Source of the DNA: Bacillota bacterium
Lineage (GTDB): Bacteria > Bacillota > Negativicutes > Sporomusales > CTSoil-080
Assembly (NCBI GenBank): GCA_017889635.1
Contig: JAGGAC010000014.1
Coordinates: 62,001 to 126,000, forward strand
Direction of reading: 5' to 3'
DNA: 64,000 nucleotides
Shown here: positions 1-64,000 of the stretch, piece by piece
Numbering within the stretch: the first letter of the stretch is position 1
Layout of the letters: every line of letters begins with the position of its first letter
Made by a program: the position numbers and the translations under genes
The notes under the pieces: model-generated
Told to the model about the DNA's origin: nothing
Databases searched by the model: none
The model's input: only the letters and a program-made list of their open reading frames with translations

Positions 1-18
1 AAGAATTTCTTTATACAT
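1..18 (-). CDS. Start of an unidentified downstream gene (six codons in window)
   Basis: The reading frame begins with ATG at 18-16 and runs off the left edge after six codons (MYKEIL). A strong ribosome binding site (AAAGAGGAGG) lies just upstream, so this looks like a real gene start. It follows the ABC ATPase on the same strand about 70 bases later, so it may be the next gene of that operon. Too little is present to say what it encodes. Confidence 0.5.
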
Positions 19-88
19 GGTTTGCCTCCTCTTTAAATTGAATATTCTATTGGATTACACTCGAATTCCATGATAAATGCACTAATCA

Positions 89-871
89 TTAAACTAATAC
101 CGGAATACATACTTTCATTGTTTTTGATTTTCCAACCTCAATTTCGAATATCCTAACCCTTGTCGTATAGAGCTCGCTAAGAATGCTATCAGTAACAACC
201 TCGTCCGGACTACCAAACGCGGTAATCGTTCCATTTTTCATAATCAATACCTTATTGCACAACAAAAAAGCATGGTTGGGAAAATGCGACGTCATAATAA
301 TCGAATAGCCTTGCTCTGCCAGGTTATCAATTACTTGCAATATGCGAACCTGATTCCCATAATCAAGACTTGACGTCGGCTCATCCATAATTAACAATTC
401 GGCTCGCTGAGTCAGAGCGCGGGCAATCAGTGCCAGTTGCCGCTCGCCGCCGCTGATTTGACTAAATAAGCAGTCTGCAAGATGCACTATTCCTAATTTA
501 GCCAGAGCCTCAGTTGCTATGGCTAAATCATCATCAGACGGCCCTGCAGTAAATCCGATATGCGGCGTACGTCCCATAACAACCATATCCAACACCCGGT
601 GGGGAAACACCATAGTAGTTGCCTGAGGAACATAAGCCATATACCCGGCCAATTCTCGCGCCGGAATCGCCCCTATTTTGCGGCCCTTAACCCGCACACT
701 GCCTGTTCGCGTTTTTAAAATTCCCAGCAAGCACCGCAGCAAAGTTGTTTTTCCAGCGCCATTCGGCCCCAGTAGACAAACAACATCACCTTTATTGACA
801 GCAAAAGAAAGACTTTTGAGCAAATCACTGGATGACGAATAGCCAAAACTGATATTATCTACCGCAAGCAA
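89..871 (-). CDS. ABC transporter ATP-binding protein, FecE/BtuD type
   Basis: This is the ATPase of an importer of the iron-siderophore/cobalamin family; it would sit on the inner face of the membrane and drive the FecCD-type permease encoded at 1779-2909. The 260 residues contain a Walker A (GPNGAGKTT, about residues 35-43), the signature ISGGERQ (about 140), a Walker B ending LLIMDEP and a switch histidine (MTSHF, about 194). The start is TTG at 871, preceded by a GGGGGAGAG ribosome binding site inside the gap after the TrmO-like gene. It is the last complete gene of the operon seen here. The family is clear; the substrate (iron complex, corrinoid or other metal chelate) cannot be read from the ATPase. 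Confidence 0.93.
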   Translation of the reverse strand: MLAVDNISFGYSSSSDLLKSLSFAVNKGDVVCLLGPNGAGKTTLLRCLLGILKTRTGSVRVKGRKIGAIPARELAGYMAYVPQATTMVFPHRVLDMVVMGRTPHIGFTAGPSDDDLAIATEALAKLGIVHLADCLFSQISGGERQLALIARALTQRAELLIMDEPTSSLDYGNQVRILQVIDNLAEQGYSIIMTSHFPNHAFLLCNKVLIMKNGTITAFGSPDEVVTDSILSELYTTRVRIFEIEVGKSKTMKVCIPVLV

Positions 872-894
872 AATCTCTCCCCCTATATCTTCTG

Positions 895-1707
895 CTAGAA
901 CCTTTCGATATCAAACAACTCTTCATGCGTCAACCCGGTAACGGTATTTATATCAACCCCCGGCCTCACCGATAAAACAAGACTCTCGCCAGCTTTTGTC
1001 CACCGTACCGCTTTACAGCGCTGGTTACTCAAATATGTAAATCTGGCTGGGTTAGCCAATCGGGCTCGGGTCAACCCCTGCAAAACATCAGCCAGACAAG
1101 CGTCGCCCTCCACCGTAAGCTTTAGCTCAGGCGACTGTATTTGTCCAAAATGCGCCTCAACCACTAACGCCATTTTGACACCCAGCTCTAAGCCCAGACA
1201 ACTTTCACAATGATGCGCCAACGCCTGCTTTCGAAACATCATCTCCCTGTTTTGATACTCGCGCGGCGGAAGATAGGGCGTCTTTGGCGAAAAAACTATA
1301 TCTGATTCAAAATATGGTTTTATATCCAACACCGGGGTACCATCTACAGCATCAAATCCGCCAACATAAAGATCACACCCTGCCACCTTTTCCAATTTGA
1401 CAAGCGTCAACGCAATCGGATTCGGGCGCACAGCACTTCGTAGTCCAAAAACACCACGTTTCGGCAAGTCTGGGTTAACTTTCGATGGAACAACCTCAAG
1501 CAGCGATCGTTCACTCTGACCAAACCAGCTCAGAATCCACAGATGGCTATTATCGCCAATCCTACTGAGGGCCGGCTGATATTCAGGCATAATATGGACG
1601 ACAGCCGCCTGTCCGCCAAGCGGAACCTCCCCCGTAGTCCGCCAGCAACTTTCGGCATACCCAATTGGCCTAATAACACTACCATCACTTATACTCAGCT
1701 CAGTCAC
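895..1707 (-). CDS. TrmO/TsaA-like (UPF0066) S-adenosylmethionine-dependent methyltransferase family protein
   Basis: The N-terminal ~150 residues match the TrmO/YaeB beta-barrel family, which uses SAM to N6-methylate t6A37 in some tRNAs. Visible hallmarks are the IRPIGYAES start, the segment SWFGQSE and the conserved RPNPIALTLVKL, followed by DGTPVLDIKPY. The C-terminal part is longer than in bare TrmO domains and carries a cysteine-rich stretch (HHCESC, about residue 167) not expected of housekeeping TrmO. It sits between the permease and ATPase genes of a metal-type ABC importer and shares their strand. That placement suggests a specialised paralog whose target may not be tRNA; this is inference. 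A fully conventional TrmO remains possible. Confidence 0.75.
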   Translation of the reverse strand: MTELSISDGSVIRPIGYAESCWRTTGEVPLGGQAAVVHIMPEYQPALSRIGDNSHLWILSWFGQSERSLLEVVPSKVNPDLPKRGVFGLRSAVRPNPIALTLVKLEKVAGCDLYVGGFDAVDGTPVLDIKPYFESDIVFSPKTPYLPPREYQNREMMFRKQALAHHCESCLGLELGVKMALVVEAHFGQIQSPELKLTVEGDACLADVLQGLTRARLANPARFTYLSNQRCKAVRWTKAGESLVLSVRPGVDINTVTGLTHEELFDIERF

Positions 1708-1778
1708 ATTGACGCATCTCCCCTCATCTAATCACTGATAGCTAGTAAACCATCCTCTTATGTACAGTTTGCCTTATT

Positions 1779-2909
1779 CTATCCCCACCCGCGCTTAGCT
1801 CTGGCAAGCAGAAAAACAAAGAATGGCGCGCCAATAAGCGCCGTAAGAATACCCACTTGTATTTCCAGTGTGGCAATACTGCGACTTAAATTATCCATCA
1901 TTAACAAATAAGTCGCCCCCAAAACCAGTGATGCGAAAAGCACCCTCGTAAAATTCGCGCCAAACACCATTCTCGCCGTATGTGGAATCAACAGCCCTAC
2001 CCATTGAATAATGCCACCAATACTAGTAGCCGCTGCAGCCAGCAGCGTAGCGCACACCAACACCACCAAGCGAGTCCTCCGGACATTAATCCCCAACGTC
2101 TGCGCTTCTTCATCGCCAACGCTAAGTACATTAATTTTCCACCGCAGACCATATAGCACCACAATTGGAACAATTACCGGCAAAACCGAGCAGATAACAT
2201 CCTGACTTTTTACCTTGGACAGTCCTCCCATTAGCCAAAAACTAATTTCAGGCAATGTATTCATCGGATCAGCCAAATATTTCAGCGCCGAAACCAACGC
2301 CTGAAAAAATGCCGAAACCACAATACCTGCCAATACTAACGATATTGTAGCCTTGTTGCCGAAATATGAACTGATGGTAAGCGCGCAAAAAACCGCGACC
2401 AATCCACAAACAAAGGCCAACCCCTCGACCCATATCCAAGATAAGTGAAGAATCATCCCCAAAACCGCCCCAAAACCAGCCCCCCAAGAGGCTCCCAAAA
2501 TTGACGGTGATACTAAGGGATTTCGAAACAAATTCTGATACGCCGCCCCGGAAACTGAAAGTGCTCCACCTACCAAAAGTGCTGCCATGATCCGCGGCAA
2601 GCGGATTTTTAGTACAATTGTTTCCATGGTATCAGTCCAAACCTGAGGCAGCGCAATTACTTTAGACACAATAATTGCTACCACCATATCCGGCGAAACC
2701 GGATACCTGCCAATCAAAAATGACCCAAAAAACACCATTAACAGTACTATCAGCATGATTGACGATTTCAACATACCAACACAAGATTTCCGTTTCCTGA
2801 CACCTTCGCAGCCTTCCAGTTGAAGCCTCACTAGCGCTCCGCCACCCCCAGCACTGCCGTGTGCTCCAAGCTCATCGACCTGCCGTGTCGGCATTGGGAT
2901 GTTTGCCAT
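1779..2909 (-). CDS. FecCD/BtuC-family ABC transporter permease
   Basis: This is an integral membrane permease of the iron-siderophore, heme or cobalamin importer family. After an unusual ~45-residue hydrophilic N-terminus, the protein shows the family pattern: SFLIGRYPVSP, the motif KIRLPRIMAALLVGGALSVSG, then RNPLVSPSILG, GGLIQ-like GGIIQWVGLLIPHTARM near the C-terminus and about nine to ten hydrophobic segments. At 376 residues it is somewhat longer than the usual ~330-350 because of the N-terminal extension. The ATG at 2909 has a good ribosome binding site (GGGAGGAGAAG), supporting the extended start, though an internal start would remove the extension. It pairs with the ATPase at 89-871 and the binding protein at 5710-6807. 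Confidence 0.93.
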   Translation of the reverse strand: MANIPMPTRQVDELGAHGSAGGGGALVRLQLEGCEGVRKRKSCVGMLKSSIMLIVLLMVFFGSFLIGRYPVSPDMVVAIIVSKVIALPQVWTDTMETIVLKIRLPRIMAALLVGGALSVSGAAYQNLFRNPLVSPSILGASWGAGFGAVLGMILHLSWIWVEGLAFVCGLVAVFCALTISSYFGNKATISLVLAGIVVSAFFQALVSALKYLADPMNTLPEISFWLMGGLSKVKSQDVICSVLPVIVPIVVLYGLRWKINVLSVGDEEAQTLGINVRRTRLVVLVCATLLAAAATSIGGIIQWVGLLIPHTARMVFGANFTRVLFASLVLGATYLLMMDNLSRSIATLEIQVGILTALIGAPFFVFLLARAKRGWG

Positions 2910-2950
2910 ATTCAGCTTCTCCTCCCACTAAATATTTCTAACCAGGTATA

Positions 2951-3550
2951 CTAACGTCTTATATCTATCGCACACTGAATACAAGCAACCTTTCCAGCGC
3001 GTATCCTTGCCCACGGTTCCATCACTTGTTCACCGCAATATTCACAGCAAGGCGAACTATAAATCAATTCCCGTTCCGGCAGAACTTCCGCCCTCACTTC
3101 CACCTTCAAGAGGGCCACATCAGGCAACGTCATTATTTCTTGTATCCTGTTCTCCTGTTCGCTCTTATAATGACGGTACTCATCCTCCGTCGCCCCACCG
3201 CTCATTACCTTCTTATTCAGGGCGTCACTTTCCGGCGAGTACTTATATGGCAGCGCTACCACCCTAACAGCCTGGCCACTTTTCCGACAACCAACAATAA
3301 ACGCCTGCTTGCCAGTAGTTTTTAGGTACAACTTACCTTTACCAATCGTGCACCCAAGCACAATCTGAAAGGCGTCAATAGTACAGCGGTCACTTTCAGC
3401 AATAGTCACCAGATCGCCTTCTCCCGGGTCACTATATCCTAGCGCCGCCAGTGCCGCTTTTGCCAGACGGTAACCGCTAGCCAGACCGGGACATACGTGC
3501 CCATGAAATTCCACTACCTTTTGCCAATCAGCCGAATATCTACTCTCCAT
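2951..3550 (-). CDS. FmdE-family protein with C-terminal zinc ribbon
   Basis: The protein resembles the subunit E region of formylmethanofuran dehydrogenase, a family often encoded beside molybdenum/tungsten enzymes or metal transport genes and of uncertain biochemical role. The N-terminus carries the diagnostic FHGHVCPGLASGYR (about residues 14-27). The middle contains ESDRCTIDAFQ and GCTIGKG, with further conserved cysteines, and the C-terminus holds a zinc-ribbon pattern (CCEYCGEQV ... ACIQCA). The 200-residue length is typical for the stand-alone form. A GGAGG site precedes the ATG at 3550. It lies inside the ABC transporter operon, between the permease and two unassigned frames, suggesting a role in handling a metal or metal-organic ligand. 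No methanofuran genes are visible. Confidence 0.88.
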   Translation of the reverse strand: MESRYSADWQKVVEFHGHVCPGLASGYRLAKAALAALGYSDPGEGDLVTIAESDRCTIDAFQIVLGCTIGKGKLYLKTTGKQAFIVGCRKSGQAVRVVALPYKYSPESDALNKKVMSGGATEDEYRHYKSEQENRIQEIMTLPDVALLKVEVRAEVLPERELIYSSPCCEYCGEQVMEPWARIRAGKVACIQCAIDIRR

Positions 3551-3573
3551 CTTTTTTGAACCTCCTGTTCCTT

Positions 3574-3948
3574 TTATCGGTGAATTACTCCCATACAGCC
3601 CTGGTTAGATAAATTCCTGGCAAAACATTCAATTGCGATATCAGCCCCAGTAATCGTATGCATAAACATACTCCGGTTTCCTACAGCAATACTTTTGCCG
3701 CCAAACCGTTCTCCCACTGTTCCGGACGGAATGGACGATAGGTATCCAGAAAAAGGGTATTGCTTACTTTCATCATCTTCAAGATATGCTCTATAGCCAG
3801 CAGGATAAGCAAAAACTTGGTGCCTACCGGTGCTTATTGTCAAATATTGAGCTTCACCAGCTTCGTATGCGTACCACCCTTTGCTGTTAGAACATGAAGT
3901 ATATGGCAGACGAAACTCGCGTACTCCAACCCCCTCCACCAAAATCAA
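3574..3948 (-). CDS. Unidentified protein; possibly the C-terminal part of a frameshifted gene
   Basis: I do not recognise this family. The only ordinary start is TTG at 3948, with no convincing ribosome binding site. The frame is open further upstream to a TAG at 4048-4050, and the extra codons (…TDIGERVAAALRDKKVA…) look like normal protein. That upstream stretch overlaps the 3' end of the preceding gene in another frame. The simplest reading is that it continues the 4008-4655 gene after a frameshift, either a sequencing or assembly error, a real mutation, or recoding. The alternative is a separate gene with a poor start. The sequence has few hydrophobic segments and several aromatic residues; no catalytic motif is obvious. 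Confidence 0.5.
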   Translation of the reverse strand: MILVEGVGVREFRLPYTSCSNSKGWYAYEAGEAQYLTISTGRHQVFAYPAGYRAYLEDDESKQYPFSGYLSSIPSGTVGERFGGKSIAVGNRSMFMHTITGADIAIECFARNLSNQGCMGVIHR

Positions 3949-4007
3949 GGCGACCTTTTTATCCCTCAGCGCCGCTGCAACCCTTTCACCGATATCTGTT
4001 ATAGACG

Positions 4008-4655
4008 TTATCGCACCAAGTCCTGTCGATACCGGAATAATGTCGCTCTAAAACAATACCCTTCACAAGCTACTGCCAAATATTCGGGCAGCCGCTCACT
4101 ATCCACCATCGCGTCGCTAAACAATGAAATAAATTCCTCTTTACTAACCAATCTTTCAATCCCTATTACTTTCCGCAAATAACGCATATCATTATCGCTT
4201 ATATCATAAAGTCCGGCATAACGCGTCAACCAATGACTGGTAATTGCTAATCCATCCAACCTGCTCAAATTAATATAATCCTTTACAGCAATCATATCTC
4301 CAGTACCCACGACCACCGGAAAAAACCCTGATTCTTTCGTAAATCGTTCGATTTCAGCAAAGACATCGTCAATAAGTTTGGCGCGCTCATCTTCCGCCGG
4401 ATGATTAAACCGAAACGAATAATACTGCTGAGCATAAATTAAAAATGCAAAATCCGGTGAGTATCGCCTGACTAAATCTAGAGCTGTATCAGTAACCCAT
4501 TTGTTTCCCCTCTCATCTGTATCCCCAGGAAAAGGATGCTTATCCAGTACATCCTTTACCATTTGGATTTTTGGAGAATTGTCAGTTCGTTTTTGACCGG
4601 TCCGAAGATCAAATACATTCTGCCATTCTCTTGCATCGATAACCGCCAAACTCAT
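4008..4655 (-). CDS. Unidentified soluble protein in the ABC/FmdE operon
   Basis: The product is about 215 residues and I cannot place it in a family. The ATG at 4655 overlaps the radical SAM stop codon (ATGA) and has a GGAGGAAAAG ribosome binding site, so it is probably translationally coupled to that gene. The N-terminus (VIDAREWQNVFDLRTGQ) and a central segment (FFPVVVGTGDMIAVKDYINL) look like an alpha/beta fold, and no signal peptide or membrane segment is visible. It ends at 4008 in a region where another frame continues with plausible protein (see 3574-3948), so the natural product may be around 350 residues. Function is unknown; context suggests it works with the radical SAM enzyme. 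Confidence 0.6.
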   Translation of the reverse strand: MSLAVIDAREWQNVFDLRTGQKRTDNSPKIQMVKDVLDKHPFPGDTDERGNKWVTDTALDLVRRYSPDFAFLIYAQQYYSFRFNHPAEDERAKLIDDVFAEIERFTKESGFFPVVVGTGDMIAVKDYINLSRLDGLAITSHWLTRYAGLYDISDNDMRYLRKVIGIERLVSKEEFISLFSDAMVDSERLPEYLAVACEGYCFRATLFRYRQDLVR

Positions 4656-5659
4656 ATCGCTTTTCCTCCTGCATTCCACGCAACACGCTTGCCATGAATA
4701 TTAATCTTATAGCCGCAGTCAGGACACGAATTATCTTGGCAATGGTAGTGGCTCAGCTTATCACCGCCACACCCAAGACTGAACCGTTCAATTACTGCCC
4801 TGCCACATTGTGGACAAATAGTATTGACCCAATCGGAACCGACAAAATTATGAAAATAAATATACGGTAATAGGCGGCGGCTTTTTTCTAACACCGTATT
4901 TATTGCCGCAATATTTGGATACTTTACTTCCTTCATTTTGTATTCCGGTAATAGTCGAAATACATGCCAAGGAATATTCCGGTCAACATCAGCTAAAAAG
5001 GTTGCAATTAGGTCAAGCTCGTTATCATTCACCGACTGTATTACAGGAGTTGTAACTTCAACATGGCTTAACGCCGCCAGATTTTCAATATTCCTCAAAA
5101 CAGGTTTGACATTAGGAACCCCCAAATATTCGCGGCAGAATTCAGGTGCCAGTCCCTTCAAACTGATGTTAATAAACGAGAATACCTCTGCCAACAGCTC
5201 CGTCGATTTCTCAGTAGTATAAGCATTAGTAAGACACCCCATCGGAATCCCCGCCTTTTTCGCCGCTTTAGAAACCGCTAGTAACGATGGCAGCGATACT
5301 GCAGGTTCGTTGACATTAAACACAATATTATGACAACCACGTTTAACAGCCATTCGAACAAGTTCTTCAGGTTCAAACTCATACATTGTGTCCTGCATTC
5401 TTACAGGATCTTCCCTAGCAATAAAAGCATTAGCACAATACCGGCATTCCATGTTGCATCCTGCGGTGCCGATAGTCATGCTTCTACTCCCCGGATAAGC
5501 ATGGTAAAACGGCACTGACTCAACCCTTGAAACAGCATAAGTGCACCACTTGTTGGGAAAACGCTCTTTTATCACCCCATCTGCCACATGATACATACGA
5601 CACACACCATAATTGCCGTTTCCTAATTCGCAGCGCCATTCACAATAATTACATCTCAT
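4652..5659 (-). CDS. Radical SAM protein, AmmeMemoRadiSam/PflA-like
   Basis: This is a predicted 4Fe-4S radical SAM enzyme of about 335 residues. The radical SAM cluster motif is GCNMECRYC (Cx3Cx2C). It is preceded by an N-terminal CNYCEWRCELG segment with extra cysteines, as in AmmeMemoRadiSam and related activase-like proteins. The C-terminus carries more paired cysteines (CPQCG ... CPDCG), consistent with a zinc or auxiliary iron-sulfur site. I chose the ATG at 5659 because it has a GAGGTG site and begins exactly at the conserved N-terminal cysteine motif; an upstream start at 5713 overlaps the binding-protein gene and has no good site. The substrate is unknown. Its place in a metal-type ABC operon suggests cofactor or ligand modification. 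Confidence 0.87.
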   Translation of the reverse strand: MRCNYCEWRCELGNGNYGVCRMYHVADGVIKERFPNKWCTYAVSRVESVPFYHAYPGSRSMTIGTAGCNMECRYCANAFIAREDPVRMQDTMYEFEPEELVRMAVKRGCHNIVFNVNEPAVSLPSLLAVSKAAKKAGIPMGCLTNAYTTEKSTELLAEVFSFINISLKGLAPEFCREYLGVPNVKPVLRNIENLAALSHVEVTTPVIQSVNDNELDLIATFLADVDRNIPWHVFRLLPEYKMKEVKYPNIAAINTVLEKSRRLLPYIYFHNFVGSDWVNTICPQCGRAVIERFSLGCGGDKLSHYHCQDNSCPDCGYKINIHGKRVAWNAGGKAI

Positions 5660-5709
5660 TTCGTCACCTCTTCTTTCGTTACATACTCTTCTGCCATTAC
5701 TAGCACAAG

Positions 5710-6807
5710 TCATTGTCTTTGCGACCGCTTGGCTAATTCATCTAACTCATCCTCAGAAAGCTGGTAATGATAAAACAACGAATAAAACCGCTTAACCTCT
5801 TCGCGAAACTCGAATGTATATACATCCGGATACAGTAAATTTGCCACCCACCTTATACCAATTAGACGGCTTACTGCCGGCGGCCGATCAAACCAATTAA
5901 ATGGCCCGGTAGGAATTTCATATATCTTCCGGTCGCGAACCGCCCGGATATCCTGCCATGACTTGTCCCCCATTATCGCTGGATAACTGCTACTCTCGCC
6001 GTCACGAAAATAGTCTATCAACACTACCTCAGGATTCCATGCTAAAACCTGCTCTAACGACACTGGACTACGCCCAATAGTTCCACTGCTTGGCAAACCA
6101 GGATCAGCAACATTCAATCCACCAACGAAATCAATTATCTCCGCGTGCCAGGACCCGCGCGGTTCTGTTTCCAAACCGCCTCGCCCTTCAGCATAATAAA
6201 CCGTAACTGGGTTACGCCCCGCCAAAGCCACCCTTTTTTCTTCTATCATACCAATAGTCTCCCGGCAATACGCTGCAAGCTCAGCCGTCCGCGCCTCATG
6301 GTTTAATGCCTTTCCAGCAACCAGATAGGACTGTTCCATTTTAGTTATTTCTTGATCAAGCATAACTACCGGTATTTTCGTCAAACTTTGCAACTCGTCC
6401 GCATATTTTCGATTTTGCGAGTTTATCACAGTTACCATCAAAATCATGTCCGGCTTCATTTTAATTATCTCTTCCACATTGCCAGTAGAGCCGCGTTCAA
6501 TCCAGCCAAGCACCGGCAACTTCCGATACGGAGGCAAAATATAACCCGACTGATCTGAAGCCATATGATAGCTCCATCCTGCCAAAAGCTCAGGATCAAT
6601 GGTGTAAAGCATCACCGCCTCCACAGGCGATGTAGGATACACCTTCTTTATTTGCTGCGATAAAACAACATTACGCCCAGCCATATCGGTAATGACTCTC
6701 CCGCCATTAAGCTCGACCTCATTACCCGAACCTATGTAAGCTTCTTTCCCGCACCCCGCTAAAGTAACTAGAAATAAAACAGCAATAATTATCCTACCAA
6801 AACGCAC
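5710..6807 (-). CDS. ABC transporter substrate-binding lipoprotein, FepB/BtuF family
   Basis: This is the binding component of the importer, anchored in the cell envelope by a lipid. The signal peptide ends in a lipobox (VTLAGC, cysteine at about residue 19). The body shows the two-lobed class III binding protein pattern: TDMAGRNVVLS, then PEAV-like TSPVEAVMLY, KPDMILMVTV, and in the C-lobe NPEVVLIDYF and PTGPFNWFDRP. The start is GTG at 6807, with AAGGGGGG about 12 bases upstream. It is the first gene of the operon running to position 1, downstream of a promoter-like sequence and a leader hairpin. The ligand could be an iron or corrinoid complex or another metal chelate. Confidence 0.92.
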   Translation of the reverse strand: MRFGRIIIAVLFLVTLAGCGKEAYIGSGNEVELNGGRVITDMAGRNVVLSQQIKKVYPTSPVEAVMLYTIDPELLAGWSYHMASDQSGYILPPYRKLPVLGWIERGSTGNVEEIIKMKPDMILMVTVINSQNRKYADELQSLTKIPVVMLDQEITKMEQSYLVAGKALNHEARTAELAAYCRETIGMIEEKRVALAGRNPVTVYYAEGRGGLETEPRGSWHAEIIDFVGGLNVADPGLPSSGTIGRSPVSLEQVLAWNPEVVLIDYFRDGESSSYPAIMGDKSWQDIRAVRDRKIYEIPTGPFNWFDRPPAVSRLIGIRWVANLLYPDVYTFEFREEVKRFYSLFYHYQLSEDELDELAKRSQRQ

Positions 6808-6830
6808 TTCTTCAAAATCCCCCCTTTAAA

Positions 6831-6870
6831 AATAAAAAAACTAAGCGCTGACTGCTGCATCGCTTAGTTT
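6831..6870 (-). terminator. Rho-independent hairpin in the leader of the binding-protein operon
   Basis: The arms AAACTAAGCG and CGCTTAGTTT (6838-6847 and 6861-6870) form a perfect 10-bp stem with a 13-base loop. Read on the minus strand it is followed by a run of U residues, the classic terminator form. It lies after the predicted promoter at 6909-6937 and before the GTG at 6807, so it may be an attenuator for the operon rather than the end of the DUF2000 gene, which has its own hairpin at 7068-7100. Confidence 0.75.
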
Positions 6871-6908
6871 ACATCCATTGCATCTACGGAAAATTATGGT
6901 ACAAATTT

Positions 6909-6937
6909 ATCTTACTATTAAAACTAACATAAATCAA
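6909..6937 (-). promoter_or_regulatory. Sigma-A-like promoter for the ABC/FmdE operon
   Basis: On the minus strand TTGATT (6937-6932) is separated by 17 bases from TAAGAT (6914-6909). Transcription would start near 6902, giving a leader of about 95 bases that contains the hairpin at 6831-6870. Confidence 0.5.
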
Positions 6938-7067
6938 TATTTTTAATATGAAAATTCCGAATTATTTGTTTATATTTGTTTAAATTTAGTTTTGTTCTGT
7001 GTTTTTTAAAAACCATAATTAAAATTGTATTGAAGCCTCACATCCCTGAAGTTCTCCAAACACCAAA

Positions 7068-7100
7068 ATGGCTTATCAGTCATCACAACCAATAAGCCAT
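7068..7100 (-). terminator. Hairpin downstream of the DUF2000 gene
   Basis: ATGGCTTAT and ATAAGCCAT form a 9-bp stem, followed on the minus strand by TTTTGG. It lies 30 bases past the stop of the DUF2000 gene and fits a moderate terminator. Confidence 0.55.
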
Positions 7101-7129
7101 ACCCTTATATTAGCGCTAAACCATCGTTA

Positions 7130-7534
7130 TTACAATAAACTAAAACCGCCAGTTAGTTTATTAATTTTCTGCGACGAACCATATAGGCAGATACCCAAAT
7201 ATTTAATATTATCTACTTTTGTTTCAGAAAGCAATTCAGTATAATCCTCATACCGCTTAGACTTCTGCGCAACAGAACAAAAATCGATAACTAATATATC
7301 TCGGAACTCTTCCTCATAAACCTTTTCTCTAATAGCCTTAATTTCTTCTTGGCTAGTACCAAGTATCGGTAAATTAACCTTTGTAATTCCTATATGAATA
7401 CGCTCATCCTTATCAAAGATATCCGGGCCAACCAATCCCTCTACCTTGCTCCCTAAACTCAGCCCAAGAGCTGCAGCCGTATTAGCGATAAGTCCAAGCG
7501 GAAGTTTTCTATCAATCAAGAATACAGTTTTCAT
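7130..7534 (-). CDS. DUF2000 family protein
   Basis: A small cytoplasmic protein of about 134 residues in the DUF2000 family, whose function is not established. The family signature is the N-terminal VFLIDRKLPLGLIANTAAALG, followed by a conserved GITKVNLPILG and a C-terminal YLGICLYGSSQKINKLTGG. I chose the ATG at 7534 because GGAGG lies eight bases upstream and the conserved region begins immediately; the start at 7549 would overlap that site. It follows the AraC-type regulator on the same strand with a gap of about 70 bases. Such pairs occur in other bacteria, so the regulator probably controls this gene. Confidence 0.85.
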   Translation of the reverse strand: MKTVFLIDRKLPLGLIANTAAALGLSLGSKVEGLVGPDIFDKDERIHIGITKVNLPILGTSQEEIKAIREKVYEEEFRDILVIDFCSVAQKSKRYEDYTELLSETKVDNIKYLGICLYGSSQKINKLTGGFSLL

Positions 7535-7605
7535 ATGTGCTGCCTCCAACTATTTTTTACTTACTATCGTAGCTGGAGTCGTGCCACTCTTCTTGAACAA
7601 AATTG

Positions 7606-8400
7606 CTATTTGCTAGAAATTTGATATGCTTCAGGAGTTATACCAACATACTTTTTAAAAGTCCGCGTAAAATGACTCTGATCAGCAAACCCTGTCTCAA
7701 CGGCAACATCAACTATCCGCCGCCCCTTTTTCAAATCCTGTTTGGCGTAATTTATTCGTAACACCGTTTGAAGAGCATGTGGCGGCAAAAAGTAAATTTG
7801 CTGAAAAAAACGGACAAGATGAAACTTGCTAAACCCCGAAATATTCACTAAATCATCCAGCAAAATTTTATCTTTAAAATTGTCACAAATATACTCTTTC
7901 ACTTTTTTCAGTCCGTGAGTAGGGTAACGACTTGTTTCATTACATATAGACGGCTCGTTTTGAGCTAACTGGTCTAATAAAGCAATAACTCGCGTTTCCT
8001 GTTCCAAAGGATTTCCTGCTTCGAATAAACAAGAAAGTAAACTTTCCACTCTGTAATACAGGCTTCTATCAATAAAGCCTGCAGCTTTAGCCAGCCTCTT
8101 AAGTCCGTTATTTTTCTTAATAATTGTTGCGAACCATGCTTCATTAATAAACAACATTTTATATTTCCAATTATCTTGGCGCTTAGGCATGCACGAATGG
8201 ACAATCTGCGACGGAATAATGATAACATTGCCTGGCCCGATAGTATTAACATTTCCATTAGCCCAAAAATTACTATGCCCATGCTCAACTATTCCCAATG
8301 AAAATTCATTATGTATATGTTTTCTACATTCAAACCCATGACTACAAGTTTTTAACTCAAAATATGGCAATTCAGTATTCTTTAGAAAATTTATTGACAT
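7606..8400 (-). CDS. AraC-family transcriptional regulator
   Basis: The protein of about 264 residues has an N-terminal cupin-like sensing domain (HGFECRKHIHNEFSLGIVEHG, then GPGNVIIIPSQIVHSC) and a C-terminal double helix-turn-helix of the AraC/XylS type. The latter shows ISGFSKFHLVRFFQQ, RINYAKQDLKKG and the closing VETGFADQSHFTRTFKKYVGITPEAY. The ATG at 8400 has a strong site (GGAGAAGGTG), so the longer upstream frame is not needed. It is transcribed toward the DUF2000 gene and is its likely regulator. An inverted repeat with an embedded TATAAT lies upstream at 8445-8473 and could be an autoregulatory site. The effector is unknown. Confidence 0.92.
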   Translation of the reverse strand: MSINFLKNTELPYFELKTCSHGFECRKHIHNEFSLGIVEHGHSNFWANGNVNTIGPGNVIIIPSQIVHSCMPKRQDNWKYKMLFINEAWFATIIKKNNGLKRLAKAAGFIDRSLYYRVESLLSCLFEAGNPLEQETRVIALLDQLAQNEPSICNETSRYPTHGLKKVKEYICDNFKDKILLDDLVNISGFSKFHLVRFFQQIYFLPPHALQTVLRINYAKQDLKKGRRIVDVAVETGFADQSHFTRTFKKYVGITPEAYQISSK

Positions 8401-8444
8401 ATTTGCACCTTCTCCAAACCGCAACTTCCTTACAACGCATAAAA

Positions 8445-8473
8445 CGGCTGTCTGCATATTATACGAACAGCCG
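8445..8473 (-). promoter_or_regulatory. Inverted repeat around a -10-like box upstream of the AraC regulator
   Basis: CGGCTGT and ACAGCCG flank 15 bases that contain TATAAT on the minus strand. It could be an operator over the promoter of the regulator. A hairpin followed by TTTTATG is an alternative reading, so a weak terminator cannot be excluded. No good -35 box is visible. Confidence 0.35.
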
Positions 8474-8599
8474 CAAATCATTATGTATGAGCCTTTACGG
8501 CACTCGAATAATTACATTCGACTTTATCAAGATTAATCCTTTCCTTAAACTTAGTCTTTATTACTTCCGGTATTCAACTTATAATCCCCCCTCAAAGCA

Positions 8600-8632
8600 A
8601 AAATAAGGACTTTGGAATATTTCCAAAGTCCT
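8600..8632 (-). terminator. Terminator of the tRNA-Ser pair
   Basis: AGGACTTTGGAA and TTCCAAAGTCCT (8606-8617, 8621-8632) form a perfect 12-bp stem with a three-base loop. On the minus strand it is followed by TATTTTTG. It lies 14 bases past the CCA end of tRNA-Ser(GCU). Confidence 0.85.
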
Positions 8633-8646
8633 AAATCTTTTATTTA

Positions 8647-8737
8647 TGGCGGAGTGGCAGGGATTTGAACCCTGGCAGGGATTGCTCCCTCTAACGATTT
8701 AGCAAACCGTCCTCTTCAGCCACTTGAGTACCACTCC
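8647..8737 (-). tRNA. tRNA-Ser(GCU)
   Basis: A class II tRNA with a long variable arm. The acceptor arms GGAGTGG and CCACTCC pair, the discriminator is G and the CCA end is encoded. The anticodon loop reads TTTGCTAAA, giving anticodon GCU for AGC/AGU codons. The T-arm contains GGTTCAAATCC. It is the second gene of a two-tRNA serine transcript. Confidence 0.96.
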
Positions 8738-8755
8738 GTAGTTACCATGACAGAA

Positions 8756-8844
8756 TGGCGGAGGGGGTGGGATTCGAACCCACGGTCCCTTGCAGGATCA
8801 CTGGTTTTCAAGACCAGCTCCTTAAACCACTCGGACACCCCTCC
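8756..8844 (-). tRNA. tRNA-Ser(UGA)
   Basis: A class II serine tRNA with acceptor arm GGAGGGG/CCCCTCC, discriminator G and encoded CCA. The anticodon stem-loop CTGGTCTTGAAAACCAG gives anticodon UGA. The T-arm holds GGTTCGAATCC. It lies 18 bases upstream of tRNA-Ser(GCU) and shares its promoter and terminator. Confidence 0.96.
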
Positions 8845-8862
8845 GTGTCCGGCACATTTTGT

Positions 8863-8892
8863 ATTATAGCAAATTAGCGCATGACTTGTCAA
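8863..8892 (-). promoter_or_regulatory. Promoter of the tRNA-Ser pair
   Basis: On the minus strand a perfect TTGACA (8892-8887) and a perfect TATAAT (8868-8863) are separated by 18 bases. Transcription would begin about ten bases before tRNA-Ser(UGA). Confidence 0.8.
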
Positions 8893-8985
8893 TAAAAAAC
8901 GTTATGGCAAATTTGACAATTACTGCAATAAGTTTTCGACAACAATTAGACCAATAAGAATAATATAGAGTACTACAAGAATCGG

Positions 8986-9014
8986 TTGACTAGTATGCCC
9001 TTCGGCGGTATAGT
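8986..9014 (+). promoter_or_regulatory. Promoter of corA
   Basis: TTGACT (8986-8991) and TATAGT (9009-9014) are separated by 17 bases. Initiation near 9021 would give a leader of about 170 bases before corA, which carries the leader peptide and hairpin described at 9055-9190. Confidence 0.7.
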
Positions 9015-9054
9015 GTTAATATAACAGGCGTAAATACTAAGGCTGGTGAGGAAT

Positions 9055-9147
9055 ATGGACATAGACCGACCTAGGTTAACTAAATTATCGTTTTTCGGAA
9101 AATATGGGAGAATATCTCTATTTCTCACTGGCACTAACATGCCTTAG
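9055..9147 (+). CDS. Candidate 30-residue leader peptide upstream of corA
   Basis: A 30-codon reading frame (ATG 9055, TAG 9145-9147) lies wholly in the corA leader. The peptide begins MDIDRPRLTKL and ends TGTNMP. A GGTGAGG sequence sits just before the ATG, though its spacing is short. The frame ends 43 bases before the corA ATG and covers the segment 9107-9115, which is complementary to the 5' arm of the hairpin that hides the corA ribosome binding site. This is the layout of a translational attenuator. Salmonella corA and mgtA have leader peptides of comparable role, but no homology is claimed. It could also be chance. Confidence 0.4.
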   Translation: MDIDRPRLTKLSFFGKYGRISLFLTGTNMP

Positions 9148-9190
9148 CTGAAAAATAGCATATTCTCCAAGAATACGGAGGAAATATGCT
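9107..9190 (+). promoter_or_regulatory. Hairpin over the corA ribosome binding site with a competing 5' segment
   Basis: AGCATATT-CTCC (9157-9168) pairs with GGAG-AATATGCT (9177-9180 and 9183-9190), with a two-base GA bulge on the 3' arm. This buries the GGAGG site (9177-9181) immediately before the corA ATG. Upstream, GGAGAATAT at 9107-9115 is a perfect 9-base complement of ATATTCTCC at 9160-9168. It could therefore compete for the same arm and free the site. The pairings are read directly; the regulatory role and the signal are inference. Confidence 0.6.
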
Positions 9191-10138
9191 ATGCTTAATA
9201 TCTACAAAAGCAACTGTGATCAGATAATAGAACTAACGTCATCAAATATCGAAAAAGGCGCTTGGATCAACCTAATTAACCCTACCCAGGACGAATTAAA
9301 TAACGTAGCGCTTATAACCGGTGCCCCCATGGACCATCTTAAAAGTGCGTTAGATGAAGAAGAGCGCTCCCATACCGAGATTGAAACCAACTCCATGCTC
9401 ATCATCACTAACATTCCTATCTTGCGTGGCACAGACAGTTACGATACCCTGCCGCTCGGTATCATAATGATGAAGGATTATATCATTACCGTCTGTCTGG
9501 AAAAACACCAAGTTCTCTCCGAATTTACCCTCGAAAGTCACCGGCCAGTCAGTACCTTCAAAAAAACGCGTTTCTTATTCCAGATTCTTAATAAATCAGC
9601 TACATTATATCTGAAATACCTTAAACAAATCAACCGACGAACAGATGAAATCGAACACGATCTGCGCCAATCAATGAAAAACGAGGAAATGTTCCAGCTT
9701 CTTGAACTACAGAAAGGCCTTACTTATTTTACCGCGTCCCTACGCTCCAATGGCATCGTTCTTGAAAAACTCCTTCGGCTACGTTCTAACATTCAACTGC
9801 AGCATCTTATAACCATGTACGAAGAAGACGAAGATCTGTTAGAAGATGTCATCATTGAGAATAAACAGGCCATTGAAATGGTTGAAATGTACAGCAATAT
9901 TCTCAGTAGCATGATGGATGCCTTTGCTTCAATCATTTCCAACAACCTCAATATTGTCATGAAATTTCTTGCCTCAATAACCATTATTCTTGCCATCCCT
10001 ACCATGATAGCAAGCTTTTGGGGAATGAATGTCGATGTCCCGTTAGGCAATAGCGGTGGCTTTCTAAGCGTTTTTTTGATTGCTGCTGCTGCAACAGGTC
10101 TCAGCGCCTTCGGCTTGTGGCGAAAAGGAATGTTATAA
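9191..10138 (+). CDS. corA: CorA-family magnesium/divalent cation transporter
   Basis: A 315-residue inner-membrane channel protein of the CorA (2-TM-GxN) family, which passively imports Mg2+ (sometimes Co2+ or Ni2+) as a homopentamer. The large N-terminal cytoplasmic domain contains the family motifs WINLINPTQDEL and a long helical stretch. The C-terminus has two membrane helices with the selectivity motif GMN (SFWGMNVDVP). The length is typical. The ATG at 9191 follows a GGAGG site held in a hairpin, so expression is probably controlled at translation. It is the only plus-strand gene in this part of the window and ends at a bidirectional terminator shared with livM. Confidence 0.95.
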   Translation: MLNIYKSNCDQIIELTSSNIEKGAWINLINPTQDELNNVALITGAPMDHLKSALDEEERSHTEIETNSMLIITNIPILRGTDSYDTLPLGIIMMKDYIITVCLEKHQVLSEFTLESHRPVSTFKKTRFLFQILNKSATLYLKYLKQINRRTDEIEHDLRQSMKNEEMFQLLELQKGLTYFTASLRSNGIVLEKLLRLRSNIQLQHLITMYEEDEDLLEDVIIENKQAIEMVEMYSNILSSMMDAFASIISNNLNIVMKFLASITIILAIPTMIASFWGMNVDVPLGNSGGFLSVFLIAAAATGLSAFGLWRKGML

Positions 10139-10166
10139 AAGAACTCCCGGATATCCGGGAGTTCTT
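10139..10166. terminator. Bidirectional terminator between corA and livM
   Basis: AAGAACTCCCGGAT and ATCCGGGAGTTCTT form a self-complementary 28-base hairpin with U-rich flanks on both strands. It can end corA (plus) and the liv operon (minus). Confidence 0.85.
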
Positions 10167-10170
10167 TATT

Positions 10171-11154
10171 CTAAGCCGCAGACTCAACATCCTTGGATCG
10201 CCTTCTAGCAGAAAGAAACTCAATCCCATATCGATCATGCAGAGTGCCCATAATTCCCTTAGGAGCTATCAAAATGATAGCAACAGCCAACACTCCCAGG
10301 ATTATCATACTTATTCCCGGATAATCATAGAGGAACTGCTTTAATACCACATAAACCACCGCTCCAATAATTGGCCCTTCCAACGTGCCAATCCCACCAA
10401 TGATTACCATAAAGACCATTGCCACCGTCCAGTCGATACTATAAGCGGCAAATGGCTGAATATATGCAATTGATAAATACAACGCCCCGCCTGCTACCCC
10501 TGTAACAAAAGCCGAAATCAAAAAACACTTAAGCTTTGTTTTATAAAGTTCTATTCCCATCGTTTCGGCCGCAGATTCATTGTCCCGCATAGCCATCAAG
10601 GCCAACCCCAGCCGGGAGCGTAATAAAAAGTAAACAAGAGCCACCGAACCAATTCCCACCACCAAGGCAATATAATAAATATCAACAGTAGTTAAATCAT
10701 ATGATGCGGTTATGTTAAAGCCTTGCCCGGAACGAACATAAGTCCAGTTACTAAAAAACACTGCCAACGCCTCGGCTGCAATCCAGGTGCCAATAGTAAA
10801 GTAAACCCCGCGCATTTTAAAGATCGGCTGCGAAATAACCAGGGCGAATATTACCGAAATAACCCCGCCAACAAATAGCCCTAGCAGCATCGGCAGATCA
10901 TACAATTCTGTAATCACGGCCAGAGAATAGCCTCCTAAACCGATAAAAATCTGTTGCCCCAATGAAACCAGTCCGGTATATCCGGCCAATAGATTCCACA
11001 TTTGTCCTAATGCCATATATAAGAAAATTAACATAAACACCATCACAAAATATTCAGGTGCCCACAAAGGCAGCGTGCATAGTATCGCAAGCAAGAGAAC
11101 TAAAATCCCCCATTTAAACTTCGATCTTGAATCTTCGTTAAAGTTAAATTGCAT
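10171..11154 (-). CDS. livM: Branched-chain amino acid-type ABC transporter permease LivM
   Basis: One of two inner-membrane permeases of a liv-type (HAAT) importer. The 327 residues contain about eight to nine membrane helices and the LivM landmarks: LLAGYTGLVSLGQQIFIGLGGY, the EAA-like loop RDNESAAETMGI and the closing GGIGTLEGPIIGAVVY. The family also transports urea, amides or aromatic compounds, so the substrate is not fixed. It follows livH by 33 bases and ends the operon at the hairpin 10139-10166. The start at 11154 has a GGGAGGTG site, spaced rather far from the ATG. Confidence 0.93.
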   Translation of the reverse strand: MQFNFNEDSRSKFKWGILVLLLAILCTLPLWAPEYFVMVFMLIFLYMALGQMWNLLAGYTGLVSLGQQIFIGLGGYSLAVITELYDLPMLLGLFVGGVISVIFALVISQPIFKMRGVYFTIGTWIAAEALAVFFSNWTYVRSGQGFNITASYDLTTVDIYYIALVVGIGSVALVYFLLRSRLGLALMAMRDNESAAETMGIELYKTKLKCFLISAFVTGVAGGALYLSIAYIQPFAAYSIDWTVAMVFMVIIGGIGTLEGPIIGAVVYVVLKQFLYDYPGISMIILGVLAVAIILIAPKGIMGTLHDRYGIEFLSARRRSKDVESAA

Positions 11155-11187
11155 AATAGTGCCTACACCTCCCAGCCTTTATCAAGA

Positions 11188-11997
11188 TCACTTTCTTGCC
11201 GCCGTTGATAACAGCCCCTCAGGCTTGATCGTTAAGATAATTAAAAGCACGATATACCCTGCCAGTAATTGATATCCCGCACCAAAAAAGTAAGCACCCA
11301 GTAGCTGGGCCAATCCTAAAATAACCCCACCAACAAGCGTTCCCAGCAAACTGCCCATCCCGCCAATCACAACAACCCCAAAAGCAATAATCAGATACTG
11401 AGTTCCTGTGGATGGGTAAAACACAAACGTCATACCCACCAACAGCCCAGCTATTGCCGCCGACGCCATCGCCAAACACATAGTATAGGAATAAATCCGC
11501 TTCGTATTTACCCCCATAAGTTCAGCGGCAGTAACATCATTTGAAGTAGCCCGGATCGACCGGCCGAAATAAGTGTACTTCATAACATAATGCAGAGCCC
11601 CAATAACCAATACCGCAACTACAAAATTCAAAAGATACACCGCCGATACAGAAACCAGATTGCTTGAAATAACATTACTTGAAGTTATCGGGCTTTGAAT
11701 CGAGCGAGCATCAGCACCAAACAATAAGAGCAGTACATTTGACAGAAAGATTGACACGCCAAATGTCACCAGAAGCGGTGGTTCGTCCCCCTTATCAAGC
11801 ACCTTATTGATAAGAAAATTTTGCAGTAAAAAGCCGATTACTGCCATAAAACAAATGGTAATAACTAGCGCGAGCAGCAAACTGCCGGTTACTTGGGCAG
11901 CGATAATCATACAAAGAAAGGTCGAAACAATAACTAAGTCCCCGGAGTATAATCCACCCAGCAAAATTCCGTTTAATACTGATTGTATTATTTCCAT
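11188..11997 (-). CDS. livH: Branched-chain amino acid-type ABC transporter permease LivH, lacking an N-terminal segment
   Basis: The second permease of the liv-type importer, 269 residues. It shows SIRATSNDVTAAELMGVNTKRIY and the C-terminal GGMGSLLGTLVGGVILGL typical of LivH. Near the N-terminus, however, GILLGGLYS runs directly into GDLVIVSTFLC. The usual LivH stretch in between (about 20 residues of the ALIALGLTLIFGVMRIINFAHG kind) is missing without loss of frame. Family members are usually about 285-295 residues, so the shortfall fits. Either the gene has suffered an in-frame deletion and may be impaired, or this subfamily differs. The ATG has a GAGGAGAAAGG site. Confidence 0.88.
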   Translation of the reverse strand: MEIIQSVLNGILLGGLYSGDLVIVSTFLCMIIAAQVTGSLLLALVITICFMAVIGFLLQNFLINKVLDKGDEPPLLVTFGVSIFLSNVLLLLFGADARSIQSPITSSNVISSNLVSVSAVYLLNFVVAVLVIGALHYVMKYTYFGRSIRATSNDVTAAELMGVNTKRIYSYTMCLAMASAAIAGLLVGMTFVFYPSTGTQYLIIAFGVVVIGGMGSLLGTLVGGVILGLAQLLGAYFFGAGYQLLAGYIVLLIILTIKPEGLLSTAARK

Positions 11998-12027
11998 ATG
12001 CCTTTCTCCTCAATTATTATTGATTAC

Positions 12028-12765
12028 TTAGTATTTTGCGTACTTATTTACCCCAAAGTAGGCATCCCTGACTTCATCCTCCGGCAACTCCGAAGATTTG
12101 CCTTCCATAACAATTTTCCCCTTCAACATGACATAACTGTAGTCGGAATGCTTAAGACTGCGCTTGACATCCTGTTCCACCAGAACAATTGTGACGCCTT
12201 CGCGGTTAATCTCCTTAATCTTTTGATAAATATCCTTAATAACTACCGGCGCTAAGCCTAGCGATATCTCATCACATAATAAAAGCTTGGGACCAGTCAT
12301 TATTCCTCTGGCGATAGCCAGCATTTGCCGTTGACCGCCGCTTAAGAATGACGCATGCTGCTCACGTTTCTCCTTCAACACCGGAAACAAGCCGTACACC
12401 TTTTCCAGCCTTTCGTCCTTCCTTTGTCTGGCTTGTTTCAAATAAGCCCCCATCAAGAGATTCTCTTCCACCGTCATCTTCTCGAAAACCCTGCTGCCCT
12501 CCGGCGACATTGAAATGCCTTCAGCAACGACCTGATTTGTTGGCATCCCACCAATTTTTTTAGAAAAGAAAGCTATTGTTCCATCGCTAGGCTTATTTAT
12601 CCCCATGATCGTATTTAACAGCGTTGACTTTCCAGCGCCATTCGACCCGATAATCGACACAACCGAACCACTGCTTATTTTAAGTGAAATATTATGAAGT
12701 GCTTTAAAATCGCCATAATGCACATTTAAATTATCGACAGCCAGCATCGTATTTTCAGTTGTCAT
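12028..12765 (-). CDS. livF: Liv-type ABC transporter ATP-binding protein LivF
   Basis: A 245-residue ATPase on the cytoplasmic face of the importer. It has Walker A GSNGAGKST, the LivF-type Q-loop region GISMSPEGSRVFEKMTVEENL, signature LSGGQRQMLAIARG, Walker B LLLCDEISLGLAP and the switch region VLVEQDV. The start overlaps the livG stop by four bases (ATGA), implying translational coupling. The signature and EISLGLAP motif distinguish it from LivG. Confidence 0.95.
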   Translation of the reverse strand: MTTENTMLAVDNLNVHYGDFKALHNISLKISSGSVVSIIGSNGAGKSTLLNTIMGINKPSDGTIAFFSKKIGGMPTNQVVAEGISMSPEGSRVFEKMTVEENLLMGAYLKQARQRKDERLEKVYGLFPVLKEKREQHASFLSGGQRQMLAIARGIMTGPKLLLCDEISLGLAPVVIKDIYQKIKEINREGVTIVLVEQDVKRSLKHSDYSYVMLKGKIVMEGKSSELPEDEVRDAYFGVNKYAKY

Positions 12766-13487
12766 TCTTCTTCCGCCCCTAAATAAACTTCATGTACTTC
12801 CTTTGATTCCATAACTTCATCAGGCAAACCGCATATAACATTCCGGCCTTCAGCAAGACACAATACCCGGTCAGTACCCTCGCGCATTGTTTTAAGTACA
12901 TGCTCAATCCAGACTACACTTACGCCTTGCTCCTTTACCATCCGGACAATCCCCAGGATATCGCTAACCTCCGACTCAGTCAGTCCCCCCGCAACCTCGT
13001 CAAACAGCAAAACTTTTGGGTTGCTGGCCAAAGCCCTGGCTATCTCCAGCCTTTTACGGTCCAAGAGCCCCAGTTTGCCGGCAAACCAGTCCTTCTTGTC
13101 ACCTAATCCAATTATCTCAGTAACCTCCAGCGCCCGCCGTTTCGCGTCCTTCTCTCTAAGCTGGTCGCCATAAACTCCGCCAACAATGACATTCTCAAAC
13201 ACCGTCATTTTTTCAAACGGACGTGGCACCTGAAAGGTTCTGCCAAAGCCCATCCGGCAGCGTTCGGTTATCGTTCTATCAGTAATATTCTTGCCTTGAA
13301 ATATTATTGAACCTTTTGTCGGCTTCAGAATACCGGTCAAAATATTAAGCATTACCGTTTTTCCGGCGCCATTCGGCCCGATCACTCCGAGAACCTCATT
13401 CTCCCCCAATTCAAAACTCAGTGACTTTAATACATCATTACTTCCAAAAGATATACCGATGTTCTCTACTTTAAGCACTGCATTCAC
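12762..13487 (-). CDS. livG: Liv-type ABC transporter ATP-binding protein LivG
   Basis: The partner ATPase of LivF, about 241 residues. It shows Walker A GPNGAGKTV, GFGRTFQVPRPFEKMTVFENV (the LivG-type Q-loop), KLGLLDRKRLEIARALA in place of a standard signature, Walker B VLLFDEVAGGLTE and switch IEHVL. I chose the GTG at 13487: it has GGAGGTG six bases upstream and the product starts MNAVLKVENIG. The ATG at 13511 has no ribosome binding site and would add eight unlikely residues. Confidence 0.93.
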   Translation of the reverse strand: MNAVLKVENIGISFGSNDVLKSLSFELGENEVLGVIGPNGAGKTVMLNILTGILKPTKGSIIFQGKNITDRTITERCRMGFGRTFQVPRPFEKMTVFENVIVGGVYGDQLREKDAKRRALEVTEIIGLGDKKDWFAGKLGLLDRKRLEIARALASNPKVLLFDEVAGGLTESEVSDILGIVRMVKEQGVSVVWIEHVLKTMREGTDRVLCLAEGRNVICGLPDEVMESKEVHEVYLGAEEE

Positions 13488-13522
13488 TGACGGCACCTCC
13501 ATCGGCTGCATTTCTCAATTAA

Positions 13523-13567
13523 AATCGGGTATCTGCAAAACAAATTGAGACATACAGATACCCGATT
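13523..13567 (-). terminator. Hairpin between the binding protein gene and livG
   Basis: AATCGGGTATCTG and CAGATACCCGATT form a perfect 13-bp stem, followed on the minus strand by TTTAATTG. Being inside the operon, it may partly terminate so that the binding protein is made in excess, a common arrangement for such genes. Confidence 0.7.
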
Positions 13568-13580
13568 TTTACCCTTTTAC

Positions 13581-14861
13581 TTATTTCGAACCTGGAATAT
13601 AAAACATTGGCTCACTAGACAACGGAATTTCAGGCGCTTTTTTGTTGCTTACAACAATAGTATCCCACGGCCAAGCAGTGCCTTTTTTCCATTGCCCCGC
13701 CACCAGCTTGGTTTCAGAGAAGTTTTGATTATCATACTGAATATGTCCTACTAGTGTGTCCAGATTTGTAGCTTTTATAGCCTCACGCAACTTCTCCCTA
13801 TCTAGCGACTGAGCCCGCTTCAAAACATCAATCGTGATTTCCATAAGGGCATGTTTATAGCCCATCGGCGAAGTTGGTTGTTTGTTGCCAAGAGCCTCAG
13901 TCCACGATTTCGCCAATTCGGCGGAAGTTTGCCCAGTCAACGAGGACTTATACGGATTCATAGGAGTCCACCATACCTCAGTAGTTAAGCCGACACCTAA
14001 ATCACCGCCCAAAGCAGCAACGTCTGTTGGGAAAAGCAACGCTTTAGCCATAGTAACAACCTTCGGCACATAACCCTGCTGATGGAACTGCTTCCACGCC
14101 GTGGCGAAATCCGGCGTAATCATAACTCCGACAATGATATCTACGCCTTCATTCTTAAATTGATTAACGATCGCAGTATAGTCTTTGGTTCCCATCGGAA
14201 ATCTACCTGGATCTACTACCGTATAGCCTCTGGCAGCAGCTTTTTCCTTTATGACTTGGGAAAGGGCCATTCCCTCAGGATCATTCGGGGCAAGTATCCC
14301 CACCTTTTTATTAGTCGCCAACAAGTCCCAAGTGTCAATGTACACATCAGCTTGGGAACTAGACTTCCAAAATGCATGGAACGACCATTTATACGGACCG
14401 CCGGACAGCCATGCTTCCCCCGGAGCATCCACTGAAATACAAGGAATCTTATGTCGTTCAGCAGCCGCCGAAACCGGGTTTACAGTATCCACTGTGCTTG
14501 CCGAAATAATTAAATCCACCTTATCCTGCAGTATCAACTTGTTGGCGGCTTCAGACGCCTTAGTCGGGTTACTTTCGGAATCAACGGTAATCAGCTTAAT
14601 TGGCACTTTCTTGCCGTACTCGGCAATATAAATACCGCCATCCTTGTTGATAGCCTCGATTGCCTGCTCCTCAATATACGGAGTACCAACGCCAAAACCA
14701 GCTAACGGACCAGTGGCCGGGTTAACCCGCCCGATCAGAATATAATCCCGCTTCGGTTTAGCTTGATCGGACTTACCACACCCACTTAGCGCAACAAGGG
14801 AAAAAACCATCAATAAAGCGAGCATTAGGGCTGACAGTCTGGTAAATTTGGGGTTTCTCAT
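13581..14861 (-). CDS. livK: Liv-type ABC transporter substrate-binding lipoprotein
   Basis: The binding protein of the importer, 426 residues, of the Peripla_BP_6/LivJ family. The signal peptide ends in the lipobox VALSGC (cysteine about residue 27). The mature protein starts with the family pattern ILIGRVNPATGPLAGFG, then VDSESNPTKASEAANKLI and ISASTVDTVNPVSAAAERHKIPCI. The first gene of the operon, it has a strong GAGGAGG site before the ATG at 14861. The substrate could be a branched-chain amino acid, amide or other small polar molecule; binding-site residues cannot be assigned by eye. Confidence 0.9.
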   Translation of the reverse strand: MRNPKFTRLSALMLALLMVFSLVALSGCGKSDQAKPKRDYILIGRVNPATGPLAGFGVGTPYIEEQAIEAINKDGGIYIAEYGKKVPIKLITVDSESNPTKASEAANKLILQDKVDLIISASTVDTVNPVSAAAERHKIPCISVDAPGEAWLSGGPYKWSFHAFWKSSSQADVYIDTWDLLATNKKVGILAPNDPEGMALSQVIKEKAAARGYTVVDPGRFPMGTKDYTAIVNQFKNEGVDIIVGVMITPDFATAWKQFHQQGYVPKVVTMAKALLFPTDVAALGGDLGVGLTTEVWWTPMNPYKSSLTGQTSAELAKSWTEALGNKQPTSPMGYKHALMEITIDVLKRAQSLDREKLREAIKATNLDTLVGHIQYDNQNFSETKLVAGQWKKGTAWPWDTIVVSNKKAPEIPLSSEPMFYIPGSK

Positions 14862-15203
14862 CTTCTAAATCTACCTCCTCATTTTTTTGCAAATTGAATG
14901 TTAGCCATTCAATTGTTGCCAATTAAGCGCGACCCTTTAACCCTCTCCTCTATATAATTTTACCAAATCATCACCGTTTATATACTTTTCTCTTAATTCT
15001 CAATATTTTGACAATTATTGTAACTTTTCATCACATCATTACTCAAACGCTGTCTACATTTAGTTAATCTTTGAACTTTCTGGTTAAATACATATTATCG
15101 CTTTTATATAATTAAAGAGAAATAGAATATACCTTTTTATTCATAGAAAAAAACTATTTGATTTTTTTTGTTATCTTCAGCATTGTAGAATATCTCTCCT
15201 GCA
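14862..15203 (-). other. AT-rich intergenic region upstream of the liv operon
   Basis: About 340 bases with no convincing gene. It must contain the promoter of the liv operon, but the best candidate (TTGAGA and TATAAA separated by only 15 bases near 14977-15003) is poor. A small palindrome ACAATAATTGT lies near 15013-15023. I see no known riboswitch. Confidence 0.4.
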
Positions 15204-15250
15204 TCAAAAAAGGTTAGAAAGACTTGGCCCCGCCAAGCCTTTCTAACCTT
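15204..15250 (-). terminator. Terminator after galE
   Basis: An 18-base arm at 15210-15227 pairs with 15233-15250 with one mismatch, followed on the minus strand by TTTTTT. It begins four bases past the galE stop. Confidence 0.85.
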
Positions 15251-15253
15251 ATC

Positions 15254-16249
15254 TTAATTCGTATTAACATAGCCTTCCGGATGACTACGATGCCACTCCC
15301 AGGCCGAACCGATAATCGCCTCCAGCTCACTTGAACGCGGCTTCCAGCCAAGTTCATCCGCTATCCGGGCAGAAGAAGCAACCAGTACCGCCGGATCACC
15401 AGCGCGGCGTTCAGCTTCCCTAACAGAAAAATCCACCCCGGTAACCAGCTTGGCCCGCTCAATAACCGCCTTTACACTATAGCCGTTCTCTGACCCCAGA
15501 TTATACACCCGAGATGCACCACCGGCCGCTAAATGCCCCACCGCCTTTACATGGGCATCCGCCAAATCAACCACATGAATATAATCACGAATACACGTTC
15601 CGTCCGGCGTTGCATAATCAGTACCATATACATCAATAGAGCTCCGCTTACCAAGAGCAGTTTTCAATATCAATGGAATTAAATGCGTCTCAGGACTATG
15701 GTCTTCGCCGATCTTGCCACCTTCGGCCGCTCCGGCAGCATTAAAATATCGAAGTGATACATACGCCAGTTTATACGCCCTGCTGTAGTCCGCCAACATC
15801 TGTTCAATCATCAGTTTTGTACGGCCATAAACATTAGTAGGCGAAACCGCTGCTGCTTCAGTAATCGGCCAGCCCTCCGGCTCACCATATACCGCCGCAG
15901 TAGATGAAAAAACTATCTGTCCTACCTCCGCAGCCAGCATAGCATCCAAAAGAGCAAGTGTACCGGCAACATTATTATTATAATATTTGCTTGGCTGGGT
16001 CATTGACTCCCCTACCAGACTGGCGGCCGCAAAATGCACAACCGAATCAACTTCATATTCCTTCATCGTCCGCGCTAAAAGCTGACCATCATGAATATCG
16101 CCGCGTACAAACAGCACTCCTTCAGGCACAGCCTCCTGATGCCCGGTAGACAAATTATCATAAACAATGACGTTTAACTTCGCCGCAATCAATTCTCGAA
16201 CAGTGTGCGAGCCAATATACCCTGCACCACCGGTAACCAAGACACTCAT
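15254..16249 (-). CDS. galE: UDP-glucose 4-epimerase
   Basis: Interconverts UDP-glucose and UDP-galactose with bound NAD in the cytoplasm. The 331 residues show the extended SDR layout: GGAGYIGSH at the N-terminus, the catalytic S-x-A-A-V-YG region (SSTAAVYGEP) and YGRTKLMIE (YxxxK), then SLRYFNAAGA and DYIHVVDLADAH. Length and motifs are typical of GalE. Its start overlaps the end of galU by four bases. It is the last gene of the manC-phosphohexomutase-galU-galE operon, which supplies sugar nucleotides to the glycan region downstream. Confidence 0.95.
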   Translation of the reverse strand: MSVLVTGGAGYIGSHTVRELIAAKLNVIVYDNLSTGHQEAVPEGVLFVRGDIHDGQLLARTMKEYEVDSVVHFAAASLVGESMTQPSKYYNNNVAGTLALLDAMLAAEVGQIVFSSTAAVYGEPEGWPITEAAAVSPTNVYGRTKLMIEQMLADYSRAYKLAYVSLRYFNAAGAAEGGKIGEDHSPETHLIPLILKTALGKRSSIDVYGTDYATPDGTCIRDYIHVVDLADAHVKAVGHLAAGGASRVYNLGSENGYSVKAVIERAKLVTGVDFSVREAERRAGDPAVLVASSARIADELGWKPRSSELEAIIGSAWEWHRSHPEGYVNTN

Positions 16250-17187
16250 AGTTTCTCCCCTTTAGAATCCGTATTGCCGCCCTCCAAACAAGCAGCTTCT
16301 TCACTATACAAGAGCGGCTTAACAGTTTGCACCAAATAGCGCAGAAAAGGCTCACGAAGATCCTGTCGCTTTAACGCGAATTCAACAGTAGCTTCAAGGA
16401 ACCCCTCTTTATCACCAACATCATAGCGACGGCCGCCAAACGAATAAGCGTAAACCGGCCTCTGGGCCGCCAGCGTCCTCAGCGCGTCAGTAAGCTGAAT
16501 CTCCCCGCCGCGCCCTGGAGTGGTCTCCTTCAAAATATCAAAAATCTCCGGCTCAATAATATACCGCCCCAGCACGCCCAAGCAGGACGGCGCTTCATCA
16601 ACAGCCGGCTTCTCCACCAAATCAACTGCTTGCCACAAATCCGGTCCAACTGGGCTCGGCTTGACAATTCCATAAGCCGACACCTTTTCCCGCGGCACCT
16701 CCTGAACACCCAGAATACTGCCTGGGTGTTCAGCATAGACCTGCATCAACTGCTTTAAGCACGGCACCGGTGCATCAATAATATCGTCCCCCAACAGCAC
16801 CGCAAACGGCTCATTGCCAACAAACTGCTTGGCACACAGCACTGCATGCCCCAAACCTTTTGGCTCCTTCTGCCGCACATAGTGGATAGTGACATTAGAC
16901 AACTCCTCCACTAAACCCAAAAGGTCATATTTACCCTGCTGCTTCAAATTAAGCTCGAGTTCCACCGCCCGGTCAAAGTGGTCCTCAATCGCCCGCTTAT
17001 TACGGCCTGTAATAATCAGAATATCCTCAATCCCTGACTGAATAGCTTCCTCAATAATATACTGAATAGCCGGTTTATCCACAATCGGTAGCATCTCTTT
17101 AGGCTGAGCCTTAGTGGCAGGCAAAAACCTTGTGCCAAGTCCGGCGGCGGGAATAATTGCTTTGCGAATACTACTCTGCTTTTGCAT
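16246..17187 (-). CDS. galU: UTP-glucose-1-phosphate uridylyltransferase
   Basis: Makes UDP-glucose from UTP and glucose-1-phosphate. The 313-residue protein has the bacterial GalU signature AIIPAAGLGTRFLPATKAQPKEMLPI at its N-terminus (cited here only by family), AIQYIIEEA, the active-site region LLGDDI and LGRYIIEPEIF. The beginning overlaps the phosphohexomutase gene by 17 bases, so the two are probably coupled. The neighbouring galE uses its product. Confidence 0.95.
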   Translation of the reverse strand: MQKQSSIRKAIIPAAGLGTRFLPATKAQPKEMLPIVDKPAIQYIIEEAIQSGIEDILIITGRNKRAIEDHFDRAVELELNLKQQGKYDLLGLVEELSNVTIHYVRQKEPKGLGHAVLCAKQFVGNEPFAVLLGDDIIDAPVPCLKQLMQVYAEHPGSILGVQEVPREKVSAYGIVKPSPVGPDLWQAVDLVEKPAVDEAPSCLGVLGRYIIEPEIFDILKETTPGRGGEIQLTDALRTLAAQRPVYAYSFGGRRYDVGDKEGFLEATVEFALKRQDLREPFLRYLVQTVKPLLYSEEAACLEGGNTDSKGEKL

Positions 17188-18577
17188 AATTTACCGCCGT
17201 AGCCAGTAATTGAGCCAGGTTTTCCTCACTATTAGCCTCGCTGTAAACCCGGACAATCGGCTCAGTACCGGAAGCACGAAACATCACCCAGCCATCAGTT
17301 AAGTATAACTTGCAACCATCGCTGCAATTAGCCGAAACTACCTTCTGTTTACCAATCACTTCCGGAGGGTTGGTCTTCAAAGTCTCCATCAGCCGTTCCT
17401 TTTGCGCATTCGCAAGATGCAAATCCTCCCGGCCATAATAGTAATACCCTAATTCATTCATCATCTCATCCAGAAGCTGACCCAGAGTCTTTCCGTAAGC
17501 GGCGACCATCTCGATTAAGAGAAAGCCGAGCAGTATCCCGTCACGCTCCGGAATATAATTCTTTATCCCAATGCCGCCTGACTCTTCCCCGCCAATCAAA
17601 ATATCCTTTTGCAACATTAAATTGGCAACATATTTAAAGCCAACCGGCGTTTCATACAGCTCCAAACCATACTTCGCCGCCACCTTTTTGACCAGTTCCG
17701 ACACCGTCAGCGTCTGAACCACCCCGCCGGTCCAACCCCGTTTCTCCACCAGATACTTGGTCAAAAGCGCCATAATCTGGTGCGGATTTATAAACCGGCC
17801 ATCGGCGTCCATCGCTCCGATCCTGTCGCCGTCGCCGTCGGTAGCCAGAGCAATAACCGGCTTTTCCCTTTCGACAACTGCTCTTAGCGCCCCCAGGTTC
17901 TTCTCAATCGGCTCAGGACTAACCCCTCCGAACGACGGATTATAATCACTGCGAATCTCAGCCAAATCCAGGCCATACTCCCCGGCCAGTTTGACGGCAT
18001 ACCCCATGGCTGCTCCGTGCATCACATCAAACAGGATTTTCCCCTTAAACCCTTTTAAAAGCTTGGCATCCAACATCTGCCGGACATGGGCGAGATAAGC
18101 TTCCTCCGGCGCAAACTTTTCCACATCATCAGTCAGCGCCTGCTTAGGAAATTCATCGCCCGTCTCTTCCAAACGCCGGACATACTTTTCAATATCAGCC
18201 ACAATCTCCGGCGAAGCCGAACCGCCATACGCAGCCTTAAACTTCAAACCGTTATAGTCCGCCGGATTATGACTGGCTGTAATCATAACCCCTCCTGCCG
18301 CAGCGCGATCCTTAACCTGCCAGGTCAGCGCAGGTGTAGGCAAAATATCATCCGCCAGCCACACCTTCACTCCTTGCGCCGCAATCACCGCTGCGCAGTC
18401 CTCGGCATACCGCTTTGACAAAAAGCGGGCGTCATAGCCGACAACCATTCCCGCCTCAGCTTCACCGCGGCCGTTAACATAGTCCGCAATAGCTCGAGCC
18501 ACCAGTCGGACATTATTAAAAGTATAATCCTCACTAATAACGCCGCGCCAACCGTCTGTACCAAATTTTATCATCAT
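17171..18577 (-). CDS. Phosphoglucomutase/phosphomannomutase family enzyme
   Basis: An alpha-D-phosphohexomutase of 468 residues that interconverts hexose-6- and hexose-1-phosphates. The N-terminus FGTDGWRGVISEDYTF, the phosphoserine loop TASHNPADYNG, the metal-binding DGDGDR and the sugar-binding GEESGGIG are all present in order, with a C-terminal FRASGTEPIVRVY phosphate-binding loop. Whether it acts mainly on glucose or mannose is not decided by these motifs. Being between manC and galU it could serve both GDP-mannose and UDP-glucose synthesis. Confidence 0.93.
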   Translation of the reverse strand: MMIKFGTDGWRGVISEDYTFNNVRLVARAIADYVNGRGEAEAGMVVGYDARFLSKRYAEDCAAVIAAQGVKVWLADDILPTPALTWQVKDRAAAGGVMITASHNPADYNGLKFKAAYGGSASPEIVADIEKYVRRLEETGDEFPKQALTDDVEKFAPEEAYLAHVRQMLDAKLLKGFKGKILFDVMHGAAMGYAVKLAGEYGLDLAEIRSDYNPSFGGVSPEPIEKNLGALRAVVEREKPVIALATDGDGDRIGAMDADGRFINPHQIMALLTKYLVEKRGWTGGVVQTLTVSELVKKVAAKYGLELYETPVGFKYVANLMLQKDILIGGEESGGIGIKNYIPERDGILLGFLLIEMVAAYGKTLGQLLDEMMNELGYYYYGREDLHLANAQKERLMETLKTNPPEVIGKQKVVSANCSDGCKLYLTDGWVMFRASGTEPIVRVYSEANSEENLAQLLATAVNYAKAE

Positions 18578-18595
18578 TTAATACCTCCCTCACTA

Positions 18596-19978
18596 TTATG
18601 CCCGGCCATAAATATCATCAAAACGGACAATATCATCCTCTTCCAAATATTTGCCGTTCTGCACCTCAATTATCTCCAATGGCAATCTCCCAGGGTTTTC
18701 CAAACAATGCTTCGTTGACTGCGGCACAAAAACACTCTCATTCTCATGCACCATCGTTTTTGTCTCATCAATCGTCACCCTGGCTGTCCCGCCGATAACA
18801 ATCCAGTGCTCACTGCGGTGGTAGTGAAGCTGCAGACTTAGCCGCTGCCCCGGATCAACAACAATCTTCTTCATCTTATAGCCTGGCCCCTCACTCAGCA
18901 CCGTATAATTTCCCCACGGCCGATAAGTCGTGGTGTGCTCATGTGCTTCCCGACGGCCTTTGGCCTTCAGCTCACATACCAGATCCTTTACCTTTTGCGA
19001 CTCGCCCTTCTTGGCCACCAAAATTACATCATCCGACTCCACCACCAAAAGATCATCAAGACCAATCCCGGCAATCATCCGGCTTTGTCCAAGGATTAAC
19101 GTATTTGTGCAGTCAATAGTCATACAGTCGCCGCGCACCGCATTAGCAGCAGCGTCCTTGCCCAGCACCTCATACACAGCGTCCCAGGATCCGATATCAT
19201 TCCAGCCTGCCTGGAGAGGAATAGTAAGCACCCGGCTGGACTTTTCAGCCACAGCATAGTCAAAAGAAATATCCGGCATCTTGCCAAATTCCGCTGCCAG
19301 CTTTTGGTACGGCTGCTCTGCCAAGCGCGCTATCTCAGGCTGATAGGCCCCTAGTTCCCCGGTCAGGCAACCAATAGTCAGCGCAAACATCCCCGAATTC
19401 CAAAAATAATTGCCTGCCGCAAGATACCCTTCAGCAGTACTACGATCAGGTTTCTCCCTGAATGACTCCACCTTAAACCCGGCTCCCAGCTTAGCCCCGG
19501 CTTGAATATACCCATAACCGGTCTCCGGCTTATCAGGGCGAACACCAAAAGTAACAATATTATTACCTAAAGCCAATTCTGCCGCCTGCCTCACAGCAGT
19601 ACCAAATGAATCATCTTCTTGAATAACATGATCGGACGGCGTAACAAACAATACCTCATTGTCTCCTGCGCCCAGCTCGTCCCGGCAGAATCCGGCAGCC
19701 AAAGCAATAGCCGGAGCCGTGTTCCGACCAACCGGTTCTAAAACAATATGCGCGCCAGCCGCCCCTGCAGCCGCTATTTCCACTCGTACATGATGCAAAT
19801 AATCTTTATTCGTCACAATTACAATATCTGTTGCCTTGGCCAACGTTAAAAACCTTTTTACCGTCTCCGCCAAAAGCGAAAGTCTGCCATCAATCTTTAG
19901 AAACTGCTTAGGATAATTGGTCCGCGAAAGCGGAAACAGCCTCGTCCCGCCACCACCAGCAAGAATAATAACCTTCAT
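18596..19978 (-). CDS. manC: Bifunctional mannose-1-phosphate guanylyltransferase/mannose-6-phosphate isomerase
   Basis: A type II enzyme that joins GDP-mannose pyrophosphorylase and phosphomannose isomerase. The N-terminal nucleotidyltransferase starts VIILAGGGGTRLFPLSR and has FVTPSDHVI and EKPDRSTAEGYL. The C-terminal cupin isomerase (from about residue 340) has RPWGNYTVL, QLHYHRSEHWIV and GGTARVT. I use the ATG at 19978, which has AAGGAG eight bases upstream and begins exactly at the conserved N-terminus. GDP-mannose is the substrate of the gmd and fcl products encoded at 36346-37425 and 35394-36335. A -10-like TATAAT lies at 20015-20010. Confidence 0.95.
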   Translation of the reverse strand: MKVIILAGGGGTRLFPLSRTNYPKQFLKIDGRLSLLAETVKRFLTLAKATDIVIVTNKDYLHHVRVEIAAAGAAGAHIVLEPVGRNTAPAIALAAGFCRDELGAGDNEVLFVTPSDHVIQEDDSFGTAVRQAAELALGNNIVTFGVRPDKPETGYGYIQAGAKLGAGFKVESFREKPDRSTAEGYLAAGNYFWNSGMFALTIGCLTGELGAYQPEIARLAEQPYQKLAAEFGKMPDISFDYAVAEKSSRVLTIPLQAGWNDIGSWDAVYEVLGKDAAANAVRGDCMTIDCTNTLILGQSRMIAGIGLDDLLVVESDDVILVAKKGESQKVKDLVCELKAKGRREAHEHTTTYRPWGNYTVLSEGPGYKMKKIVVDPGQRLSLQLHYHRSEHWIVIGGTARVTIDETKTMVHENESVFVPQSTKHCLENPGRLPLEIIEVQNGKYLEEDDIVRFDDIYGRA

Positions 19979-20009
19979 ATACGGCTCCTTATCATATCGT
20001 CGTTCTAGC

Positions 20010-20192
20010 ATTATATGCTACTTCTAGTTCTTTTTATTCGCCCAGGCCAAATAAGAGTCCTGCATATTTTCCTTTGTATTCCACTTGATTTTCACCGGTG
20101 CAAATACTTCTTTTCAAAACATCAGCAAATTTAGCCACTAAATTCACAGAATTTAATCACTCTTTTATTTCCAGACAAAAATAGGATATAAT
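20010..20192. promoter_or_regulatory. Divergent promoter region between manC and msbA
   Basis: On the minus strand TATAAT (20015-20010) lies about 30 bases before the manC ATG, but no clear -35 is visible. On the plus strand TATAAT (20187-20192) lies 17 bases after a weak TTTATT (20164-20169) and 32 bases before the msbA ATG. The rest of the gap shows no gene. Confidence 0.45.
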
Positions 20193-20224
20193 ATACTATG
20201 TTGACTAAAGTCATAGGAGGATAA

Positions 20225-21967
20225 ATGAACCTATATTTGCGCTTACTTAAATATGTACGCCCCTATATTTTACGGTTAACTGTCGCCTTAATTTGCACTG
20301 CTATAGCACAAGGGACGAATTTATACATTCCCACAATTCTTGGAAAACTTATTGATAACGTATTAATCAATAAAGACTTTGCCTCCCTTAATTTCGTTGC
20401 CATCAGCGTCATTGTAGTTATGCTGCTGCAAGGCATATTTCTATACGGCCAAACTTATTTTATGGCCTATGTTGCCCAAAAAGTCGTTATCGACCTTCGC
20501 CGAACAATCTACCAACATCTTCAGCGACTCTCCATAGTCTTTTTTGAAAACCGCCAAACCGGAGCCATTATGAGTTACATTACCAATGACGTCAATGCCC
20601 TCCAAACCGCCTTAGTTGATAATGTTGTTGACTTAGTTGGTCAGTCCGTAATACTAATCGGGTCAGTAGCTTATATGTTTTATATTGACTGGAAACTAGC
20701 GCTATTAACTTTCCTCAGCTTTCCGTTTATCCTTCAGGCAATAAAAATTTCTGGTAAAAAGCTGCGGGTAAAAAGCCGGATTTTGCAGGAACGTGCCGCT
20801 GATATTACTGCCTTCCTTCAGGAATCCATAATGTCAATAAAAGTTATTCAGTCTTTCGTGCGGGAAAGCTACGAACTTCACCGCTTTGATCGTGAAAATG
20901 ACAACAATTTTCGCGCTCAAATAAAAACCGTCCAGGTGTCAGCAGTAATTACCCCGATTGTCAATATCCTGTCGGCTCTTGGCGTCGTCGCCATAATCTG
21001 GTTCGGCGGCCGCGAAGTAATCCACGGCGAAATAACTTCTGGTGCACTGTTTGCCTTTATCGCTTTAGCAACAAATTTATCCAACCCGGTTAAGCGACTG
21101 AGCAACGACTACGGCAACATCCAGAAAGCGTTAGCCGCTGCCCAAAGAGTCTTTGACATAATTGACACCAAGCCGGATATCAAGAATCTACCTGGTGTTT
21201 CTCCTCTGCCCCCCATTAAAGGCCAGGTCGACTTCAATAACATCACCTTCGAATATAAACCAAATGAGCCTGTTTTATCCGAGTTATCTTTTACCGCTAA
21301 ACCCGGCCAAATGGTTGCTCTTGTCGGCCCAAGCGGCTCCGGCAAAACTACCATTGCTAACCTAATTCCTCGCTTTTACGATCCGGCTTCCGGCCGCATA
21401 ACAATTGATGGCTTCAACATCCGCCAAGTAACCCTCGAATCGCTGCGCAATCAAATCGGCATTGTGCCTCAAGAAACAACATTATTTAACGGAACAGTAT
21501 ATCAAAACATTTTGTACGGTAACCTTGATGCCACCAAAGAACAAGTGTTAGCCGCCGCCAAAGCCGCAAATGCCCACGAATTTATTATCGCCATGCCAGA
21601 AGGCTACGAAACCCAAATCGGCGAACGCGGCACCCTGCTGTCAGGCGGTCAAAGACAGCGTATCTGCATTGCGCGGGCGATACTAAAGAACCCCCGTATC
21701 CTCATCCTCGACGAAGCAACCTCCGCCCTCGACACCGAAAGCGAAGCCCTCGTCCAACAAGCCCTCGACAAACTCATGGTCGGCCGAACCTCCTTCGTCA
21801 TCGCCCACCGCCTATCCACCGTCCGACAGGCCAACCTAATCCTCGTAATGGAAAAAGGTCATATTGTCGAACAAGGCACCCATTCATCCCTAATGAAACT
21901 TGGCGGACTGTATAGCAAACTCTACAATACTCAGTTCAAAAAAAATAATAATGAAGATTTAGGATAA
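20225..21967 (+). CDS. msbA: MsbA-like ABC exporter (fused membrane and ATPase domains)
   Basis: A 580-residue half-transporter that probably works as a homodimer in the inner membrane. The N-terminal six-helix domain includes RLSIVFFENRQTGAIMSYITNDV, the coupling region typical of MsbA. The ATPase domain has Walker A GPSGSGKTT, signature LLSGGQRQRI, Walker B ILILDEATSALD and switch histidine VIAHRLST. In diderm bacteria this family flips lipid A-core, and the location beside a large LPS region supports that role; multidrug export is an alternative. It is the only plus-strand gene of the glycan region, with AGGAGG before the ATG. Confidence 0.87.
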   Translation: MNLYLRLLKYVRPYILRLTVALICTAIAQGTNLYIPTILGKLIDNVLINKDFASLNFVAISVIVVMLLQGIFLYGQTYFMAYVAQKVVIDLRRTIYQHLQRLSIVFFENRQTGAIMSYITNDVNALQTALVDNVVDLVGQSVILIGSVAYMFYIDWKLALLTFLSFPFILQAIKISGKKLRVKSRILQERAADITAFLQESIMSIKVIQSFVRESYELHRFDRENDNNFRAQIKTVQVSAVITPIVNILSALGVVAIIWFGGREVIHGEITSGALFAFIALATNLSNPVKRLSNDYGNIQKALAAAQRVFDIIDTKPDIKNLPGVSPLPPIKGQVDFNNITFEYKPNEPVLSELSFTAKPGQMVALVGPSGSGKTTIANLIPRFYDPASGRITIDGFNIRQVTLESLRNQIGIVPQETTLFNGTVYQNILYGNLDATKEQVLAAAKAANAHEFIIAMPEGYETQIGERGTLLSGGQRQRICIARAILKNPRILILDEATSALDTESEALVQQALDKLMVGRTSFVIAHRLSTVRQANLILVMEKGHIVEQGTHSSLMKLGGLYSKLYNTQFKKNNNEDLG

Positions 21968-21970
21968 AAG

Positions 21971-22003
21971 AACCCTGACATCATTTTGAACGGTGTCAGG
22001 GTT
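21971..22003. terminator. Bidirectional terminator between msbA and the acyltransferase gene
   Basis: AACCCTGACA and TGTCAGGGTT form a 10-bp stem with a 13-base loop. Flanking TTTCCC (plus) and TTCTTTTATCC (minus) give modest U tracts in each direction. Confidence 0.6.
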
Positions 22004-22008
22004 TCCCA

Positions 22009-23091
22009 TCAGGCACCTATTGGAGACTGTTTCTTTAGAATAGAAACCCGTTCAACATATTTATAACTAAGCCACCCAGCCAATAAACTGCTTGATAAGG
22101 CTAATACTAAATAAACTGGCAAAGGTAGATTCAAACTTAGTTTGTTAATTATTTCTTTTACCAACAGCCACACCGGAATATGCGATAAATATATAGAGTA
22201 TGACATTTCCCCGATAAATTCCAGCGAGGTTGAAAAAGCACTTGAGATCATAATACTTTCATTTTGGAAAACCGCTATCATCATTATGTAGCCACAAATC
22301 AATGCAACCACACCGGAATAAACAGTTGGAATATTTCCTATTGCTATCGGCAAAACACATATTGTACATAAACTCAAAAGCACCGTGACTAATATTAACC
22401 ATTTATCCTTCGGTATTATCAATTGAGCAAATTCTCGCCAAGATTCTTGCTGAGTAATACGCCATAGTAACAACCCAATCAGAAGACCATCATACCTAAA
22501 TAACCACCAGTTAGCAGCACCGGGCCGCCAAAAGAACCCTAATAAAAATAACCCGCTAATCAATAACCAGAATGGTTTCCTTTTTAACGAAAACCAAGCT
22601 AGAGGAAGCAATAAATAAAACTGTGCTTCTAATGACAAAGACCAATAATATCCTAAATGAGTAGGTTTTATTGATTCTTCAAAATTTCTAATAAACGATA
22701 GTGAACAAAAGAATTTATTTATTAAAGACTGTGAATCTAACCAAATACTTGCATCATGGAATAAAAGCCCCATTAGCAATGTAGCTAAAGCCCAAAAATA
22801 TGCTCCCGGAATTAAACGTAAAAACCTTTTTCGATAGAACTTTAAAGTATTTTCTAATATAGAAATTGATGTTGTTTCTGTTTTTTGTAAAAACGTCTTC
22901 CCCATTAAATATCCCGATATTGCAAAGAAAAGATCAACACCAGTGGCCGGATGAATAAACTTCAAAAGATGCGTACAATAGTAATCAGCCATTGGCTGGC
23001 TAAGTATAAGCGGTATATGCATAAACATTACTAATAGAATAGCCCATCCGCGTAATATCTGCACATTAGTGTTCTTATTATTTTCTCCCAT
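22009..23091 (-). CDS. Acyltransferase-3 family membrane protein
   Basis: A 360-residue polytopic inner-membrane protein of the OafA/NolL type, which transfers acetyl or other acyl groups to sugars of O-antigen or exopolysaccharide. The N-terminus NVQILRGWAILLVMFMH and GVDLFFAISGYLM, plus a histidine in the first helix, are family hallmarks. YSWSLSLEAQFYL-like YYWSLSLEAQFYLLLPL follows around residue 150, and about ten hydrophobic segments are visible. There is no C-terminal SGNH domain. It is the last gene of the minus-strand cassette and lies 20 bases after the initiating transferase gene. Confidence 0.9.
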   Translation of the reverse strand: MGENNKNTNVQILRGWAILLVMFMHIPLILSQPMADYYCTHLLKFIHPATGVDLFFAISGYLMGKTFLQKTETTSISILENTLKFYRKRFLRLIPGAYFWALATLLMGLLFHDASIWLDSQSLINKFFCSLSFIRNFEESIKPTHLGYYWSLSLEAQFYLLLPLAWFSLKRKPFWLLISGLFLLGFFWRPGAANWWLFRYDGLLIGLLLWRITQQESWREFAQLIIPKDKWLILVTVLLSLCTICVLPIAIGNIPTVYSGVVALICGYIMMIAVFQNESIMISSAFSTSLEFIGEMSYSIYLSHIPVWLLVKEIINKLSLNLPLPVYLVLALSSSLLAGWLSYKYVERVSILKKQSPIGA

Positions 23092-23111
23092 ATTGTCTCC
23101 AAAATTTATTA

Positions 23112-24599
23112 TTAATAAGCTCCCTTTCTTTTCAAAACAACACCTACAGTCTTAAACAATAGTGCAATATCCAGCCCCAGTGACCAGTTACGCACATACC
23201 AGGAGTCGAGCTTTACCCGCTCCCGATAGTCAATATCGTTGCGTCCGCTCACCTGCCACATACCAGTGATACCTGGCCGCACCAGATAATAGTCAGCTAT
23301 ATATTCGCTATACCGTCTAACCTCAGACGCTACAATTGGCCGTGGGCCGACAAGGCTCATTTCACCTTTTATAATGTTAACCAGCTGAGGCAGTTCGTCC
23401 AAGCTTGTCTTACGCAAAACCGCGCCGATCTTGGTAATCCGCGGGTCATCTTTAAGTTTAAAGTCCCGCTCCCATTCCGCCCGCGTTGCAGGATTCTTAT
23501 CCAGGTAATCATCTAAAACCTTTTCTGCATCTATAACCATCGACCGGAATTTATAACATAAGAATTCCTTACCGTCTTCGCCAATCCGCCGATGAGCGAA
23601 GATTACCGGGCCACGATCACTAATAAAAATTAAAGCCGCAATTACTAACATTACAGGCGAAAGGGCTACCACCCCGATTACACTTAAGCAAAGATCAAAC
23701 GCCTGTTTAAAAAAACGATTATACTCCTGAGCTAGGTTGTTACGAATTCGTAAAAGAACCGCCTTTTCATTAAATAGGGTATCAAGTTCCATATCACCCA
23801 GCGGTATACCGAACAAATCCGGAACAAACGTAATATTATCAACAAACGGATGAAGGCGGTAAACCAGCCTTGAAAGTTCTTCCCTACAAAGTCCAGGCGC
23901 CGCGATCAGAACATCTTTCACCCCAGTACGCTTAACCGCCTCCTCGGCCTCATCGAAAGTACCAAATACCGGATAATTCTTGAGGCCTGAGGATCTAACG
24001 TTGTCCTCCACTACTCCCACGACTTGGTAGCCAAGCCCGCTGTCATTATCAAAGGCATTCACTAAAAGCTCTGCCGTTTTTCCAGCGCCGATCAATACTA
24101 CCGGTATCTGCCATACCCCTGTCAGTTTAAGAACCTTCTGTGCTAACCATTTGCTGATAACCAGAAAGACAAAGCTATCCAACCAAACCATAATCATAAA
24201 TATTCTCGATATTTCCTTTGCGCTGCCAGATAGATATGTCACCACAAGAACAAACACCATAGCGTATAGGCTGACTTTAAATAACTTCTCAACTTGCTGC
24301 CAAAACAAGAGCCGCCGGGTATACAAGCGGTCGAACTGCATAAATAATAGATAGGCGAGCGGAATAACAAAATATACCAAAACAGCGTCTATATCGAAAT
24401 TAACCGGCAGGTCGGAAAAAAAATAAGATGCAATGGAACTCCTAAAAAAATAGGCAGTCCAAACTGCACCTAACACAGCCAAATAATCGATTGCTACCAT
24501 CACGCCCACTAAACACAAGCACTTCGCCCGCCTGCCGGCAGTCGTGCAATTCAAAAAGCTAGTTTCAAATATCGGTACATAAGATTTTGCTTCTGACAT
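23112..24599 (-). CDS. WbaP-type undecaprenyl-phosphate sugar-1-phosphate transferase (copy 1)
   Basis: A 495-residue polyisoprenyl-phosphate hexose-1-phosphate transferase that starts a repeat unit on undecaprenyl phosphate. It has four N-terminal membrane helices, a central Rossmann-like CoA-binding domain (VVLIGAGKTAELLV), a further hydrophobic segment (FDLCLSVIGVVALSP) and the C-terminal catalytic domain with KFRSMVIDAE, KTSLDELPQLVNI and GPRPI. It closely resembles the protein at 39437-40921 in its N-terminal two thirds but less in the catalytic part, so a different sugar may be used. The ATG has a GGGGGAGG site; a promoter candidate lies 265 bases upstream. Confidence 0.9.
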   Translation of the reverse strand: MSEAKSYVPIFETSFLNCTTAGRRAKCLCLVGVMVAIDYLAVLGAVWTAYFFRSSIASYFFSDLPVNFDIDAVLVYFVIPLAYLLFMQFDRLYTRRLLFWQQVEKLFKVSLYAMVFVLVVTYLSGSAKEISRIFMIMVWLDSFVFLVISKWLAQKVLKLTGVWQIPVVLIGAGKTAELLVNAFDNDSGLGYQVVGVVEDNVRSSGLKNYPVFGTFDEAEEAVKRTGVKDVLIAAPGLCREELSRLVYRLHPFVDNITFVPDLFGIPLGDMELDTLFNEKAVLLRIRNNLAQEYNRFFKQAFDLCLSVIGVVALSPVMLVIAALIFISDRGPVIFAHRRIGEDGKEFLCYKFRSMVIDAEKVLDDYLDKNPATRAEWERDFKLKDDPRITKIGAVLRKTSLDELPQLVNIIKGEMSLVGPRPIVASEVRRYSEYIADYYLVRPGITGMWQVSGRNDIDYRERVKLDSWYVRNWSLGLDIALLFKTVGVVLKRKGAY

Positions 24600-24863
24600 A
24601 AAGTTACCTCCCCCAAGCGAAAATAACGATCATCAATGCAATCAACAAACGAAATTCAGCAATATTACAAAACTTATTTTGTTTTACAGCCTTGTAGCAT
24701 CCACGATCTTTCATATTTAACAATAGTTATTTGATATACCAACAACCTTTTGATATGTTTCCAGTCTGCATTCCAATATTTTTCTAATTTTAATTATATA
24801 AAATTAAATATTAATTAGCTTTTATCATCATTTAAGATCATTTAGCGTTAATACGTTTTTTAC
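24600..24863 (-). other. Long AT-rich leader of the copy 1 initiating transferase gene
   Basis: About 260 bases between the predicted promoter and the ATG, with no gene seen. An AT-only inverted repeat (CTAATT ... AATTAG near 24786-24820) could form a weak hairpin. No JUMPstart or ops-like GGCGGTAG is present. Confidence 0.4.
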
Positions 24864-24892
24864 ATGTTAATATTAAATACACTGTTTGTCAA
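24864..24892 (-). promoter_or_regulatory. Promoter candidate for the copy 1 initiating transferase gene
   Basis: On the minus strand a perfect TTGACA (24892-24887) is followed after 17 bases by TAACAT (24869-24864). It lies right beside the IS remnants, so transcription of 24599-22009 may not depend on the upstream cassette. Confidence 0.55.
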
Positions 24893-24949
24893 CCCGCCTC
24901 CCCAATAAGCTATAATCAGATCCATAAAATAAACTCCGCTCAAATAAAA

Positions 24950-25279
24950 CACTTCTATGCCTATTTGAAGAGACCCGTTAGTGATCGTCAAATAGAAAAT
25001 GAGCTATTATTAGAATAAATTAAATATATATACCAAAAATCAAGAGGTACTTATAGATACCCGCGCATAACTGATGATCTAAAAGATCCATCAACTGGTA
25101 TCCCCCCAAGCAAAAACAGAGTTTATCGGTTGATGCGCAATGCCGGAATCAAGGCTAAAACAGTTAAAAAGTATAAAGTAAACACTAACTCCAATCATAA
25201 TCTTCCCGTTGCTGAAAACCTGCTAAATCGTGAATTTACTGCAGAAAAACCTAATCAGAAGTGGACTACGGATCTTAGT
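24950..25279 (+). pseudogene. 5' part of a degenerate IS3-family transposase (orfB), host element
   Basis: The plus-strand frame reads like an IS3-group OrfB: FYAYLKRPVSDRQIENE, an in-frame TAA at 25016-25018, then SRGTYRYPRITDDL, YRLMRNAGIKAK and finally NQKWTTDLS, which is the start of the DDE catalytic core. The frame then hits TGA, where the second element begins. The matching C-terminal piece resumes at 26021. The internal stop and missing middle show that the gene is dead. Confidence 0.85.
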
Positions 25280-25316
25280 TGAACTGGCTGTCTTCATAAA
25301 ATAATGTGTAAATATA

Positions 25317-25624
25317 AGAATTATTAAGATATTGTGCGTTTTTCGTGTCTATCTTACCGTGGTAAGGTCATACTGTTATCATACAAATCTCGAATGACAG
25401 ACAAATATAATGTGCCTTCACCAGCACGACGACAACCATATGTCGTCTTACGTTGCTCTTGACATTCTGCAATAAATGTTGCTCGATATGCGTGCCTATC
25501 TGGCTTATCAATACACTTAACAAAATCATAGTAGCCACTTTTTTGAAACCTAGAAGAAACGGCACATCACGCTAACTGGATACCTATCTTTATTCTTGTA
25601 TATGGCAAGGTACTTAATTGATGG
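25317..25624 (-). pseudogene. Degenerate orfB of the inner IS3-family element
   Basis: Fragments in different frames match an IS3-type OrfB: IKYLAIYKNKDRYPVSVMCRFF ending at a TAG, then a frame change to GYYDFVKCIDKPDRHAYRA and QRKTTYGCRR, and a last piece LYLSVIRDLYDNSM before a stop. The region between YGCRR and LYLSV, including the first catalytic aspartate, has been deleted. Confidence 0.75.
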
Positions 25625-25626
25625 AG

Positions 25627-25938
25627 TCACCTCCTTCCACCGATTTGATGAGGAGAAGAACGCAATAACTCAACTTCCATCTTTAATCTTCTAATTTCCT
25701 GATCTTTGTCTTCTTCTGATAGTGTATACCCCTTATGTCGTCTACCACACCTTTTAGGGAAAATGCCTGCTATCAATTGTTTTTCCCTTTTTCGTTGCCG
25801 CTTTAAATATTGATGTACAACAGTTTTGTCTTTTAATCCAAAGAATAGCGCGATTTCTCGCTGTGTATTTCCTGCTTTTATCATTTGTTCTATTTCTTTT
25901 CCTAGTTTATCAATGTGTGTATATCTTCTCTTTGGCAT
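25627..25938 (-). CDS. IS3-family transposase OrfA (DNA-binding)
   Basis: A 103-residue protein with a helix-turn-helix near residues 15-40 (IKAGNTQREIALFFGLKDKT) and a C-terminal heptad-like stretch (DQEIRRLKMEVELLR), the usual leucine-zipper of IS3 OrfA. The reading frame is intact. OrfB next to it is broken, so the element cannot move by itself. A hairpin of CCCCCATTCGTAG and its complement (about 25952-25985) lies just upstream. Confidence 0.8.
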   Translation of the reverse strand: MPKRRYTHIDKLGKEIEQMIKAGNTQREIALFFGLKDKTVVHQYLKRQRKREKQLIAGIFPKRCGRRHKGYTLSEEDKDQEIRRLKMEVELLRSSPHQIGGRR

Positions 25939-26020
25939 TAACGACGAACCCCCATTCGTAGTTTTATTTTCCTACGAATGGGGGTATTTTGTCATTGTCC
26001 GTTTTTCGTGGTTCAGTTCA

Positions 26021-26208
26021 GGGATTATTGAGCGGTTTTTTAGAAATCTAAAAGAAGAATGTTCTTGGCAATATCATTTTGAAAGTTTAGTGCAAACTAC
26101 ACGAATCATTGGCCAAACATTCGTTATTACAATATGGAACGACCGCATCAATCACTAGGATATCGAACCCCAGCTGAAAGTGCATTGCAAAAAACTAAGA
26201 CAGCGTGA
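26021..26208 (+). pseudogene. 3' part of the degenerate host IS3-family transposase
   Basis: The plus strand resumes the OrfB C-terminus: GIIERFFRNLKEE contains the catalytic glutamate. A frameshift then separates it from the conserved YNMERPHQSLGYRTPAES ending at a TGA at 26206-26208. With 24950-25279 it makes up the outer, older element. Confidence 0.85.
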
Positions 26209-26285
26209 CTACTTTAGAGCTAATTTAGTCTAGCAACCTACGCAGAAACTGAGGGGCATTTACAAGCTCGCCTATTTTGATTGAA

Positions 26286-26306
26286 TAAAAACGACGGCTA
26301 GCCGCC
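26286..26306 (-). terminator. Weak terminator after the polytopic membrane protein gene
   Basis: GGCGG-CTAG-CCGTC forms a short stem on the minus strand, followed by GTTTTTATT. It lies about 45 bases past the stop at 26348. The stem is only five pairs. Confidence 0.4.
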
Positions 26307-26347
26307 AGGCTGCCTTACAAATATTGTTCTAATACAACGAAGGTTAC

Positions 26348-27661
26348 CTAATTTTTTAAATACCCTCTACTTTTCAAATATTTTGCCAATACTGTCAAAC
26401 CATATCCAGCATATATGGATATAATTGGGTAAAAACTATCCCGCTGTCTTCCACTAAATGGAGCAACATACGCAAAAAGAAGAATGAATAACAAAATAGG
26501 CATCAACATGTACCAACTTTGTTTAAAATGATTTCTTAATTGGCTTAAAGAACCTAGTAAAAACAATAAAATAGTAATCTGATTGGGTATTGCCCCCCAA
26601 GTTAAAAGATTACTATATTCTGTAAAAATGTTGAATTTATTTAAAGTTACATAAGGTGAAAACATTATTTTACCAATACATAGAACATATGGCAACTGGC
26701 GGTTAATAGGGTCAATATCATCAAAATTCGTATAAGCAGTTTTAAAATGTCCAAGCAAACTAGAAATTCCACCACCATGCATTGCAATAGCAGGTGAATA
26801 CTTTTGATAAAAAACAAAAGCAAGCATAGCAATTATCACCATTACCACGCCTTTAACCGTCACCTTGGTACTATAACTTGTAAGTATTACCAGTAGAATT
26901 GTAATCATATACATTGGAAACAGATAAAAACGCTCATTTGCTAATATTAAAAGTGAAATAACTAGTATGCAGAAATAAAGCGGTCTCTTTTTCTCATTTA
27001 ACTTATAAAAAGACCACGCGATAATTACTGTAAGCAACTGTACAAATGCTTCTTTGTAATATACAAGTGTGTAGAATAATACCGTTGGCATGAGAGCATA
27101 AATTAATACTGCATACGCCGCTACTTTTTTATCAAACATTTGTTTTGCTATAGAAAAAACGAAAAAATTAGTACATAATTTGGCACATAATAGCACGCCA
27201 CTGCTAACAATAGGCGAAACTCCAAATAAATAAAAAAATAGTCCCACAACTATTTGAGTAATATATATTTTATCCCACATCGAAGTCATACTTCGCAATT
27301 CGTCTTTACCAGCCAAAAAATTGGCAATATTTTCGGCCCCAGGTATATGCATTGTATAAGAATCAACGACCCATAACGGAGCAGTTGCAGGATTTGCTAT
27401 TTTATAGCCTATTAGTAATCCTATATGCAAAGCAATTATCAGGAAAAAAGAAAGTACTCCAAATTTATCGATGTTTTCACTTACTTCGATTTCTTTCCAA
27501 TTCCATATGAATATTCCAATTAAAAAAAATACATAAAATAGAGATGAGTAAATACCTCCTTCTTTTCCACAATTCAGTAAAATAAAGGAATAGCTTACAC
27601 TTATTGCAAAAGATAATATTAACATACTTTTATTTTGATATAATTCTTTAATTGCAAGCAT
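26348..27661 (-). CDS. Polytopic membrane protein, possible polysaccharide polymerase or GT39-like glycosyltransferase
   Basis: A 437-residue inner-membrane protein with about ten to twelve hydrophobic segments. A large extracytoplasmic loop after the first helices contains APLWVVDSYTMHIPGA, and there is an acidic/charged WDKIYITQ segment. That layout resembles GT39/ArnT-like (GT-C fold) transferases; a Wzy/EpsG-type polymerase is the alternative. Position in an O-chain cassette with a flippase supports either. Composition is AT-rich like its neighbours up to 33 kb. The ATG has GAGGTG upstream. I cannot assign the function more closely. Confidence 0.65.
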   Translation of the reverse strand: MLAIKELYQNKSMLILSFAISVSYSFILLNCGKEGGIYSSLFYVFFLIGIFIWNWKEIEVSENIDKFGVLSFFLIIALHIGLLIGYKIANPATAPLWVVDSYTMHIPGAENIANFLAGKDELRSMTSMWDKIYITQIVVGLFFYLFGVSPIVSSGVLLCAKLCTNFFVFSIAKQMFDKKVAAYAVLIYALMPTVLFYTLVYYKEAFVQLLTVIIAWSFYKLNEKKRPLYFCILVISLLILANERFYLFPMYMITILLVILTSYSTKVTVKGVVMVIIAMLAFVFYQKYSPAIAMHGGGISSLLGHFKTAYTNFDDIDPINRQLPYVLCIGKIMFSPYVTLNKFNIFTEYSNLLTWGAIPNQITILLFLLGSLSQLRNHFKQSWYMLMPILLFILLFAYVAPFSGRQRDSFYPIISIYAGYGLTVLAKYLKSRGYLKN

Positions 27662-27682
27662 TACCTATACACCTCTAACACA

Positions 27683-28855
27683 CTAATAATTTGCAATCTC
27701 AAGATATATCTTCTTTATGTTTTCTATCATTCGTTCTTGGGAAAATCTGCTGTAAAACGTTTCTTTGCCTGCTTTCGCTAATCTATTGCTATATTCATTA
27801 TCTTCAATTAATGTAATAATAGCCGCTTTAATCGAATTTATATCTCCTGTCGATACCAATAATCCCGTTTTTCCATGTTCGATAATTTCAAGTAATCCGC
27901 CTGCTGCAGATGCAACTACCGGTTTTTGCATTGACATTGACTCCACTGCCACGTAGCCAAAAGATTCAAATAGTGACGGAACTAATATTGCATCCATGTT
28001 AAACATATGAGGCTCCACCTCACGTACATCACCATGAAAAACTACATTTGCACCTAGTCCTTTACTAAGCACAATATCTTCAAGCTTTTTCCTGTCAGGC
28101 CCATCTCCGAAAAAATGAAGTACGAGCATTTTTCCCAAGATAAGTTCTTCGCAAGCCTGAAGAGCATACATCTGACCTTTTTGATGTCTAAGCATACCAA
28201 ATACGCCAAGATGAAATATGCTTCCATAATTGTTTCGGTATGAAAAATCTTGCGCACGAGCCTCTATCAATTTCATGTTCGGAAAGCGTACGCCGTTATA
28301 ATTTACTGTCATATTCTGTGGCTTTTTTTGAACTTTTGTACAGTAAGCCTCTGCAGAGTATTTCGATTCAAAAATGAAAAAATCTGTCATATTAAAAAGG
28401 ATTCTCTCAACAAAAGTATATAAGGCATCCGCCGCAGGTGAAAACATCCGGTGAACCGCTCCGCCATGAGGTGTATATATTGCTTTAACATTGCATATTT
28501 TTTTTAATAACCTTGTATAAAGCCCGCCTTTTGCACCATGCCCATGTACAATGCTAATGTTATTCACCTTAATAAATTGAGCCAACTTTATAACATTATA
28601 TACATCATGAAAACCAGGCCTTTTTTCTATTGATAATGGAATGATCCTATCTTCAAGTACATTCCGTATCTCCGCTAATTCTTCGCGAAACGTTGAGTCA
28701 CATGCTTGCGTTGAGTAGGCATAGCTTTGAGCAAAAACATCTGCATCTAAATTCAATAAAATACTGTGCACATGCTTTCGAATACCACCAACAGGATCGC
28801 CTAAGATCTGTAAAACGCGTATCTTGTTTTTATTTGCCCCAGCTTTTGTAAGCAT
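27683..28855 (-). CDS. Glycosyltransferase family 4 protein
   Basis: A 390-residue GT-B fold transferase. The N-terminal domain shows VLQILGDPVGGIRKHV (acceptor-side glycine-rich loop) and VHGHGAKGGLYTRLL. The C-terminal donor domain has LGVFGMLRHQKGQ, FFGDGPDRKKLE and the GT4 signature VPSLFESFGYVAVESMSMQKPVVA with the EX7E-type glutamates. I prefer ATG 28855 to 28867 because GGAGAG precedes it, although the spacing is short. It would add one sugar to the undecaprenol-linked repeat in the cytoplasm. Donor and acceptor are unknown. Confidence 0.9.
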   Translation of the reverse strand: MLTKAGANKNKIRVLQILGDPVGGIRKHVHSILLNLDADVFAQSYAYSTQACDSTFREELAEIRNVLEDRIIPLSIEKRPGFHDVYNVIKLAQFIKVNNISIVHGHGAKGGLYTRLLKKICNVKAIYTPHGGAVHRMFSPAADALYTFVERILFNMTDFFIFESKYSAEAYCTKVQKKPQNMTVNYNGVRFPNMKLIEARAQDFSYRNNYGSIFHLGVFGMLRHQKGQMYALQACEELILGKMLVLHFFGDGPDRKKLEDIVLSKGLGANVVFHGDVREVEPHMFNMDAILVPSLFESFGYVAVESMSMQKPVVASAAGGLLEIIEHGKTGLLVSTGDINSIKAAIITLIEDNEYSNRLAKAGKETFYSRFSQERMIENIKKIYLEIANY

Positions 28856-28955
28856 AATACTCTCCATAATCAGCTAAAATTTATATCGTCCTTAACTCAA
28901 TTGTCATGTAAGTTTATCTATATTTTAAAAGGACTTTTTGTATTATTAAATCAAA

Positions 28956-29573
28956 TTAATGTTTTCGATTAAAATAAATTACGCTCTCCAAATAGTCAAT
29001 TCTCTCTCTCGCCTCTTTGAATCCATAATCCCACCAATGCAAATTAGTAATTTCTTTGATTTGTGTCGGAGAATAACGGTATCTTATAATTCGCGCAGGC
29101 GAACCAGCAACAATCGCAAACGAAGGAACATCTTGATTAACAAAAGAATTTGCTCCAATTACTGCTCCATCCCCAATATTTACTCCTCTCCGAATAATAC
29201 TGTCAACTCCTATCCAGCAATCATTACCAATACAACATTCATGCTCGGTTAACACGTCATATGGCTTTGCATAAAAAATACTGCTGGTTGAAATACGGTC
29301 AAGCTTATGCTCGCCCATTCCAATACTAATATTGTTTGCAATTGACGAATATCTTCCAATATTTGCCTTTGTGACAAAACAGTTGAAGCCAACATAAGTA
29401 TAACTATTTATTTGGGAGAATCTATCTATAAAAGTACCGTTCATTACAGTTATATTTGTACCTCGCATTGCCGAGTAAGAAACATAGGGTGATAATATTT
29501 TATTATTACTACCATTAAAACCATTAATTACATTTATAACTGGATAAAGCATACTGCGCAAAAACGTTCTCAT
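28956..29573 (-). CDS. CatB/WcaB-like acetyltransferase (left-handed beta-helix)
   Basis: A hexapeptide-repeat acyltransferase of about 205 residues, probably trimeric and acetyl-CoA dependent. Isoleucine-patch repeats run through VMNGTFIDRFSQINSYTYVG and IGRYSSIANNISIG, with the catalytic-type histidine in GMGEHKLD. DCWIGVDSIIRRGVNIGDGAVIGA and VAGSPARIIRYR close the domain. I place the start at ATG 29573, which avoids a 120-base overlap with the GT2 gene and fits the family length. It likely O- or N-acetylates a sugar of the repeat unit. Confidence 0.85.
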   Translation of the reverse strand: MRTFLRSMLYPVINVINGFNGSNNKILSPYVSYSAMRGTNITVMNGTFIDRFSQINSYTYVGFNCFVTKANIGRYSSIANNISIGMGEHKLDRISTSSIFYAKPYDVLTEHECCIGNDCWIGVDSIIRRGVNIGDGAVIGANSFVNQDVPSFAIVAGSPARIIRYRYSPTQIKEITNLHWWDYGFKEARERIDYLESVIYFNRKH

Positions 29574-29602
29574 CTTGCCAAACACAGCCTTCCCTAGTAT
29601 AT

Positions 29603-30637
29603 CTATATATGATATCGAGCTTCGTATATTTTTTTCCTGATTGTCTCCGGAAGAATTGTATACGTAAGCATAAACGTAATGAGCCCGAATACTACTATTA
29701 GCATATGCTTCTTCCAACCAAAACAAAATAGAACTCGGTCTAACTTTATTGCACTTTTCAATATGCTTCTTGCTTGTAATCTCTCGTCTCGTAAGACATA
29801 ATTTATCGCTCTACTAATATCATCTTTTAATAACAATTGATCATAATTCTTTAAATCGTTTTCATCCAGGCATGACCTATATTTTTCAACATATGCACTC
29901 AATACTAAGAACAAATCGTGTCTTTCCGTTCTTCTTCTCGCATAATGATAACTAAAACTATTCGTACTAATCCGATACTTCATCAGGACTTCATTAATTA
30001 TACCTATTGGGTATTTTTCTGCTATTCTAAGCCATACTTCTAAATCAGCAGAAGAAGCATATAAATCACAATTGCTTTTCTGAATATCCCCTTTAAATAC
30101 TTTGGTTCGTACCATCGCACTTGGGGTTGTAATAAAATTTGAATATTTTAATAACCCTTTAAATATCTCCATAAAACAATATCCGTTTTTCCCTGTCTTA
30201 GTTAATTCAGAAGGTATCCTTCTTATCCTCCCCAACTTACCATTTTCATCAATATTTTGTGCCAATGTAAAAATTGCCGCTACTTCTTTATTATTTTCCA
30301 AGAACAGAACTTGTTTTTCAACCATATCCTTTAAATAAACATCATCCGAATTATATACTGCAGTATATTCACCTGTTGCATATTGAATACATTTAGTAAA
30401 ATTTCTTTCGGCACCAATATTTTCCTCAGAAGTATACAACTTTACTCGTGAATCCTTTGCCATATACCGATTTACGATATCTACAGTTTCATCAGTAGAA
30501 GCATTATCCACAATTAAGAGCTCAAAGTTCGTGAAACTTTGCTGCAGAACAGAGTCAATAGTTTCACAAATTGTTCTAGCTGAATTGTATGAAGGAATAC
30601 ATATAGAAACTTTTGGGGTACTATACACTATCGTCAT
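29603..30637 (-). CDS. Glycosyltransferase family 2 protein
   Basis: A GT-A fold transferase of 344 residues. The N-terminus VSICIPSYNSARTICETIDSVLQQ, the LLIVDNASTDET nucleotide-binding turn, and AVYNSDDVY (DXD-like) are typical of GT2. A C-terminal hydrophobic segment (MLIVVFGLITFMLTY) may anchor it to the membrane. It overlaps the flippase gene by 17 bases and has GGAGGG upstream, so the pair is probably coupled. The sugar added is not predictable. Confidence 0.9.
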   Translation of the reverse strand: MTIVYSTPKVSICIPSYNSARTICETIDSVLQQSFTNFELLIVDNASTDETVDIVNRYMAKDSRVKLYTSEENIGAERNFTKCIQYATGEYTAVYNSDDVYLKDMVEKQVLFLENNKEVAAIFTLAQNIDENGKLGRIRRIPSELTKTGKNGYCFMEIFKGLLKYSNFITTPSAMVRTKVFKGDIQKSNCDLYASSADLEVWLRIAEKYPIGIINEVLMKYRISTNSFSYHYARRRTERHDLFLVLSAYVEKYRSCLDENDLKNYDQLLLKDDISRAINYVLRDERLQARSILKSAIKLDRVLFCFGWKKHMLIVVFGLITFMLTYTILPETIRKKIYEARYHI

Positions 30638-32051
30638 TATAATCAGCCCTCCGCATTATTCGATAGAACATATACAAATATAGTATTCCAGAAATACAAG
30701 TTATGGTAAAATCCGCAAAAAAAGCACTTTCAAAAACTAACCGCAACTGTTTTATAATAAATTCCAAAAAAATAAAGCTCAATAAATAAACAAAGCCATA
30801 ATAATGACGCTTTATTTCTAATAATTTAACCATTGAAAAATGCATAGACGTTAAATACAGTAACGATGACAAGATAAGTGCAAAACCGACCCCATACCCT
30901 CCAAAAAAATACACAGCAATCGGAGTCAGTACCACAACCATAATCGCGCCCACTAGTTGTGGCTTAACTAAAAATCTTGTTTTTAAAGTTGCGTGGGCAA
31001 TCATCCCATACATATTGCCCAATACCCGGCACGCTTCAATTATTGCTCCACATATTATAAACCAAGAAACATTCCAAAAATTGCGACTCAATAGAAGATG
31101 AGAAAGTGCTTCCGCCAGCACGCATACAAAAATTGTAGTTAAAAGCGTTAAAGGAACTAAACGTGATGCATACTTTGACCATGCTTCACTAATTTCCTGA
31201 GAATCTGCGTCATTTATTTTCTCATAAAATAATGGATAAAAATACTGAGTCGCAGTTGTCTCAAATGCATTTAAAATTCCAGCACTTACGCTATACCCAG
31301 CCACAAACAGTCCTAAAAATTCTAGACTAAGCAGCTCACTTATAATAAACCTATATGATTGAAATTGTAGCCAATTTAGCCCTACCGCAATAGATACTGG
31401 TATACTAAAAGCAATAAGTATTCTTATTTCTGATCGACAAAAAAGTGTACCACCACTATTACGTAACCCAACAATACTAAGAAAAGGCTTTAATGCAATT
31501 ATTGTTCCTAATAGAGAACCTATGATTTGTCCGGCAATCCAATATTCAGCCAAACTAACCTGTTTCGTTAATATTACTGAAGCTCCTAAACTTATCCACA
31601 ATGTTAGTGTAGATAATATTACATAATGCGCTCTTTTTCCCAACATATTAATTGATGGAATCACAGTCTGATTTAAGGTAACAAAAAACAAATTGCCAAA
31701 TACTATTAATGCTAGAAAAGTTTTATCCATCGCTAAATTAATACTGTGGCTTACAGACAGAAAGGCTACCGTTATAGAAGCAATTAGCGCTACAACTCCA
31801 AAGTATAGAGTTGACTCTATACTGCGTGAAAACAACACACCTGAATTCTTCCACTGATGCAAATATCGGTTAATATACATTCCAACCGGATTAATAAGTA
31901 CTAATGAAAAAAATGTAGTAGCTGCTGTAATCAACGCATACTTTCCCATCTCTTCAGGCGGCAAAATACTAGTCATAATCCGTAATATGCTAACTGATGT
32001 AATAACCTGAATAATCCGACCAATCAAAACGATATAAAAATCATTGAACAC
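30621..32051 (-). CDS. Wzx-type polysaccharide flippase
   Basis: A 476-residue membrane protein of the MATE/MOP (PST) superfamily, with about twelve to fourteen hydrophobic segments spread evenly. It starts with IGRIIQVITSVSILRIMTSILPPEEMGKYAL, typical of Wzx/RfbX. It would move undecaprenyl-linked repeat units to the periplasmic side. The start is GTG with GAGGAG upstream and overlaps the GT10 stop. No Wzz-like chain-length protein is visible in the window. Confidence 0.88.
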   Translation of the reverse strand: MFNDFYIVLIGRIIQVITSVSILRIMTSILPPEEMGKYALITAATTFFSLVLINPVGMYINRYLHQWKNSGVLFSRSIESTLYFGVVALIASITVAFLSVSHSINLAMDKTFLALIVFGNLFFVTLNQTVIPSINMLGKRAHYVILSTLTLWISLGASVILTKQVSLAEYWIAGQIIGSLLGTIIALKPFLSIVGLRNSGGTLFCRSEIRILIAFSIPVSIAVGLNWLQFQSYRFIISELLSLEFLGLFVAGYSVSAGILNAFETTATQYFYPLFYEKINDADSQEISEAWSKYASRLVPLTLLTTIFVCVLAEALSHLLLSRNFWNVSWFIICGAIIEACRVLGNMYGMIAHATLKTRFLVKPQLVGAIMVVVLTPIAVYFFGGYGVGFALILSSLLYLTSMHFSMVKLLEIKRHYYGFVYLLSFIFLEFIIKQLRLVFESAFFADFTITCISGILYLYMFYRIMRRADYNDDSV

Positions 32052-33069
32052 TCTTTATCTCCTCTAATATTCTGTCCGCAAAACACCTCGACCTAAACTG
32101 TTTTGATTTTTCACTTACTAAAAATTCTTGAGCCTTCAGCAAATAATTTAAATAAGCCCGCTCATCTAGATGCTTCATAAACTCATACAACTCATTGTAG
32201 TTAGCAAACTCATTTTTACTTATATAACACTCTTGGGGAATATGCTCACTAATATTATTTGCGCCCCAATAAACTGGTACACAACCAGAAAAAAAGCAAT
32301 CAAATATTTTTTCAGTTATATATCCTGGTATATCTTTTGCATTCTCATAGCAAATTGCATATTTATACTTAGCCAAAACACTTCGCTTTTCAAGCACAGT
32401 TCCCTTATAAGAGGGAAATTTAGGGGCAAGCAACTTGGTCAGTGGTTTAATCTTATTCAGCACTTTTAACGGAAAAACGTTCTGAAATCTATAATGATCC
32501 CAGCCAACTCCATATAAATTGAAATCATCTATATGATACTTTTCAAACCATCTAATAGCTTCAATTCGCTTTGAATACAACTCAAGTTCATGATTAGTAC
32601 GCTTATTACCCGCAATCAAAGTAACCAATTTTTCTTTTTTTAAGTTTACAATAGGCATCTTAAATTCATGCGAAAAATTCAATTTAATATATTTTGAATT
32701 ATCAATAAGCCTATCATGCCAAGTAAAAATTTTAGTAAACTCGTTATGACGTTGCAGGTCAAAATTTCTCGGTAATATTACCTCACACTCTTGTAGAATT
32801 ACCCACTTACGTACTTTTGACTTCCAATTACCCAAAATATCGTCAACAGAATTCCGAGGAATATCTAGAAAAATCACCAAATCAGGCACTACACCTTCAT
32901 TGATATACATATCTTGGGTATGACAAGAACCACCCCAACCAATAATAGTTGCCTGAAGTTCTCGAAAAGACGCTGCAAAATTATCTCGATTAAGAACACT
33001 TTCACGGTTGAATATTTCATCCTTTTGATATGGACGAGACACCCAAAGTGCCACCCTTTTTATCCCCAT
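32041..33069 (-). CDS. Glycosyltransferase family 10 (alpha-1,3/4-fucosyltransferase-like)
   Basis: The C-terminal half carries the GT10 donor motif: YAICYENAKDIPGYITEKIFDCF, then SGCVPVYWGA. This motif binds GDP-fucose in alpha-1,3- and alpha-1,4-fucosyltransferases. The N-terminal domain (LWVSRPYQKDEIFN ... VPDLVIFLDIP) is less conserved, as usual. At 342 residues the length is normal for bacterial GT10. It has GGAGGAAAT before the ATG and overlaps the upstream CgeB-like gene by ten bases. The gmd and fcl genes in the same cassette could supply GDP-fucose, which supports this reading. Confidence 0.87.
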   Translation of the reverse strand: MGIKRVALWVSRPYQKDEIFNRESVLNRDNFAASFRELQATIIGWGGSCHTQDMYINEGVVPDLVIFLDIPRNSVDDILGNWKSKVRKWVILQECEVILPRNFDLQRHNEFTKIFTWHDRLIDNSKYIKLNFSHEFKMPIVNLKKEKLVTLIAGNKRTNHELELYSKRIEAIRWFEKYHIDDFNLYGVGWDHYRFQNVFPLKVLNKIKPLTKLLAPKFPSYKGTVLEKRSVLAKYKYAICYENAKDIPGYITEKIFDCFFSGCVPVYWGANNISEHIPQECYISKNEFANYNELYEFMKHLDERAYLNYLLKAQEFLVSEKSKQFRSRCFADRILEEIKSVQ

Positions 33070-34061
33070 ATTTCCTCCAAAACATGACTTAGCCTTGAAA
33101 AGTACGTATGTTCTCTATTTGCTCTCTCATAACTTTTTGCTACTATATTATTTCTTATCTCCACGTGTTCCAAATAAAACTCGACTTGTTTAGCACAGTC
33201 TTCAACAGTCGAATAAATTGCAATTTCTTCGCCAATCCTCCAGTAACGCTCCAACCCCACTACGTAATTAGTTAACTGAAATCCTCCAGCCAGTGGAATC
33301 TCAAAGTTTCTTGCCTTAATCTGCTCGGATCTTTTGGGAGATAACAACCACCTGGCAAAATTACGAATACCCCCACAAACAAATCTTATATCTTGACTAA
33401 CGCTATTTGATATATTCAGATTAATCTTACTCGCCCGAAAAATATTTTCCATATCTTCAAAAGTAATCCTGCCATTATCCCACCCGGCACCAAAACAAAC
33501 TACATTAATCCCCGCTTGAGCCAGTTTCTTTACAAACCATCCCCGCACCTCATTGTATTGCCCAACAAAAGACACGTCATATTCATAAATTATATCATCA
33601 ATAACTCCATAATTATCATTGAACCGCTGAGCAGCCCATTGTGTTAGAATCGGTTCAATACCGAGACGCCGATACTTTGAAACTGCCCATTGGTCTGTTG
33701 TCGAAACATAGGTAAAGTGAGGTGCATATTTTTGGCTAAAACTTTCAAACCTCCATTGATCATCGCCAAACCATCCATAAGTCTGGTATTTTTGCTTTAA
33801 CTGATCTAGAAACTGAATACTAAACTGTTCAGTATAAAGCAAAAACATGATTAAATCAGGCTTAGTTTCTTCTATTTTGCGGGCAAGGCTTTCTTCGAGA
33901 TTTTTACCATCCTTAATATAATCATCAAACCAAAAAACTTCGTTATAAGCTACTAGTTGCTTCAATGTTTCACTAAATATAGTCTGATCTAAGGACGGCC
34001 CTCGATCCTTAATTCCGTAATCCCATTGCATACCAACAAGTAATACCCGCTTATTCCACAC
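33060..34061 (-). CDS. CgeB-like glycosyltransferase (GT-B, glycosyltransferase family 1-type)
   Basis: A protein of 333 residues resembling spore-maturation CgeB/DUF3880-type transferases. It has KPDLIMFLLYTEQ, the turn YGWFGDDQWRFE, YVSTTDQWAVSKYR and a C-terminal donor region REQ-like KARNFEIPLAGGFQLTNY followed by IYSTVEDCAKQVEFYL. It starts with GTG preceded by AAAGGGG. The family commonly occurs in O-antigen and flagellin glycosylation clusters. Donor and acceptor are unknown. Confidence 0.8.
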   Translation of the reverse strand: MWNKRVLLVGMQWDYGIKDRGPSLDQTIFSETLKQLVAYNEVFWFDDYIKDGKNLEESLARKIEETKPDLIMFLLYTEQFSIQFLDQLKQKYQTYGWFGDDQWRFESFSQKYAPHFTYVSTTDQWAVSKYRRLGIEPILTQWAAQRFNDNYGVIDDIIYEYDVSFVGQYNEVRGWFVKKLAQAGINVVCFGAGWDNGRITFEDMENIFRASKINLNISNSVSQDIRFVCGGIRNFARWLLSPKRSEQIKARNFEIPLAGGFQLTNYVVGLERYWRIGEEIAIYSTVEDCAKQVEFYLEHVEIRNNIVAKSYERANREHTYFSRLSHVLEEIWG

Positions 34062-34123
34062 TCAAATTCCCCTTTAATTCTGCTTGAGTATACTCAAACA
34101 TTTTACTTTTCAATCACTAACAC

Positions 34124-35353
34124 TTACTTTGTACCGAACTTTACACTACTGGCATTCTTTATAGAATCTATGAACCCCTCAATACACTCTATAATACGTT
34201 CCAAGTCTTCCTCATCCAGACCATGATGGCAACCAATATAAAACCCGTTATCATTTATCCAATGCGCCGCTGGGTAGTCTCTTTCAATATTGCCAAATAG
34301 TTTCACATAAATTGGTTGGTTAAGCAAGGGAAGCATTGGCCTGCTTTCAATATTATTTTTTTCCAGATGCTCAGTAAATTCCTTTCGAGTAAAAGAAGCC
34401 GTATTCTTAACAACTATTGGATACATCATAAAAGAATGATCCACATACGCCGGATAATATGGCAATTGCACAACATCTTCATACTTTTTGAGACGTAATG
34501 TTAAATACTTGGCATTTTGTTTCCTTCTAGTCATAATTTTATTTCTATTTTCCAATTGACCCAGCCCTAACGCTCCTTCAAGCTCACCAATCCGATAACT
34601 ATACCCAAGGCGAACCATCATAAACCGCTTATCAATTGCAGTCTGCATCCTAAGCTTACAAACCCGACTTGGGTCAGACGCAACACACCGTTCGCAAGTG
34701 CAAGCCCGCCCATGGGCAATCAAGGAACGACTAATTTCAGCTAAATTAGAGTCATCCGTACAAATTACTCCGCCGATACCGGTAGTAATTGTGTGAGCGA
34801 CATACGTACTAAACCCGGATATTTCGCCAAAACTGCCCACCGGGTTACCTTTATATGTTGAAAAATGAGCCTCAGCACAATCTTCAATTATAGCCAACCC
34901 ATGCTTTTTAGCAGCAGCAACTATCGGGTCCATCTCACACGGTTGACCGAAAGTATGGACCGGCATAATTGCAACTGTCCGCTGATTTATTTTAGCTTCA
35001 ATCAAATCCGGATTCATATTATAAGTAATTGGGTCAATATCCACGAAAACCGGAGTTAATCCTGCATGTAAACAAGCATTTGATGTCGCTATGAAAGTAA
35101 TAGCAGGCACTATAACCTCACTGCCATGAGCCCAGCCATATTTTTCTTTTAGCGCCTCTAAACCAACATGCAAAGCTGATGTTCCACTATTACAAGCAAT
35201 CCCGAACCTTTGTCCATGTAATTTAGCAAATTGAGTTTCGAACTTGTACACAAATTCACCTTGCGAAAGCCGCCCTGCATCAAGTGCTTCATTTACATAC
35301 TTTTTTTCTTGCGCACTGACATATGCATATCCGACGCCGATCTTTTTTGACAT
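34124..35353 (-). CDS. DegT-family PLP/PMP-dependent enzyme with His in place of the catalytic Lys (3-dehydratase-like)
   Basis: The fold is that of sugar aminotransferases (GVGYAYVSAQE, NSGTSALHVGLEAL, IEDCAEAHFSTYKG), 409 residues. Where transaminases carry the PLP-binding lysine, this protein reads FSTYVAHTITTGIGG, with histidine. That substitution is known in ColD (GDP-4-keto-6-deoxymannose 3-dehydratase) and RfbH/E1 (CDP-4-keto-6-deoxyglucose 3-dehydrase). A cysteine cluster (CTCERC, then a further C at SRVCKL) resembles the 2Fe-2S ligands of the E1 type. Both GDP- and CDP-linked 4-keto sugars can be made by neighbours. A 3-deoxy sugar product is therefore predicted; a plain aminotransferase is unlikely. 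Confidence 0.8.
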   Translation of the reverse strand: MSKKIGVGYAYVSAQEKKYVNEALDAGRLSQGEFVYKFETQFAKLHGQRFGIACNSGTSALHVGLEALKEKYGWAHGSEVIVPAITFIATSNACLHAGLTPVFVDIDPITYNMNPDLIEAKINQRTVAIMPVHTFGQPCEMDPIVAAAKKHGLAIIEDCAEAHFSTYKGNPVGSFGEISGFSTYVAHTITTGIGGVICTDDSNLAEISRSLIAHGRACTCERCVASDPSRVCKLRMQTAIDKRFMMVRLGYSYRIGELEGALGLGQLENRNKIMTRRKQNAKYLTLRLKKYEDVVQLPYYPAYVDHSFMMYPIVVKNTASFTRKEFTEHLEKNNIESRPMLPLLNQPIYVKLFGNIERDYPAAHWINDNGFYIGCHHGLDEEDLERIIECIEGFIDSIKNASSVKFGTK

Positions 35354-35393
35354 ATCTACTCCGTCCTTTCGGTGGCCTTAGGTAATTTATAAA

Positions 35394-36335
35394 TCAATCA
35401 TTAAACACATGCTTTAAATAATAAGCATAGGTTTTCCGCAATCCTTCTTCCATTTTGGAACGCGAATGCCATCCCCAGCTTTCCGCTTTGCTAATATTAA
35501 CAAGCTTACGCGCCATTCCCACCGGCTTAGTTAAGTCATAAACGAACTCCCCAGTATAGCCCACCACATTAGCCACTGCTCTATAATAGTCGTATACTGA
35601 ATAATCATAACCCAGACCTACATTCATAAGCATCGGCAACGTATCAAATTTCGCTATCGCGCGATGCAGACAATCGGCAAAATCACCAACATATAAAAAC
35701 TCACGACGCGCTGCACCGTCACCCCATATAACAACTTCAGTCTGCTTATTCACAACCGCTCGGTGAAGTTTATCAATAATCGCTGGAACAAGATGAGAAT
35801 TTGTCTGTCCAAACTTATCCCATCTTCCATAGAGGTTAGATGGAATAAGCGTTTTATAGAAAAACCCCGGATACTGGGCCGTAATATACTGGCATAATCG
35901 CGTAATAGTCACTTTAGCAAGGGCATATCCTTCATTAGTGGGTTCAAGTTGCCCGCAAAGAACCATATCCTCAGTCAAAGCTTCTTCTCTATTGCGCGGA
36001 TACATGCAGGAACTACCAATATTAATAACCTGTTTAATACCAGCCTGTAAAGAAGCCCCTATCAGATTTCTTCCCATATCCAAATTATCAATCAAAAAAT
36101 CTACCGGACGCTCAATATTAGCCTGTATTCCACCAACAAGCCCTGCAGCATGAATAATAAAATCAGGCTTGTGATGCCTAATGTACTTTTCCACACTGCC
36201 ATAATCCAAAAGATTCAATTCCTGTCTGGATGGTGCTATAATACAATACTCCAAACACTTAGGATGCTCCAAAAAGTTTTTCCCAACCATTCCTGTCGAA
36301 CCAGTTAACAGGATTTTAAGTTTATAATCTTTCAT
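35394..36335 (-). CDS. fcl: GDP-L-fucose synthase-like epimerase/reductase (Fcl/ColC family)
   Basis: An extended SDR of about 313 residues. It shows LLTGSTGMVGKNF, AAGLVGGIQANIERPVDFL, GSSCMYPR and EGYALAK (YxxxK), and WGDGAARREFLYVGDFA, which are landmarks of GDP-fucose synthase. The close relative ColC makes GDP-L-colitose, so the dehydratase-like gene downstream leaves room for either product. I chose ATG 36335 because GTGAGG precedes it and the earlier start overlaps gmd. It follows gmd by ten bases. Confidence 0.87.
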   Translation of the reverse strand: MKDYKLKILLTGSTGMVGKNFLEHPKCLEYCIIAPSRQELNLLDYGSVEKYIRHHKPDFIIHAAGLVGGIQANIERPVDFLIDNLDMGRNLIGASLQAGIKQVINIGSSCMYPRNREEALTEDMVLCGQLEPTNEGYALAKVTITRLCQYITAQYPGFFYKTLIPSNLYGRWDKFGQTNSHLVPAIIDKLHRAVVNKQTEVVIWGDGAARREFLYVGDFADCLHRAIAKFDTLPMLMNVGLGYDYSVYDYYRAVANVVGYTGEFVYDLTKPVGMARKLVNISKAESWGWHSRSKMEEGLRKTYAYYLKHVFND

Positions 36336-36345
36336 AATAGCAACC

Positions 36346-37425
36346 TCACATCCGGCCTTTAAACCCATTCTCCAAGCATAAAATTTCCCGTTTGGTGATT
36401 TCAACGTCGGCCTCAACCATCATACGGACAAGCTCATTAAGCCCTACTTTCGCAGCCCACCCTAACTTGTTTCGGGCTTTAGTAGCATCCCCAAGAAGAA
36501 AATCTACTTCGGTAGGTCTAAAATACCGAGAATCTATTCTCACCAAAACGTTTCCATTTGAACCATCAATTCCTACCTCAGCCAAACCTTCGCCGCGCCA
36601 TTCAATTTTAATCCCCACATTTTCAAACGCCATCTCAACAAATTCACGAACCGCATGGGTTTCCCCTGTAGCAATTACAAAATCATCCGGCACTTCCTGT
36701 TGCAGCATCAGCCACATTGCTTCAACATAGTCTCCCGCAAAACCCCAGTCCCTCTTTGAATTTAGATTTCCAAGATACAGACAACTTTCTAAGCCATGTT
36801 TAATTCGAGCAACCGCACGTGTAATCTTCCTGGTTACAAAAGTCTCCCCCCGCAAAGGTGACTCATGGTTAAATAAAATCCCGTTACAAGCATATATCCC
36901 ATAAGCCTCACGGTAATTCACAGTAATCCAGTATGCATACAACTTAGCCGCAGCATATGGACTACGAGGATAAAAAGGAGTCGTTTCCCGTTGCGGAGTT
37001 TCCTGAACCAGTCCATAGAGCTCACTAGTTGAAGCTTGATAAAACCTAGTCTTATTGCACAAATTTAAAATTCGTAAAGCCTCCAATAGCCGTAAAGTGC
37101 CCAAAGCGTCAGAATTAGCTGTGTATTCCGGTGTTTCAAAAGAAACTTGAACATGGCTTTGAGCAGCTAAATTGTATATTTCGTCAGGCTGTACTTCTTG
37201 AATTATCCTAATCAAATTTGTAGCATCAGTCATATCTCCATGATGCAAATGAAAATTGACCTTGCTTTCGTGCGGATCTTTGTATAAATGATCAATTCTC
37301 TCCGTATTAAACATTGAACTCCGACGCTTTATTCCATGAACAATATATCCTTTTTTTAAGAGAAACTCAGATAAATAAGCGCCATCCTGACCTGTTACAC
37401 CTGTAATTAAAGCCTTTTTCGCCAT
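36346..37425 (-). CDS. gmd: GDP-mannose 4,6-dehydratase
   Basis: Converts GDP-mannose to GDP-4-keto-6-deoxymannose with NADP. The 359 residues contain [57 protein letters not shown] and [12 protein letters not shown] (catalytic YxxxK), and [17 protein letters not shown], all specific to Gmd. GDP-mannose would come from the manC product. The next gene, fcl-like, would complete GDP-fucose. Confidence 0.96.
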
Positions 37426-37552
37426 ATTGATCCTCCGAATTATAAATTATTTAACAGACGTCTAAGCCTGCTCAACAATACCCATTTTTCTCAAATCCTG
37501 TTGCAAACCAATCAAATAAACATATTTATCATTAATATCAATTTATTTGCAG

Positions 37553-38629
37553 TCATTTCAATCCCCAATATTCTTTTATCTGCTTTTTGCATATATCAAG
37601 CATATCCCCATTTTGTCGATATACTTGCACCCATTCAATAATTTTAACCAGTGTCTCATCTAAACTCCAGCGCGGCTCCCATCCTAGACGTATTTTCGCC
37701 TTAGAACAATCCAGCTTTAAATAGCTGGCCTCATGCGGATGCCTCCCACCCTCTATCACATATGTGGCATTATTTCCCCACAACTCGCACATCCTCTGTA
37801 CAATCCACTCTACCGCCCGAGCATCACTGTCATGTGGTCCAAAATTCCACCCTTCCCCAAAACAACAACCTTCCTGATATAGTTTTTGTGCCAATAATAA
37901 ATAACCGCCAAGCGGTTCCAACACATGCTGCCACGGACGTATGGAGTTAGGGTTCCTGATAATAATTTTTTCATTATGAGAAAGAGCGCGAATACAATCA
38001 GGTATAAGCCGGTCAACTGCCCAGTCACCACCACCTATTACATTTCCGGCACGTGCAGTAGCAATAGCAACACCATGCTGTTTATAATCAACAGAATTAA
38101 AAAATGAACTGCGATATGCTGCAGTAACCAATTCAGAACAAGCTTTACTATTTGAATATGGGTCATATCCTCCTAACGGCTCGGTTTCGCGATAGCCCCA
38201 CACCCATTCTTTATTTTCATAACACTTATCAGTCGTCACATTGACTACTGCCTTGACACTATCGCATTTACGGACAGCTTCAAAGAGATTGACTGTTCCC
38301 ATAACATTAATTGCATAAGTTTCAGCCGGAATTTTATAAGAATCACGCACTAACGGCTGCGCGGCCATATGAATAACAATATTCGGTTGGGCTTCAGCCA
38401 TAGACTTTGCCAAGCGCTCCGCATCACGAACATCACCCAGAATTGAATTCACAAAACCATTTATCGAACCTAATTCATAAAGGCTTGGATCTGTAGGTGG
38501 CTTTAATGCATATCCAGTTACTTGAGTACCTAGCAAATTGAGCCATACACACAGCCACGATCCCTTAAAACCAGTATGCCCTGTCAAAAAAACCTTTTTG
38601 CCTTGCCAAAAATTCCTATCTAGCATCAT
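37553..38629 (-). CDS. rfbG: CDP-glucose 4,6-dehydratase
   Basis: Makes CDP-4-keto-6-deoxyglucose from CDP-glucose. The protein (about 358 residues) starts with FWQGKKVFLTGHTGFKGSWL, and has AAQPLVRDSYKIP, VVNVTTDKCYEN, DPYSNSKACSELV (YxxxK) and RAGNVIGGGDWAVDRLIPD, which mark RfbG. I place the start at ATG 38629: AAAGGT lies just upstream and the cytidylyltransferase stop precedes it, whereas starts further upstream overlap that gene. A gap of 127 bases separates it from gmd, with no gene seen. Confidence 0.94.
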   Translation of the reverse strand: MMLDRNFWQGKKVFLTGHTGFKGSWLCVWLNLLGTQVTGYALKPPTDPSLYELGSINGFVNSILGDVRDAERLAKSMAEAQPNIVIHMAAQPLVRDSYKIPAETYAINVMGTVNLFEAVRKCDSVKAVVNVTTDKCYENKEWVWGYRETEPLGGYDPYSNSKACSELVTAAYRSSFFNSVDYKQHGVAIATARAGNVIGGGDWAVDRLIPDCIRALSHNEKIIIRNPNSIRPWQHVLEPLGGYLLLAQKLYQEGCCFGEGWNFGPHDSDARAVEWIVQRMCELWGNNATYVIEGGRHPHEASYLKLDCSKAKIRLGWEPRWSLDETLVKIIEWVQVYRQNGDMLDICKKQIKEYWGLK

Positions 38630-38640
38630 TTTATCAACCT

Positions 38641-39417
38641 TTAGTCCCATAATTTCCATGGTGCTTTGCCTGACTGCCATAGTTCTTCTAATTGAAGCTT
38701 ATCTCTCATTGTGTCCATCGGCTGCCAAAAACTATCATGCTTAAACGCAACTAATTGTTCTTCTTTTGCCAATCTTTCCATAGGATCTCGTTCAAAAATA
38801 GTAGCGTCATTTTCAATATACGAAAAAACTTCAGGCTCCAAAACAAAAAAACCGCCGTTAATCCAACCGCCGTCTCCTCGAGGTTTTTCTTTAAATCCTT
38901 GTACCATATTATCTTCATTCATATTTAGAGCCCCAAAACGGCCACTGGGTTGAACAGAAGTAACTGTTGCTAATTTGCCGTTAGCGGTATGATATTTTAC
39001 CAATTCGCTAATATTAACATTGCTTACACCATCGCCGTAAGTCAGCATAAATGGTTCTTTCCCAATATACTCCTGCACTCTTTTTACTCTTCCACCAGTC
39101 ATAGTATTTAAACCAGTATCAACTAGCGTAACCTTCCAAGGCTCAGCATGATGGTTATGAATAATCTGTTGGTTAGTCATTCGAAAATCAAACGTAATAT
39201 CCGCTTCATGCAAAAAATAGTGGGCAAAATATTCTTTAACACAATAACCTTTATATCCAAGACATATCACAAAATCATTAAAACCATAGCTCGAATATAT
39301 CTTCATAATATGCCACAAAATCGGTCGCCCTCCGATTTCAACCATTGGCTTAGGTTTTAAATGTGACTCTTCGCTTATTCTAGTACCAAAACCACCTGCC
39401 AAAATTACAACTTTCAA
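38641..39417 (-). CDS. rfbF: Glucose-1-phosphate cytidylyltransferase
   Basis: Makes CDP-glucose from CTP and glucose-1-phosphate. The 258-residue protein shows VVILAGGFGTRISEESHLKPKPMVEIGG, YGDGVSNVNI and the closing FWQPMDTMRDKLQLEELW, as in RfbF. The genes for this enzyme and the CDP-glucose dehydratase are adjacent and in pathway order. No CDP-sugar reductase follows, so the downstream fate of the keto sugar depends on the dehydratase-like protein at 34124-35353 or on genes elsewhere. Confidence 0.95.
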   Translation of the reverse strand: MKVVILAGGFGTRISEESHLKPKPMVEIGGRPILWHIMKIYSSYGFNDFVICLGYKGYCVKEYFAHYFLHEADITFDFRMTNQQIIHNHHAEPWKVTLVDTGLNTMTGGRVKRVQEYIGKEPFMLTYGDGVSNVNISELVKYHTANGKLATVTSVQPSGRFGALNMNEDNMVQGFKEKPRGDGGWINGGFFVLEPEVFSYIENDATIFERDPMERLAKEEQLVAFKHDSFWQPMDTMRDKLQLEELWQSGKAPWKLWD

Positions 39418-39436
39418 AATTTCTCCTCCTATCCTT

Positions 39437-40921
39437 TCAATAAGCTCCCTTACCAGTCAAAACAACCTTAACTGTTTTAAATAAAATAATAATATCAAGC
39501 CAAAATGCCCAATTCCGCACATACCAAGCATCCAGCGAGGTTCGTTGCTGAAAATCCAGATCATTCCGGCCGCTTACCTGCCATAACCCAGTTATTCCCG
39601 GTCTCGTCTCCAATATCGTCTTAGAGGCAACCCCCATCGCCGCTTCTTCCCTTTTAAGATAAGGCCTCGGTCCTACCAAACTCATATCTCCAGCCAACAC
39701 ATTAAATATCTGGGGCAGCTCGTCCAAACTGTACCTCCTCAAAAACCGTCCTATGGAAGTAACTCTCGGATCATTTACTTTTAGCTTGGCAAAAGTCTCC
39801 CACTCCAAACGAGCCTCAGCATCATTTTGTAGATGTGTCGCCAGAATCGCATCACTTTCGACAAACATCGTCCGAAATTTTAAGCAACTAAATTCCTTTC
39901 CCTCCAACCCAAGCCTTTTACCAGTGTATAAGACAGGACCAGGAGAATTAAGTTTAACCACCAAAGCAATAACCGCAAATATCGGACTGGCAATAACAAA
40001 AACCAAGCTTCCTGCAAGCACATCAAATGCCCTTTTAATCAATCGATTGATAACCAGAGCAAGATTATTGCGAACCTTCAACAGAATGGTCTGCTGATCA
40101 AACAGCGCATCGATCTCTATATCTCTCACCGGCACACCAAATAAATCCGGCACAAAAGTCACATTATTTACCATCGGCTGCAGTCGGTAAACCATATTCA
40201 AAAGCTCTTCCCGTTCAAGTCCCGGGGCAGCAATAAGGACATCCTTAACTCCAGTGCGTTGTACAACTTCTTCAGCTTTGTCAAATGAGCCTATTACTGG
40301 ATATTCCTTAAGGCCAAACGCTATTGCATTATCTTCCACCAAACCGACAATTTTATAACCCAACCCACTATCATTTTTAAAAGCATTCACCAGTAGCTCC
40401 GCCGTTTTACCGGCACCAATAACCACTACAGGTATTTGCCACACCCCGGCAATGGTAAGTACTTTTTTTGACAGCCATTTACTTATTACCAGAAGAACAA
40501 AACTATTTACCCACACCATAACCATAAAAATCCTGGATATCTCACGAGCACTTCCCGCTAAATAGGTCACTACCAAAATAAACAACATGGCATATAAACT
40601 GACTTTAAAGATCTTTTCGACTTGCTGCCAGAACAAGAGACGCCTAGTATACAGACAATCAAATTGCATAAATAGTAGATACGTGAGCGGAATAACACAA
40701 TATGCGAAAATATAAGGGATTGTAAAATCACTAGGCACGTCAGAAAAGAGATATGCTGCAATATGGCTCCGAAAAAAATAAGCAGTCCCCACTGCACCCA
40801 CGACCGCAAAATAGTCAATAGCAATTAACAAGACTGGCAAAAGCAGACCTTTTATCTGTAAGCTGCTCGACTTATAGATTTGGGCACCTAATATTGGAAT
40901 GTATGTTTTTCCATACTCCAT
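39437..40921 (-). CDS. WbaP-type undecaprenyl-phosphate sugar-1-phosphate transferase (copy 2)
   Basis: About 494 residues, with four N-terminal membrane helices, VVVIGAGKTAELLV, a hydrophobic segment, and a C-terminal catalytic domain with KFRTMFVESD, RRYSLDELPQIFNV, VGPRPYL and RPGITGLWQVSGRND. It closely matches the copy at 23112-24599 over the membrane and central domains, but the catalytic domain differs much more. The two copies bracket the cassette. ATG 40921 has GGGGAG eight to nine bases upstream and matches the beginning of copy 1; the GTG at 40939 lacks a site. Confidence 0.9.
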   Translation of the reverse strand: MEYGKTYIPILGAQIYKSSSLQIKGLLLPVLLIAIDYFAVVGAVGTAYFFRSHIAAYLFSDVPSDFTIPYIFAYCVIPLTYLLFMQFDCLYTRRLLFWQQVEKIFKVSLYAMLFILVVTYLAGSAREISRIFMVMVWVNSFVLLVISKWLSKKVLTIAGVWQIPVVVIGAGKTAELLVNAFKNDSGLGYKIVGLVEDNAIAFGLKEYPVIGSFDKAEEVVQRTGVKDVLIAAPGLEREELLNMVYRLQPMVNNVTFVPDLFGVPVRDIEIDALFDQQTILLKVRNNLALVINRLIKRAFDVLAGSLVFVIASPIFAVIALVVKLNSPGPVLYTGKRLGLEGKEFSCLKFRTMFVESDAILATHLQNDAEARLEWETFAKLKVNDPRVTSIGRFLRRYSLDELPQIFNVLAGDMSLVGPRPYLKREEAAMGVASKTILETRPGITGLWQVSGRNDLDFQQRTSLDAWYVRNWAFWLDIIILFKTVKVVLTGKGAY

Positions 40922-41229
40922 AATATAAACTCCCCTCACATGTCGAAATATACACTAATCCAGAGTAAATGTTAGTACAACTCATTATACACTTCGACAG
41001 TTTTAGCTAATATTAGTCTTTCGTCCCAGTTATCTAGGACTTTAGTCACATATTAGTTCTATAAATCATCCAAACCAATTTTTGAAATTTTATGTACCCT
41101 AGTTCCACTCAAAAGCGTCATTGTTACATAGTTCGACTTAAATTATCATCATTCCTGCATATTAGCTTACTTTACATAAAGTTACAATTTCTTGGCTGGT
41201 TCTTCCACCATAAGTTCCCGAAGCTACAT
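40922..41229 (-). promoter_or_regulatory. Intergenic region upstream of the copy 2 initiating transferase gene
   Basis: About 300 bases with no gene seen. A TATAAT on the minus strand (40989-40984) is a possible -10 box, and TTGTAC/TAGTGT with 17-base spacing (40980-40952) is another weak candidate, so a promoter for the rfbF-rfbG-gmd-fcl cassette may lie here. A short hairpin GTCC...GGAC occurs near 41026-41042. Confidence 0.35.
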
Positions 41230-42417
41230 TTATTGACTAATTTTATTTTCAGACGAAATAGCTTTGCCGGCATAGGCTAGTCCAATAATAAACCAGTACA
41301 TTCGGATAACCGCCGAGTCGCCATAATTGTATTCCGTCATCCCTTGCACTAGTAAGCTAACAGTCACCAAAAAAGCTGCCATTGCCATAATACCACCTTC
41401 ATTATCTCCTCCACGACGGCGGAAAAAATAAACCAAGATATAGCCAAACATATAAACAAACGCCAGACAACCTACAATACCGGTTTCTGCCATTGTATTT
41501 AAAAAATTATTGTGTGGGTGCCCCTGCATACGCTCTTTTGCTTCCGGCAGAATGTACCTGGTTTGATATTGCTTCGGATAGTTTCCCGCCCCTACGCCGG
41601 TTATCGGGTGGTCAAGAAACATATTCCAAGCACTTCTCCACATCAGAACCCGCTCCGAATTTGACTGGTTGCTCATGTCAGCAATACTATTAAACCGCTC
41701 CTTAATCTGATTATTAGATGCAAAGAGCACGCCAAAAATCATCAGTACTGCCAAAATACCCGCAATTGCCTTAAAGTCTCTTTTCAAATTAAGCAACCCA
41801 TAAACAATAAATGTTACAGCAATCGCTATCCAAGCTCCTCTTGTACCGTTAAATACTAACGCCACCATCGAGAGAGTTATTGCCCCAATCATCAATGCAT
41901 GTGCACGCTTGCCCAGCAGGTTACTCTTTAGACCAATCACTGCAGCCAACGGAATCATTTGTATTAAATATCCGGCAAAAATCATCGAGTGAGCACTGAA
42001 AGCCTTAGCCTTAAAGTCCCCGCCGATGCCTTGCCATATTGCATAGCCATCACTAATTATAATCGATATCGCCATTATCACCAGTGCCATAACCAATCGC
42101 TGCCGTGTTTTGATAAAAGCTACTGCCAAAACAAGCGGCAGCATACGATACAGATATGCCCATAACCTATCCAGTGTATTAATCGGCTGATAAGCAGCAA
42201 TAGCTGAAATAGCCACAGCAACCATAAATATCCCTACAGCAATGCCTAAGCCCCTGTTCAGTTCAATCTTATAAGGCTTCTTTATATACAAATAAATGGC
42301 TAACAAGCCAGCCAGCGACACAAAAAAATTAGAAGCTGCTATAGAAATACTTGACACAAAAGCATATCCAAGAAGACAATAGTAAATTGCACCATCCATG
42401 GTCAATTTTTTTAGCAT
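41230..42417 (-). CDS. O-antigen ligase/polymerase family membrane protein (Wzy_C domain)
   Basis: A 395-residue inner-membrane protein with about eleven to twelve hydrophobic segments. The large loop contains the Wzy_C/WaaL signature: NSERVLMWRSAWNMFLDHPITGVGAGNYP, followed by GHPHNNFLNTMAETGIVG. WaaL ligases join O-chain to lipid A-core in the periplasm; Wzy polymerases share the domain. Placement next to core genes favours ligase, but this cannot be settled from sequence. It is transcribed after rmlD with a 26-base gap. Confidence 0.87.
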   Translation of the reverse strand: MLKKLTMDGAIYYCLLGYAFVSSISIAASNFFVSLAGLLAIYLYIKKPYKIELNRGLGIAVGIFMVAVAISAIAAYQPINTLDRLWAYLYRMLPLVLAVAFIKTRQRLVMALVIMAISIIISDGYAIWQGIGGDFKAKAFSAHSMIFAGYLIQMIPLAAVIGLKSNLLGKRAHALMIGAITLSMVALVFNGTRGAWIAIAVTFIVYGLLNLKRDFKAIAGILAVLMIFGVLFASNNQIKERFNSIADMSNQSNSERVLMWRSAWNMFLDHPITGVGAGNYPKQYQTRYILPEAKERMQGHPHNNFLNTMAETGIVGCLAFVYMFGYILVYFFRRRGGDNEGGIMAMAAFLVTVSLLVQGMTEYNYGDSAVIRMYWFIIGLAYAGKAISSENKISQ

Positions 42418-42443
42418 TCGTTTTTCTCCTATACATGAAAGTA

Positions 42444-43271
42444 TTAGCGTTTAATATATTCCTTAATTGACTCCTGCCAAGGGCGTGTAGTGTCGCCCAC
42501 CGTCATCCTGAGCATATAGTTATCCAACACCGAATGGGCCGGCCTTTTTGCCGGACGTGGAAATTCATCAGTAGTAACCGGAATAATTTTTACCTTTTTT
42601 CCAGCTTGTCTAAAAATCTCACACGCAAATTCATACCATGAACACTGTCCTTGACAAGTGGCATGATAAGTACCATAAGCATCACTGTCTAAAAGCGCAA
42701 ATATTGCTTTAGCCAAATCCACAGTCGAGGTAGGCGTCCCCACCTGATCATGTACCACCCTTAAAGTGTCGTTAGTCTCTGCCAACCGCAGCATTGTGCG
42801 GACAAAATTGTTACCATCCCCATACAACCAGGCAGTACGAACAATGTAATGCCGCCCCAGAATGCGACGAACCAGCTCTTCGCCCTGCCACTTCGTACGC
42901 CCATAAACGCTTTGCGGATTTACCTGATCAAACTCTCTGTATGCTTCAGTTTTGGTGCCATCAAAAACATAATCGGTACTTACATACACCATCCGCGCAC
43001 CGGTTTCCAGACAGCCTGCAGCAATATTCTGCGCCCCGACTACATTTACGCGAAAAGCTCCGTCTTCGTCCTTCTCAGCCCCATCGACATTGGTATAAGC
43101 AGCGCAGTGAATTACTGCCTGCGGCTTTATCTCTCGCATAAAAAGAGCCACTGCTTTGCAATTTGCGATATCTAATGTATCATAATCGGTTAAAACCAGT
43201 TCATGGTCCTTGCCCTGGCGGACAACTTCCCGCCCAAGCTGGCCGTTTGCGCCGGTTACCAGTATTTTCAT
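42444..43271 (-). CDS. rmlD: dTDP-4-dehydrorhamnose reductase
   Basis: Last step of dTDP-L-rhamnose synthesis. The 275-residue SDR-like protein shows ILVTGANGQLGREV, AAYTNVDGAEKD, YVSTDYVFDG, SVYGRTKWQGE (YxxxK) and the C-terminal PRPAKRPAHSVLDN typical of RmlD. A GGGGGG site precedes the ATG. It lies in the order B-A-C-D by transcription with tight spacing. Confidence 0.96.
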   Translation of the reverse strand: MKILVTGANGQLGREVVRQGKDHELVLTDYDTLDIANCKAVALFMREIKPQAVIHCAAYTNVDGAEKDEDGAFRVNVVGAQNIAAGCLETGARMVYVSTDYVFDGTKTEAYREFDQVNPQSVYGRTKWQGEELVRRILGRHYIVRTAWLYGDGNNFVRTMLRLAETNDTLRVVHDQVGTPTSTVDLAKAIFALLDSDAYGTYHATCQGQCSWYEFACEIFRQAGKKVKIIPVTTDEFPRPAKRPAHSVLDNYMLRMTVGDTTRPWQESIKEYIKR

Positions 43272-43283
43272 AGTTATCCCCCC

Positions 43284-43835
43284 TTACCCCTTCGGCAGCT
43301 TGTCCGCCGAAACGTCTTTCAGCCGGGAATATACCTTGTCCTTCTCTGACAATACCACCTCAGCCACCGGCCATTCGATGCCGATATCCGGATCATTCCA
43401 AATAATGCCGCCTTCCGCCTGCGGCGTATATACATCGGTGCATTTATACGTAAAGTAAGCTGTTTCGCTAACTACACAAAAGCCATGAGCAAACCCCGGC
43501 GGAATCCAAAACTGCCGGTGATTGTCACCAGACAAACTAACCCCAACCCACTCGCCAAAAGTAGGCGAACCAACACGAATATCCACCGCCACATCAAAAA
43601 CCTCGCCGCTCAACACCGAGACAAGTTTCCCTTGAGCATGCGGCTCTTGATAATGGAGTCCCCGGAGTACGCCCCGTGCTGAAAACGAGACATTGTCCTG
43701 AACAAAGTTACCGTTTATTCCTGCGGCCTCATATCGTGGCTGTTGCCAGGTTTCAAAGAAAAACCCGCGTTCATCACCAAATACTTTTGGTTCGATAATT
43801 AATACCCCAGAAAGTTTCGTTTCGATTACCTTCAT
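43284..43835 (-). CDS. rmlC: dTDP-4-dehydrorhamnose 3,5-epimerase
   Basis: A 183-residue cupin enzyme that epimerises the 4-keto-6-deoxy sugar at C3 and C5. It starts with the typical VLIIEPKVFGDERGFFFETW, has FVQDNVSFSARGVLRGLHYQ with the catalytic histidine, and FWIPPGFAHGFCV. Four bases separate it from rmlA. Confidence 0.97.
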   Translation of the reverse strand: MKVIETKLSGVLIIEPKVFGDERGFFFETWQQPRYEAAGINGNFVQDNVSFSARGVLRGLHYQEPHAQGKLVSVLSGEVFDVAVDIRVGSPTFGEWVGVSLSGDNHRQFWIPPGFAHGFCVVSETAYFTYKCTDVYTPQAEGGIIWNDPDIGIEWPVAEVVLSEKDKVYSRLKDVSADKLPKG

Positions 43836-43839
43836 CCTT

Positions 43840-44724
43840 CTAGCTCCTTATATCCTCGGCCAAATGCAGTAAATATTCGCCATAGCCGTTTTTCTTCATT
43901 ACCCCGCCCAATGCCGCCAGTTCTTCGCGGGAAATGTACCCCATCCGATAAGCGATTTCCTCCGGACAAGCCACCATTAAGCCTTGCCGCTCCTGAATAG
44001 TCGCGATATAGTTTGCAGCCTGCAGCAACGATTCATGGGTTCCGGTATCCAGCCAGGCATATCCTCGGCCTAATGTTTCTACCCTAAGCATATTTTGTTC
44101 AAGATACAGCCGGTTTAAATCAGTAATCTCCAGTTCGCCACGTTCAGATGGCTTAAGGCTTTTCGCAAGTTTAACTATATTTTTGTCATAAAAATACAAC
44201 CCAGTCACTGCATAATTGGATTTAGGATGTGCAGGCTTTTCTTCCAGGCTGACAGCCTGGCCTTTCGCGTCAAACTCTACTACCCCATACCGTTCGGGAT
44301 CTCTTACCCAGTACGCAAACACGGTTGCTCCACTTTCCTGACTGGCAGCAGCCTGTAACTTATGGCTAAAACTATAGCCGTAAAAAATATTATCCCCCAA
44401 CACCAATGCACAGCTTTCATTAGCAATAAAGTTTTCTCCAATTATAAATGCCTGTGCCAAACCATCCGGACTGGGCTGAACGGCATAAGATAAATTTATT
44501 CCCCATTGGCTGCCATCCCCTAATAGCTTTATAAAGCCAGTCTGATCCTCTGGCGTTGTAATAATTAATATATCTTTTATCCCCGCCAACATTAAAGTTG
44601 TCAGCGGATAATAAATCATCGGCTTATCATACACCGAAACCAATTGCTTGCTGATCGATTTCGTAATCGGATACAACCGCGTCCCTGACCCACCGGCCAA
44701 AATAATGCCCTTCCTTACCCCCAT
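43840..44724 (-). CDS. rmlA: Glucose-1-phosphate thymidylyltransferase
   Basis: First step of dTDP-rhamnose synthesis. The protein (about 294 residues) begins [22 protein letters not shown] and shows [20 protein letters not shown] and [14 protein letters not shown], all diagnostic. I chose ATG 44724 with GGAGAAG immediately upstream; longer starts overlap rmlB. Confidence 0.97.
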
Positions 44725-44734
44725 CTCGCTTCTC

Positions 44735-45793
44735 CTATATCCCCGTTCCCAATCGTTCGCGACGGTAACTGCCATCAGTAACGCGCCGACACCATTCAAG
44801 ATTATCTAAGTACCAATCAACCGTTTTTTCTATACCAGTTTCAAAAGTTTCCTTGGGAAGCCAGCCCAGCTCCCGTTTCATCTTTGTAGCGTCTATGGCA
44901 TAGCGCTTGTCATGGCCAGGGCGGTCTTTTACAAAACTAATTTGTTCCCTGTATGATTGTCTATTTGCTTTTGGCCGCTTAGCATCCAAAAGGTCACAAA
45001 TAGTCTCAACAATATTAATGTTAGTTTTTTCATTATGTCCGCCAATATTATACTTTTCGCCAATTAGTCCTTTTTCAAGCACCGTTAAAAGTGCCTGACA
45101 GTGATCCTCCACATACAGCCAATCCCGCACATTTTCGCCTGTACCATACACTGGCAGCGCCTTACCTTCTAACGCATTTAAAATCATCAGCGGAATAAGT
45201 TTTTCCGGAAATTGATACGGCCCATAATTATTGGAACAATTAGTAATCAATACCGGCAAGCCATAAGTATGATAATATGCCCTGGCAAGGTGATCTGACG
45301 AAGCTTTCGAAGCTGAATACGGTGAGTTCGGCGCATAGGGCGTATTCTCAGTAAAGTAGCCGGTTTCGCCCAAACTCCCGTACACCTCATCGGTTGAAAT
45401 ATGTAAAAATCTGAAAGTCGCTTTCCTATCCCCATTAAGTTCGAGATAATACTTGCGGGCTGCTTCCAACAAAGAAAATGTTCCATTAATATTAGTTTCA
45501 ATAAACGCCGCTGGTCCGTCAATCGAACGATCTACATGCGACTCAGCCGCAAAATGCACTATCATACTTGGCTGATGCTTTGCCAATACATCCTGCACCA
45601 GTGTCGCATCACAAATATCGCCATGAATAAAGCTATACCTGCTACTATCTTCAATGTCCTGCAGCGAATCCAAATTCCCGGCATAGGTCAACTTATCTAA
45701 ATTAATAACTTTTGTTTGCGTATTTTTTAAAGCAAGCCGAATAAAATTACTGCCAATAAAACCAGCCCCACCGGTAACAAGGGTTTTCAACAT
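44735..45793 (-). CDS. rmlB: dTDP-glucose 4,6-dehydratase
   Basis: The 352-residue extended SDR makes dTDP-4-keto-6-deoxyglucose. It shows [53 protein letters not shown] and [13 protein letters not shown] (YxxxK), as in RmlB. A GGGGAGGG site precedes the ATG. It is the first rml gene transcribed; 60 bases separate it from the GT2 gene upstream. Confidence 0.97.
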
Positions 45794-45853
45794 TGGTTCT
45801 ACCCTCCCCTCAATCTTATTCTATTTGATAATGATTACAACCTACTATTTCAT

Positions 45854-46636
45854 TCAGATTCCCACACGAGCTCTTACTCGACTTAATTGGCTCCGCGCAT
45901 GATACAGAAAATTCTCATATCCCTGTCGATATGAATTTGACACAGTGTTATACCGAAGCAAACTTTCGTCCGCCACCAACATCTCAAGTATCCTGGGTTC
46001 AATAGTTTCAATAACTGTCGCTGATTTATACGGATAATCCTCAAACAAATAGGCTTCCGGATACCCTGAGCCTGGTTCAACAGAATCATAATAATCCACT
46101 TTCGCTTTTCTTACCGCATACGAATTAAATAGAAAATCAAGGTGAAATAAGTGAGCAACGCCGCACTTTAACCGCGGTCGGTAATTTCCAAGTTTATGAT
46201 GAACAGGATCCCAAAAATAGCTCTTGCCATTATTACGGAAACACCTCATCTGCCAATTTAGGTAATGAGGTTTAGTCGTCATAAATGTAACCGGAGCTAG
46301 ATCAATAAGATTATATCGCGGCAACCCTAGCGACTGATACCCACAGTCAAAGAATTTGCGGATTTCCGAGAAATTCGAACCTACGATTTCATCCGCATCC
46401 AACATAATAATCCATTCACCAATACAATTTTTGATCGCAAAATTCCTTTGTTCTGCAAAATTTTCAAATTTATTATAAATAATTTTATCGGTGTACTCGG
46501 CCACTATATCCTTAGTACCATCTGTAGCTCCAGAATCAATAATTACTAACTCATCTACTTGCTGATAAATACTTTCAACAGCATAACGAATAGTTCGCGC
46601 ATTATTTTTGACCAAAATACACCCAGATAACTTCAT
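45854..46636 (-). CDS. Glycosyltransferase family 2 protein (WaaE-like)
   Basis: A GT-A transferase of 260 residues: LSGCILVKNNARTIRYAVES, ELVIIDSGATDGTKDI, FAEQRNFAI and IIMLDADEIV (DXD-like). This pattern matches the WaaE/KdtX group that adds glucose or galactose to the inner core. It shares TAATG with the stop of the fusion gene upstream (one-base overlap), so translation is probably coupled. The acceptor is probably core heptose, by context. Confidence 0.87.
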   Translation of the reverse strand: MKLSGCILVKNNARTIRYAVESIYQQVDELVIIDSGATDGTKDIVAEYTDKIIYNKFENFAEQRNFAIKNCIGEWIIMLDADEIVGSNFSEIRKFFDCGYQSLGLPRYNLIDLAPVTFMTTKPHYLNWQMRCFRNNGKSYFWDPVHHKLGNYRPRLKCGVAHLFHLDFLFNSYAVRKAKVDYYDSVEPGSGYPEAYLFEDYPYKSATVIETIEPRILEMLVADESLLRYNTVSNSYRQGYENFLYHARSQLSRVRARVGI

Positions 46637-48207
46637 TATTCTATTAATCCCTCCGCACTTTTTTGACTAAATTTACATACGTCGCCGCCTTTAAACAGAA
46701 ATCCTTTTATTCCGGCAGCCTCAGCAGCCGCTAAGTCCGATTCCTTATCACCAATTAACAAAGAATTTGTTTTTTCTACAGGCCATTCCTGCAAAGCCTG
46801 CAAAATTAGGCCTGGCTCAGGTTTGCGGCAATCACAGACCTTCCGGTATTCTGCGCTGCCTTCTTCAGGATGGTGTGGACAGTAATAAAAAGCATCAATA
46901 TGTGCACCGGATGCTTCGAGTTCATTGTTCATCCACTGATGTAAATCATGGACATCGTCTTCCTTGTATAAACCGCGAGCCACCCCGCTTTGATTAGTGA
47001 CAACAAAGACGTAATAACCCTTGTCATTAAAATACTTTACCGCTTCTACCGCACCAGCGTTCCATTTAAAATCCTCGCTACGATATACATATGCGGTATC
47101 AACATTCAAAACCCCATCCCTGTCAAAAAACACCGCCGGTCGAGGTGCCAGCTCATTTGGGCCAGCCAGCGTAACTACAGCCTCCAGTACTGTCTCCGGC
47201 ATAATGCCTGTCATACAAGAGTGGTGATCGCAGTTATGGCTGCCGCACGGCCGACAAGTTAGCCCTTCCGGTGTAATAACTACCGAATTTTTATCATAAG
47301 GCCCAAAGCCAACTTCGTTGGACGAACCAAAGATAGCGACAACTGCTTTCTTTTGAGCTACTGCCACATGCATCGGTCCAGAGTCATTGGTCAAGAATAC
47401 GGCGCATTTCCTTATCAGCGCTCCCAGTTCCAAGAGATCAAGTTTACCGGTGAACACCGCTATTCTTGGATGCTGGCCATGTTTCATCAGTTCCAGGATA
47501 TCCTTGACATTCTCAGCATCCATCGGTCCACCAAAGAAGGCCAATCCGTATCCCATCTCTAAAAGCTTGTCTCCCACAGCAGCAAACCCGGCTGCCGTCC
47601 AGCGTTTAGTTGGCCAACTGGCCCCGGTATTAAAGCCCACTACCTTGAAAGACGGATGGCCGAAGGCGGCAAACCACCGCTTTTCGGCCTTTTTCTCAGT
47701 GACCTCATCCAACCACATTTCTAGTCCACGGTCCACTGGAGTAATACCAAGAACGTTTTCTAAGCGTTCCAAATGCTCAGCAGCCTGATGTGGAATATCT
47801 GGGCGGTTTTTCAATTTATGGTCAAAATTCTTATTATCAAGCAAATCATCAAAAAAGATACCAAAACCCGGTGACGAATAGCCAATAATCCGCCTGGCTC
47901 CGCTAAAAGCGGCCAGTGCCGATGCTCTTTCATTAGGATGAAGGTTTATAACTAAGTCAAACTTGCACCGTCTGACCTCAAGTATAAGTCTGAAATAATT
48001 TCCCAGTTTGTTGTGGTAACCTTTCTTATCAACCGAAATAAGTTCGTCAATATTCTTATTAAACTTAACCAAGCTGTCAATTTTCGCATCCGCCAAAAGC
48101 GCGATATGGGCCTCCGGATAATTGGCTCTAAGCGTGGTAAGCACTGGCGTAGCTAACAGCAAATCTCCAATATGCAACATATTGATAACCAAAATCTTTT
48201 TATACAT
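46636..48207 (-). CDS. Fusion of GT9 ADP-heptose:LPS heptosyltransferase and GmhB phosphatase
   Basis: The 523-residue protein has two complete modules. Residues 1 to about 345 are a GT9 heptosyltransferase (ILVINMLHIGDLLLATPVL, GFNTGASWPTKRW, LTNDSGPMHVA, CRPCGSHNC). From about 350 on it is a HAD phosphatase of the GmhB type (VFFDRDGVLNVDTAYV, VTNQSGVARG, a CPHH...CDCRKP zinc site, LLIGDKESDLAAAEAAG). GmhB removes the 7-phosphate in ADP-heptose synthesis, so one chain combines an early biosynthetic step and the use of the end product. No stop or frame change lies between the modules. A separate gmhB is not seen in the window. Confidence 0.92.
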   Translation of the reverse strand: MYKKILVINMLHIGDLLLATPVLTTLRANYPEAHIALLADAKIDSLVKFNKNIDELISVDKKGYHNKLGNYFRLILEVRRCKFDLVINLHPNERASALAAFSGARRIIGYSSPGFGIFFDDLLDNKNFDHKLKNRPDIPHQAAEHLERLENVLGITPVDRGLEMWLDEVTEKKAEKRWFAAFGHPSFKVVGFNTGASWPTKRWTAAGFAAVGDKLLEMGYGLAFFGGPMDAENVKDILELMKHGQHPRIAVFTGKLDLLELGALIRKCAVFLTNDSGPMHVAVAQKKAVVAIFGSSNEVGFGPYDKNSVVITPEGLTCRPCGSHNCDHHSCMTGIMPETVLEAVVTLAGPNELAPRPAVFFDRDGVLNVDTAYVYRSEDFKWNAGAVEAVKYFNDKGYYVFVVTNQSGVARGLYKEDDVHDLHQWMNNELEASGAHIDAFYYCPHHPEEGSAEYRKVCDCRKPEPGLILQALQEWPVEKTNSLLIGDKESDLAAAEAAGIKGFLFKGGDVCKFSQKSAEGLIE

Positions 48208-48233
48208 GGTAACCTCTTCCTGTAACTTGATAA

Positions 48234-49202
48234 TTATCTGGTTAAATAGCCGTCGCTCCCGTCAAGATACCGGCAATACTCGCCGATAGCTGTTTCAAGT
48301 GTGGTAAACGGACGCTCATAACCGGCAGCAACAATCTTCCCGGTGTCAGCTTCAGTGAAGCTCTGGTACTTGCCACGCAGCGTTTCAGGGAAATCCACAT
48401 ACTCGATCCGCCCTTTACCATACGCACTAATTAGTGCCTTGGCCACATCGTTAAAGGATCGAGCCTGACCAGTACCACAATTGAATACCCCACTTACTTC
48501 CGGATGTTCAAACAAGAAAAGATTAACGGCCACGATGTCTTTAACATAGATAAAGTCCCGGCGCTGCTCGCCGTCAGCGTAGCCATTAATGCCTTTGAAC
48601 AATTTGACAACTCCACTAGTCTGGAGCTGACGATAAAGCTGATACACTATTGAAGCCATTTTGCCTTTATGATTCTCCTGAGGTCCATAAACATTGAAAA
48701 ATCGAAGCCCTGCCACCTGACTTTTAGCCGCAGGCAAAGCTCGCCGGACATAGCGGTCAAACTGGAGTTTTGAAAACGCATAGACATTCAGCGCTCCCTC
48801 GCAGGCGGTTTCTTCCCGGAACCCATTTGCGCCGTTACCATATACCGAAGCCGATGATGCGTAAATAAACGGTATACCCTTTTTTAAACTGAAATGCAGC
48901 AGTTCCCGACTATATTCGTAGTTGTTGGCCATCATATATTTGCCGTTGTACTCCATGGTATCAGAGCAAGCTCCAATATGAAAAATAGCTTCAACATTGT
49001 CCTGGTTATATTTTCCTGCTTTAACATCTAAAATATAATCGTGTTTATCGACATAATCCTTAATATCCAGCGCCAATAAATTTTTAAACTTCTCCCCACT
49101 GCTCATGTTATCCACTACCAAAATATCGTCATAACCCTTATCATTTAGACCCTTTACCATATTGCTGCCAATAAATCCGGCCCCACCTGTTACAATAATC
49201 AT
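48234..49202 (-). CDS. hldD: ADP-glyceromanno-heptose 6-epimerase
   Basis: Converts ADP-D-glycero- to ADP-L-glycero-D-manno-heptose. The 322-residue SDR shows [48 protein letters not shown] (HldD signature), YVFSKLQ-like YAFSKLQFDRYVR (YxxxK) and GLRFFNVYGPQE. It overlaps the kinase gene by four bases (ATGA). Confidence 0.96.
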   Translation of the reverse strand: MIIVTGGAGFIGSNMVKGLNDKGYDDILVVDNMSSGEKFKNLLALDIKDYVDKHDYILDVKAGKYNQDNVEAIFHIGACSDTMEYNGKYMMANNYEYSRELLHFSLKKGIPFIYASSASVYGNGANGFREETACEGALNVYAFSKLQFDRYVRRALPAAKSQVAGLRFFNVYGPQENHKGKMASIVYQLYRQLQTSGVVKLFKGINGYADGEQRRDFIYVKDIVAVNLFLFEHPEVSGVFNCGTGQARSFNDVAKALISAYGKGRIEYVDFPETLRGKYQSFTEADTGKIVAAGYERPFTTLETAIGEYCRYLDGSDGYLTR

Positions 49203-50224
49203 AATCCTTCCCGCCTTTCCACTCTTCCTACTTCTTCTTGGCGCAATGCGCCAAGAAGCTCCTCGCGTTTTACCGCATATGTACCTATTTTCCCTACGAC
49301 AATGCCTGCTGCCAGATTCGCCAGATGCGCCGCATCACTTAGTTCCAGCCCCCCGGCCAGCGCCGCTCCCAGCACAGCAACCACAGTATCTCCGGCCCCC
49401 GAAACGTCAAACACTTCCTGAGCATAAGTAGATATATGTATATCCTTCCGGTCGTTAATAATACTTAACCCCTTTTCCGACCGGGTAGCGATAATATTTT
49501 CAATGTTATAACGTTTACGCAGCTTGTCAGCCAACACTTTTACCCGCTGATCGTCGTTAACAATCTCAGCCTTCGCTGCCTCGCCCAATTCCTTCAAATT
49601 CGGGGTAATATAAGATGCCCCGCTGTATTTCTTCCAATTTGACCCTTTGGGATCAACGATGAGCGGTATGCCCCTTTTAGAACACTCTTTAATCATCTCT
49701 TGACAAAGTGCCTGTGTACAAACACCCTTTGCATAATCAGAAATGATCACCGCCTGTACCCGACCATCCAAAATTGCCGAACTTACATATTGTTTTAGCC
49801 TTTTCTCGATTGTTCTATTCAGCGGCCGGTTATCCTCAAAATCAAGGCGCATCATCTGCTGATGACCGCCCAACACCCGCAGTTTGGTTATCGTCGGCCG
49901 CTGGTCAATCGCAAGCCCAGCGCTGGCAATTCCTGCTTGAGTAAGTAAGCGGTAGAGCTCCCTGTTGTTATCGTCGTCCCCGACAATGCCGACCAGTTCT
50001 ACTCCCGCGCCTATTAGCGCCAGATTATTAGCGACATTGGCAGCCCCGCCTAGGGTAGAGTGCTGCTGAAGAATCCGATTCACCGGTACTGGAGCCTCGG
50101 GAGAAATACGCTTAACCTCGCCAAAATAATAGCGATCCAGCATTACATCTCCAACCACTAGTACATTTAAACCAGAAATGCCATTCTCCAAAAAATCCGA
50201 AACCTTTTGTAAGTTGCTAAACAC
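49199..50224 (-). CDS. hldA: D-glycero-beta-D-manno-heptose-7-phosphate kinase (copy 1)
   Basis: A PfkB-family kinase of about 341 residues that phosphorylates C1 of heptose-7-phosphate. It matches the N-terminal half of HldE: VLVVGDVMLDRYYFGEVKRISPEAPVPV, GGAANVANNLALIGA, DPKGSNWKKYSGASYITPN and the ATP/anion-hole motif DVSGAGDTVVA. No adenylyltransferase half is attached. I chose GTG 50224, which has AAGGAGG upstream and overlaps the gmhA stop by eight bases. A longer start at 50257 would overlap more and has no site. Confidence 0.93.
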   Translation of the reverse strand: MFSNLQKVSDFLENGISGLNVLVVGDVMLDRYYFGEVKRISPEAPVPVNRILQQHSTLGGAANVANNLALIGAGVELVGIVGDDDNNRELYRLLTQAGIASAGLAIDQRPTITKLRVLGGHQQMMRLDFEDNRPLNRTIEKRLKQYVSSAILDGRVQAVIISDYAKGVCTQALCQEMIKECSKRGIPLIVDPKGSNWKKYSGASYITPNLKELGEAAKAEIVNDDQRVKVLADKLRKRYNIENIIATRSEKGLSIINDRKDIHISTYAQEVFDVSGAGDTVVAVLGAALAGGLELSDAAHLANLAAGIVVGKIGTYAVKREELLGALRQEEVGRVERREGL

Positions 50225-50786
50225 TTGGAGCCTCCTTATCAACCAGTTCACAGACAATATGCCCGATGAGAATATGTGCTTCCTGAATTCGAGCCGTTAT
50301 ATCCGCCGGGACCTTAATGCACAAATCACAAATATCGGCCATCTTTCCGCCAGTGCGTCCTGTCATTCCAACAGTTACCGCCCCTGCCTCTTTCGCAACT
50401 TCCAGTGCCTTTACCACATTAGGACTGTTGCCTGAGGTTGAAAGCCCCACCACCACATCGCCAGCTCGCACCAAAGCCTCCACCTGACGAGAAAATACTT
50501 TATCAAAGCCATAGTCATTACCAACCGCCGTTAAGATTGACGTATCAGTAGTAAGAGCTATCGCAGGCAAACCTCTTCTCTCTTTCTGAAACCTGCCAAC
50601 AAACTCAGCTGCCAAGTGCTGACTGTCAGCCGCGCTACCGCCATTACCCATAAAAAATATTGTATGTCCGTCGCTGAGAGCCTGACAGCAATACTTGCTT
50701 AACTCTTCAATTGCAGTCAAACTATTTTCCTGTAACTTTTTAATGGTATCCAAATGGTCGAAAAAAATGTCTGCTAAAGTTCTCAT
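50217..50786 (-). CDS. gmhA: Sedoheptulose-7-phosphate isomerase
   Basis: First enzyme of ADP-heptose synthesis. The product of about 189 residues is a SIS-domain protein: FFMGNGGSAADSQHLAAEFVGRF, TTDTSILTAVGNDYGFD, GLSTSGNSPNVVKAL and a C-terminal histidine/glutamate helix IQEAHILIGHIVCELVD. The ATG at 50786 with AAGGGAATGG upstream begins at the usual GmhA N-terminus. It is followed by the kinase and hldD in pathway-related order. Confidence 0.96.
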   Translation of the reverse strand: MRTLADIFFDHLDTIKKLQENSLTAIEELSKYCCQALSDGHTIFFMGNGGSAADSQHLAAEFVGRFQKERRGLPAIALTTDTSILTAVGNDYGFDKVFSRQVEALVRAGDVVVGLSTSGNSPNVVKALEVAKEAGAVTVGMTGRTGGKMADICDLCIKVPADITARIQEAHILIGHIVCELVDKEAPSV

Positions 50787-50809
50787 GTCCCATTCCCTTC
50801 CACATGCGC

Positions 50810-51880
50810 CTACCATAGTAGCAAATTCTTTATTGCTGTCAAATCTTTTTCGACGCCTTGCCGTATTTTCTCGACACCAAAATCAGCCACCCTTTTCCGC
50901 TGAGCCGAAATAATCTTCTGCCGTGTCTGAGAGTCTCCTGCCAATAACCGAATAGCTTCAGCAACAACCGGATAATCCTTTCTTTCAAATAACACCCCGC
51001 TATTACCCATTGTAAAAGGAATAGCGGCGGCGCTAAACGCAAAAACCGGTAAATCAAAATAGCTAGCTTCAACCAAAGGAATGCAAAATCCCTCATGTTC
51101 ACTCATACACACAAAAACGTCAGCAACTTTATAATAAGTGCATAATTCTTCAAACGATACTTTGCCGGAAAAAACAACATCATTTTCGAGACCAAGCTCT
51201 CCAATAAGCGATCTCAACCCGGAAACATAGGATTCTTTCTGCCCCCCCACCAATACGAGGCGAACATTACTATCTATGAAACGTTTATAGTAAAATAAAA
51301 CCCGAATAATATCTTCCTGCTTTTTATGAGGTGTTACCCTGCCAACAAACAAAATATTAATTTTACCGTCTCTAAAACGATCCACAATTGTCGCATCTTG
51401 GCCGACACTTTCATATTCGGTAAAATCGACAATAATTGGCATAACAGACGTCTGCCGGAATCCATATTCCGCCAGTTCTTGTCGACTATATTCTGACGCA
51501 GCCCACGCAAAAGCCGTCTTTTCCCTCAATTGCAGCAATTGCCTTCGCCCCTTGCGGGCGGAAAAATAGGATCCCCAAGCAATTCCGGCAAAATGCTCTG
51601 CGGGAGTAATATTATGATAATATAGTACAATCGGTATCGGCAATTGCAATATTTTATTCACAAATGACGTTCCGGTGGAAAAGTGAAAGATAGGAATATC
51701 ACCGCTTTTGTAGCGATACTCATCAAACAATTTAATCCCCGCCCCAAGCTTCGGATCAAACTTTCCGGCGTATATGCATGAATCAAGGCCCATCTCCCGA
51801 AACATCTTGTCCATTGCGATTACTTGTCCGCTTGCTCCGTCACCATAACTTATGGCATGAGCAATATGCACGAAATTCAT
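50810..51880 (-). CDS. Glycosyltransferase family 4 protein
   Basis: A 356-residue GT-B transferase. The N-terminal domain shows VHIAHAISYGDGASGQVIAMD, and the donor domain has ILFVGRVTPHKKQEDIIR, LVGGQKESYVSGL and VCMSEHEGFCIPLVEASYFDLPVFAF (EX7E). It is most likely a core or O-chain mannosyl-, glucosyl- or rhamnosyltransferase. The start codon overlaps the stop of the 59-residue gene upstream (ATGA), so they are coupled. Confidence 0.9.
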   Translation of the reverse strand: MNFVHIAHAISYGDGASGQVIAMDKMFREMGLDSCIYAGKFDPKLGAGIKLFDEYRYKSGDIPIFHFSTGTSFVNKILQLPIPIVLYYHNITPAEHFAGIAWGSYFSARKGRRQLLQLREKTAFAWAASEYSRQELAEYGFRQTSVMPIIVDFTEYESVGQDATIVDRFRDGKINILFVGRVTPHKKQEDIIRVLFYYKRFIDSNVRLVLVGGQKESYVSGLRSLIGELGLENDVVFSGKVSFEELCTYYKVADVFVCMSEHEGFCIPLVEASYFDLPVFAFSAAAIPFTMGNSGVLFERKDYPVVAEAIRLLAGDSQTRQKIISAQRKRVADFGVEKIRQGVEKDLTAIKNLLLW

Positions 51881-52056
51881 ACCTTCTTCTCCCTCAACCC
51901 CAGGTAATGCCGTAATTTGTTAAACCACCCTATTTGCAGCGGTAAATAAAGTTTGTTCCACGCAACTAAATCCGTCTCTTTTGCTGCCTGTATTTTACTT
52001 TCAATATCATTATAATCGGCGGTAGTTAATTCCTGGCCATTAACCAAAATTCTCAT
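51877..52056 (-). CDS. 59-residue protein of unknown function in the LPS core operon
   Basis: A short gene, easy to overlook, between the WaaE-like GT2 and the GT4. The ATG at 52056 has AGGAAAG upstream, and the stop overlaps the GT4 ATG (ATGA), which strongly suggests real translation. The product starts MRILVNGQELTTADYNDIES, is rich in Lys, Asp and Trp, and has an amphipathic middle (VAWNKLYLPLQIGWFNKL). There is no signal peptide. I know no family for it. It may assist or regulate the neighbouring glycosyltransferase. Confidence 0.7.
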   Translation of the reverse strand: MRILVNGQELTTADYNDIESKIQAAKETDLVAWNKLYLPLQIGWFNKLRHYLGLREKKV

Positions 52057-52077
52057 AGTTTCGCTTCTTTCCTAAAA

Positions 52078-52827
52078 TTATTGACTATTTCGCTGCAAAT
52101 AATATAGCTTACCATACTTTAGAAACACGTAAACCGCCGACAGAACACTGATTATGAAGCCTTCTAAACCTTCTGTAAAACCCTTGCGCAGAATATACAT
52201 CTTTATAAATGCAAATACCGGCCTAAACGCAATCTCCAAAGCACACGTGGTTTTCCCTTTTTCTTGTAACCCTCTGGCAGCTAGAGTAGTATAGTTATTC
52301 ATTTTCTGAAGATATTGCTCCAAATTAGTATAAGCTAAGTGCTCAAAACAGTTTTTAAGACGACCAACCTTACCATCAATATGGAGACTTTCATGTACAA
52401 TCCCAGTATAATTAGCAGCATTCCTTATAAAAAGCCGCAACGATAAATCGGGCGACCAACCACAGCTTTTAATCCACCGTCCCATAAACCGATTGCGTCG
52501 CGGTATATAATACCCTGCCTCAGTTCCTGCTCTTACTGTGGATTTTATCTCTGCCGCCAACTCTGGAGTGATCCGTTCATCTGCGTCTAAGAACATGATC
52601 CACTCTGCATCCGACTGCAATAAAGCAAAATTGCGTTGAGCCGCAAACCCGTCGGTCATGGGATGGGTCACCGCCCTAGCTCCGCCGCTTGTCGCCAACT
52701 CCACAGTACGGTCAGTACTACCGGAATCAACAACAACTATTTCATCCGCAAACGCCGCGCTTTTCATGCATTCCTCAATATGTAATTCTTCATTATAAGT
52801 AAGTATCAATACCGCCAGCTTAGCCAT
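52078..52827 (-). CDS. WaaE/KdtX-type glycosyltransferase family 2
   Basis: A 249-residue GT-A transferase: LAVLILTYNEELHIEECMKS, IVVVDSGSTDRTVE, FAAQRNFAL, IMFLDADERIT and KSCGWSPDLSLRLF match the WaaE/KdtX group, which adds a beta-glucose to inner core heptose. A C-terminal hydrophobic segment (FIISVLSAVYVFLKY) suggests membrane association. It lies between a GT9 gene and the small gene. Confidence 0.9.
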   Translation of the reverse strand: MAKLAVLILTYNEELHIEECMKSAAFADEIVVVDSGSTDRTVELATSGGARAVTHPMTDGFAAQRNFALLQSDAEWIMFLDADERITPELAAEIKSTVRAGTEAGYYIPRRNRFMGRWIKSCGWSPDLSLRLFIRNAANYTGIVHESLHIDGKVGRLKNCFEHLAYTNLEQYLQKMNNYTTLAARGLQEKGKTTCALEIAFRPVFAFIKMYILRKGFTEGLEGFIISVLSAVYVFLKYGKLYYLQRNSQ

Positions 52828-52858
52828 TTCTCCTCCTTGAGCAGTTTAGCTACCAACA

Positions 52859-53878
52859 CTACTCTTCCAAAATCTTCTTGGTCGCCACCACCACTTCATC
52901 AGCAGGTATCTCCGCAAGGCACCGGTTAAAAGAACATTCTCCTTTTCCCCAGCACGGCGAACATTCAACATTTTTACTAATAACGATATCCCGTTCCCCC
53001 CGCGGTCCCCACCCCTTGGGATCAGTCGGACCAAATAAAGCTACCACCGGCGTTTTTAGAGCATTAGCAATATGCATTGGCCCGGTATCCACTGTAACCA
53101 GCACTGCTGCCTCATCAATCAAAGCTGCCAGTTCTCCAAGCGTTAGCGTTCCTGCCAATATTCCGGCCACATTGCCTGCTGCCTCGTTTATTGCCGCCAA
53201 TTGAGGTGCCTCCGCCTTCGAGCCAATCAAAAAACACTCTTGTTGAGGCCCAAGCGCAGTTATTAGCGCAGCATACCCATCCACAGTCCAACTCTTCTTA
53301 GAATAACTGCCACAGGGACAAATGAGCACTAATTTCTTCGACCTGTCCCAGATAACCTTATCTCGCATAGAAAAAACATCGCGCGGGTCAACCTCAAGTA
53401 CCAAACTAGTATCAGCTGTACTAATACCAAGTGGCTTCAATACATCGAGATGGTTTTCGGCTTCGTGCCGCTTCACTGGGCGTTTAGCACTCGACGTCCG
53501 GGTCAAAAACACCCCGGCATGCTGAGCATCATAGCCCACTCGATGGCGAATACCACTGCCCCAGGCTAACATCGCACCACGTGGGGCAAAATTGGCAGTG
53601 ATTGCAAGATCATAATGCCGTTTGCGTAAAAAAATAGCTAATTTTAAAAGGTCGCCAAATTTTTTGTGCTTACCGCGTTTATCATATTCCAGTACAGTAT
53701 CAACATAAGGATTTAATCTTGCAATCGGTGCCGCAACTGGTACAGTCAGCATATCGACCGTTGCAGACGGATACGCCTCCTTTAGCGCCCGAATAACTGG
53801 CGTCGACAATACGACATCACCGATAAATGCCAAGTTTATTACTAAAACCTTTTTAATTTCCGCACTATCAATCTCCAT
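52859..53878 (-). CDS. GT9 ADP-heptose:LPS heptosyltransferase
   Basis: About 339 residues. The start VLVINLAFIGDVVLSTPVIRALK, CPCGSYSKKSW, VTVDTGPMHIANAL and VALFGPTDPKGWGP are typical of RfaF/WaaF-like GT9 enzymes. I chose ATG 53878, just inside the end of the preceding GT9 gene (11-base overlap, GGGGTG upstream); the open frame extends far upstream but only as a shadow of that gene. It probably adds a heptose to the inner core. It is one of three GT9 modules in the window. Confidence 0.92.
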   Translation of the reverse strand: MEIDSAEIKKVLVINLAFIGDVVLSTPVIRALKEAYPSATVDMLTVPVAAPIARLNPYVDTVLEYDKRGKHKKFGDLLKLAIFLRKRHYDLAITANFAPRGAMLAWGSGIRHRVGYDAQHAGVFLTRTSSAKRPVKRHEAENHLDVLKPLGISTADTSLVLEVDPRDVFSMRDKVIWDRSKKLVLICPCGSYSKKSWTVDGYAALITALGPQQECFLIGSKAEAPQLAAINEAAGNVAGILAGTLTLGELAALIDEAAVLVTVDTGPMHIANALKTPVVALFGPTDPKGWGPRGERDIVISKNVECSPCWGKGECSFNRCLAEIPADEVVVATKKILEE

Positions 53879-54914
53879 CAAGCACACCCCGAACAGCAGC
53901 ATATACCGCTTCCACCGAAATATCGACCAAACAGTCCCTGTCCTTCGGACAGCTTCGCTCCCAACATCCGGCGCAATCCCACGATGCCACCAGCGTTTTA
54001 TGACCGTCACCATATGGACCATTACGCACAATATCAGTAGGACCATAGAACGCCACCACTGGCGTGGCCAAAGCCGCCGCCAGATGCATCGGGCCAGTAT
54101 CGCCACCAACAAAAACGCGTGCTTGTCGAATAATATGCGCCAAACGTTTAAGCGAAGTTTTTCCCACTAAATCCACCGGAGGAATGGCAGCGTTAGCAAT
54201 AATATCGTTCGCAAGCGCCCTGTCTCCAGCGCCGCCGGTAATAACCGGGATAACCCCGTCATCATAAAGCCGATCAACTAAAGCAGTAAAACTTTCGACC
54301 GGCCACCGTTTATTGGGCCAGTTAGCACCGACAGCTAAAATGACATATGGAAGTTCCATATTTAGTCCCGCCTGTTTGGCAATGGCCGCAGCAGCCGAAG
54401 CCTCAGCTGCAGTAATATGTATAGGAAATACCGCTTTGTCAACCTTACACCCTAAAGACCGAACAACATCGAGATATTGCTCTACCACATGACCGTTGCT
54501 GTTTTCCCCATTAACCCGTTCGCTCAGCAAATGGCTCATTTCACGGGTGTTACAGTACACCAAACGTTTTGGAGCCCCACTCAAAAAAGCAAGAATCGCC
54601 CCTTTAAAAATAGCCTGCAAATCAAGCGCCAGATCAAACTTCCGACCGCGTAGTTCACGGACAAAAGATGGTGCGTCAAAAAGCAGGCCTTTCAGCGTTT
54701 TGAATTTTGGTTTATCGAAGAGAATGACTTCGTCAATACAAGGATTATCCTTGACCAACTCAAACGCTGCTTTCTCCACTACCCAGGTTATTCGTGCTCC
54801 CGGAAAGCACTCTTTCAAAGCATGCGCTACCGGCAGGGCGTGAACCACATCCCCGATGGCACTCAATTTTACTATTAAAATATTAGCATTCGCAAACGTG
54901 CAATTCGACGTCAA
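53868..54914 (-). CDS. waaC: GT9 heptosyltransferase, WaaC-like
   Basis: A 348-residue GT9 enzyme whose N-terminus ILIVKLSAIGDVVHALPVAHALK is characteristic of heptosyltransferase I (WaaC/RfaC), which adds the first heptose to Kdo. Further landmarks are VGANWPNKRW, GGDTGPMHLAAAL and FYGPTDIVRNGP. The start is TTG at 54914, with AAAGGAG nine bases upstream; the TAG of hldC lies in that site. The assignment to WaaC rests on the N-terminal motif and is likely rather than certain. Confidence 0.88.
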   Translation of the reverse strand: MTSNCTFANANILIVKLSAIGDVVHALPVAHALKECFPGARITWVVEKAAFELVKDNPCIDEVILFDKPKFKTLKGLLFDAPSFVRELRGRKFDLALDLQAIFKGAILAFLSGAPKRLVYCNTREMSHLLSERVNGENSNGHVVEQYLDVVRSLGCKVDKAVFPIHITAAEASAAAAIAKQAGLNMELPYVILAVGANWPNKRWPVESFTALVDRLYDDGVIPVITGGAGDRALANDIIANAAIPPVDLVGKTSLKRLAHIIRQARVFVGGDTGPMHLAAALATPVVAFYGPTDIVRNGPYGDGHKTLVASWDCAGCWERSCPKDRDCLVDISVEAVYAAVRGVLDGD

Positions 54915-54918
54915 TTCA

Positions 54919-55386
54919 CTAAGACTCCTTTATCCTGCCGATAATCTTGCTGGACGAACGTCCAGGGACTTCAGGAATCAGCACAGTTTTTCCACCATAC
55001 TCTGCAACAAGTCCAGCCTCCGGCAAGTTTTTTACCTCATAATCTCCGCCCTTGACATATATATCAGGCTTAATCTCGCTAACCAGCCCCTCGGCTGTCC
55101 TGTCTTCGAAAACAACGACATAGTCCACCGCCGCCAAAGCTGCCAGCACCTCAGCCCGATCTTCTTCCAAATTAACCGGTCGCGTTGGTCCTTTTAGAGC
55201 ACGTACTGATTGGTCGCTGTTAAGCCCCACAATCAGCACATCACCTAACGCTCGAGCGGCAGCAAGATACCGAACATGTCCAGCATGGAGAATGTCAAAA
55301 CAGCCGTTAGTAAATACGACTGTTTGACCCGAAAGTTTTATTTTTTTAGATAAAACGGCAGCATCCCGCCTAGCGACAATTTTCAT
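54919..55386 (-). CDS. hldC: D-glycero-beta-D-manno-heptose 1-phosphate adenylyltransferase
   Basis: A stand-alone version of the C-terminal half of HldE, about 155 residues. It shows VVFTNGCFDILHAGHVRYLAAAR (nucleotidyltransferase HxGH), VGLNSDQSVRALKGPTRP and the closing RSSSKIIGRI. It transfers AMP from ATP to heptose-1-phosphate. I place the start at ATG 55386 with GGAG upstream. It overlaps the second kinase gene by 17 bases, so kinase and adenylyltransferase form a split HldE. Confidence 0.95.
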   Translation of the reverse strand: MKIVARRDAAVLSKKIKLSGQTVVFTNGCFDILHAGHVRYLAAARALGDVLIVGLNSDQSVRALKGPTRPVNLEEDRAEVLAALAAVDYVVVFEDRTAEGLVSEIKPDIYVKGGDYEVKNLPEAGLVAEYGGKTVLIPEVPGRSSSKIIGRIKES

Positions 55387-56374
55387 GATATTCTCCAATC
55401 GCCTCTTTTAGCTCAGTTACCGTCGTTGTGGCAGTACCCGGCTTTCTCACTACAACTCCAGCAGCAAAATTTGCCAGCTGCGCTGCTTCCACATAAGAAG
55501 CCCCTGCCGCAAGCGCCAGAGCGGTGGCAACAACCACCGTATCTCCAGCGCCGGACACATCATAGACTTCACTTACATTAGATACCGGGATATGAGTAAC
55601 TCTGTCCGCTTCAAACAGGCTCATTCCTTCCGCCCCTTGGGTAATCATAACCACTTTAGCCCCAAGCTTCGCTAAAAGCTCTTTACCTGCTGCTAAAAGT
55701 TTATCACCATCCAGCGAGGTATAGCCCACCGCGGCGGCAGCCTCGGCTTCATTTTGTTTTACAAGCGTTACCCCGGCAAAAGATAATATATCGTAGCGCG
55801 AATCGACAATACATGGAATGTTCGCTGCCCGGCACTCATCAAGCACCAGCCGCCGAACAGCAGGCGAAACGGCACCGCTGCCATAATCACTCATCACCAC
55901 TACTGCCATCGCCCGAATATTGCTCTTGATATATTCAAGTATCCGTGCTTCCACAGCAGCGTTGAGAGCATCTTTCGACTCCCTGTCGATCCGGACCACC
56001 TGCTGGCGGACTGTCGCCAGCCCACCAGCCATAACCCTGGTCTTGGTAACTGTTGGCCGTGTTTGATCAACAATAAAGCCAACAGTATTTACCTTTTTCT
56101 CGCCTAACACCTTTACCAGTTGCTGCCCGGCGGCATCATCGCCAATAACACCTACAGCGTAAACACTTCCGCCCAATGTGGCAGCATTATGCACCACATT
56201 AGCCGCCCCGCCAGGCACTACTGTTTCGCCACAGTGTTCCAGCACCAATACTGGTGCTTCGCGAGAAATCCGGGAAATCTTCCCTTCCATATACACATCG
56301 GCCACTATATCACCAATAACCATTATCTTGTGACCATGTAGCCTATCGCTTAATGCAAGTAGTTCCTTATCCAC
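55370..56374 (-). CDS. HldA-like heptose-7-phosphate kinase (copy 2, divergent)
   Basis: A 334-residue PfkB-family kinase with IMVIGDIVADVYMEGKISRISREAPVLV, PGGAANVVHNAATLGG, VMSDYGSGAVS and DVSGAGDTVVV. It resembles HldA but differs from copy 1 in the nucleotide-side region: copy 1 has ASYITPN, this one has VTLVKQNEAEAAAAVG. It lies directly before hldC, which suggests it is the functional partner of that adenylyltransferase. Whether both kinases act on the same sugar is open. Confidence 0.88.
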   Translation of the reverse strand: MDKELLALSDRLHGHKIMVIGDIVADVYMEGKISRISREAPVLVLEHCGETVVPGGAANVVHNAATLGGSVYAVGVIGDDAAGQQLVKVLGEKKVNTVGFIVDQTRPTVTKTRVMAGGLATVRQQVVRIDRESKDALNAAVEARILEYIKSNIRAMAVVVMSDYGSGAVSPAVRRLVLDECRAANIPCIVDSRYDILSFAGVTLVKQNEAEAAAAVGYTSLDGDKLLAAGKELLAKLGAKVVMITQGAEGMSLFEADRVTHIPVSNVSEVYDVSGAGDTVVVATALALAAGASYVEAAQLANFAAGVVVRKPGTATTTVTELKEAIGEYHENCR

Positions 56375-56395
56375 TGTGCAACCCTCTCCCTTAGG

Positions 56396-57796
56396 CTAGA
56401 ACCGCTTAACAGAAATATCAAGCTTCAACTTATGAGCTGCACCATCATGATATTTCCGGTAAGTTAGCGCCGCATCCCAGCAGTGCAGGTCGTGATGCCA
56501 GGTAAAGTCCTCATAATAAACATGGTTAGTATGCATATTATAGGCTTGCTTATAGCTAAAACCATTCATCTTATCAATCTTCCAGTTAAATCCGGCATCA
56601 AGCTCCCGGTTTAAATCAATCTTATCATACTCAAATATGCTAGTTGTATCACTGACATAATGGTATCCTAATACAGTTGAGAACTTAGGGGCCCACTTAG
56701 TTGTCATTGTCGCATCATAACGATACCTATTTACCGAAGAATCATCATAACTTTCTCGGATATTCTCAAAGCCTGTTCCTAAATTAAACACCGTATTTTT
56801 ACTCATTTTAATTGGAAGACCGCTGAAATAGACGCCCGTAGCCTGATGCCAACTGCTTTTAGTACTATCCGTCCATTTCCCGTAGGATGTACCGAAGGTG
56901 TATTCAACAGGCAACTTTCCAAGTCTCCGTTTGTTGAATTTTAGCGAAAACTCTGGTTCCTTCTTAATCCAGTTGTCATCACCATCAACAAAATGCCCCT
57001 GAACGACGCCAATCTCATAATTCTTCTCGCGATCAACCACCCCATATACCGGGCGATACCCTACTTTGCTATAATAGGCCTGATCGGTAAAGAAAGATAC
57101 TTTATCTCCCACAGGAAGCTCAATGTGCTCTTTGATCTTTAAACCAAGGCTGCTATTATAACCTACCTTCGGGAACGGATCACTATCAGAGCTATCCTTT
57201 TTTAGCGACACCTGATATTTCGGCAGTGATAAAATCACCGTGTCCTTTACCCACAACTTTACGTTATAGGCTACCATATGATCGCCGGGCCAGACTTCAA
57301 TCTTACCGGCGCTCATATGATAATCTGGCTTTTTAGCAGGACACTTTGTTACCGTGCCATTATAAAGCACAAGCTCATCAGGCTGCATCGTCATATTTTG
57401 CCCAGTTACAAATTGCCGATCTACTTGGCCTTTGGCCGCTTTCATTGTTCCGTTTTTGGTAGCATAATTATAGCGAGCAGCTGAACCAGTAAGGTTCATG
57501 CCCGGTTGGCGAAAAATTGCTTCGCCGTCTATCCATACTTCGTTTTTCTTCGAATTACCGCGAATCAGGTTTCCCGCTACCTGCGCCTTATCCTGAACAA
57601 TTACTACATTACCCTTTGCAAACATGTCCCCTGTCGAGTCACTGAAATTAATCTCATCAGCCTCAATTACAATCGGAACACGAGCAGTAACCTTTTCGTC
57701 ATTTACCCGGCGCTCTGCCGCCTGTCCAGGCAGCGTTATGCATCCCATTACTCCTGCTGCAAGCAAACTACATAATAGTTTCTTTATTTCCGGCAT
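56396..57796 (-). CDS. lptD: LptD/OstA-like LPS assembly outer-membrane protein
   Basis: A 466-residue secreted protein with a signal peptide (LLAAGVMGCITLPGQAA). Residues about 40-160 form an OstA/LptA-like domain (EADEINFSDSTGDMFAKGNVVI, WIDGEAIFRQPG, ARYNYATKNGTM). The remainder is rich in alternating aromatic and polar residues ending in a C-terminal phenylalanine, as in beta-barrels. It is shorter than E. coli LptD (about 780), but short LptD forms occur in Negativicutes. It would place LPS in the outer leaflet. It lies between the heptose genes and other outer-membrane genes. Confidence 0.88.
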   Translation of the reverse strand: MPEIKKLLCSLLAAGVMGCITLPGQAAERRVNDEKVTARVPIVIEADEINFSDSTGDMFAKGNVVIVQDKAQVAGNLIRGNSKKNEVWIDGEAIFRQPGMNLTGSAARYNYATKNGTMKAAKGQVDRQFVTGQNMTMQPDELVLYNGTVTKCPAKKPDYHMSAGKIEVWPGDHMVAYNVKLWVKDTVILSLPKYQVSLKKDSSDSDPFPKVGYNSSLGLKIKEHIELPVGDKVSFFTDQAYYSKVGYRPVYGVVDREKNYEIGVVQGHFVDGDDNWIKKEPEFSLKFNKRRLGKLPVEYTFGTSYGKWTDSTKSSWHQATGVYFSGLPIKMSKNTVFNLGTGFENIRESYDDSSVNRYRYDATMTTKWAPKFSTVLGYHYVSDTTSIFEYDKIDLNRELDAGFNWKIDKMNGFSYKQAYNMHTNHVYYEDFTWHHDLHCWDAALTYRKYHDGAAHKLKLDISVKRF

Positions 57797-57951
57797 ATTC
57801 TTCTCCTATGACAAAAAGTTATCTATATTATCCCCAGACTATAAAATAATTCTACAATTATCGCGTTTTTCCTGCCCGGCCTACAACATCAATATATGGG
57901 ATCGACTCAAAAGTTGCTTAATATTCACATTTGCGAAACTTTGAAAAAAAC

Positions 57952-57992
57952 AAAAGCGCCTGTCTGGCCAGTCAGTACCAGCTTGCGCTTTT
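57952..57992. terminator. Hairpin after the secreted repeat-protein gene
   Basis: AAAAGCGC (57952-57959) pairs with GCGCTTTT (57985-57992), with an inner CTGG/CCAG pairing. On the minus strand it is followed by GTTTTTTTC and on the plus strand by TATAT, so it can mainly end the gene at 58046-58960. Confidence 0.65.
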
Positions 57993-58045
57993 TATATCGA
58001 AATATTCATTACAGTACAGAACAACGTAAATTTCAAATACTCCAG

Positions 58046-58960
58046 CTAGCGAACCTTTACCCCACAGCCATTTGTATCAGCCGCAACCTGAATATATAAT
58101 TCAGCGCCAGCCGGAATAACAATATCCTGACCTTTTATAAAAGCTCCGCCAATTAGTCCAACTGGGCCCAGCAGTACTGCCCCTGCCGCCGCTGCCCCTG
58201 CTGCCTTGGCTATTGACGCTGTTTTCTCTTTGGCCTTTTCACCGAGTACAGTTGGTATAGCAGCACCATCTAAAGCCTCGACGCTTCCAAAAGTCACTTC
58301 CAGTTTAGCGTCCCGGCCAAAGTTTTTCGCCGGTTGGGCCTTAATTACCTTCCCTACGCCGCGCGCCCCCTTGGCAACAATCAAAACATCACCAGCATAG
58401 ACATCATCGGCTACCTCAAAGCCTATCGCGTCACCCGGTCGGCTGATTTTTGTATCAATTGCCAACGTAATCTTAACCTTTACCAAAGTGTCTTTATCCA
58501 GCCTTGCTGCAACCGTCTCAATCCGCCCACTGGCGTAAGCTAGCTTCAGCAGCTTATTAAGCCTCGACTCCAGTGCTCCCGCCGCTGAATTACCCCACAT
58601 TAATTTTTCCAAATTTGCAATACGGACCGCCGCCGGCTGAATTGTTACCGCACGCGTCAACCCCCATTCCACCGCGTTCAATTCAGTAAGCAAAGAAGCC
58701 CCTGTCATCGAGTTATCCCTAGCCCGGTTATACAATCTCTCAATCTTGGATTGCAGAGCATCATTCGTTTCCCGGCCATACATATCCCGTTCCAATTTCG
58801 CAGCCCGATCCACCAACGACCCGTTTTGCACCGCTCCATACAGTACCTTCTCCACCGCCGCCATTTTCTCGACCATTGCCATTTCCGGCTGGCCTTGCGC
58901 CAAAACAACAGTAGGCATAAGCAGCATTATCACAAGCAAAACGCAAATACTTCTGCGCAT
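58046..58960 (-). CDS. Secreted protein of unknown function with N-terminal repeats
   Basis: About 304 residues. A signal peptide (ICVLLVIMLLMPTVVLAQG) suggests export. The mature N-terminus holds two related units of roughly 65 residues: VEKVLYGAVQNGSLVDRAAKLERDMYG... and VEWGLTRAVTIQPAAVRIANLEKLMWG..., each followed by an AL-x-S-(K/R)-(I/L)-x-(R/K)-L segment. The C-terminus has a glycine/alanine-rich stretch (AAGAAAAGAVLLGPVGLIGGAF) and ends with GCGVKVR. ATG 58960 has GGGAGGGG upstream. I do not recognise a named family. Its place between lptD and a porin suggests a role in the envelope. Confidence 0.75.
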   Translation of the reverse strand: MRRSICVLLVIMLLMPTVVLAQGQPEMAMVEKMAAVEKVLYGAVQNGSLVDRAAKLERDMYGRETNDALQSKIERLYNRARDNSMTGASLLTELNAVEWGLTRAVTIQPAAVRIANLEKLMWGNSAAGALESRLNKLLKLAYASGRIETVAARLDKDTLVKVKITLAIDTKISRPGDAIGFEVADDVYAGDVLIVAKGARGVGKVIKAQPAKNFGRDAKLEVTFGSVEALDGAAIPTVLGEKAKEKTASIAKAAGAAAAGAVLLGPVGLIGGAFIKGQDIVIPAGAELYIQVAADTNGCGVKVR

Positions 58961-59045
58961 CACACTATCCCCTCCCACATATATATCGTAATTTATTTCA
59001 ATAACCTAAATAGAATTTCCTGCCAAATTGTTCCATAGATCCCGC

Positions 59046-59095
59046 AGTATAATATAAAACTCCCGCCGGTTAGAGCGGGAGTTTTATATTATACT
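59046..59095. terminator. Strong hairpin after the porin gene
   Basis: A perfect 21-base inverted repeat: arms 59046-59066 and 59075-59095, with core AAAACTCCCGC/GCGGGAGTTTT and U-rich flanks on either strand. It begins nine bases past the porin stop on the minus strand. Confidence 0.9.
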
Positions 59096-59103
59096 GTGCT
59101 AAA

Positions 59104-60066
59104 TTAGAAGCTGTAAGCCATGCTTCCGATTAGCTCATTAGACTTTTGTGAGCCACTGTCATTTTTGAGATTCAAATAAGTAACATTAAGAGCTTTAGCC
59201 TTAGAAATGTTATAAGTATAAGAATAGGTTAACCCTTTATAATTCTGACCCGCGAAGCTACTGCCATACGGATAAGCAGAGCCGCCGATCCCGCTGCTAT
59301 AAGCATCAACAGCATTAGCTTTTACATCATTATATTGTACAGTAAGACTGCCTTTTCCCCGGCTGTATGTACCGCTTAGGAAATACGCTTTGTTCTGGTC
59401 ATCATAGTCAGACTTAGCAAACTCGCCGTTAAACGATAATTTGTCAGTAACCATAATAGTAGTGTTTGCTGAAAAATAGTTAATAGCATCATTGCCAACA
59501 CCATCATCTTTTTTTGAAGCATAAGCCAGGCCACCGATTACCTTGCTGCCAAGTTTAGTGCTAACATCTATACCATACCACTCAGCTACAGTGCTACCAG
59601 TAGTGTTCGCAGTTGTTTTACCGGCAATAAGATTCATGTTTACAGGGCCGCTGGTTGACGCAACAATACCGTCAAATTTGTTGTCGTTATATGCCGCATC
59701 GCTGCCTGTGCTGATGATTGCACCTAATCCAAGGTTTACTGCCTGACGACCTACCGAATACTTCCATTTGCCGTCAGTGAGTTTAACCCCGTATTGGTCA
59801 AATGCAGCATTATTCTCCTTTGAGCCTTCACCACCGAGTTTGTTAATTGCACCAAAGCGACCAAAGAAGGTGGTGTTGTCATCAATTTTGCCTTCAAAAC
59901 CGATACGAGTCCGAAACTGAAAAAACGAGTCTTTATAACTAGTATCATTAATATTGCGGCCTTGCAGACGAAAGTCGCCATTGAAATCTACCGAGAACGC
60001 CATTGCCGTTCCGGCTGTCGAAAGCACCGAACTGACCACCAGAAGCATAACTAAACTTTTTTTCAC
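59104..60066 (-). CDS. Putative outer-membrane porin (no SLH domain)
   Basis: A 320-residue protein with a signal peptide (SLVMLLVVSSVLSTAGTAMAFS) and a body of alternating beta strands: VDFNGDFRLQGR, FFQFRTRIGFEGKIDDNTTFFGRFG, KWKYSVGRQAVNLGLG. It ends ELIGSMAYSF, with terminal phenylalanine as required for beta-barrel assembly. Its barrel resembles the SLH porin at 61338-62504 but it has no SLH domain. The start is GTG at 60066 with GGGGG upstream. Expression is likely controlled in its long leader. Confidence 0.87.
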   Translation of the reverse strand: MKKSLVMLLVVSSVLSTAGTAMAFSVDFNGDFRLQGRNINDTSYKDSFFQFRTRIGFEGKIDDNTTFFGRFGAINKLGGEGSKENNAAFDQYGVKLTDGKWKYSVGRQAVNLGLGAIISTGSDAAYNDNKFDGIVASTSGPVNMNLIAGKTTANTTGSTVAEWYGIDVSTKLGSKVIGGLAYASKKDDGVGNDAINYFSANTTIMVTDKLSFNGEFAKSDYDDQNKAYFLSGTYSRGKGSLTVQYNDVKANAVDAYSSGIGGSAYPYGSSFAGQNYKGLTYSYTYNISKAKALNVTYLNLKNDSGSQKSNELIGSMAYSF

Positions 60067-60304
60067 AAAATTACCCCCAGGTTTTTCTTGATTTTTTCTA
60101 CTTTTTATCTATATAACAAACTGCATAAAATGGGGGATAAGTTTCTCATATTGCCTTATCCGTCAGCACAGTTTGTCTCCATGAGCTTCACGCTCCAGGC
60201 AACCGTTGGGTGCACCTCCTTTCCCGCCTAAAGACGTTCATACTCTTGGCTAACATGTAATATGCCCAGAATTTACTGCCAAATCTTACAAAACTTACAT
60301 CTCT
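60067..60304 (-). promoter_or_regulatory. Long structured leader of the porin gene
   Basis: About 237 bases lie between the predicted start site and the GTG. On the minus strand, a TTGCC...GGCAA closing pair (about 60200 and 60152) encloses a GAGC/GCTC hairpin, with a palindromic GGTGCACC just before. TTATCCCCCA (60140-60131) can pair with TGGGGGTAA (60079-60071), with one bulged base, and so hide the porin ribosome binding site. I match no known riboswitch family. The pairings are visible; regulation is inference. Confidence 0.5.
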
Positions 60305-60310
60305 TTCTTA

Positions 60311-60340
60311 ATTATAGTGATTTTTGTCGGCTATTGTCAA
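60311..60340 (-). promoter_or_regulatory. Promoter of the porin gene
   Basis: On the minus strand, perfect TTGACA (60340-60335) and perfect TATAAT (60316-60311) are separated by 18 bases. The start would be about 60304. Confidence 0.75.
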
Positions 60341-60437
60341 TATGTATAATATAGTTTTAGTTTTCTGTTTATATATTTAGATTGCATATTATCATATCAG
60401 GAATTAGCCAACATGTACTTTTCACCATACAATTGAT

Positions 60438-60460
60438 AATGGCTCCGGACAACCGGAGCC
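60438..60460. repeat. GC-rich hairpin downstream of the YqgF-like gene
   Basis: GGCTCCGG-ACAA-CCGGAGCC is a perfect 8-bp stem with a four-base loop, in a gene-free stretch of 416 bases (60341-60756). On the minus strand only ATTATC follows, so it would be a poor terminator. Apart from this and the repeat at 60514-60565, I see nothing in that gap. Confidence 0.5.
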
Positions 60461-60513
60461 GCAGCCTTACTTTAGTAAAATACCTCAAGCTTCAACATAT
60501 ATAAGCTCGAGTT

Positions 60514-60565
60514 TTACAGCCTGTTAATCTCTGACCTAAGAGAACGGAGTCTTCCAGGCGTTAAC
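60514..60565. repeat. 52-base repeat unit, copy 1
   Basis: This copy shares ACAGCCTGT, CCTAAGA and AGTCTT at the same offsets with the sequence at 62974-63025; by eye 34 of the first 46 positions agree. Its outer arms (ACAGCCTG and CAGGCGTT) still form an imperfect inverted repeat. It lies in the gap downstream of the YqgF-like gene. Confidence 0.55.
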
Positions 60566-60756
60566 AAGTTAAACATTATTGAGTTTTCCTATTGCTTCAA
60601 TCCGACTTTTTATTATTGAACTCACATCCATAACCTACTGCGAAGTATACTTCATAAATCCAACTATCTACGCCATCATATTTTAAGTTGACTAGGCTTG
60701 TTGTGTCAAACAAGCCACGCCTTATCCCACCATCTATTTTGCCATGTTTATATTTA

Positions 60757-61179
60757 TTATTGTCGTTTTATATTGTTTTTTGCAAAATAGCGTTCTGCCA
60801 AAATAACCGCCACATAGTCATCCACCGGCACCGGCGGCACCCTTAGCGTAACCGGCCAAAGCCGCGCTAATCCGCGTGGCGGATGATCAATCCAGTACCG
60901 CCCCCTGGCCTCATCAGTAGAACGATGCTCGTCCACCAGTTCAATAGTGGGCGGCCCACCATTAATTTCTACACCCTCGATAATCTTTACGGCGGCATTA
61001 TGACTTGTCCGATTACCGACAACCACCGTTCTAATTTTATATTGCTCTGCTAGCTCACTGACAACGCCACCTAAACTAACAGTTTCAACCACCATTTTTA
61101 CCACTACTCCACCCCTACCGACCACAGCCACACCACATTTCTGCCGTCCAGGATCAACCGCAATAATCTCATCATTCAT
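60757..61179 (-). CDS. YqgF/RuvX-fold protein of unknown role
   Basis: A 140-residue protein with an RNase H-like fold: IIAVDPGRQKCGVAVV (first aspartate), TVVVGNRTSHN, a central ELVDEHRSTDEARGRYW (glutamate) and PVDDYVAVILAERYF (last aspartate). These correspond to the acidic residues of the YqgF family, including the pre-16S rRNA nuclease. It differs from ordinary RuvX in detail and has no alaS or RNase neighbours; instead it lies between two porin genes. Such paralogs are seen as a separate family in Negativicutes and Clostridia. The function is unknown. Confidence 0.8.
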   Translation of the reverse strand: MNDEIIAVDPGRQKCGVAVVGRGGVVVKMVVETVSLGGVVSELAEQYKIRTVVVGNRTSHNAAVKIIEGVEINGGPPTIELVDEHRSTDEARGRYWIDHPPRGLARLWPVTLRVPPVPVDDYVAVILAERYFAKNNIKRQ

Positions 61180-61286
61180 TCATTCTTTCATCTCCTTGCC
61201 TCATATTTTTCGCTGTAAGAAAGAATATCCCTGCATACTCCATTGGCAAAGATCGGTCAAACCCAGCAACTACTGTCCACCAATAT

Positions 61287-61324
61287 AAAAGCTACCCCCA
61301 CTCAAATGAGCGGGGGTAGCTTTT
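61287..61324. terminator. Strong hairpin after the SLH porin gene
   Basis: AAAAGCTACCCCC(A)CTCA and TGAG(C)GGGGGTAGCTTTT form an 18-base stem with one mismatch and a two-base loop. U runs flank it on both strands. It lies 14 bases past the porin stop on the minus strand. Confidence 0.88.
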
Positions 61325-61337
61325 ACATTGTATTACA

Positions 61338-62504
61338 TTAGAATTTAACGTTAACAGTTGCTTTTACGTTTTTTGCGCCATCTTTAATGGATTGGTAAAC
61401 AACATTCAGGTTAGTGTTTTTAGCAATATCTTTGTTGTATTCATACTCCATACCTTTTACATGGCCGCCAGTGGTATAGAAGTCCTGCATGATGCCGGTA
61501 CCAACATTGCTAGCTTTCCAGTTCAGCGTAGTATCATACGGAAGAGCACCTGCCTCAATATCGTTATATGCTACGCTCAGACCACTGTTTCCAAGACCAG
61601 CTTTTACACGATAACCTTTTGCTTTAGTAGTGCTATTTTTTGCGAATTCACCAGTCACTTTAGAACCAAGCAGGTTGAAACCGGTGCTGGCTGCATAATA
61701 GTGATTCGAACCCAGTGTCAGGTAATCAAGAGTTACTGGAGCACCGATTTTTAACGTGTATTCACCGCCCATAGATTTCGCCATTGTGGTTGAACTGTCT
61801 GCTTCTTTACCTGCAAACAGCATCAGGTTGCCGCGTTTAACACTCACACCGTTAAGGTAAGCTGAGCCGGAACCAGCCAACAGGCCTTGACCGAGTGCGA
61901 AGTCTTGACGACCAATAGTAGTATCCATACCCCAGATGTGAGTTTTAGCCACAGCCGCTTCAACTGCTGCACTTGTAGTGTTGTTACTAATGCTTTGGTT
62001 TCCGCTGCTAATACGGCCATACAAAGTCAGATCGTCGTTAACTTTAGCGGTTGCGCCAAGACGTAGACGGTACTCTTCAACATTGTTGCCGGTGCCAACG
62101 CCTGTGTTGTCAGCGTTATAAAAACGTAAGCGAGCGTCACCATTAAACTTAACCATGTCGTTCAGTTGTGACTGAATGCCTTCAACCTTCACACCCATGT
62201 CATTCAGTTCAGCAGCGTATTCACGCGCCAGTTTTTCAACAAGAGCTTTTTGGTCAGCATTCATAGTTGTTTTATTCATGGCTTTGTAAACGATTTGTGC
62301 AATCTCATACCGGGATATCGTTTTGTCGCCGCGGAAAGTGCCGTCATTGAAGCCGTCGATAATACCGGCTTTAGCTAATTTGTTTACTGCATCATAAGCC
62401 CAGTGTTTAGCAGGAACATCAGAGAAAGGATTAGCGAATGCTGGTACCGAGCACGCTACAGCGAGAGCAGTTGTGATAGCCACTTTTAGCAGTCTTCTTT
62501 TCAT
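61338..62504 (-). CDS. SLH-domain outer-membrane porin
   Basis: About 388 residues. A signal peptide (VAITTALAVACSVPAFA) is followed by a single SLH domain: NPFSDVPAKHWAYDAVNKLAKAG, then IIDGFNDGTFRGDKTISRYEIAQIVYK. A coiled-coil linker (NADQKALVEKLAREYAAELNDMGVKVEGIQSQL) leads to a beta-barrel starting GDARLRFYN and ending VKATVNVKF. SLH porins tether the outer membrane to polyaminated or pyruvylated peptidoglycan in Negativicutes and Thermus-type bacteria. I chose ATG 62504 with AAGGGGG upstream; the upstream frame adds no signal-like residues. Confidence 0.93.
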   Translation of the reverse strand: MKRRLLKVAITTALAVACSVPAFANPFSDVPAKHWAYDAVNKLAKAGIIDGFNDGTFRGDKTISRYEIAQIVYKAMNKTTMNADQKALVEKLAREYAAELNDMGVKVEGIQSQLNDMVKFNGDARLRFYNADNTGVGTGNNVEEYRLRLGATAKVNDDLTLYGRISSGNQSISNNTTSAAVEAAVAKTHIWGMDTTIGRQDFALGQGLLAGSGSAYLNGVSVKRGNLMLFAGKEADSSTTMAKSMGGEYTLKIGAPVTLDYLTLGSNHYYAASTGFNLLGSKVTGEFAKNSTTKAKGYRVKAGLGNSGLSVAYNDIEAGALPYDTTLNWKASNVGTGIMQDFYTTGGHVKGMEYEYNKDIAKNTNLNVVYQSIKDGAKNVKATVNVKF

Positions 62505-62800
62505 TTTACGAGTCCCCCTTGAAATTAATTTTTTTTGCGCAGGTGTTGCCACCGGCATCTGCTTCAATTCTCAAGGAGTGCGTCATGAGTAGCCATGTTT
62601 CCTCACGCCACTTCATCCCCAGAATTTCTAGCCGACGCCCCTACCGCTTTCAGTAGGTTCTAGTTAACATAAATTCGCTACTCTTCTCTATTATCCTTCT
62701 TGATGTCCTCATGCAATTCTTGCCATTTCTAAGCTTCATTCACTATTTCGTTGTTTTATATCCCACATACATCTTTACATAATATCGAAATTATGACAAG
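62505..62800 (-). promoter_or_regulatory. Leader region of the SLH porin gene
   Basis: About 300 bases. Several hairpins can be drawn on the minus strand: GGTG-GCAA-CACC (62542-62553), an imperfect GTGGCGT...GACGCAC stem (about 62578-62612) and CCTA...TAGG (about 62641-62657). A weak promoter candidate (TTGTCA, then TAAAGA after 16 bases) lies near 62799-62772. No known riboswitch is recognised. Confidence 0.4.
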
Positions 62801-62973
62801 TGTTTTTTTCTACTAAATTTGTATTTATAGGGCAATTAGATGATCAGTTATGGGACCCCTTCGTCATTTATAACTCGTTCACCATAGGTACTTTACAGAC
62901 TATTAAGTTATATAGCAATATAAGTGAGACTTGTGTTCATTGCCAACTCCGAACACTTAGAAAGCGTTACATG

Positions 62974-63025
62974 TCACAGCCTGTATGACTCCTCCCTAAG
63001 AAAACTAAGTCTTACAGGCTGTTAA
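62974..63025. repeat. 52-base repeat unit, copy 2, with long inverted repeat
   Basis: ACAGCCTGTA-GACT pairs with AGTC-TACAGGCTGT around a 16- to 18-base centre that contains CCTAAGA. It matches the copy at 60514-60565. It lies just beyond the terminator of the DUF3084 gene, in a gap of about 280 bases (62801-63081) in which I see no gene. Confidence 0.6.
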
Positions 63026-63035
63026 ATAAACAATA

Positions 63036-63087
63036 CAATAAGCACAAAAAGAACTCGCCTTCCGGCGAGTTCTTTTTGTGCTTATTG
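63036..63087. terminator. Very strong hairpin at the end of the DUF3084 gene
   Basis: A 24-base perfect inverted repeat (63036-63059 and 63064-63087) with core AAAGAACTCGCC/GGCGAGTTCTTT and loop TTCC. The arm includes the TAA stop codon of the DUF3084 gene. Confidence 0.9.
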
Positions 63088-64000
63088 CCATAAACTCCGT
63101 ACTTTTATTTCTATTTGCAGCGGCCCAGCGTTATACATATCATCCTTTGCCGTTGCCGTCAATTCAAATTTACCACTTTGCTTTTTAATCTTGTTAATAA
63201 TATCAAAAACCTTAGATGCGCTGATTGACCCCACCGACCCCTGCAGTGGGTCAGGCATAACCCCCTTGCTGGTAGCCTGAAGATTAACGTTATGAAGAAA
63301 CATTACCAATATCCCTTGCGCTTGTTCAGAATCGTCCGCAGCGTCAAACACCTGTGAATGCACTACCTGACCTGCAGAATAAATCAGGCGTTTTGGAAAC
63401 AAGTCTATCTGACCAATAACATGCTCACCATAAACCATATTACCCAAGGATGATATCCGGATAACCACATCTTCCTTCGAGCCAGCAATTGCCGCTGCCG
63501 CTTGTTCCACCTGGTTGGGATTAATTAAAAGAACTTGAACATTTTTATCTTTTAATCCCAAGTTATTCACCATATAATGATTTGTTGTATTGATAATATC
63601 CACTAGTGCCTGTTTTGTATCACTACGCGACTGACCGCCTTTTATAGCCGCCGTTGAAAGGATTTCCCCGGCGCGATAAATCATTTTTCCTACCCGCATA
63701 ACCTCAATATTCTTCTTCAAATTAGTAGTAAGTACACTCAGATTATCAACGTCATTTTGCAGTTTACCCTTAGATTCATTTAACGAAGCCACACGCATAT
63801 CAAGCTCGGTCTTAGTTGCTTGAAGAGCCTCGATATCACGTTGAGACTTATCTAGCCTGCCCTGTACTCGTTCCAGTTCGGTAAGCGTCCGATCCCTTTC
63901 ACTGGTTACCGCCGCCAATTCTAAGCTAACCTTGGATAGTTCCGTCATAGTATTATTAATTTTGACGGTAAGCGCCTTATACTCTTCATTCTTAGCGTCA
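63082..64000 (-). CDS. DUF3084 family coiled-coil protein (5' end outside window)
   Basis: The frame remains open past the ATG at 63948 to the right edge (…KNEEYKALTVKINNT before MTEL), so the N-terminus lies outside and the visible part is about 305 residues. Residues before about 80 form a coiled coil (SERDRTLTELERVQGRLDKSQRD). The rest matches DUF3084: MIYRAGEILSTAAIKGGQSRSD, NPNQVEQAAAAIAGSKEDVVIRI and the closing GPLQIEIKVRSLW. Members usually have N-terminal membrane helices. The function is not established; proximity to envelope genes suggests a membrane-linked role. Confidence 0.88.
   Translation of the reverse strand, partial: DAKNEEYKALTVKINNTMTELSKVSLELAAVTSERDRTLTELERVQGRLDKSQRDIEALQATKTELDMRVASLNESKGKLQNDVDNLSVLTTNLKKNIEVMRVGKMIYRAGEILSTAAIKGGQSRSDTKQALVDIINTTNHYMVNNLGLKDKNVQVLLINPNQVEQAAAAIAGSKEDVVIRISSLGNMVYGEHVIGQIDLFPKRLIYSAGQVVHSQVFDAADDSEQAQGILVMFLHNVNLQATSKGVMPDPLQGSVGSISASKVFDIINKIKKQSGKFELTATAKDDMYNAGPLQIEIKVRSLWQ

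Follow-up and report, generated by a model that had tools for sequence, protein, structure and literature searches.

In E. coli and Salmonella, leader peptides are known to control the genes mgtA, mgtB and corA. In ermC-type attenuators, a four-segment RNA is governed by the position of a ribosome in a leader frame, which decides whether the RBS is exposed; there the antibiotic-stalled ribosome is the signal, and the peptide is unrelated to that of the corA leader described here. In Salmonella mgtQ-mgtB, mutagenesis assigned pairing of segments 1:2 and 3:4 to the off state and pairing of segments 2:3 to the on state, and Asp2 and Glu5 of the MgtQ peptide were required experimentally (PMC8092293). 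The mgtQ frame, of 8 codons, is part of the mgtCBR operon, and the transporter under its control is a P-type ATPase. In E. coli MgtL, ribosomes drop off at the EPDP motif at low Mg2+ (PMC11282234). The E. coli corA and mgtA leaders work through Rho; corL, the E. coli corA leader, has a UUG start and fewer acidic and Pro residues and is Rho-dependent (PMC11552253).

The corA leader examined here lies in a 64,000-nucleotide stretch of Bacillota DNA, the whole of which is called the window. It resembles mgtQ-mgtB in its mutually exclusive 1:2/3:4 and 2:3 helices, in a segment 4 that contains the transporter RBS, and in a short leader frame whose early codons include acidic residues and which has a Pro. 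Translation of mgtQ is inversely related to transporter expression, and by analogy the same relation is proposed here. The two differ in that the corA leader frame has about 30 codons, a putative promoter of its own, segment 2 inside the frame and a segment 1 formed by the leader SD and start; the genes controlled by such leaders in Bacillota would be corA or mgtE. With MgtL, the leader of mgtA in E. coli and Salmonella, it shares a position before a Mg2+ transporter gene and the presence of acidic and Pro residues among its first codons. The N-terminal acidic and Pro motif of MgtL-type leaders is conserved at the peptide level, and the downstream gene is a Mg2+ transporter by family membership. 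mgtL operates by Rho-dependent transcription termination, whereas the sequence of the corA leader points to RBS sequestration. Like corL of Salmonella and E. coli, the frame lies 5' of corA and its translation would be inversely related to corA expression; corL is set apart from it by description (start codon, residues, Rho). The M-box (RF00380) is likewise a cis-regulatory RNA of Mg2+ genes in Bacillota, but it senses by an aptamer, whereas the corA leader would sense by the ribosome, and no M-box match was found at corA.

The corA leader in the window

The features of the locus, all on the plus strand, are as follows.

8986-9014, plus strand: promoter-like site from a consensus scan, function putative (TTGACT at 8986-8991, 17-nt spacer, TATAGT at 9009-9014)
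9037-9060, plus strand: segment 1, the leader SD and start region, predicted to pair with segment 2
9045-9051, plus strand: leader-frame Shine-Dalgarno GGTGAGG, with GGTG invariant in a 28-leader alignment
9055-9147, plus strand: leader ORF of 30 codons, ATG at 9055, TAG at 9145-9147, peptide MDIDRPRLTKLSFFGKYGRISLFLTGTNMP
9106-9133, plus strand: segment 2 (anti-anti-SD), within the leader ORF from its nt 52, core GGAGAATAT at 9107-9115
9141-9169, plus strand: segment 3 (anti-SD), core AGCATATTCTCC at 9157-9168, predicted partner of either segment 2 or segment 4, the two pairings being mutually exclusive
9176-9196, plus strand: segment 4, the corA SD (GGAGG, 9177-9181) and start (start codon 9191-9193)
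9191-10138, plus strand: corA, a 315-aa CorA-family transporter with a GMN motif (PF01544, E=7.3e-49)

Among PDB sequences, CorA is matched best by entries 4cy4 and 4ev6, which bear the name magnesium transport protein CorA. Because its score is below the cut-off of TIGR00383, NCBI's strict CorA equivalog for curated Mg/Co-CorA, Mg2+ as its substrate is a reasonable inference from family membership and the PDB matches. Two tRNA genes lie just 5' of corA on the minus strand (window 8650-8844), and tRNA genes are close 5' of CorA in most of 20 relatives scanned.

Transcription is expected to start at about 9021 from the promoter-like site, and a TTGACTA...TATA box occurs at a similar distance 5' of the leader in many relatives. 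The leader ORF opens with MDIDRP, which places its acidic and Pro residues in codons 2-6. Three features had been described in the initial annotation: a leader frame of 30 codons (9055-9147), a hairpin that hides the corA SD (9177-9181) behind a 5' arm at 9157-9168, and nine bases at 9107-9115 perfectly complementary to 9160-9168. Each of these was found in place, and the frame has its own SD. Read directly, 9107-9115 (GGAGAATAT) agrees at every base with the reverse complement of 9160-9168 (ATATTCTCC). The 2:3 duplex has a predicted energy of -23.4 kcal/mol and was equalled in 0/300 shuffles; the 3:4 duplex has -17.2 kcal/mol (p=0.007). What the annotation had missed is segment 1; its description of segments 2, 3 and 4 stands and becomes part of a four-segment switch. 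The 1:2 duplex (-22.9 kcal/mol, p=0.003) has a core of 9040-9060 with 9114-9136 and an extension of CTAAGGC (9037-9043) with GCCTTAG (9141-9147).

The 210-nt leader as a whole has an MFE of -51.3 kcal/mol (z = -4.16 vs 200 shuffles). As a background control, the pairing test was applied to the window's own 53 SD-preceded genes, corA included, and only corA had both the 2:3 and the 3:4 pairings at p<0.05. No intrinsic terminator was found between the leader and corA. A multicopy or mobile element was considered and rejected, the leader being present once in the genome.

No Rfam family matched the corA leader at gathering or permissive thresholds. The M-box is absent from the window, and at a permissive threshold it is absent from 8850-9300. 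The sole M-box of the genome is on another contig (C122:7518-7640, minus strand, 68 bits), between TerC-like and NRAMP-like genes. The organism probably has two different Mg2+ read-outs, the M-box and the corA leader.

Conservation and pairing of the leader in relatives

No orthologous CorA is present in the only two other genomes of the same family (G001 and G002), which makes the order the closest level for comparison. CorA orthologs are present in 331/380 Negativicutes genomes. The initial annotation had named absence of the frame or the complementary segment from close relatives as the result that would overturn its reading; a leader frame of about 30 codons was instead found in 52 of the 77 Negativicutes CorA upstream regions that were read. 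These 52 frames begin with MD-x-D-x-P-S, MDDHP or a close variant, although the extraction is partly circular, as it required GA directly after the start codon and Pro among the first residues, with five leaders added by hand. Of the 52 leaders, 49 keep this frame open over 28 codons or more; for the other two frames the counts are 3 and 2.

For this reason, 379 genomes were also searched with a profile of 28 leaders, which applied no start or Pro rule. It matched 125/379 genomes, usually with one copy per genome. All of the 30 best matches lie just 5' of CorA, as do 19/20 further matches, weaker or unlisted, whose neighbours were fetched. One match (L149, E=0.005) was rejected as a CorA leader since it has no CorA downstream. 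In each of the 19 further CorA leaders the second residue is acidic and the fifth or sixth is Pro; examples are MDTDYPS, MEGDGPS, VDADGPH and MDGDHPN.

The residues conserved are an acidic codon 2, an acidic codon 3 or 4 and one Pro. Codon 5 is variable (R, H, I, L, P, Q, Y or G), and codon changes are tolerated, the acidic codon 2 being GAT, GAC or GAG and the Pro CCT, CCG, CCC or CCA. That the pattern survives codon and residue changes argues, at the level of sequence, that the leader peptide itself matters. The motif is incomplete in some leaders: several of the Sporomusa type begin MDVG, and L018, L019 and L021 have no early Pro.

Three further observations concern single leaders or short stretches. 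Outside Negativicutes, the CorA leader of G580 and G627 reads LDGDGSYGG; it lacks Pro and seems to start at a CTG, and the corA may have been acquired horizontally and its leader have decayed. In the L068 and L077 leaders there is no stop before corA and the frame runs across the corA start; completing the frame would therefore cover the corA RBS directly. CCTAGT lies at window 9070-9075 (codons 6-7), CCT AGT/AGR recurs in most CorA leaders and CCT AGT in several MgtE leaders, and CCTAGT is conserved beyond the need of the peptide.

Pairing was then scored leader by leader. The 2:3 pairing has p<0.05 in 44/52 leaders, the 1:2 pairing in 42/52 and the 3:4 pairing in 24/52. Segment 2 starts at nt 48-56 of the ORF in most leaders and, judged from this position, is far enough 3' to stay free with a ribosome at codons 2-6.

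The covarying pairs that the initial annotation proposed to look for in relatives were examined in two ways. RNAalifold on the leader-core alignment gave no consensus pair because the pairing register slides between leaders. For this reason an alignment-free test was used, in which segment partners from the same genome were compared with mismatched partners from other genomes (n=37). Own partners paired better at 1:2 (-18.0 vs -15.0 kcal/mol, z -7.4), 2:3 (-21.4 vs -15.0 kcal/mol, z -10.9) and 3:4 (-17.4 vs -13.5 kcal/mol, z -8.5), each with p<=0.00005. Among the decoys, the own-partner advantage was not significant for 2:4, 1:4 or the upstream ORF with segment 3, and was marginal for 1:3. The result was unchanged with 25 family or genus representatives. 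These comparisons strongly support a four-segment leader architecture, and the logic of a translational attenuator put forward in the initial annotation gains support from coevolving pairings across the 52 CorA leaders.

Acidic/Pro leaders before MgtE in other Bacillota

MgtE is unrelated to CorA but has the same cargo, Mg2+. A phylum-wide profile scan found one genome outside the class with a leader, MDSYPPS, 5' of MgtE, and the downstream MgtE was confirmed by Pfam. MgtE upstream regions from the class of that genome carry VDSYPPS, VDSYPPG or VDSYPPC, VEGNPRS, LDGNPCS and MEVIPRS, and DSYPP is maintained through synonymous codons. Several of these leaders have a clear three-way pairing, for example GGGGAGCAG : CTGCTCCCC : GGAGGATGCAGC. 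In 13 MgtE leaders, whose segments were chosen by pairing, own partners were favoured at 2:3 (p<=0.00005) and 3:4 (p<=0.0001). Not every VEGNPRS-type leader passed the pairing test, and the segment rule failed on the shortest leaders.

In other families, a profile of the MgtE leaders found MDPDPGS, VDPDPGS and VDPDPWS 5' of MgtE (L215, L214, L220); its other weak matches had no MgtE nearby. MDPDPGS closely echoes the EPDP of MgtL. In another family, possible frames VDPGSSD and MDPGDIP lie about 260-315 nt 5' of a divergent MgtE (L184, L185).

Because similar leaders precede unrelated transporters with the same cargo, Mg2+ is favoured as the signal. The initial annotation had offered Mg2+ or a specific charged tRNA; the first of these is strengthened, and the second is disfavoured by the conservation of acidic residues and Pro beside a variable codon 5.

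Proposed mechanism, alternatives and possible wider occurrence

We consider it likely that the corA leader is a translational attenuator, one probably responding to low cytosolic Mg2+ via early ribosome abortion. Ribosomes starting on the 30-codon frame would open the 1:2 helix. At low Mg2+ the acidic/Pro stretch MDIDRP would destabilise the ribosome, which would abort or linger at codons 2-6. Segment 2 would then be free to pair with segment 3, segment 4 and the corA SD would be open, and CorA would be made. With sufficient Mg2+, ribosomes would traverse segment 2, so that 3:4 forms and corA is shut. If the leader is not translated, 1:2 and 3:4 would be expected, a default off state. Leader translation, ribosome drop-off, the Mg2+ signal and kinetic formation of 2:3 are the steps that we infer. 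The initial annotation had ribosomes stalling early in the frame; the freeing of segment 2 is retained from that proposal, and abortion of the mgtL/mgtQ kind fits better than codon-specific stalling.

Folding was modelled on RNA ending before segment 4 with a ribosome block. The median number of expected 2:3 pairs was 20 for a ribosome placed at initiation or at codon 5, 8 with none and 0.1 at codon 22, the last value being partly a consequence of blocking segment 2 itself. The geometry agrees from leader to leader. The 2:3 hairpin is predicted to be more stable than 3:4 in 34/39 leaders. In full-length equilibrium folding the corA SD is largely paired with or without an early ribosome. Its openness was greater with an early than a late ribosome in 27/41 leaders (p=0.04), and the leader in the window showed no early-vs-late change in the same folding. 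Since the finished RNA prefers the off state, the on state would have to arise kinetically, during RNA synthesis, or through repeated initiation; other attenuators behave in this way.

Leader translation might alternatively set Rho-dependent termination, as in corL and mgtL, instead of or besides corA translation. The E. coli corA and mgtA leaders are the precedent (PMC11552253). Yet segment 4 holds the corA SD, the 3:4 helix coevolves and no intrinsic terminator separates leader from gene, and we regard this reading as unlikely, though Rho may act in addition.

A charged-tRNA attenuator, in which a stall at codon 5 or 6 (the Pro or the variable codon) frees segment 2, would have identical RNA logic, and hardly any leader lacks the Pro at codon 5-6, for which CCT is the usual codon. 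A single Pro codon would be a weak sensor, however, and there is no run of codons for the same amino acid. The acidic codon 2 and codon 3/4 are equally conserved, codon 5 varies freely, and the genes downstream belong to two Mg2+ transporter families rather than to proline metabolism or uptake. This reading is improbable. We think it just as improbable that the same peptide-dependent abortion or stalling serves another main input, such as an ABC-F protein (EttA), bL31 variants, antibiotics or polyamines. In enterics, EttA and bL31 do alter the acidic-residue-dependent translation of mgtL or mgtQ (PMC11282234, PMC8092293), but factors of this type modulate the known Mg2+ systems and do not substitute for the signal, and the presence of such leaders before both CorA and MgtE suggests that what is controlled is Mg2+ homeostasis. 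A ligand- or metal-binding riboswitch, with the conserved 5' bases as aptamer and the reading frame incidental, would account for the strong fold and the strong nucleotide conservation at GGTGAG...ATGGA and CCTAGT, but is very improbable given the lack of any Rfam match at the leader, an M-box only elsewhere in the genome, the frame held open in 49/52 leaders and an acidic/Pro peptide that survives codon changes.

For attenuation by early ribosome abortion at low Mg2+, no paper on a corA or mgtE leader peptide in Bacillota or Negativicutes was found in the open-licence literature, and neither an Rfam family nor a paper in that literature was found to describe such a Mg2+-transporter leader outside Gammaproteobacteria. 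The working principle is that of mgtQ and mgtL; the origin is apparently independent, the transporters differ, the frame is longer and its own start is segment 1. Convergence with the enteric mgtQ and mgtL is assumed here, given the different length, gene and phylum. Our judgement leans, somewhat less firmly than for the corA leader itself, toward a joint reading in which Mg2+ sensing by ribosome instability is a general strategy and not an enteric one only, used in Bacillota for CorA (in Negativicutes and at least one further lineage) and, with differently worded peptides, for MgtE, with an origin independent of MgtL and MgtQ.

The leaders form a candidate new RNA family for annotation, as no Rfam model matched. 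Their natural variants of a destabilising peptide (MDxDxPS, MDDHPS, VDSYPPS, VEGNPRS, MDPDPGS) would provide a data set on drop-off peptides. If the proposal is true, the mechanism demonstrated in E. coli and Salmonella would be a widespread bacterial ribosome read-out of cytosolic Mg2+, extending to a group that includes gut bacteria and acetogens and on whose Mg2+ regulation no data were found.
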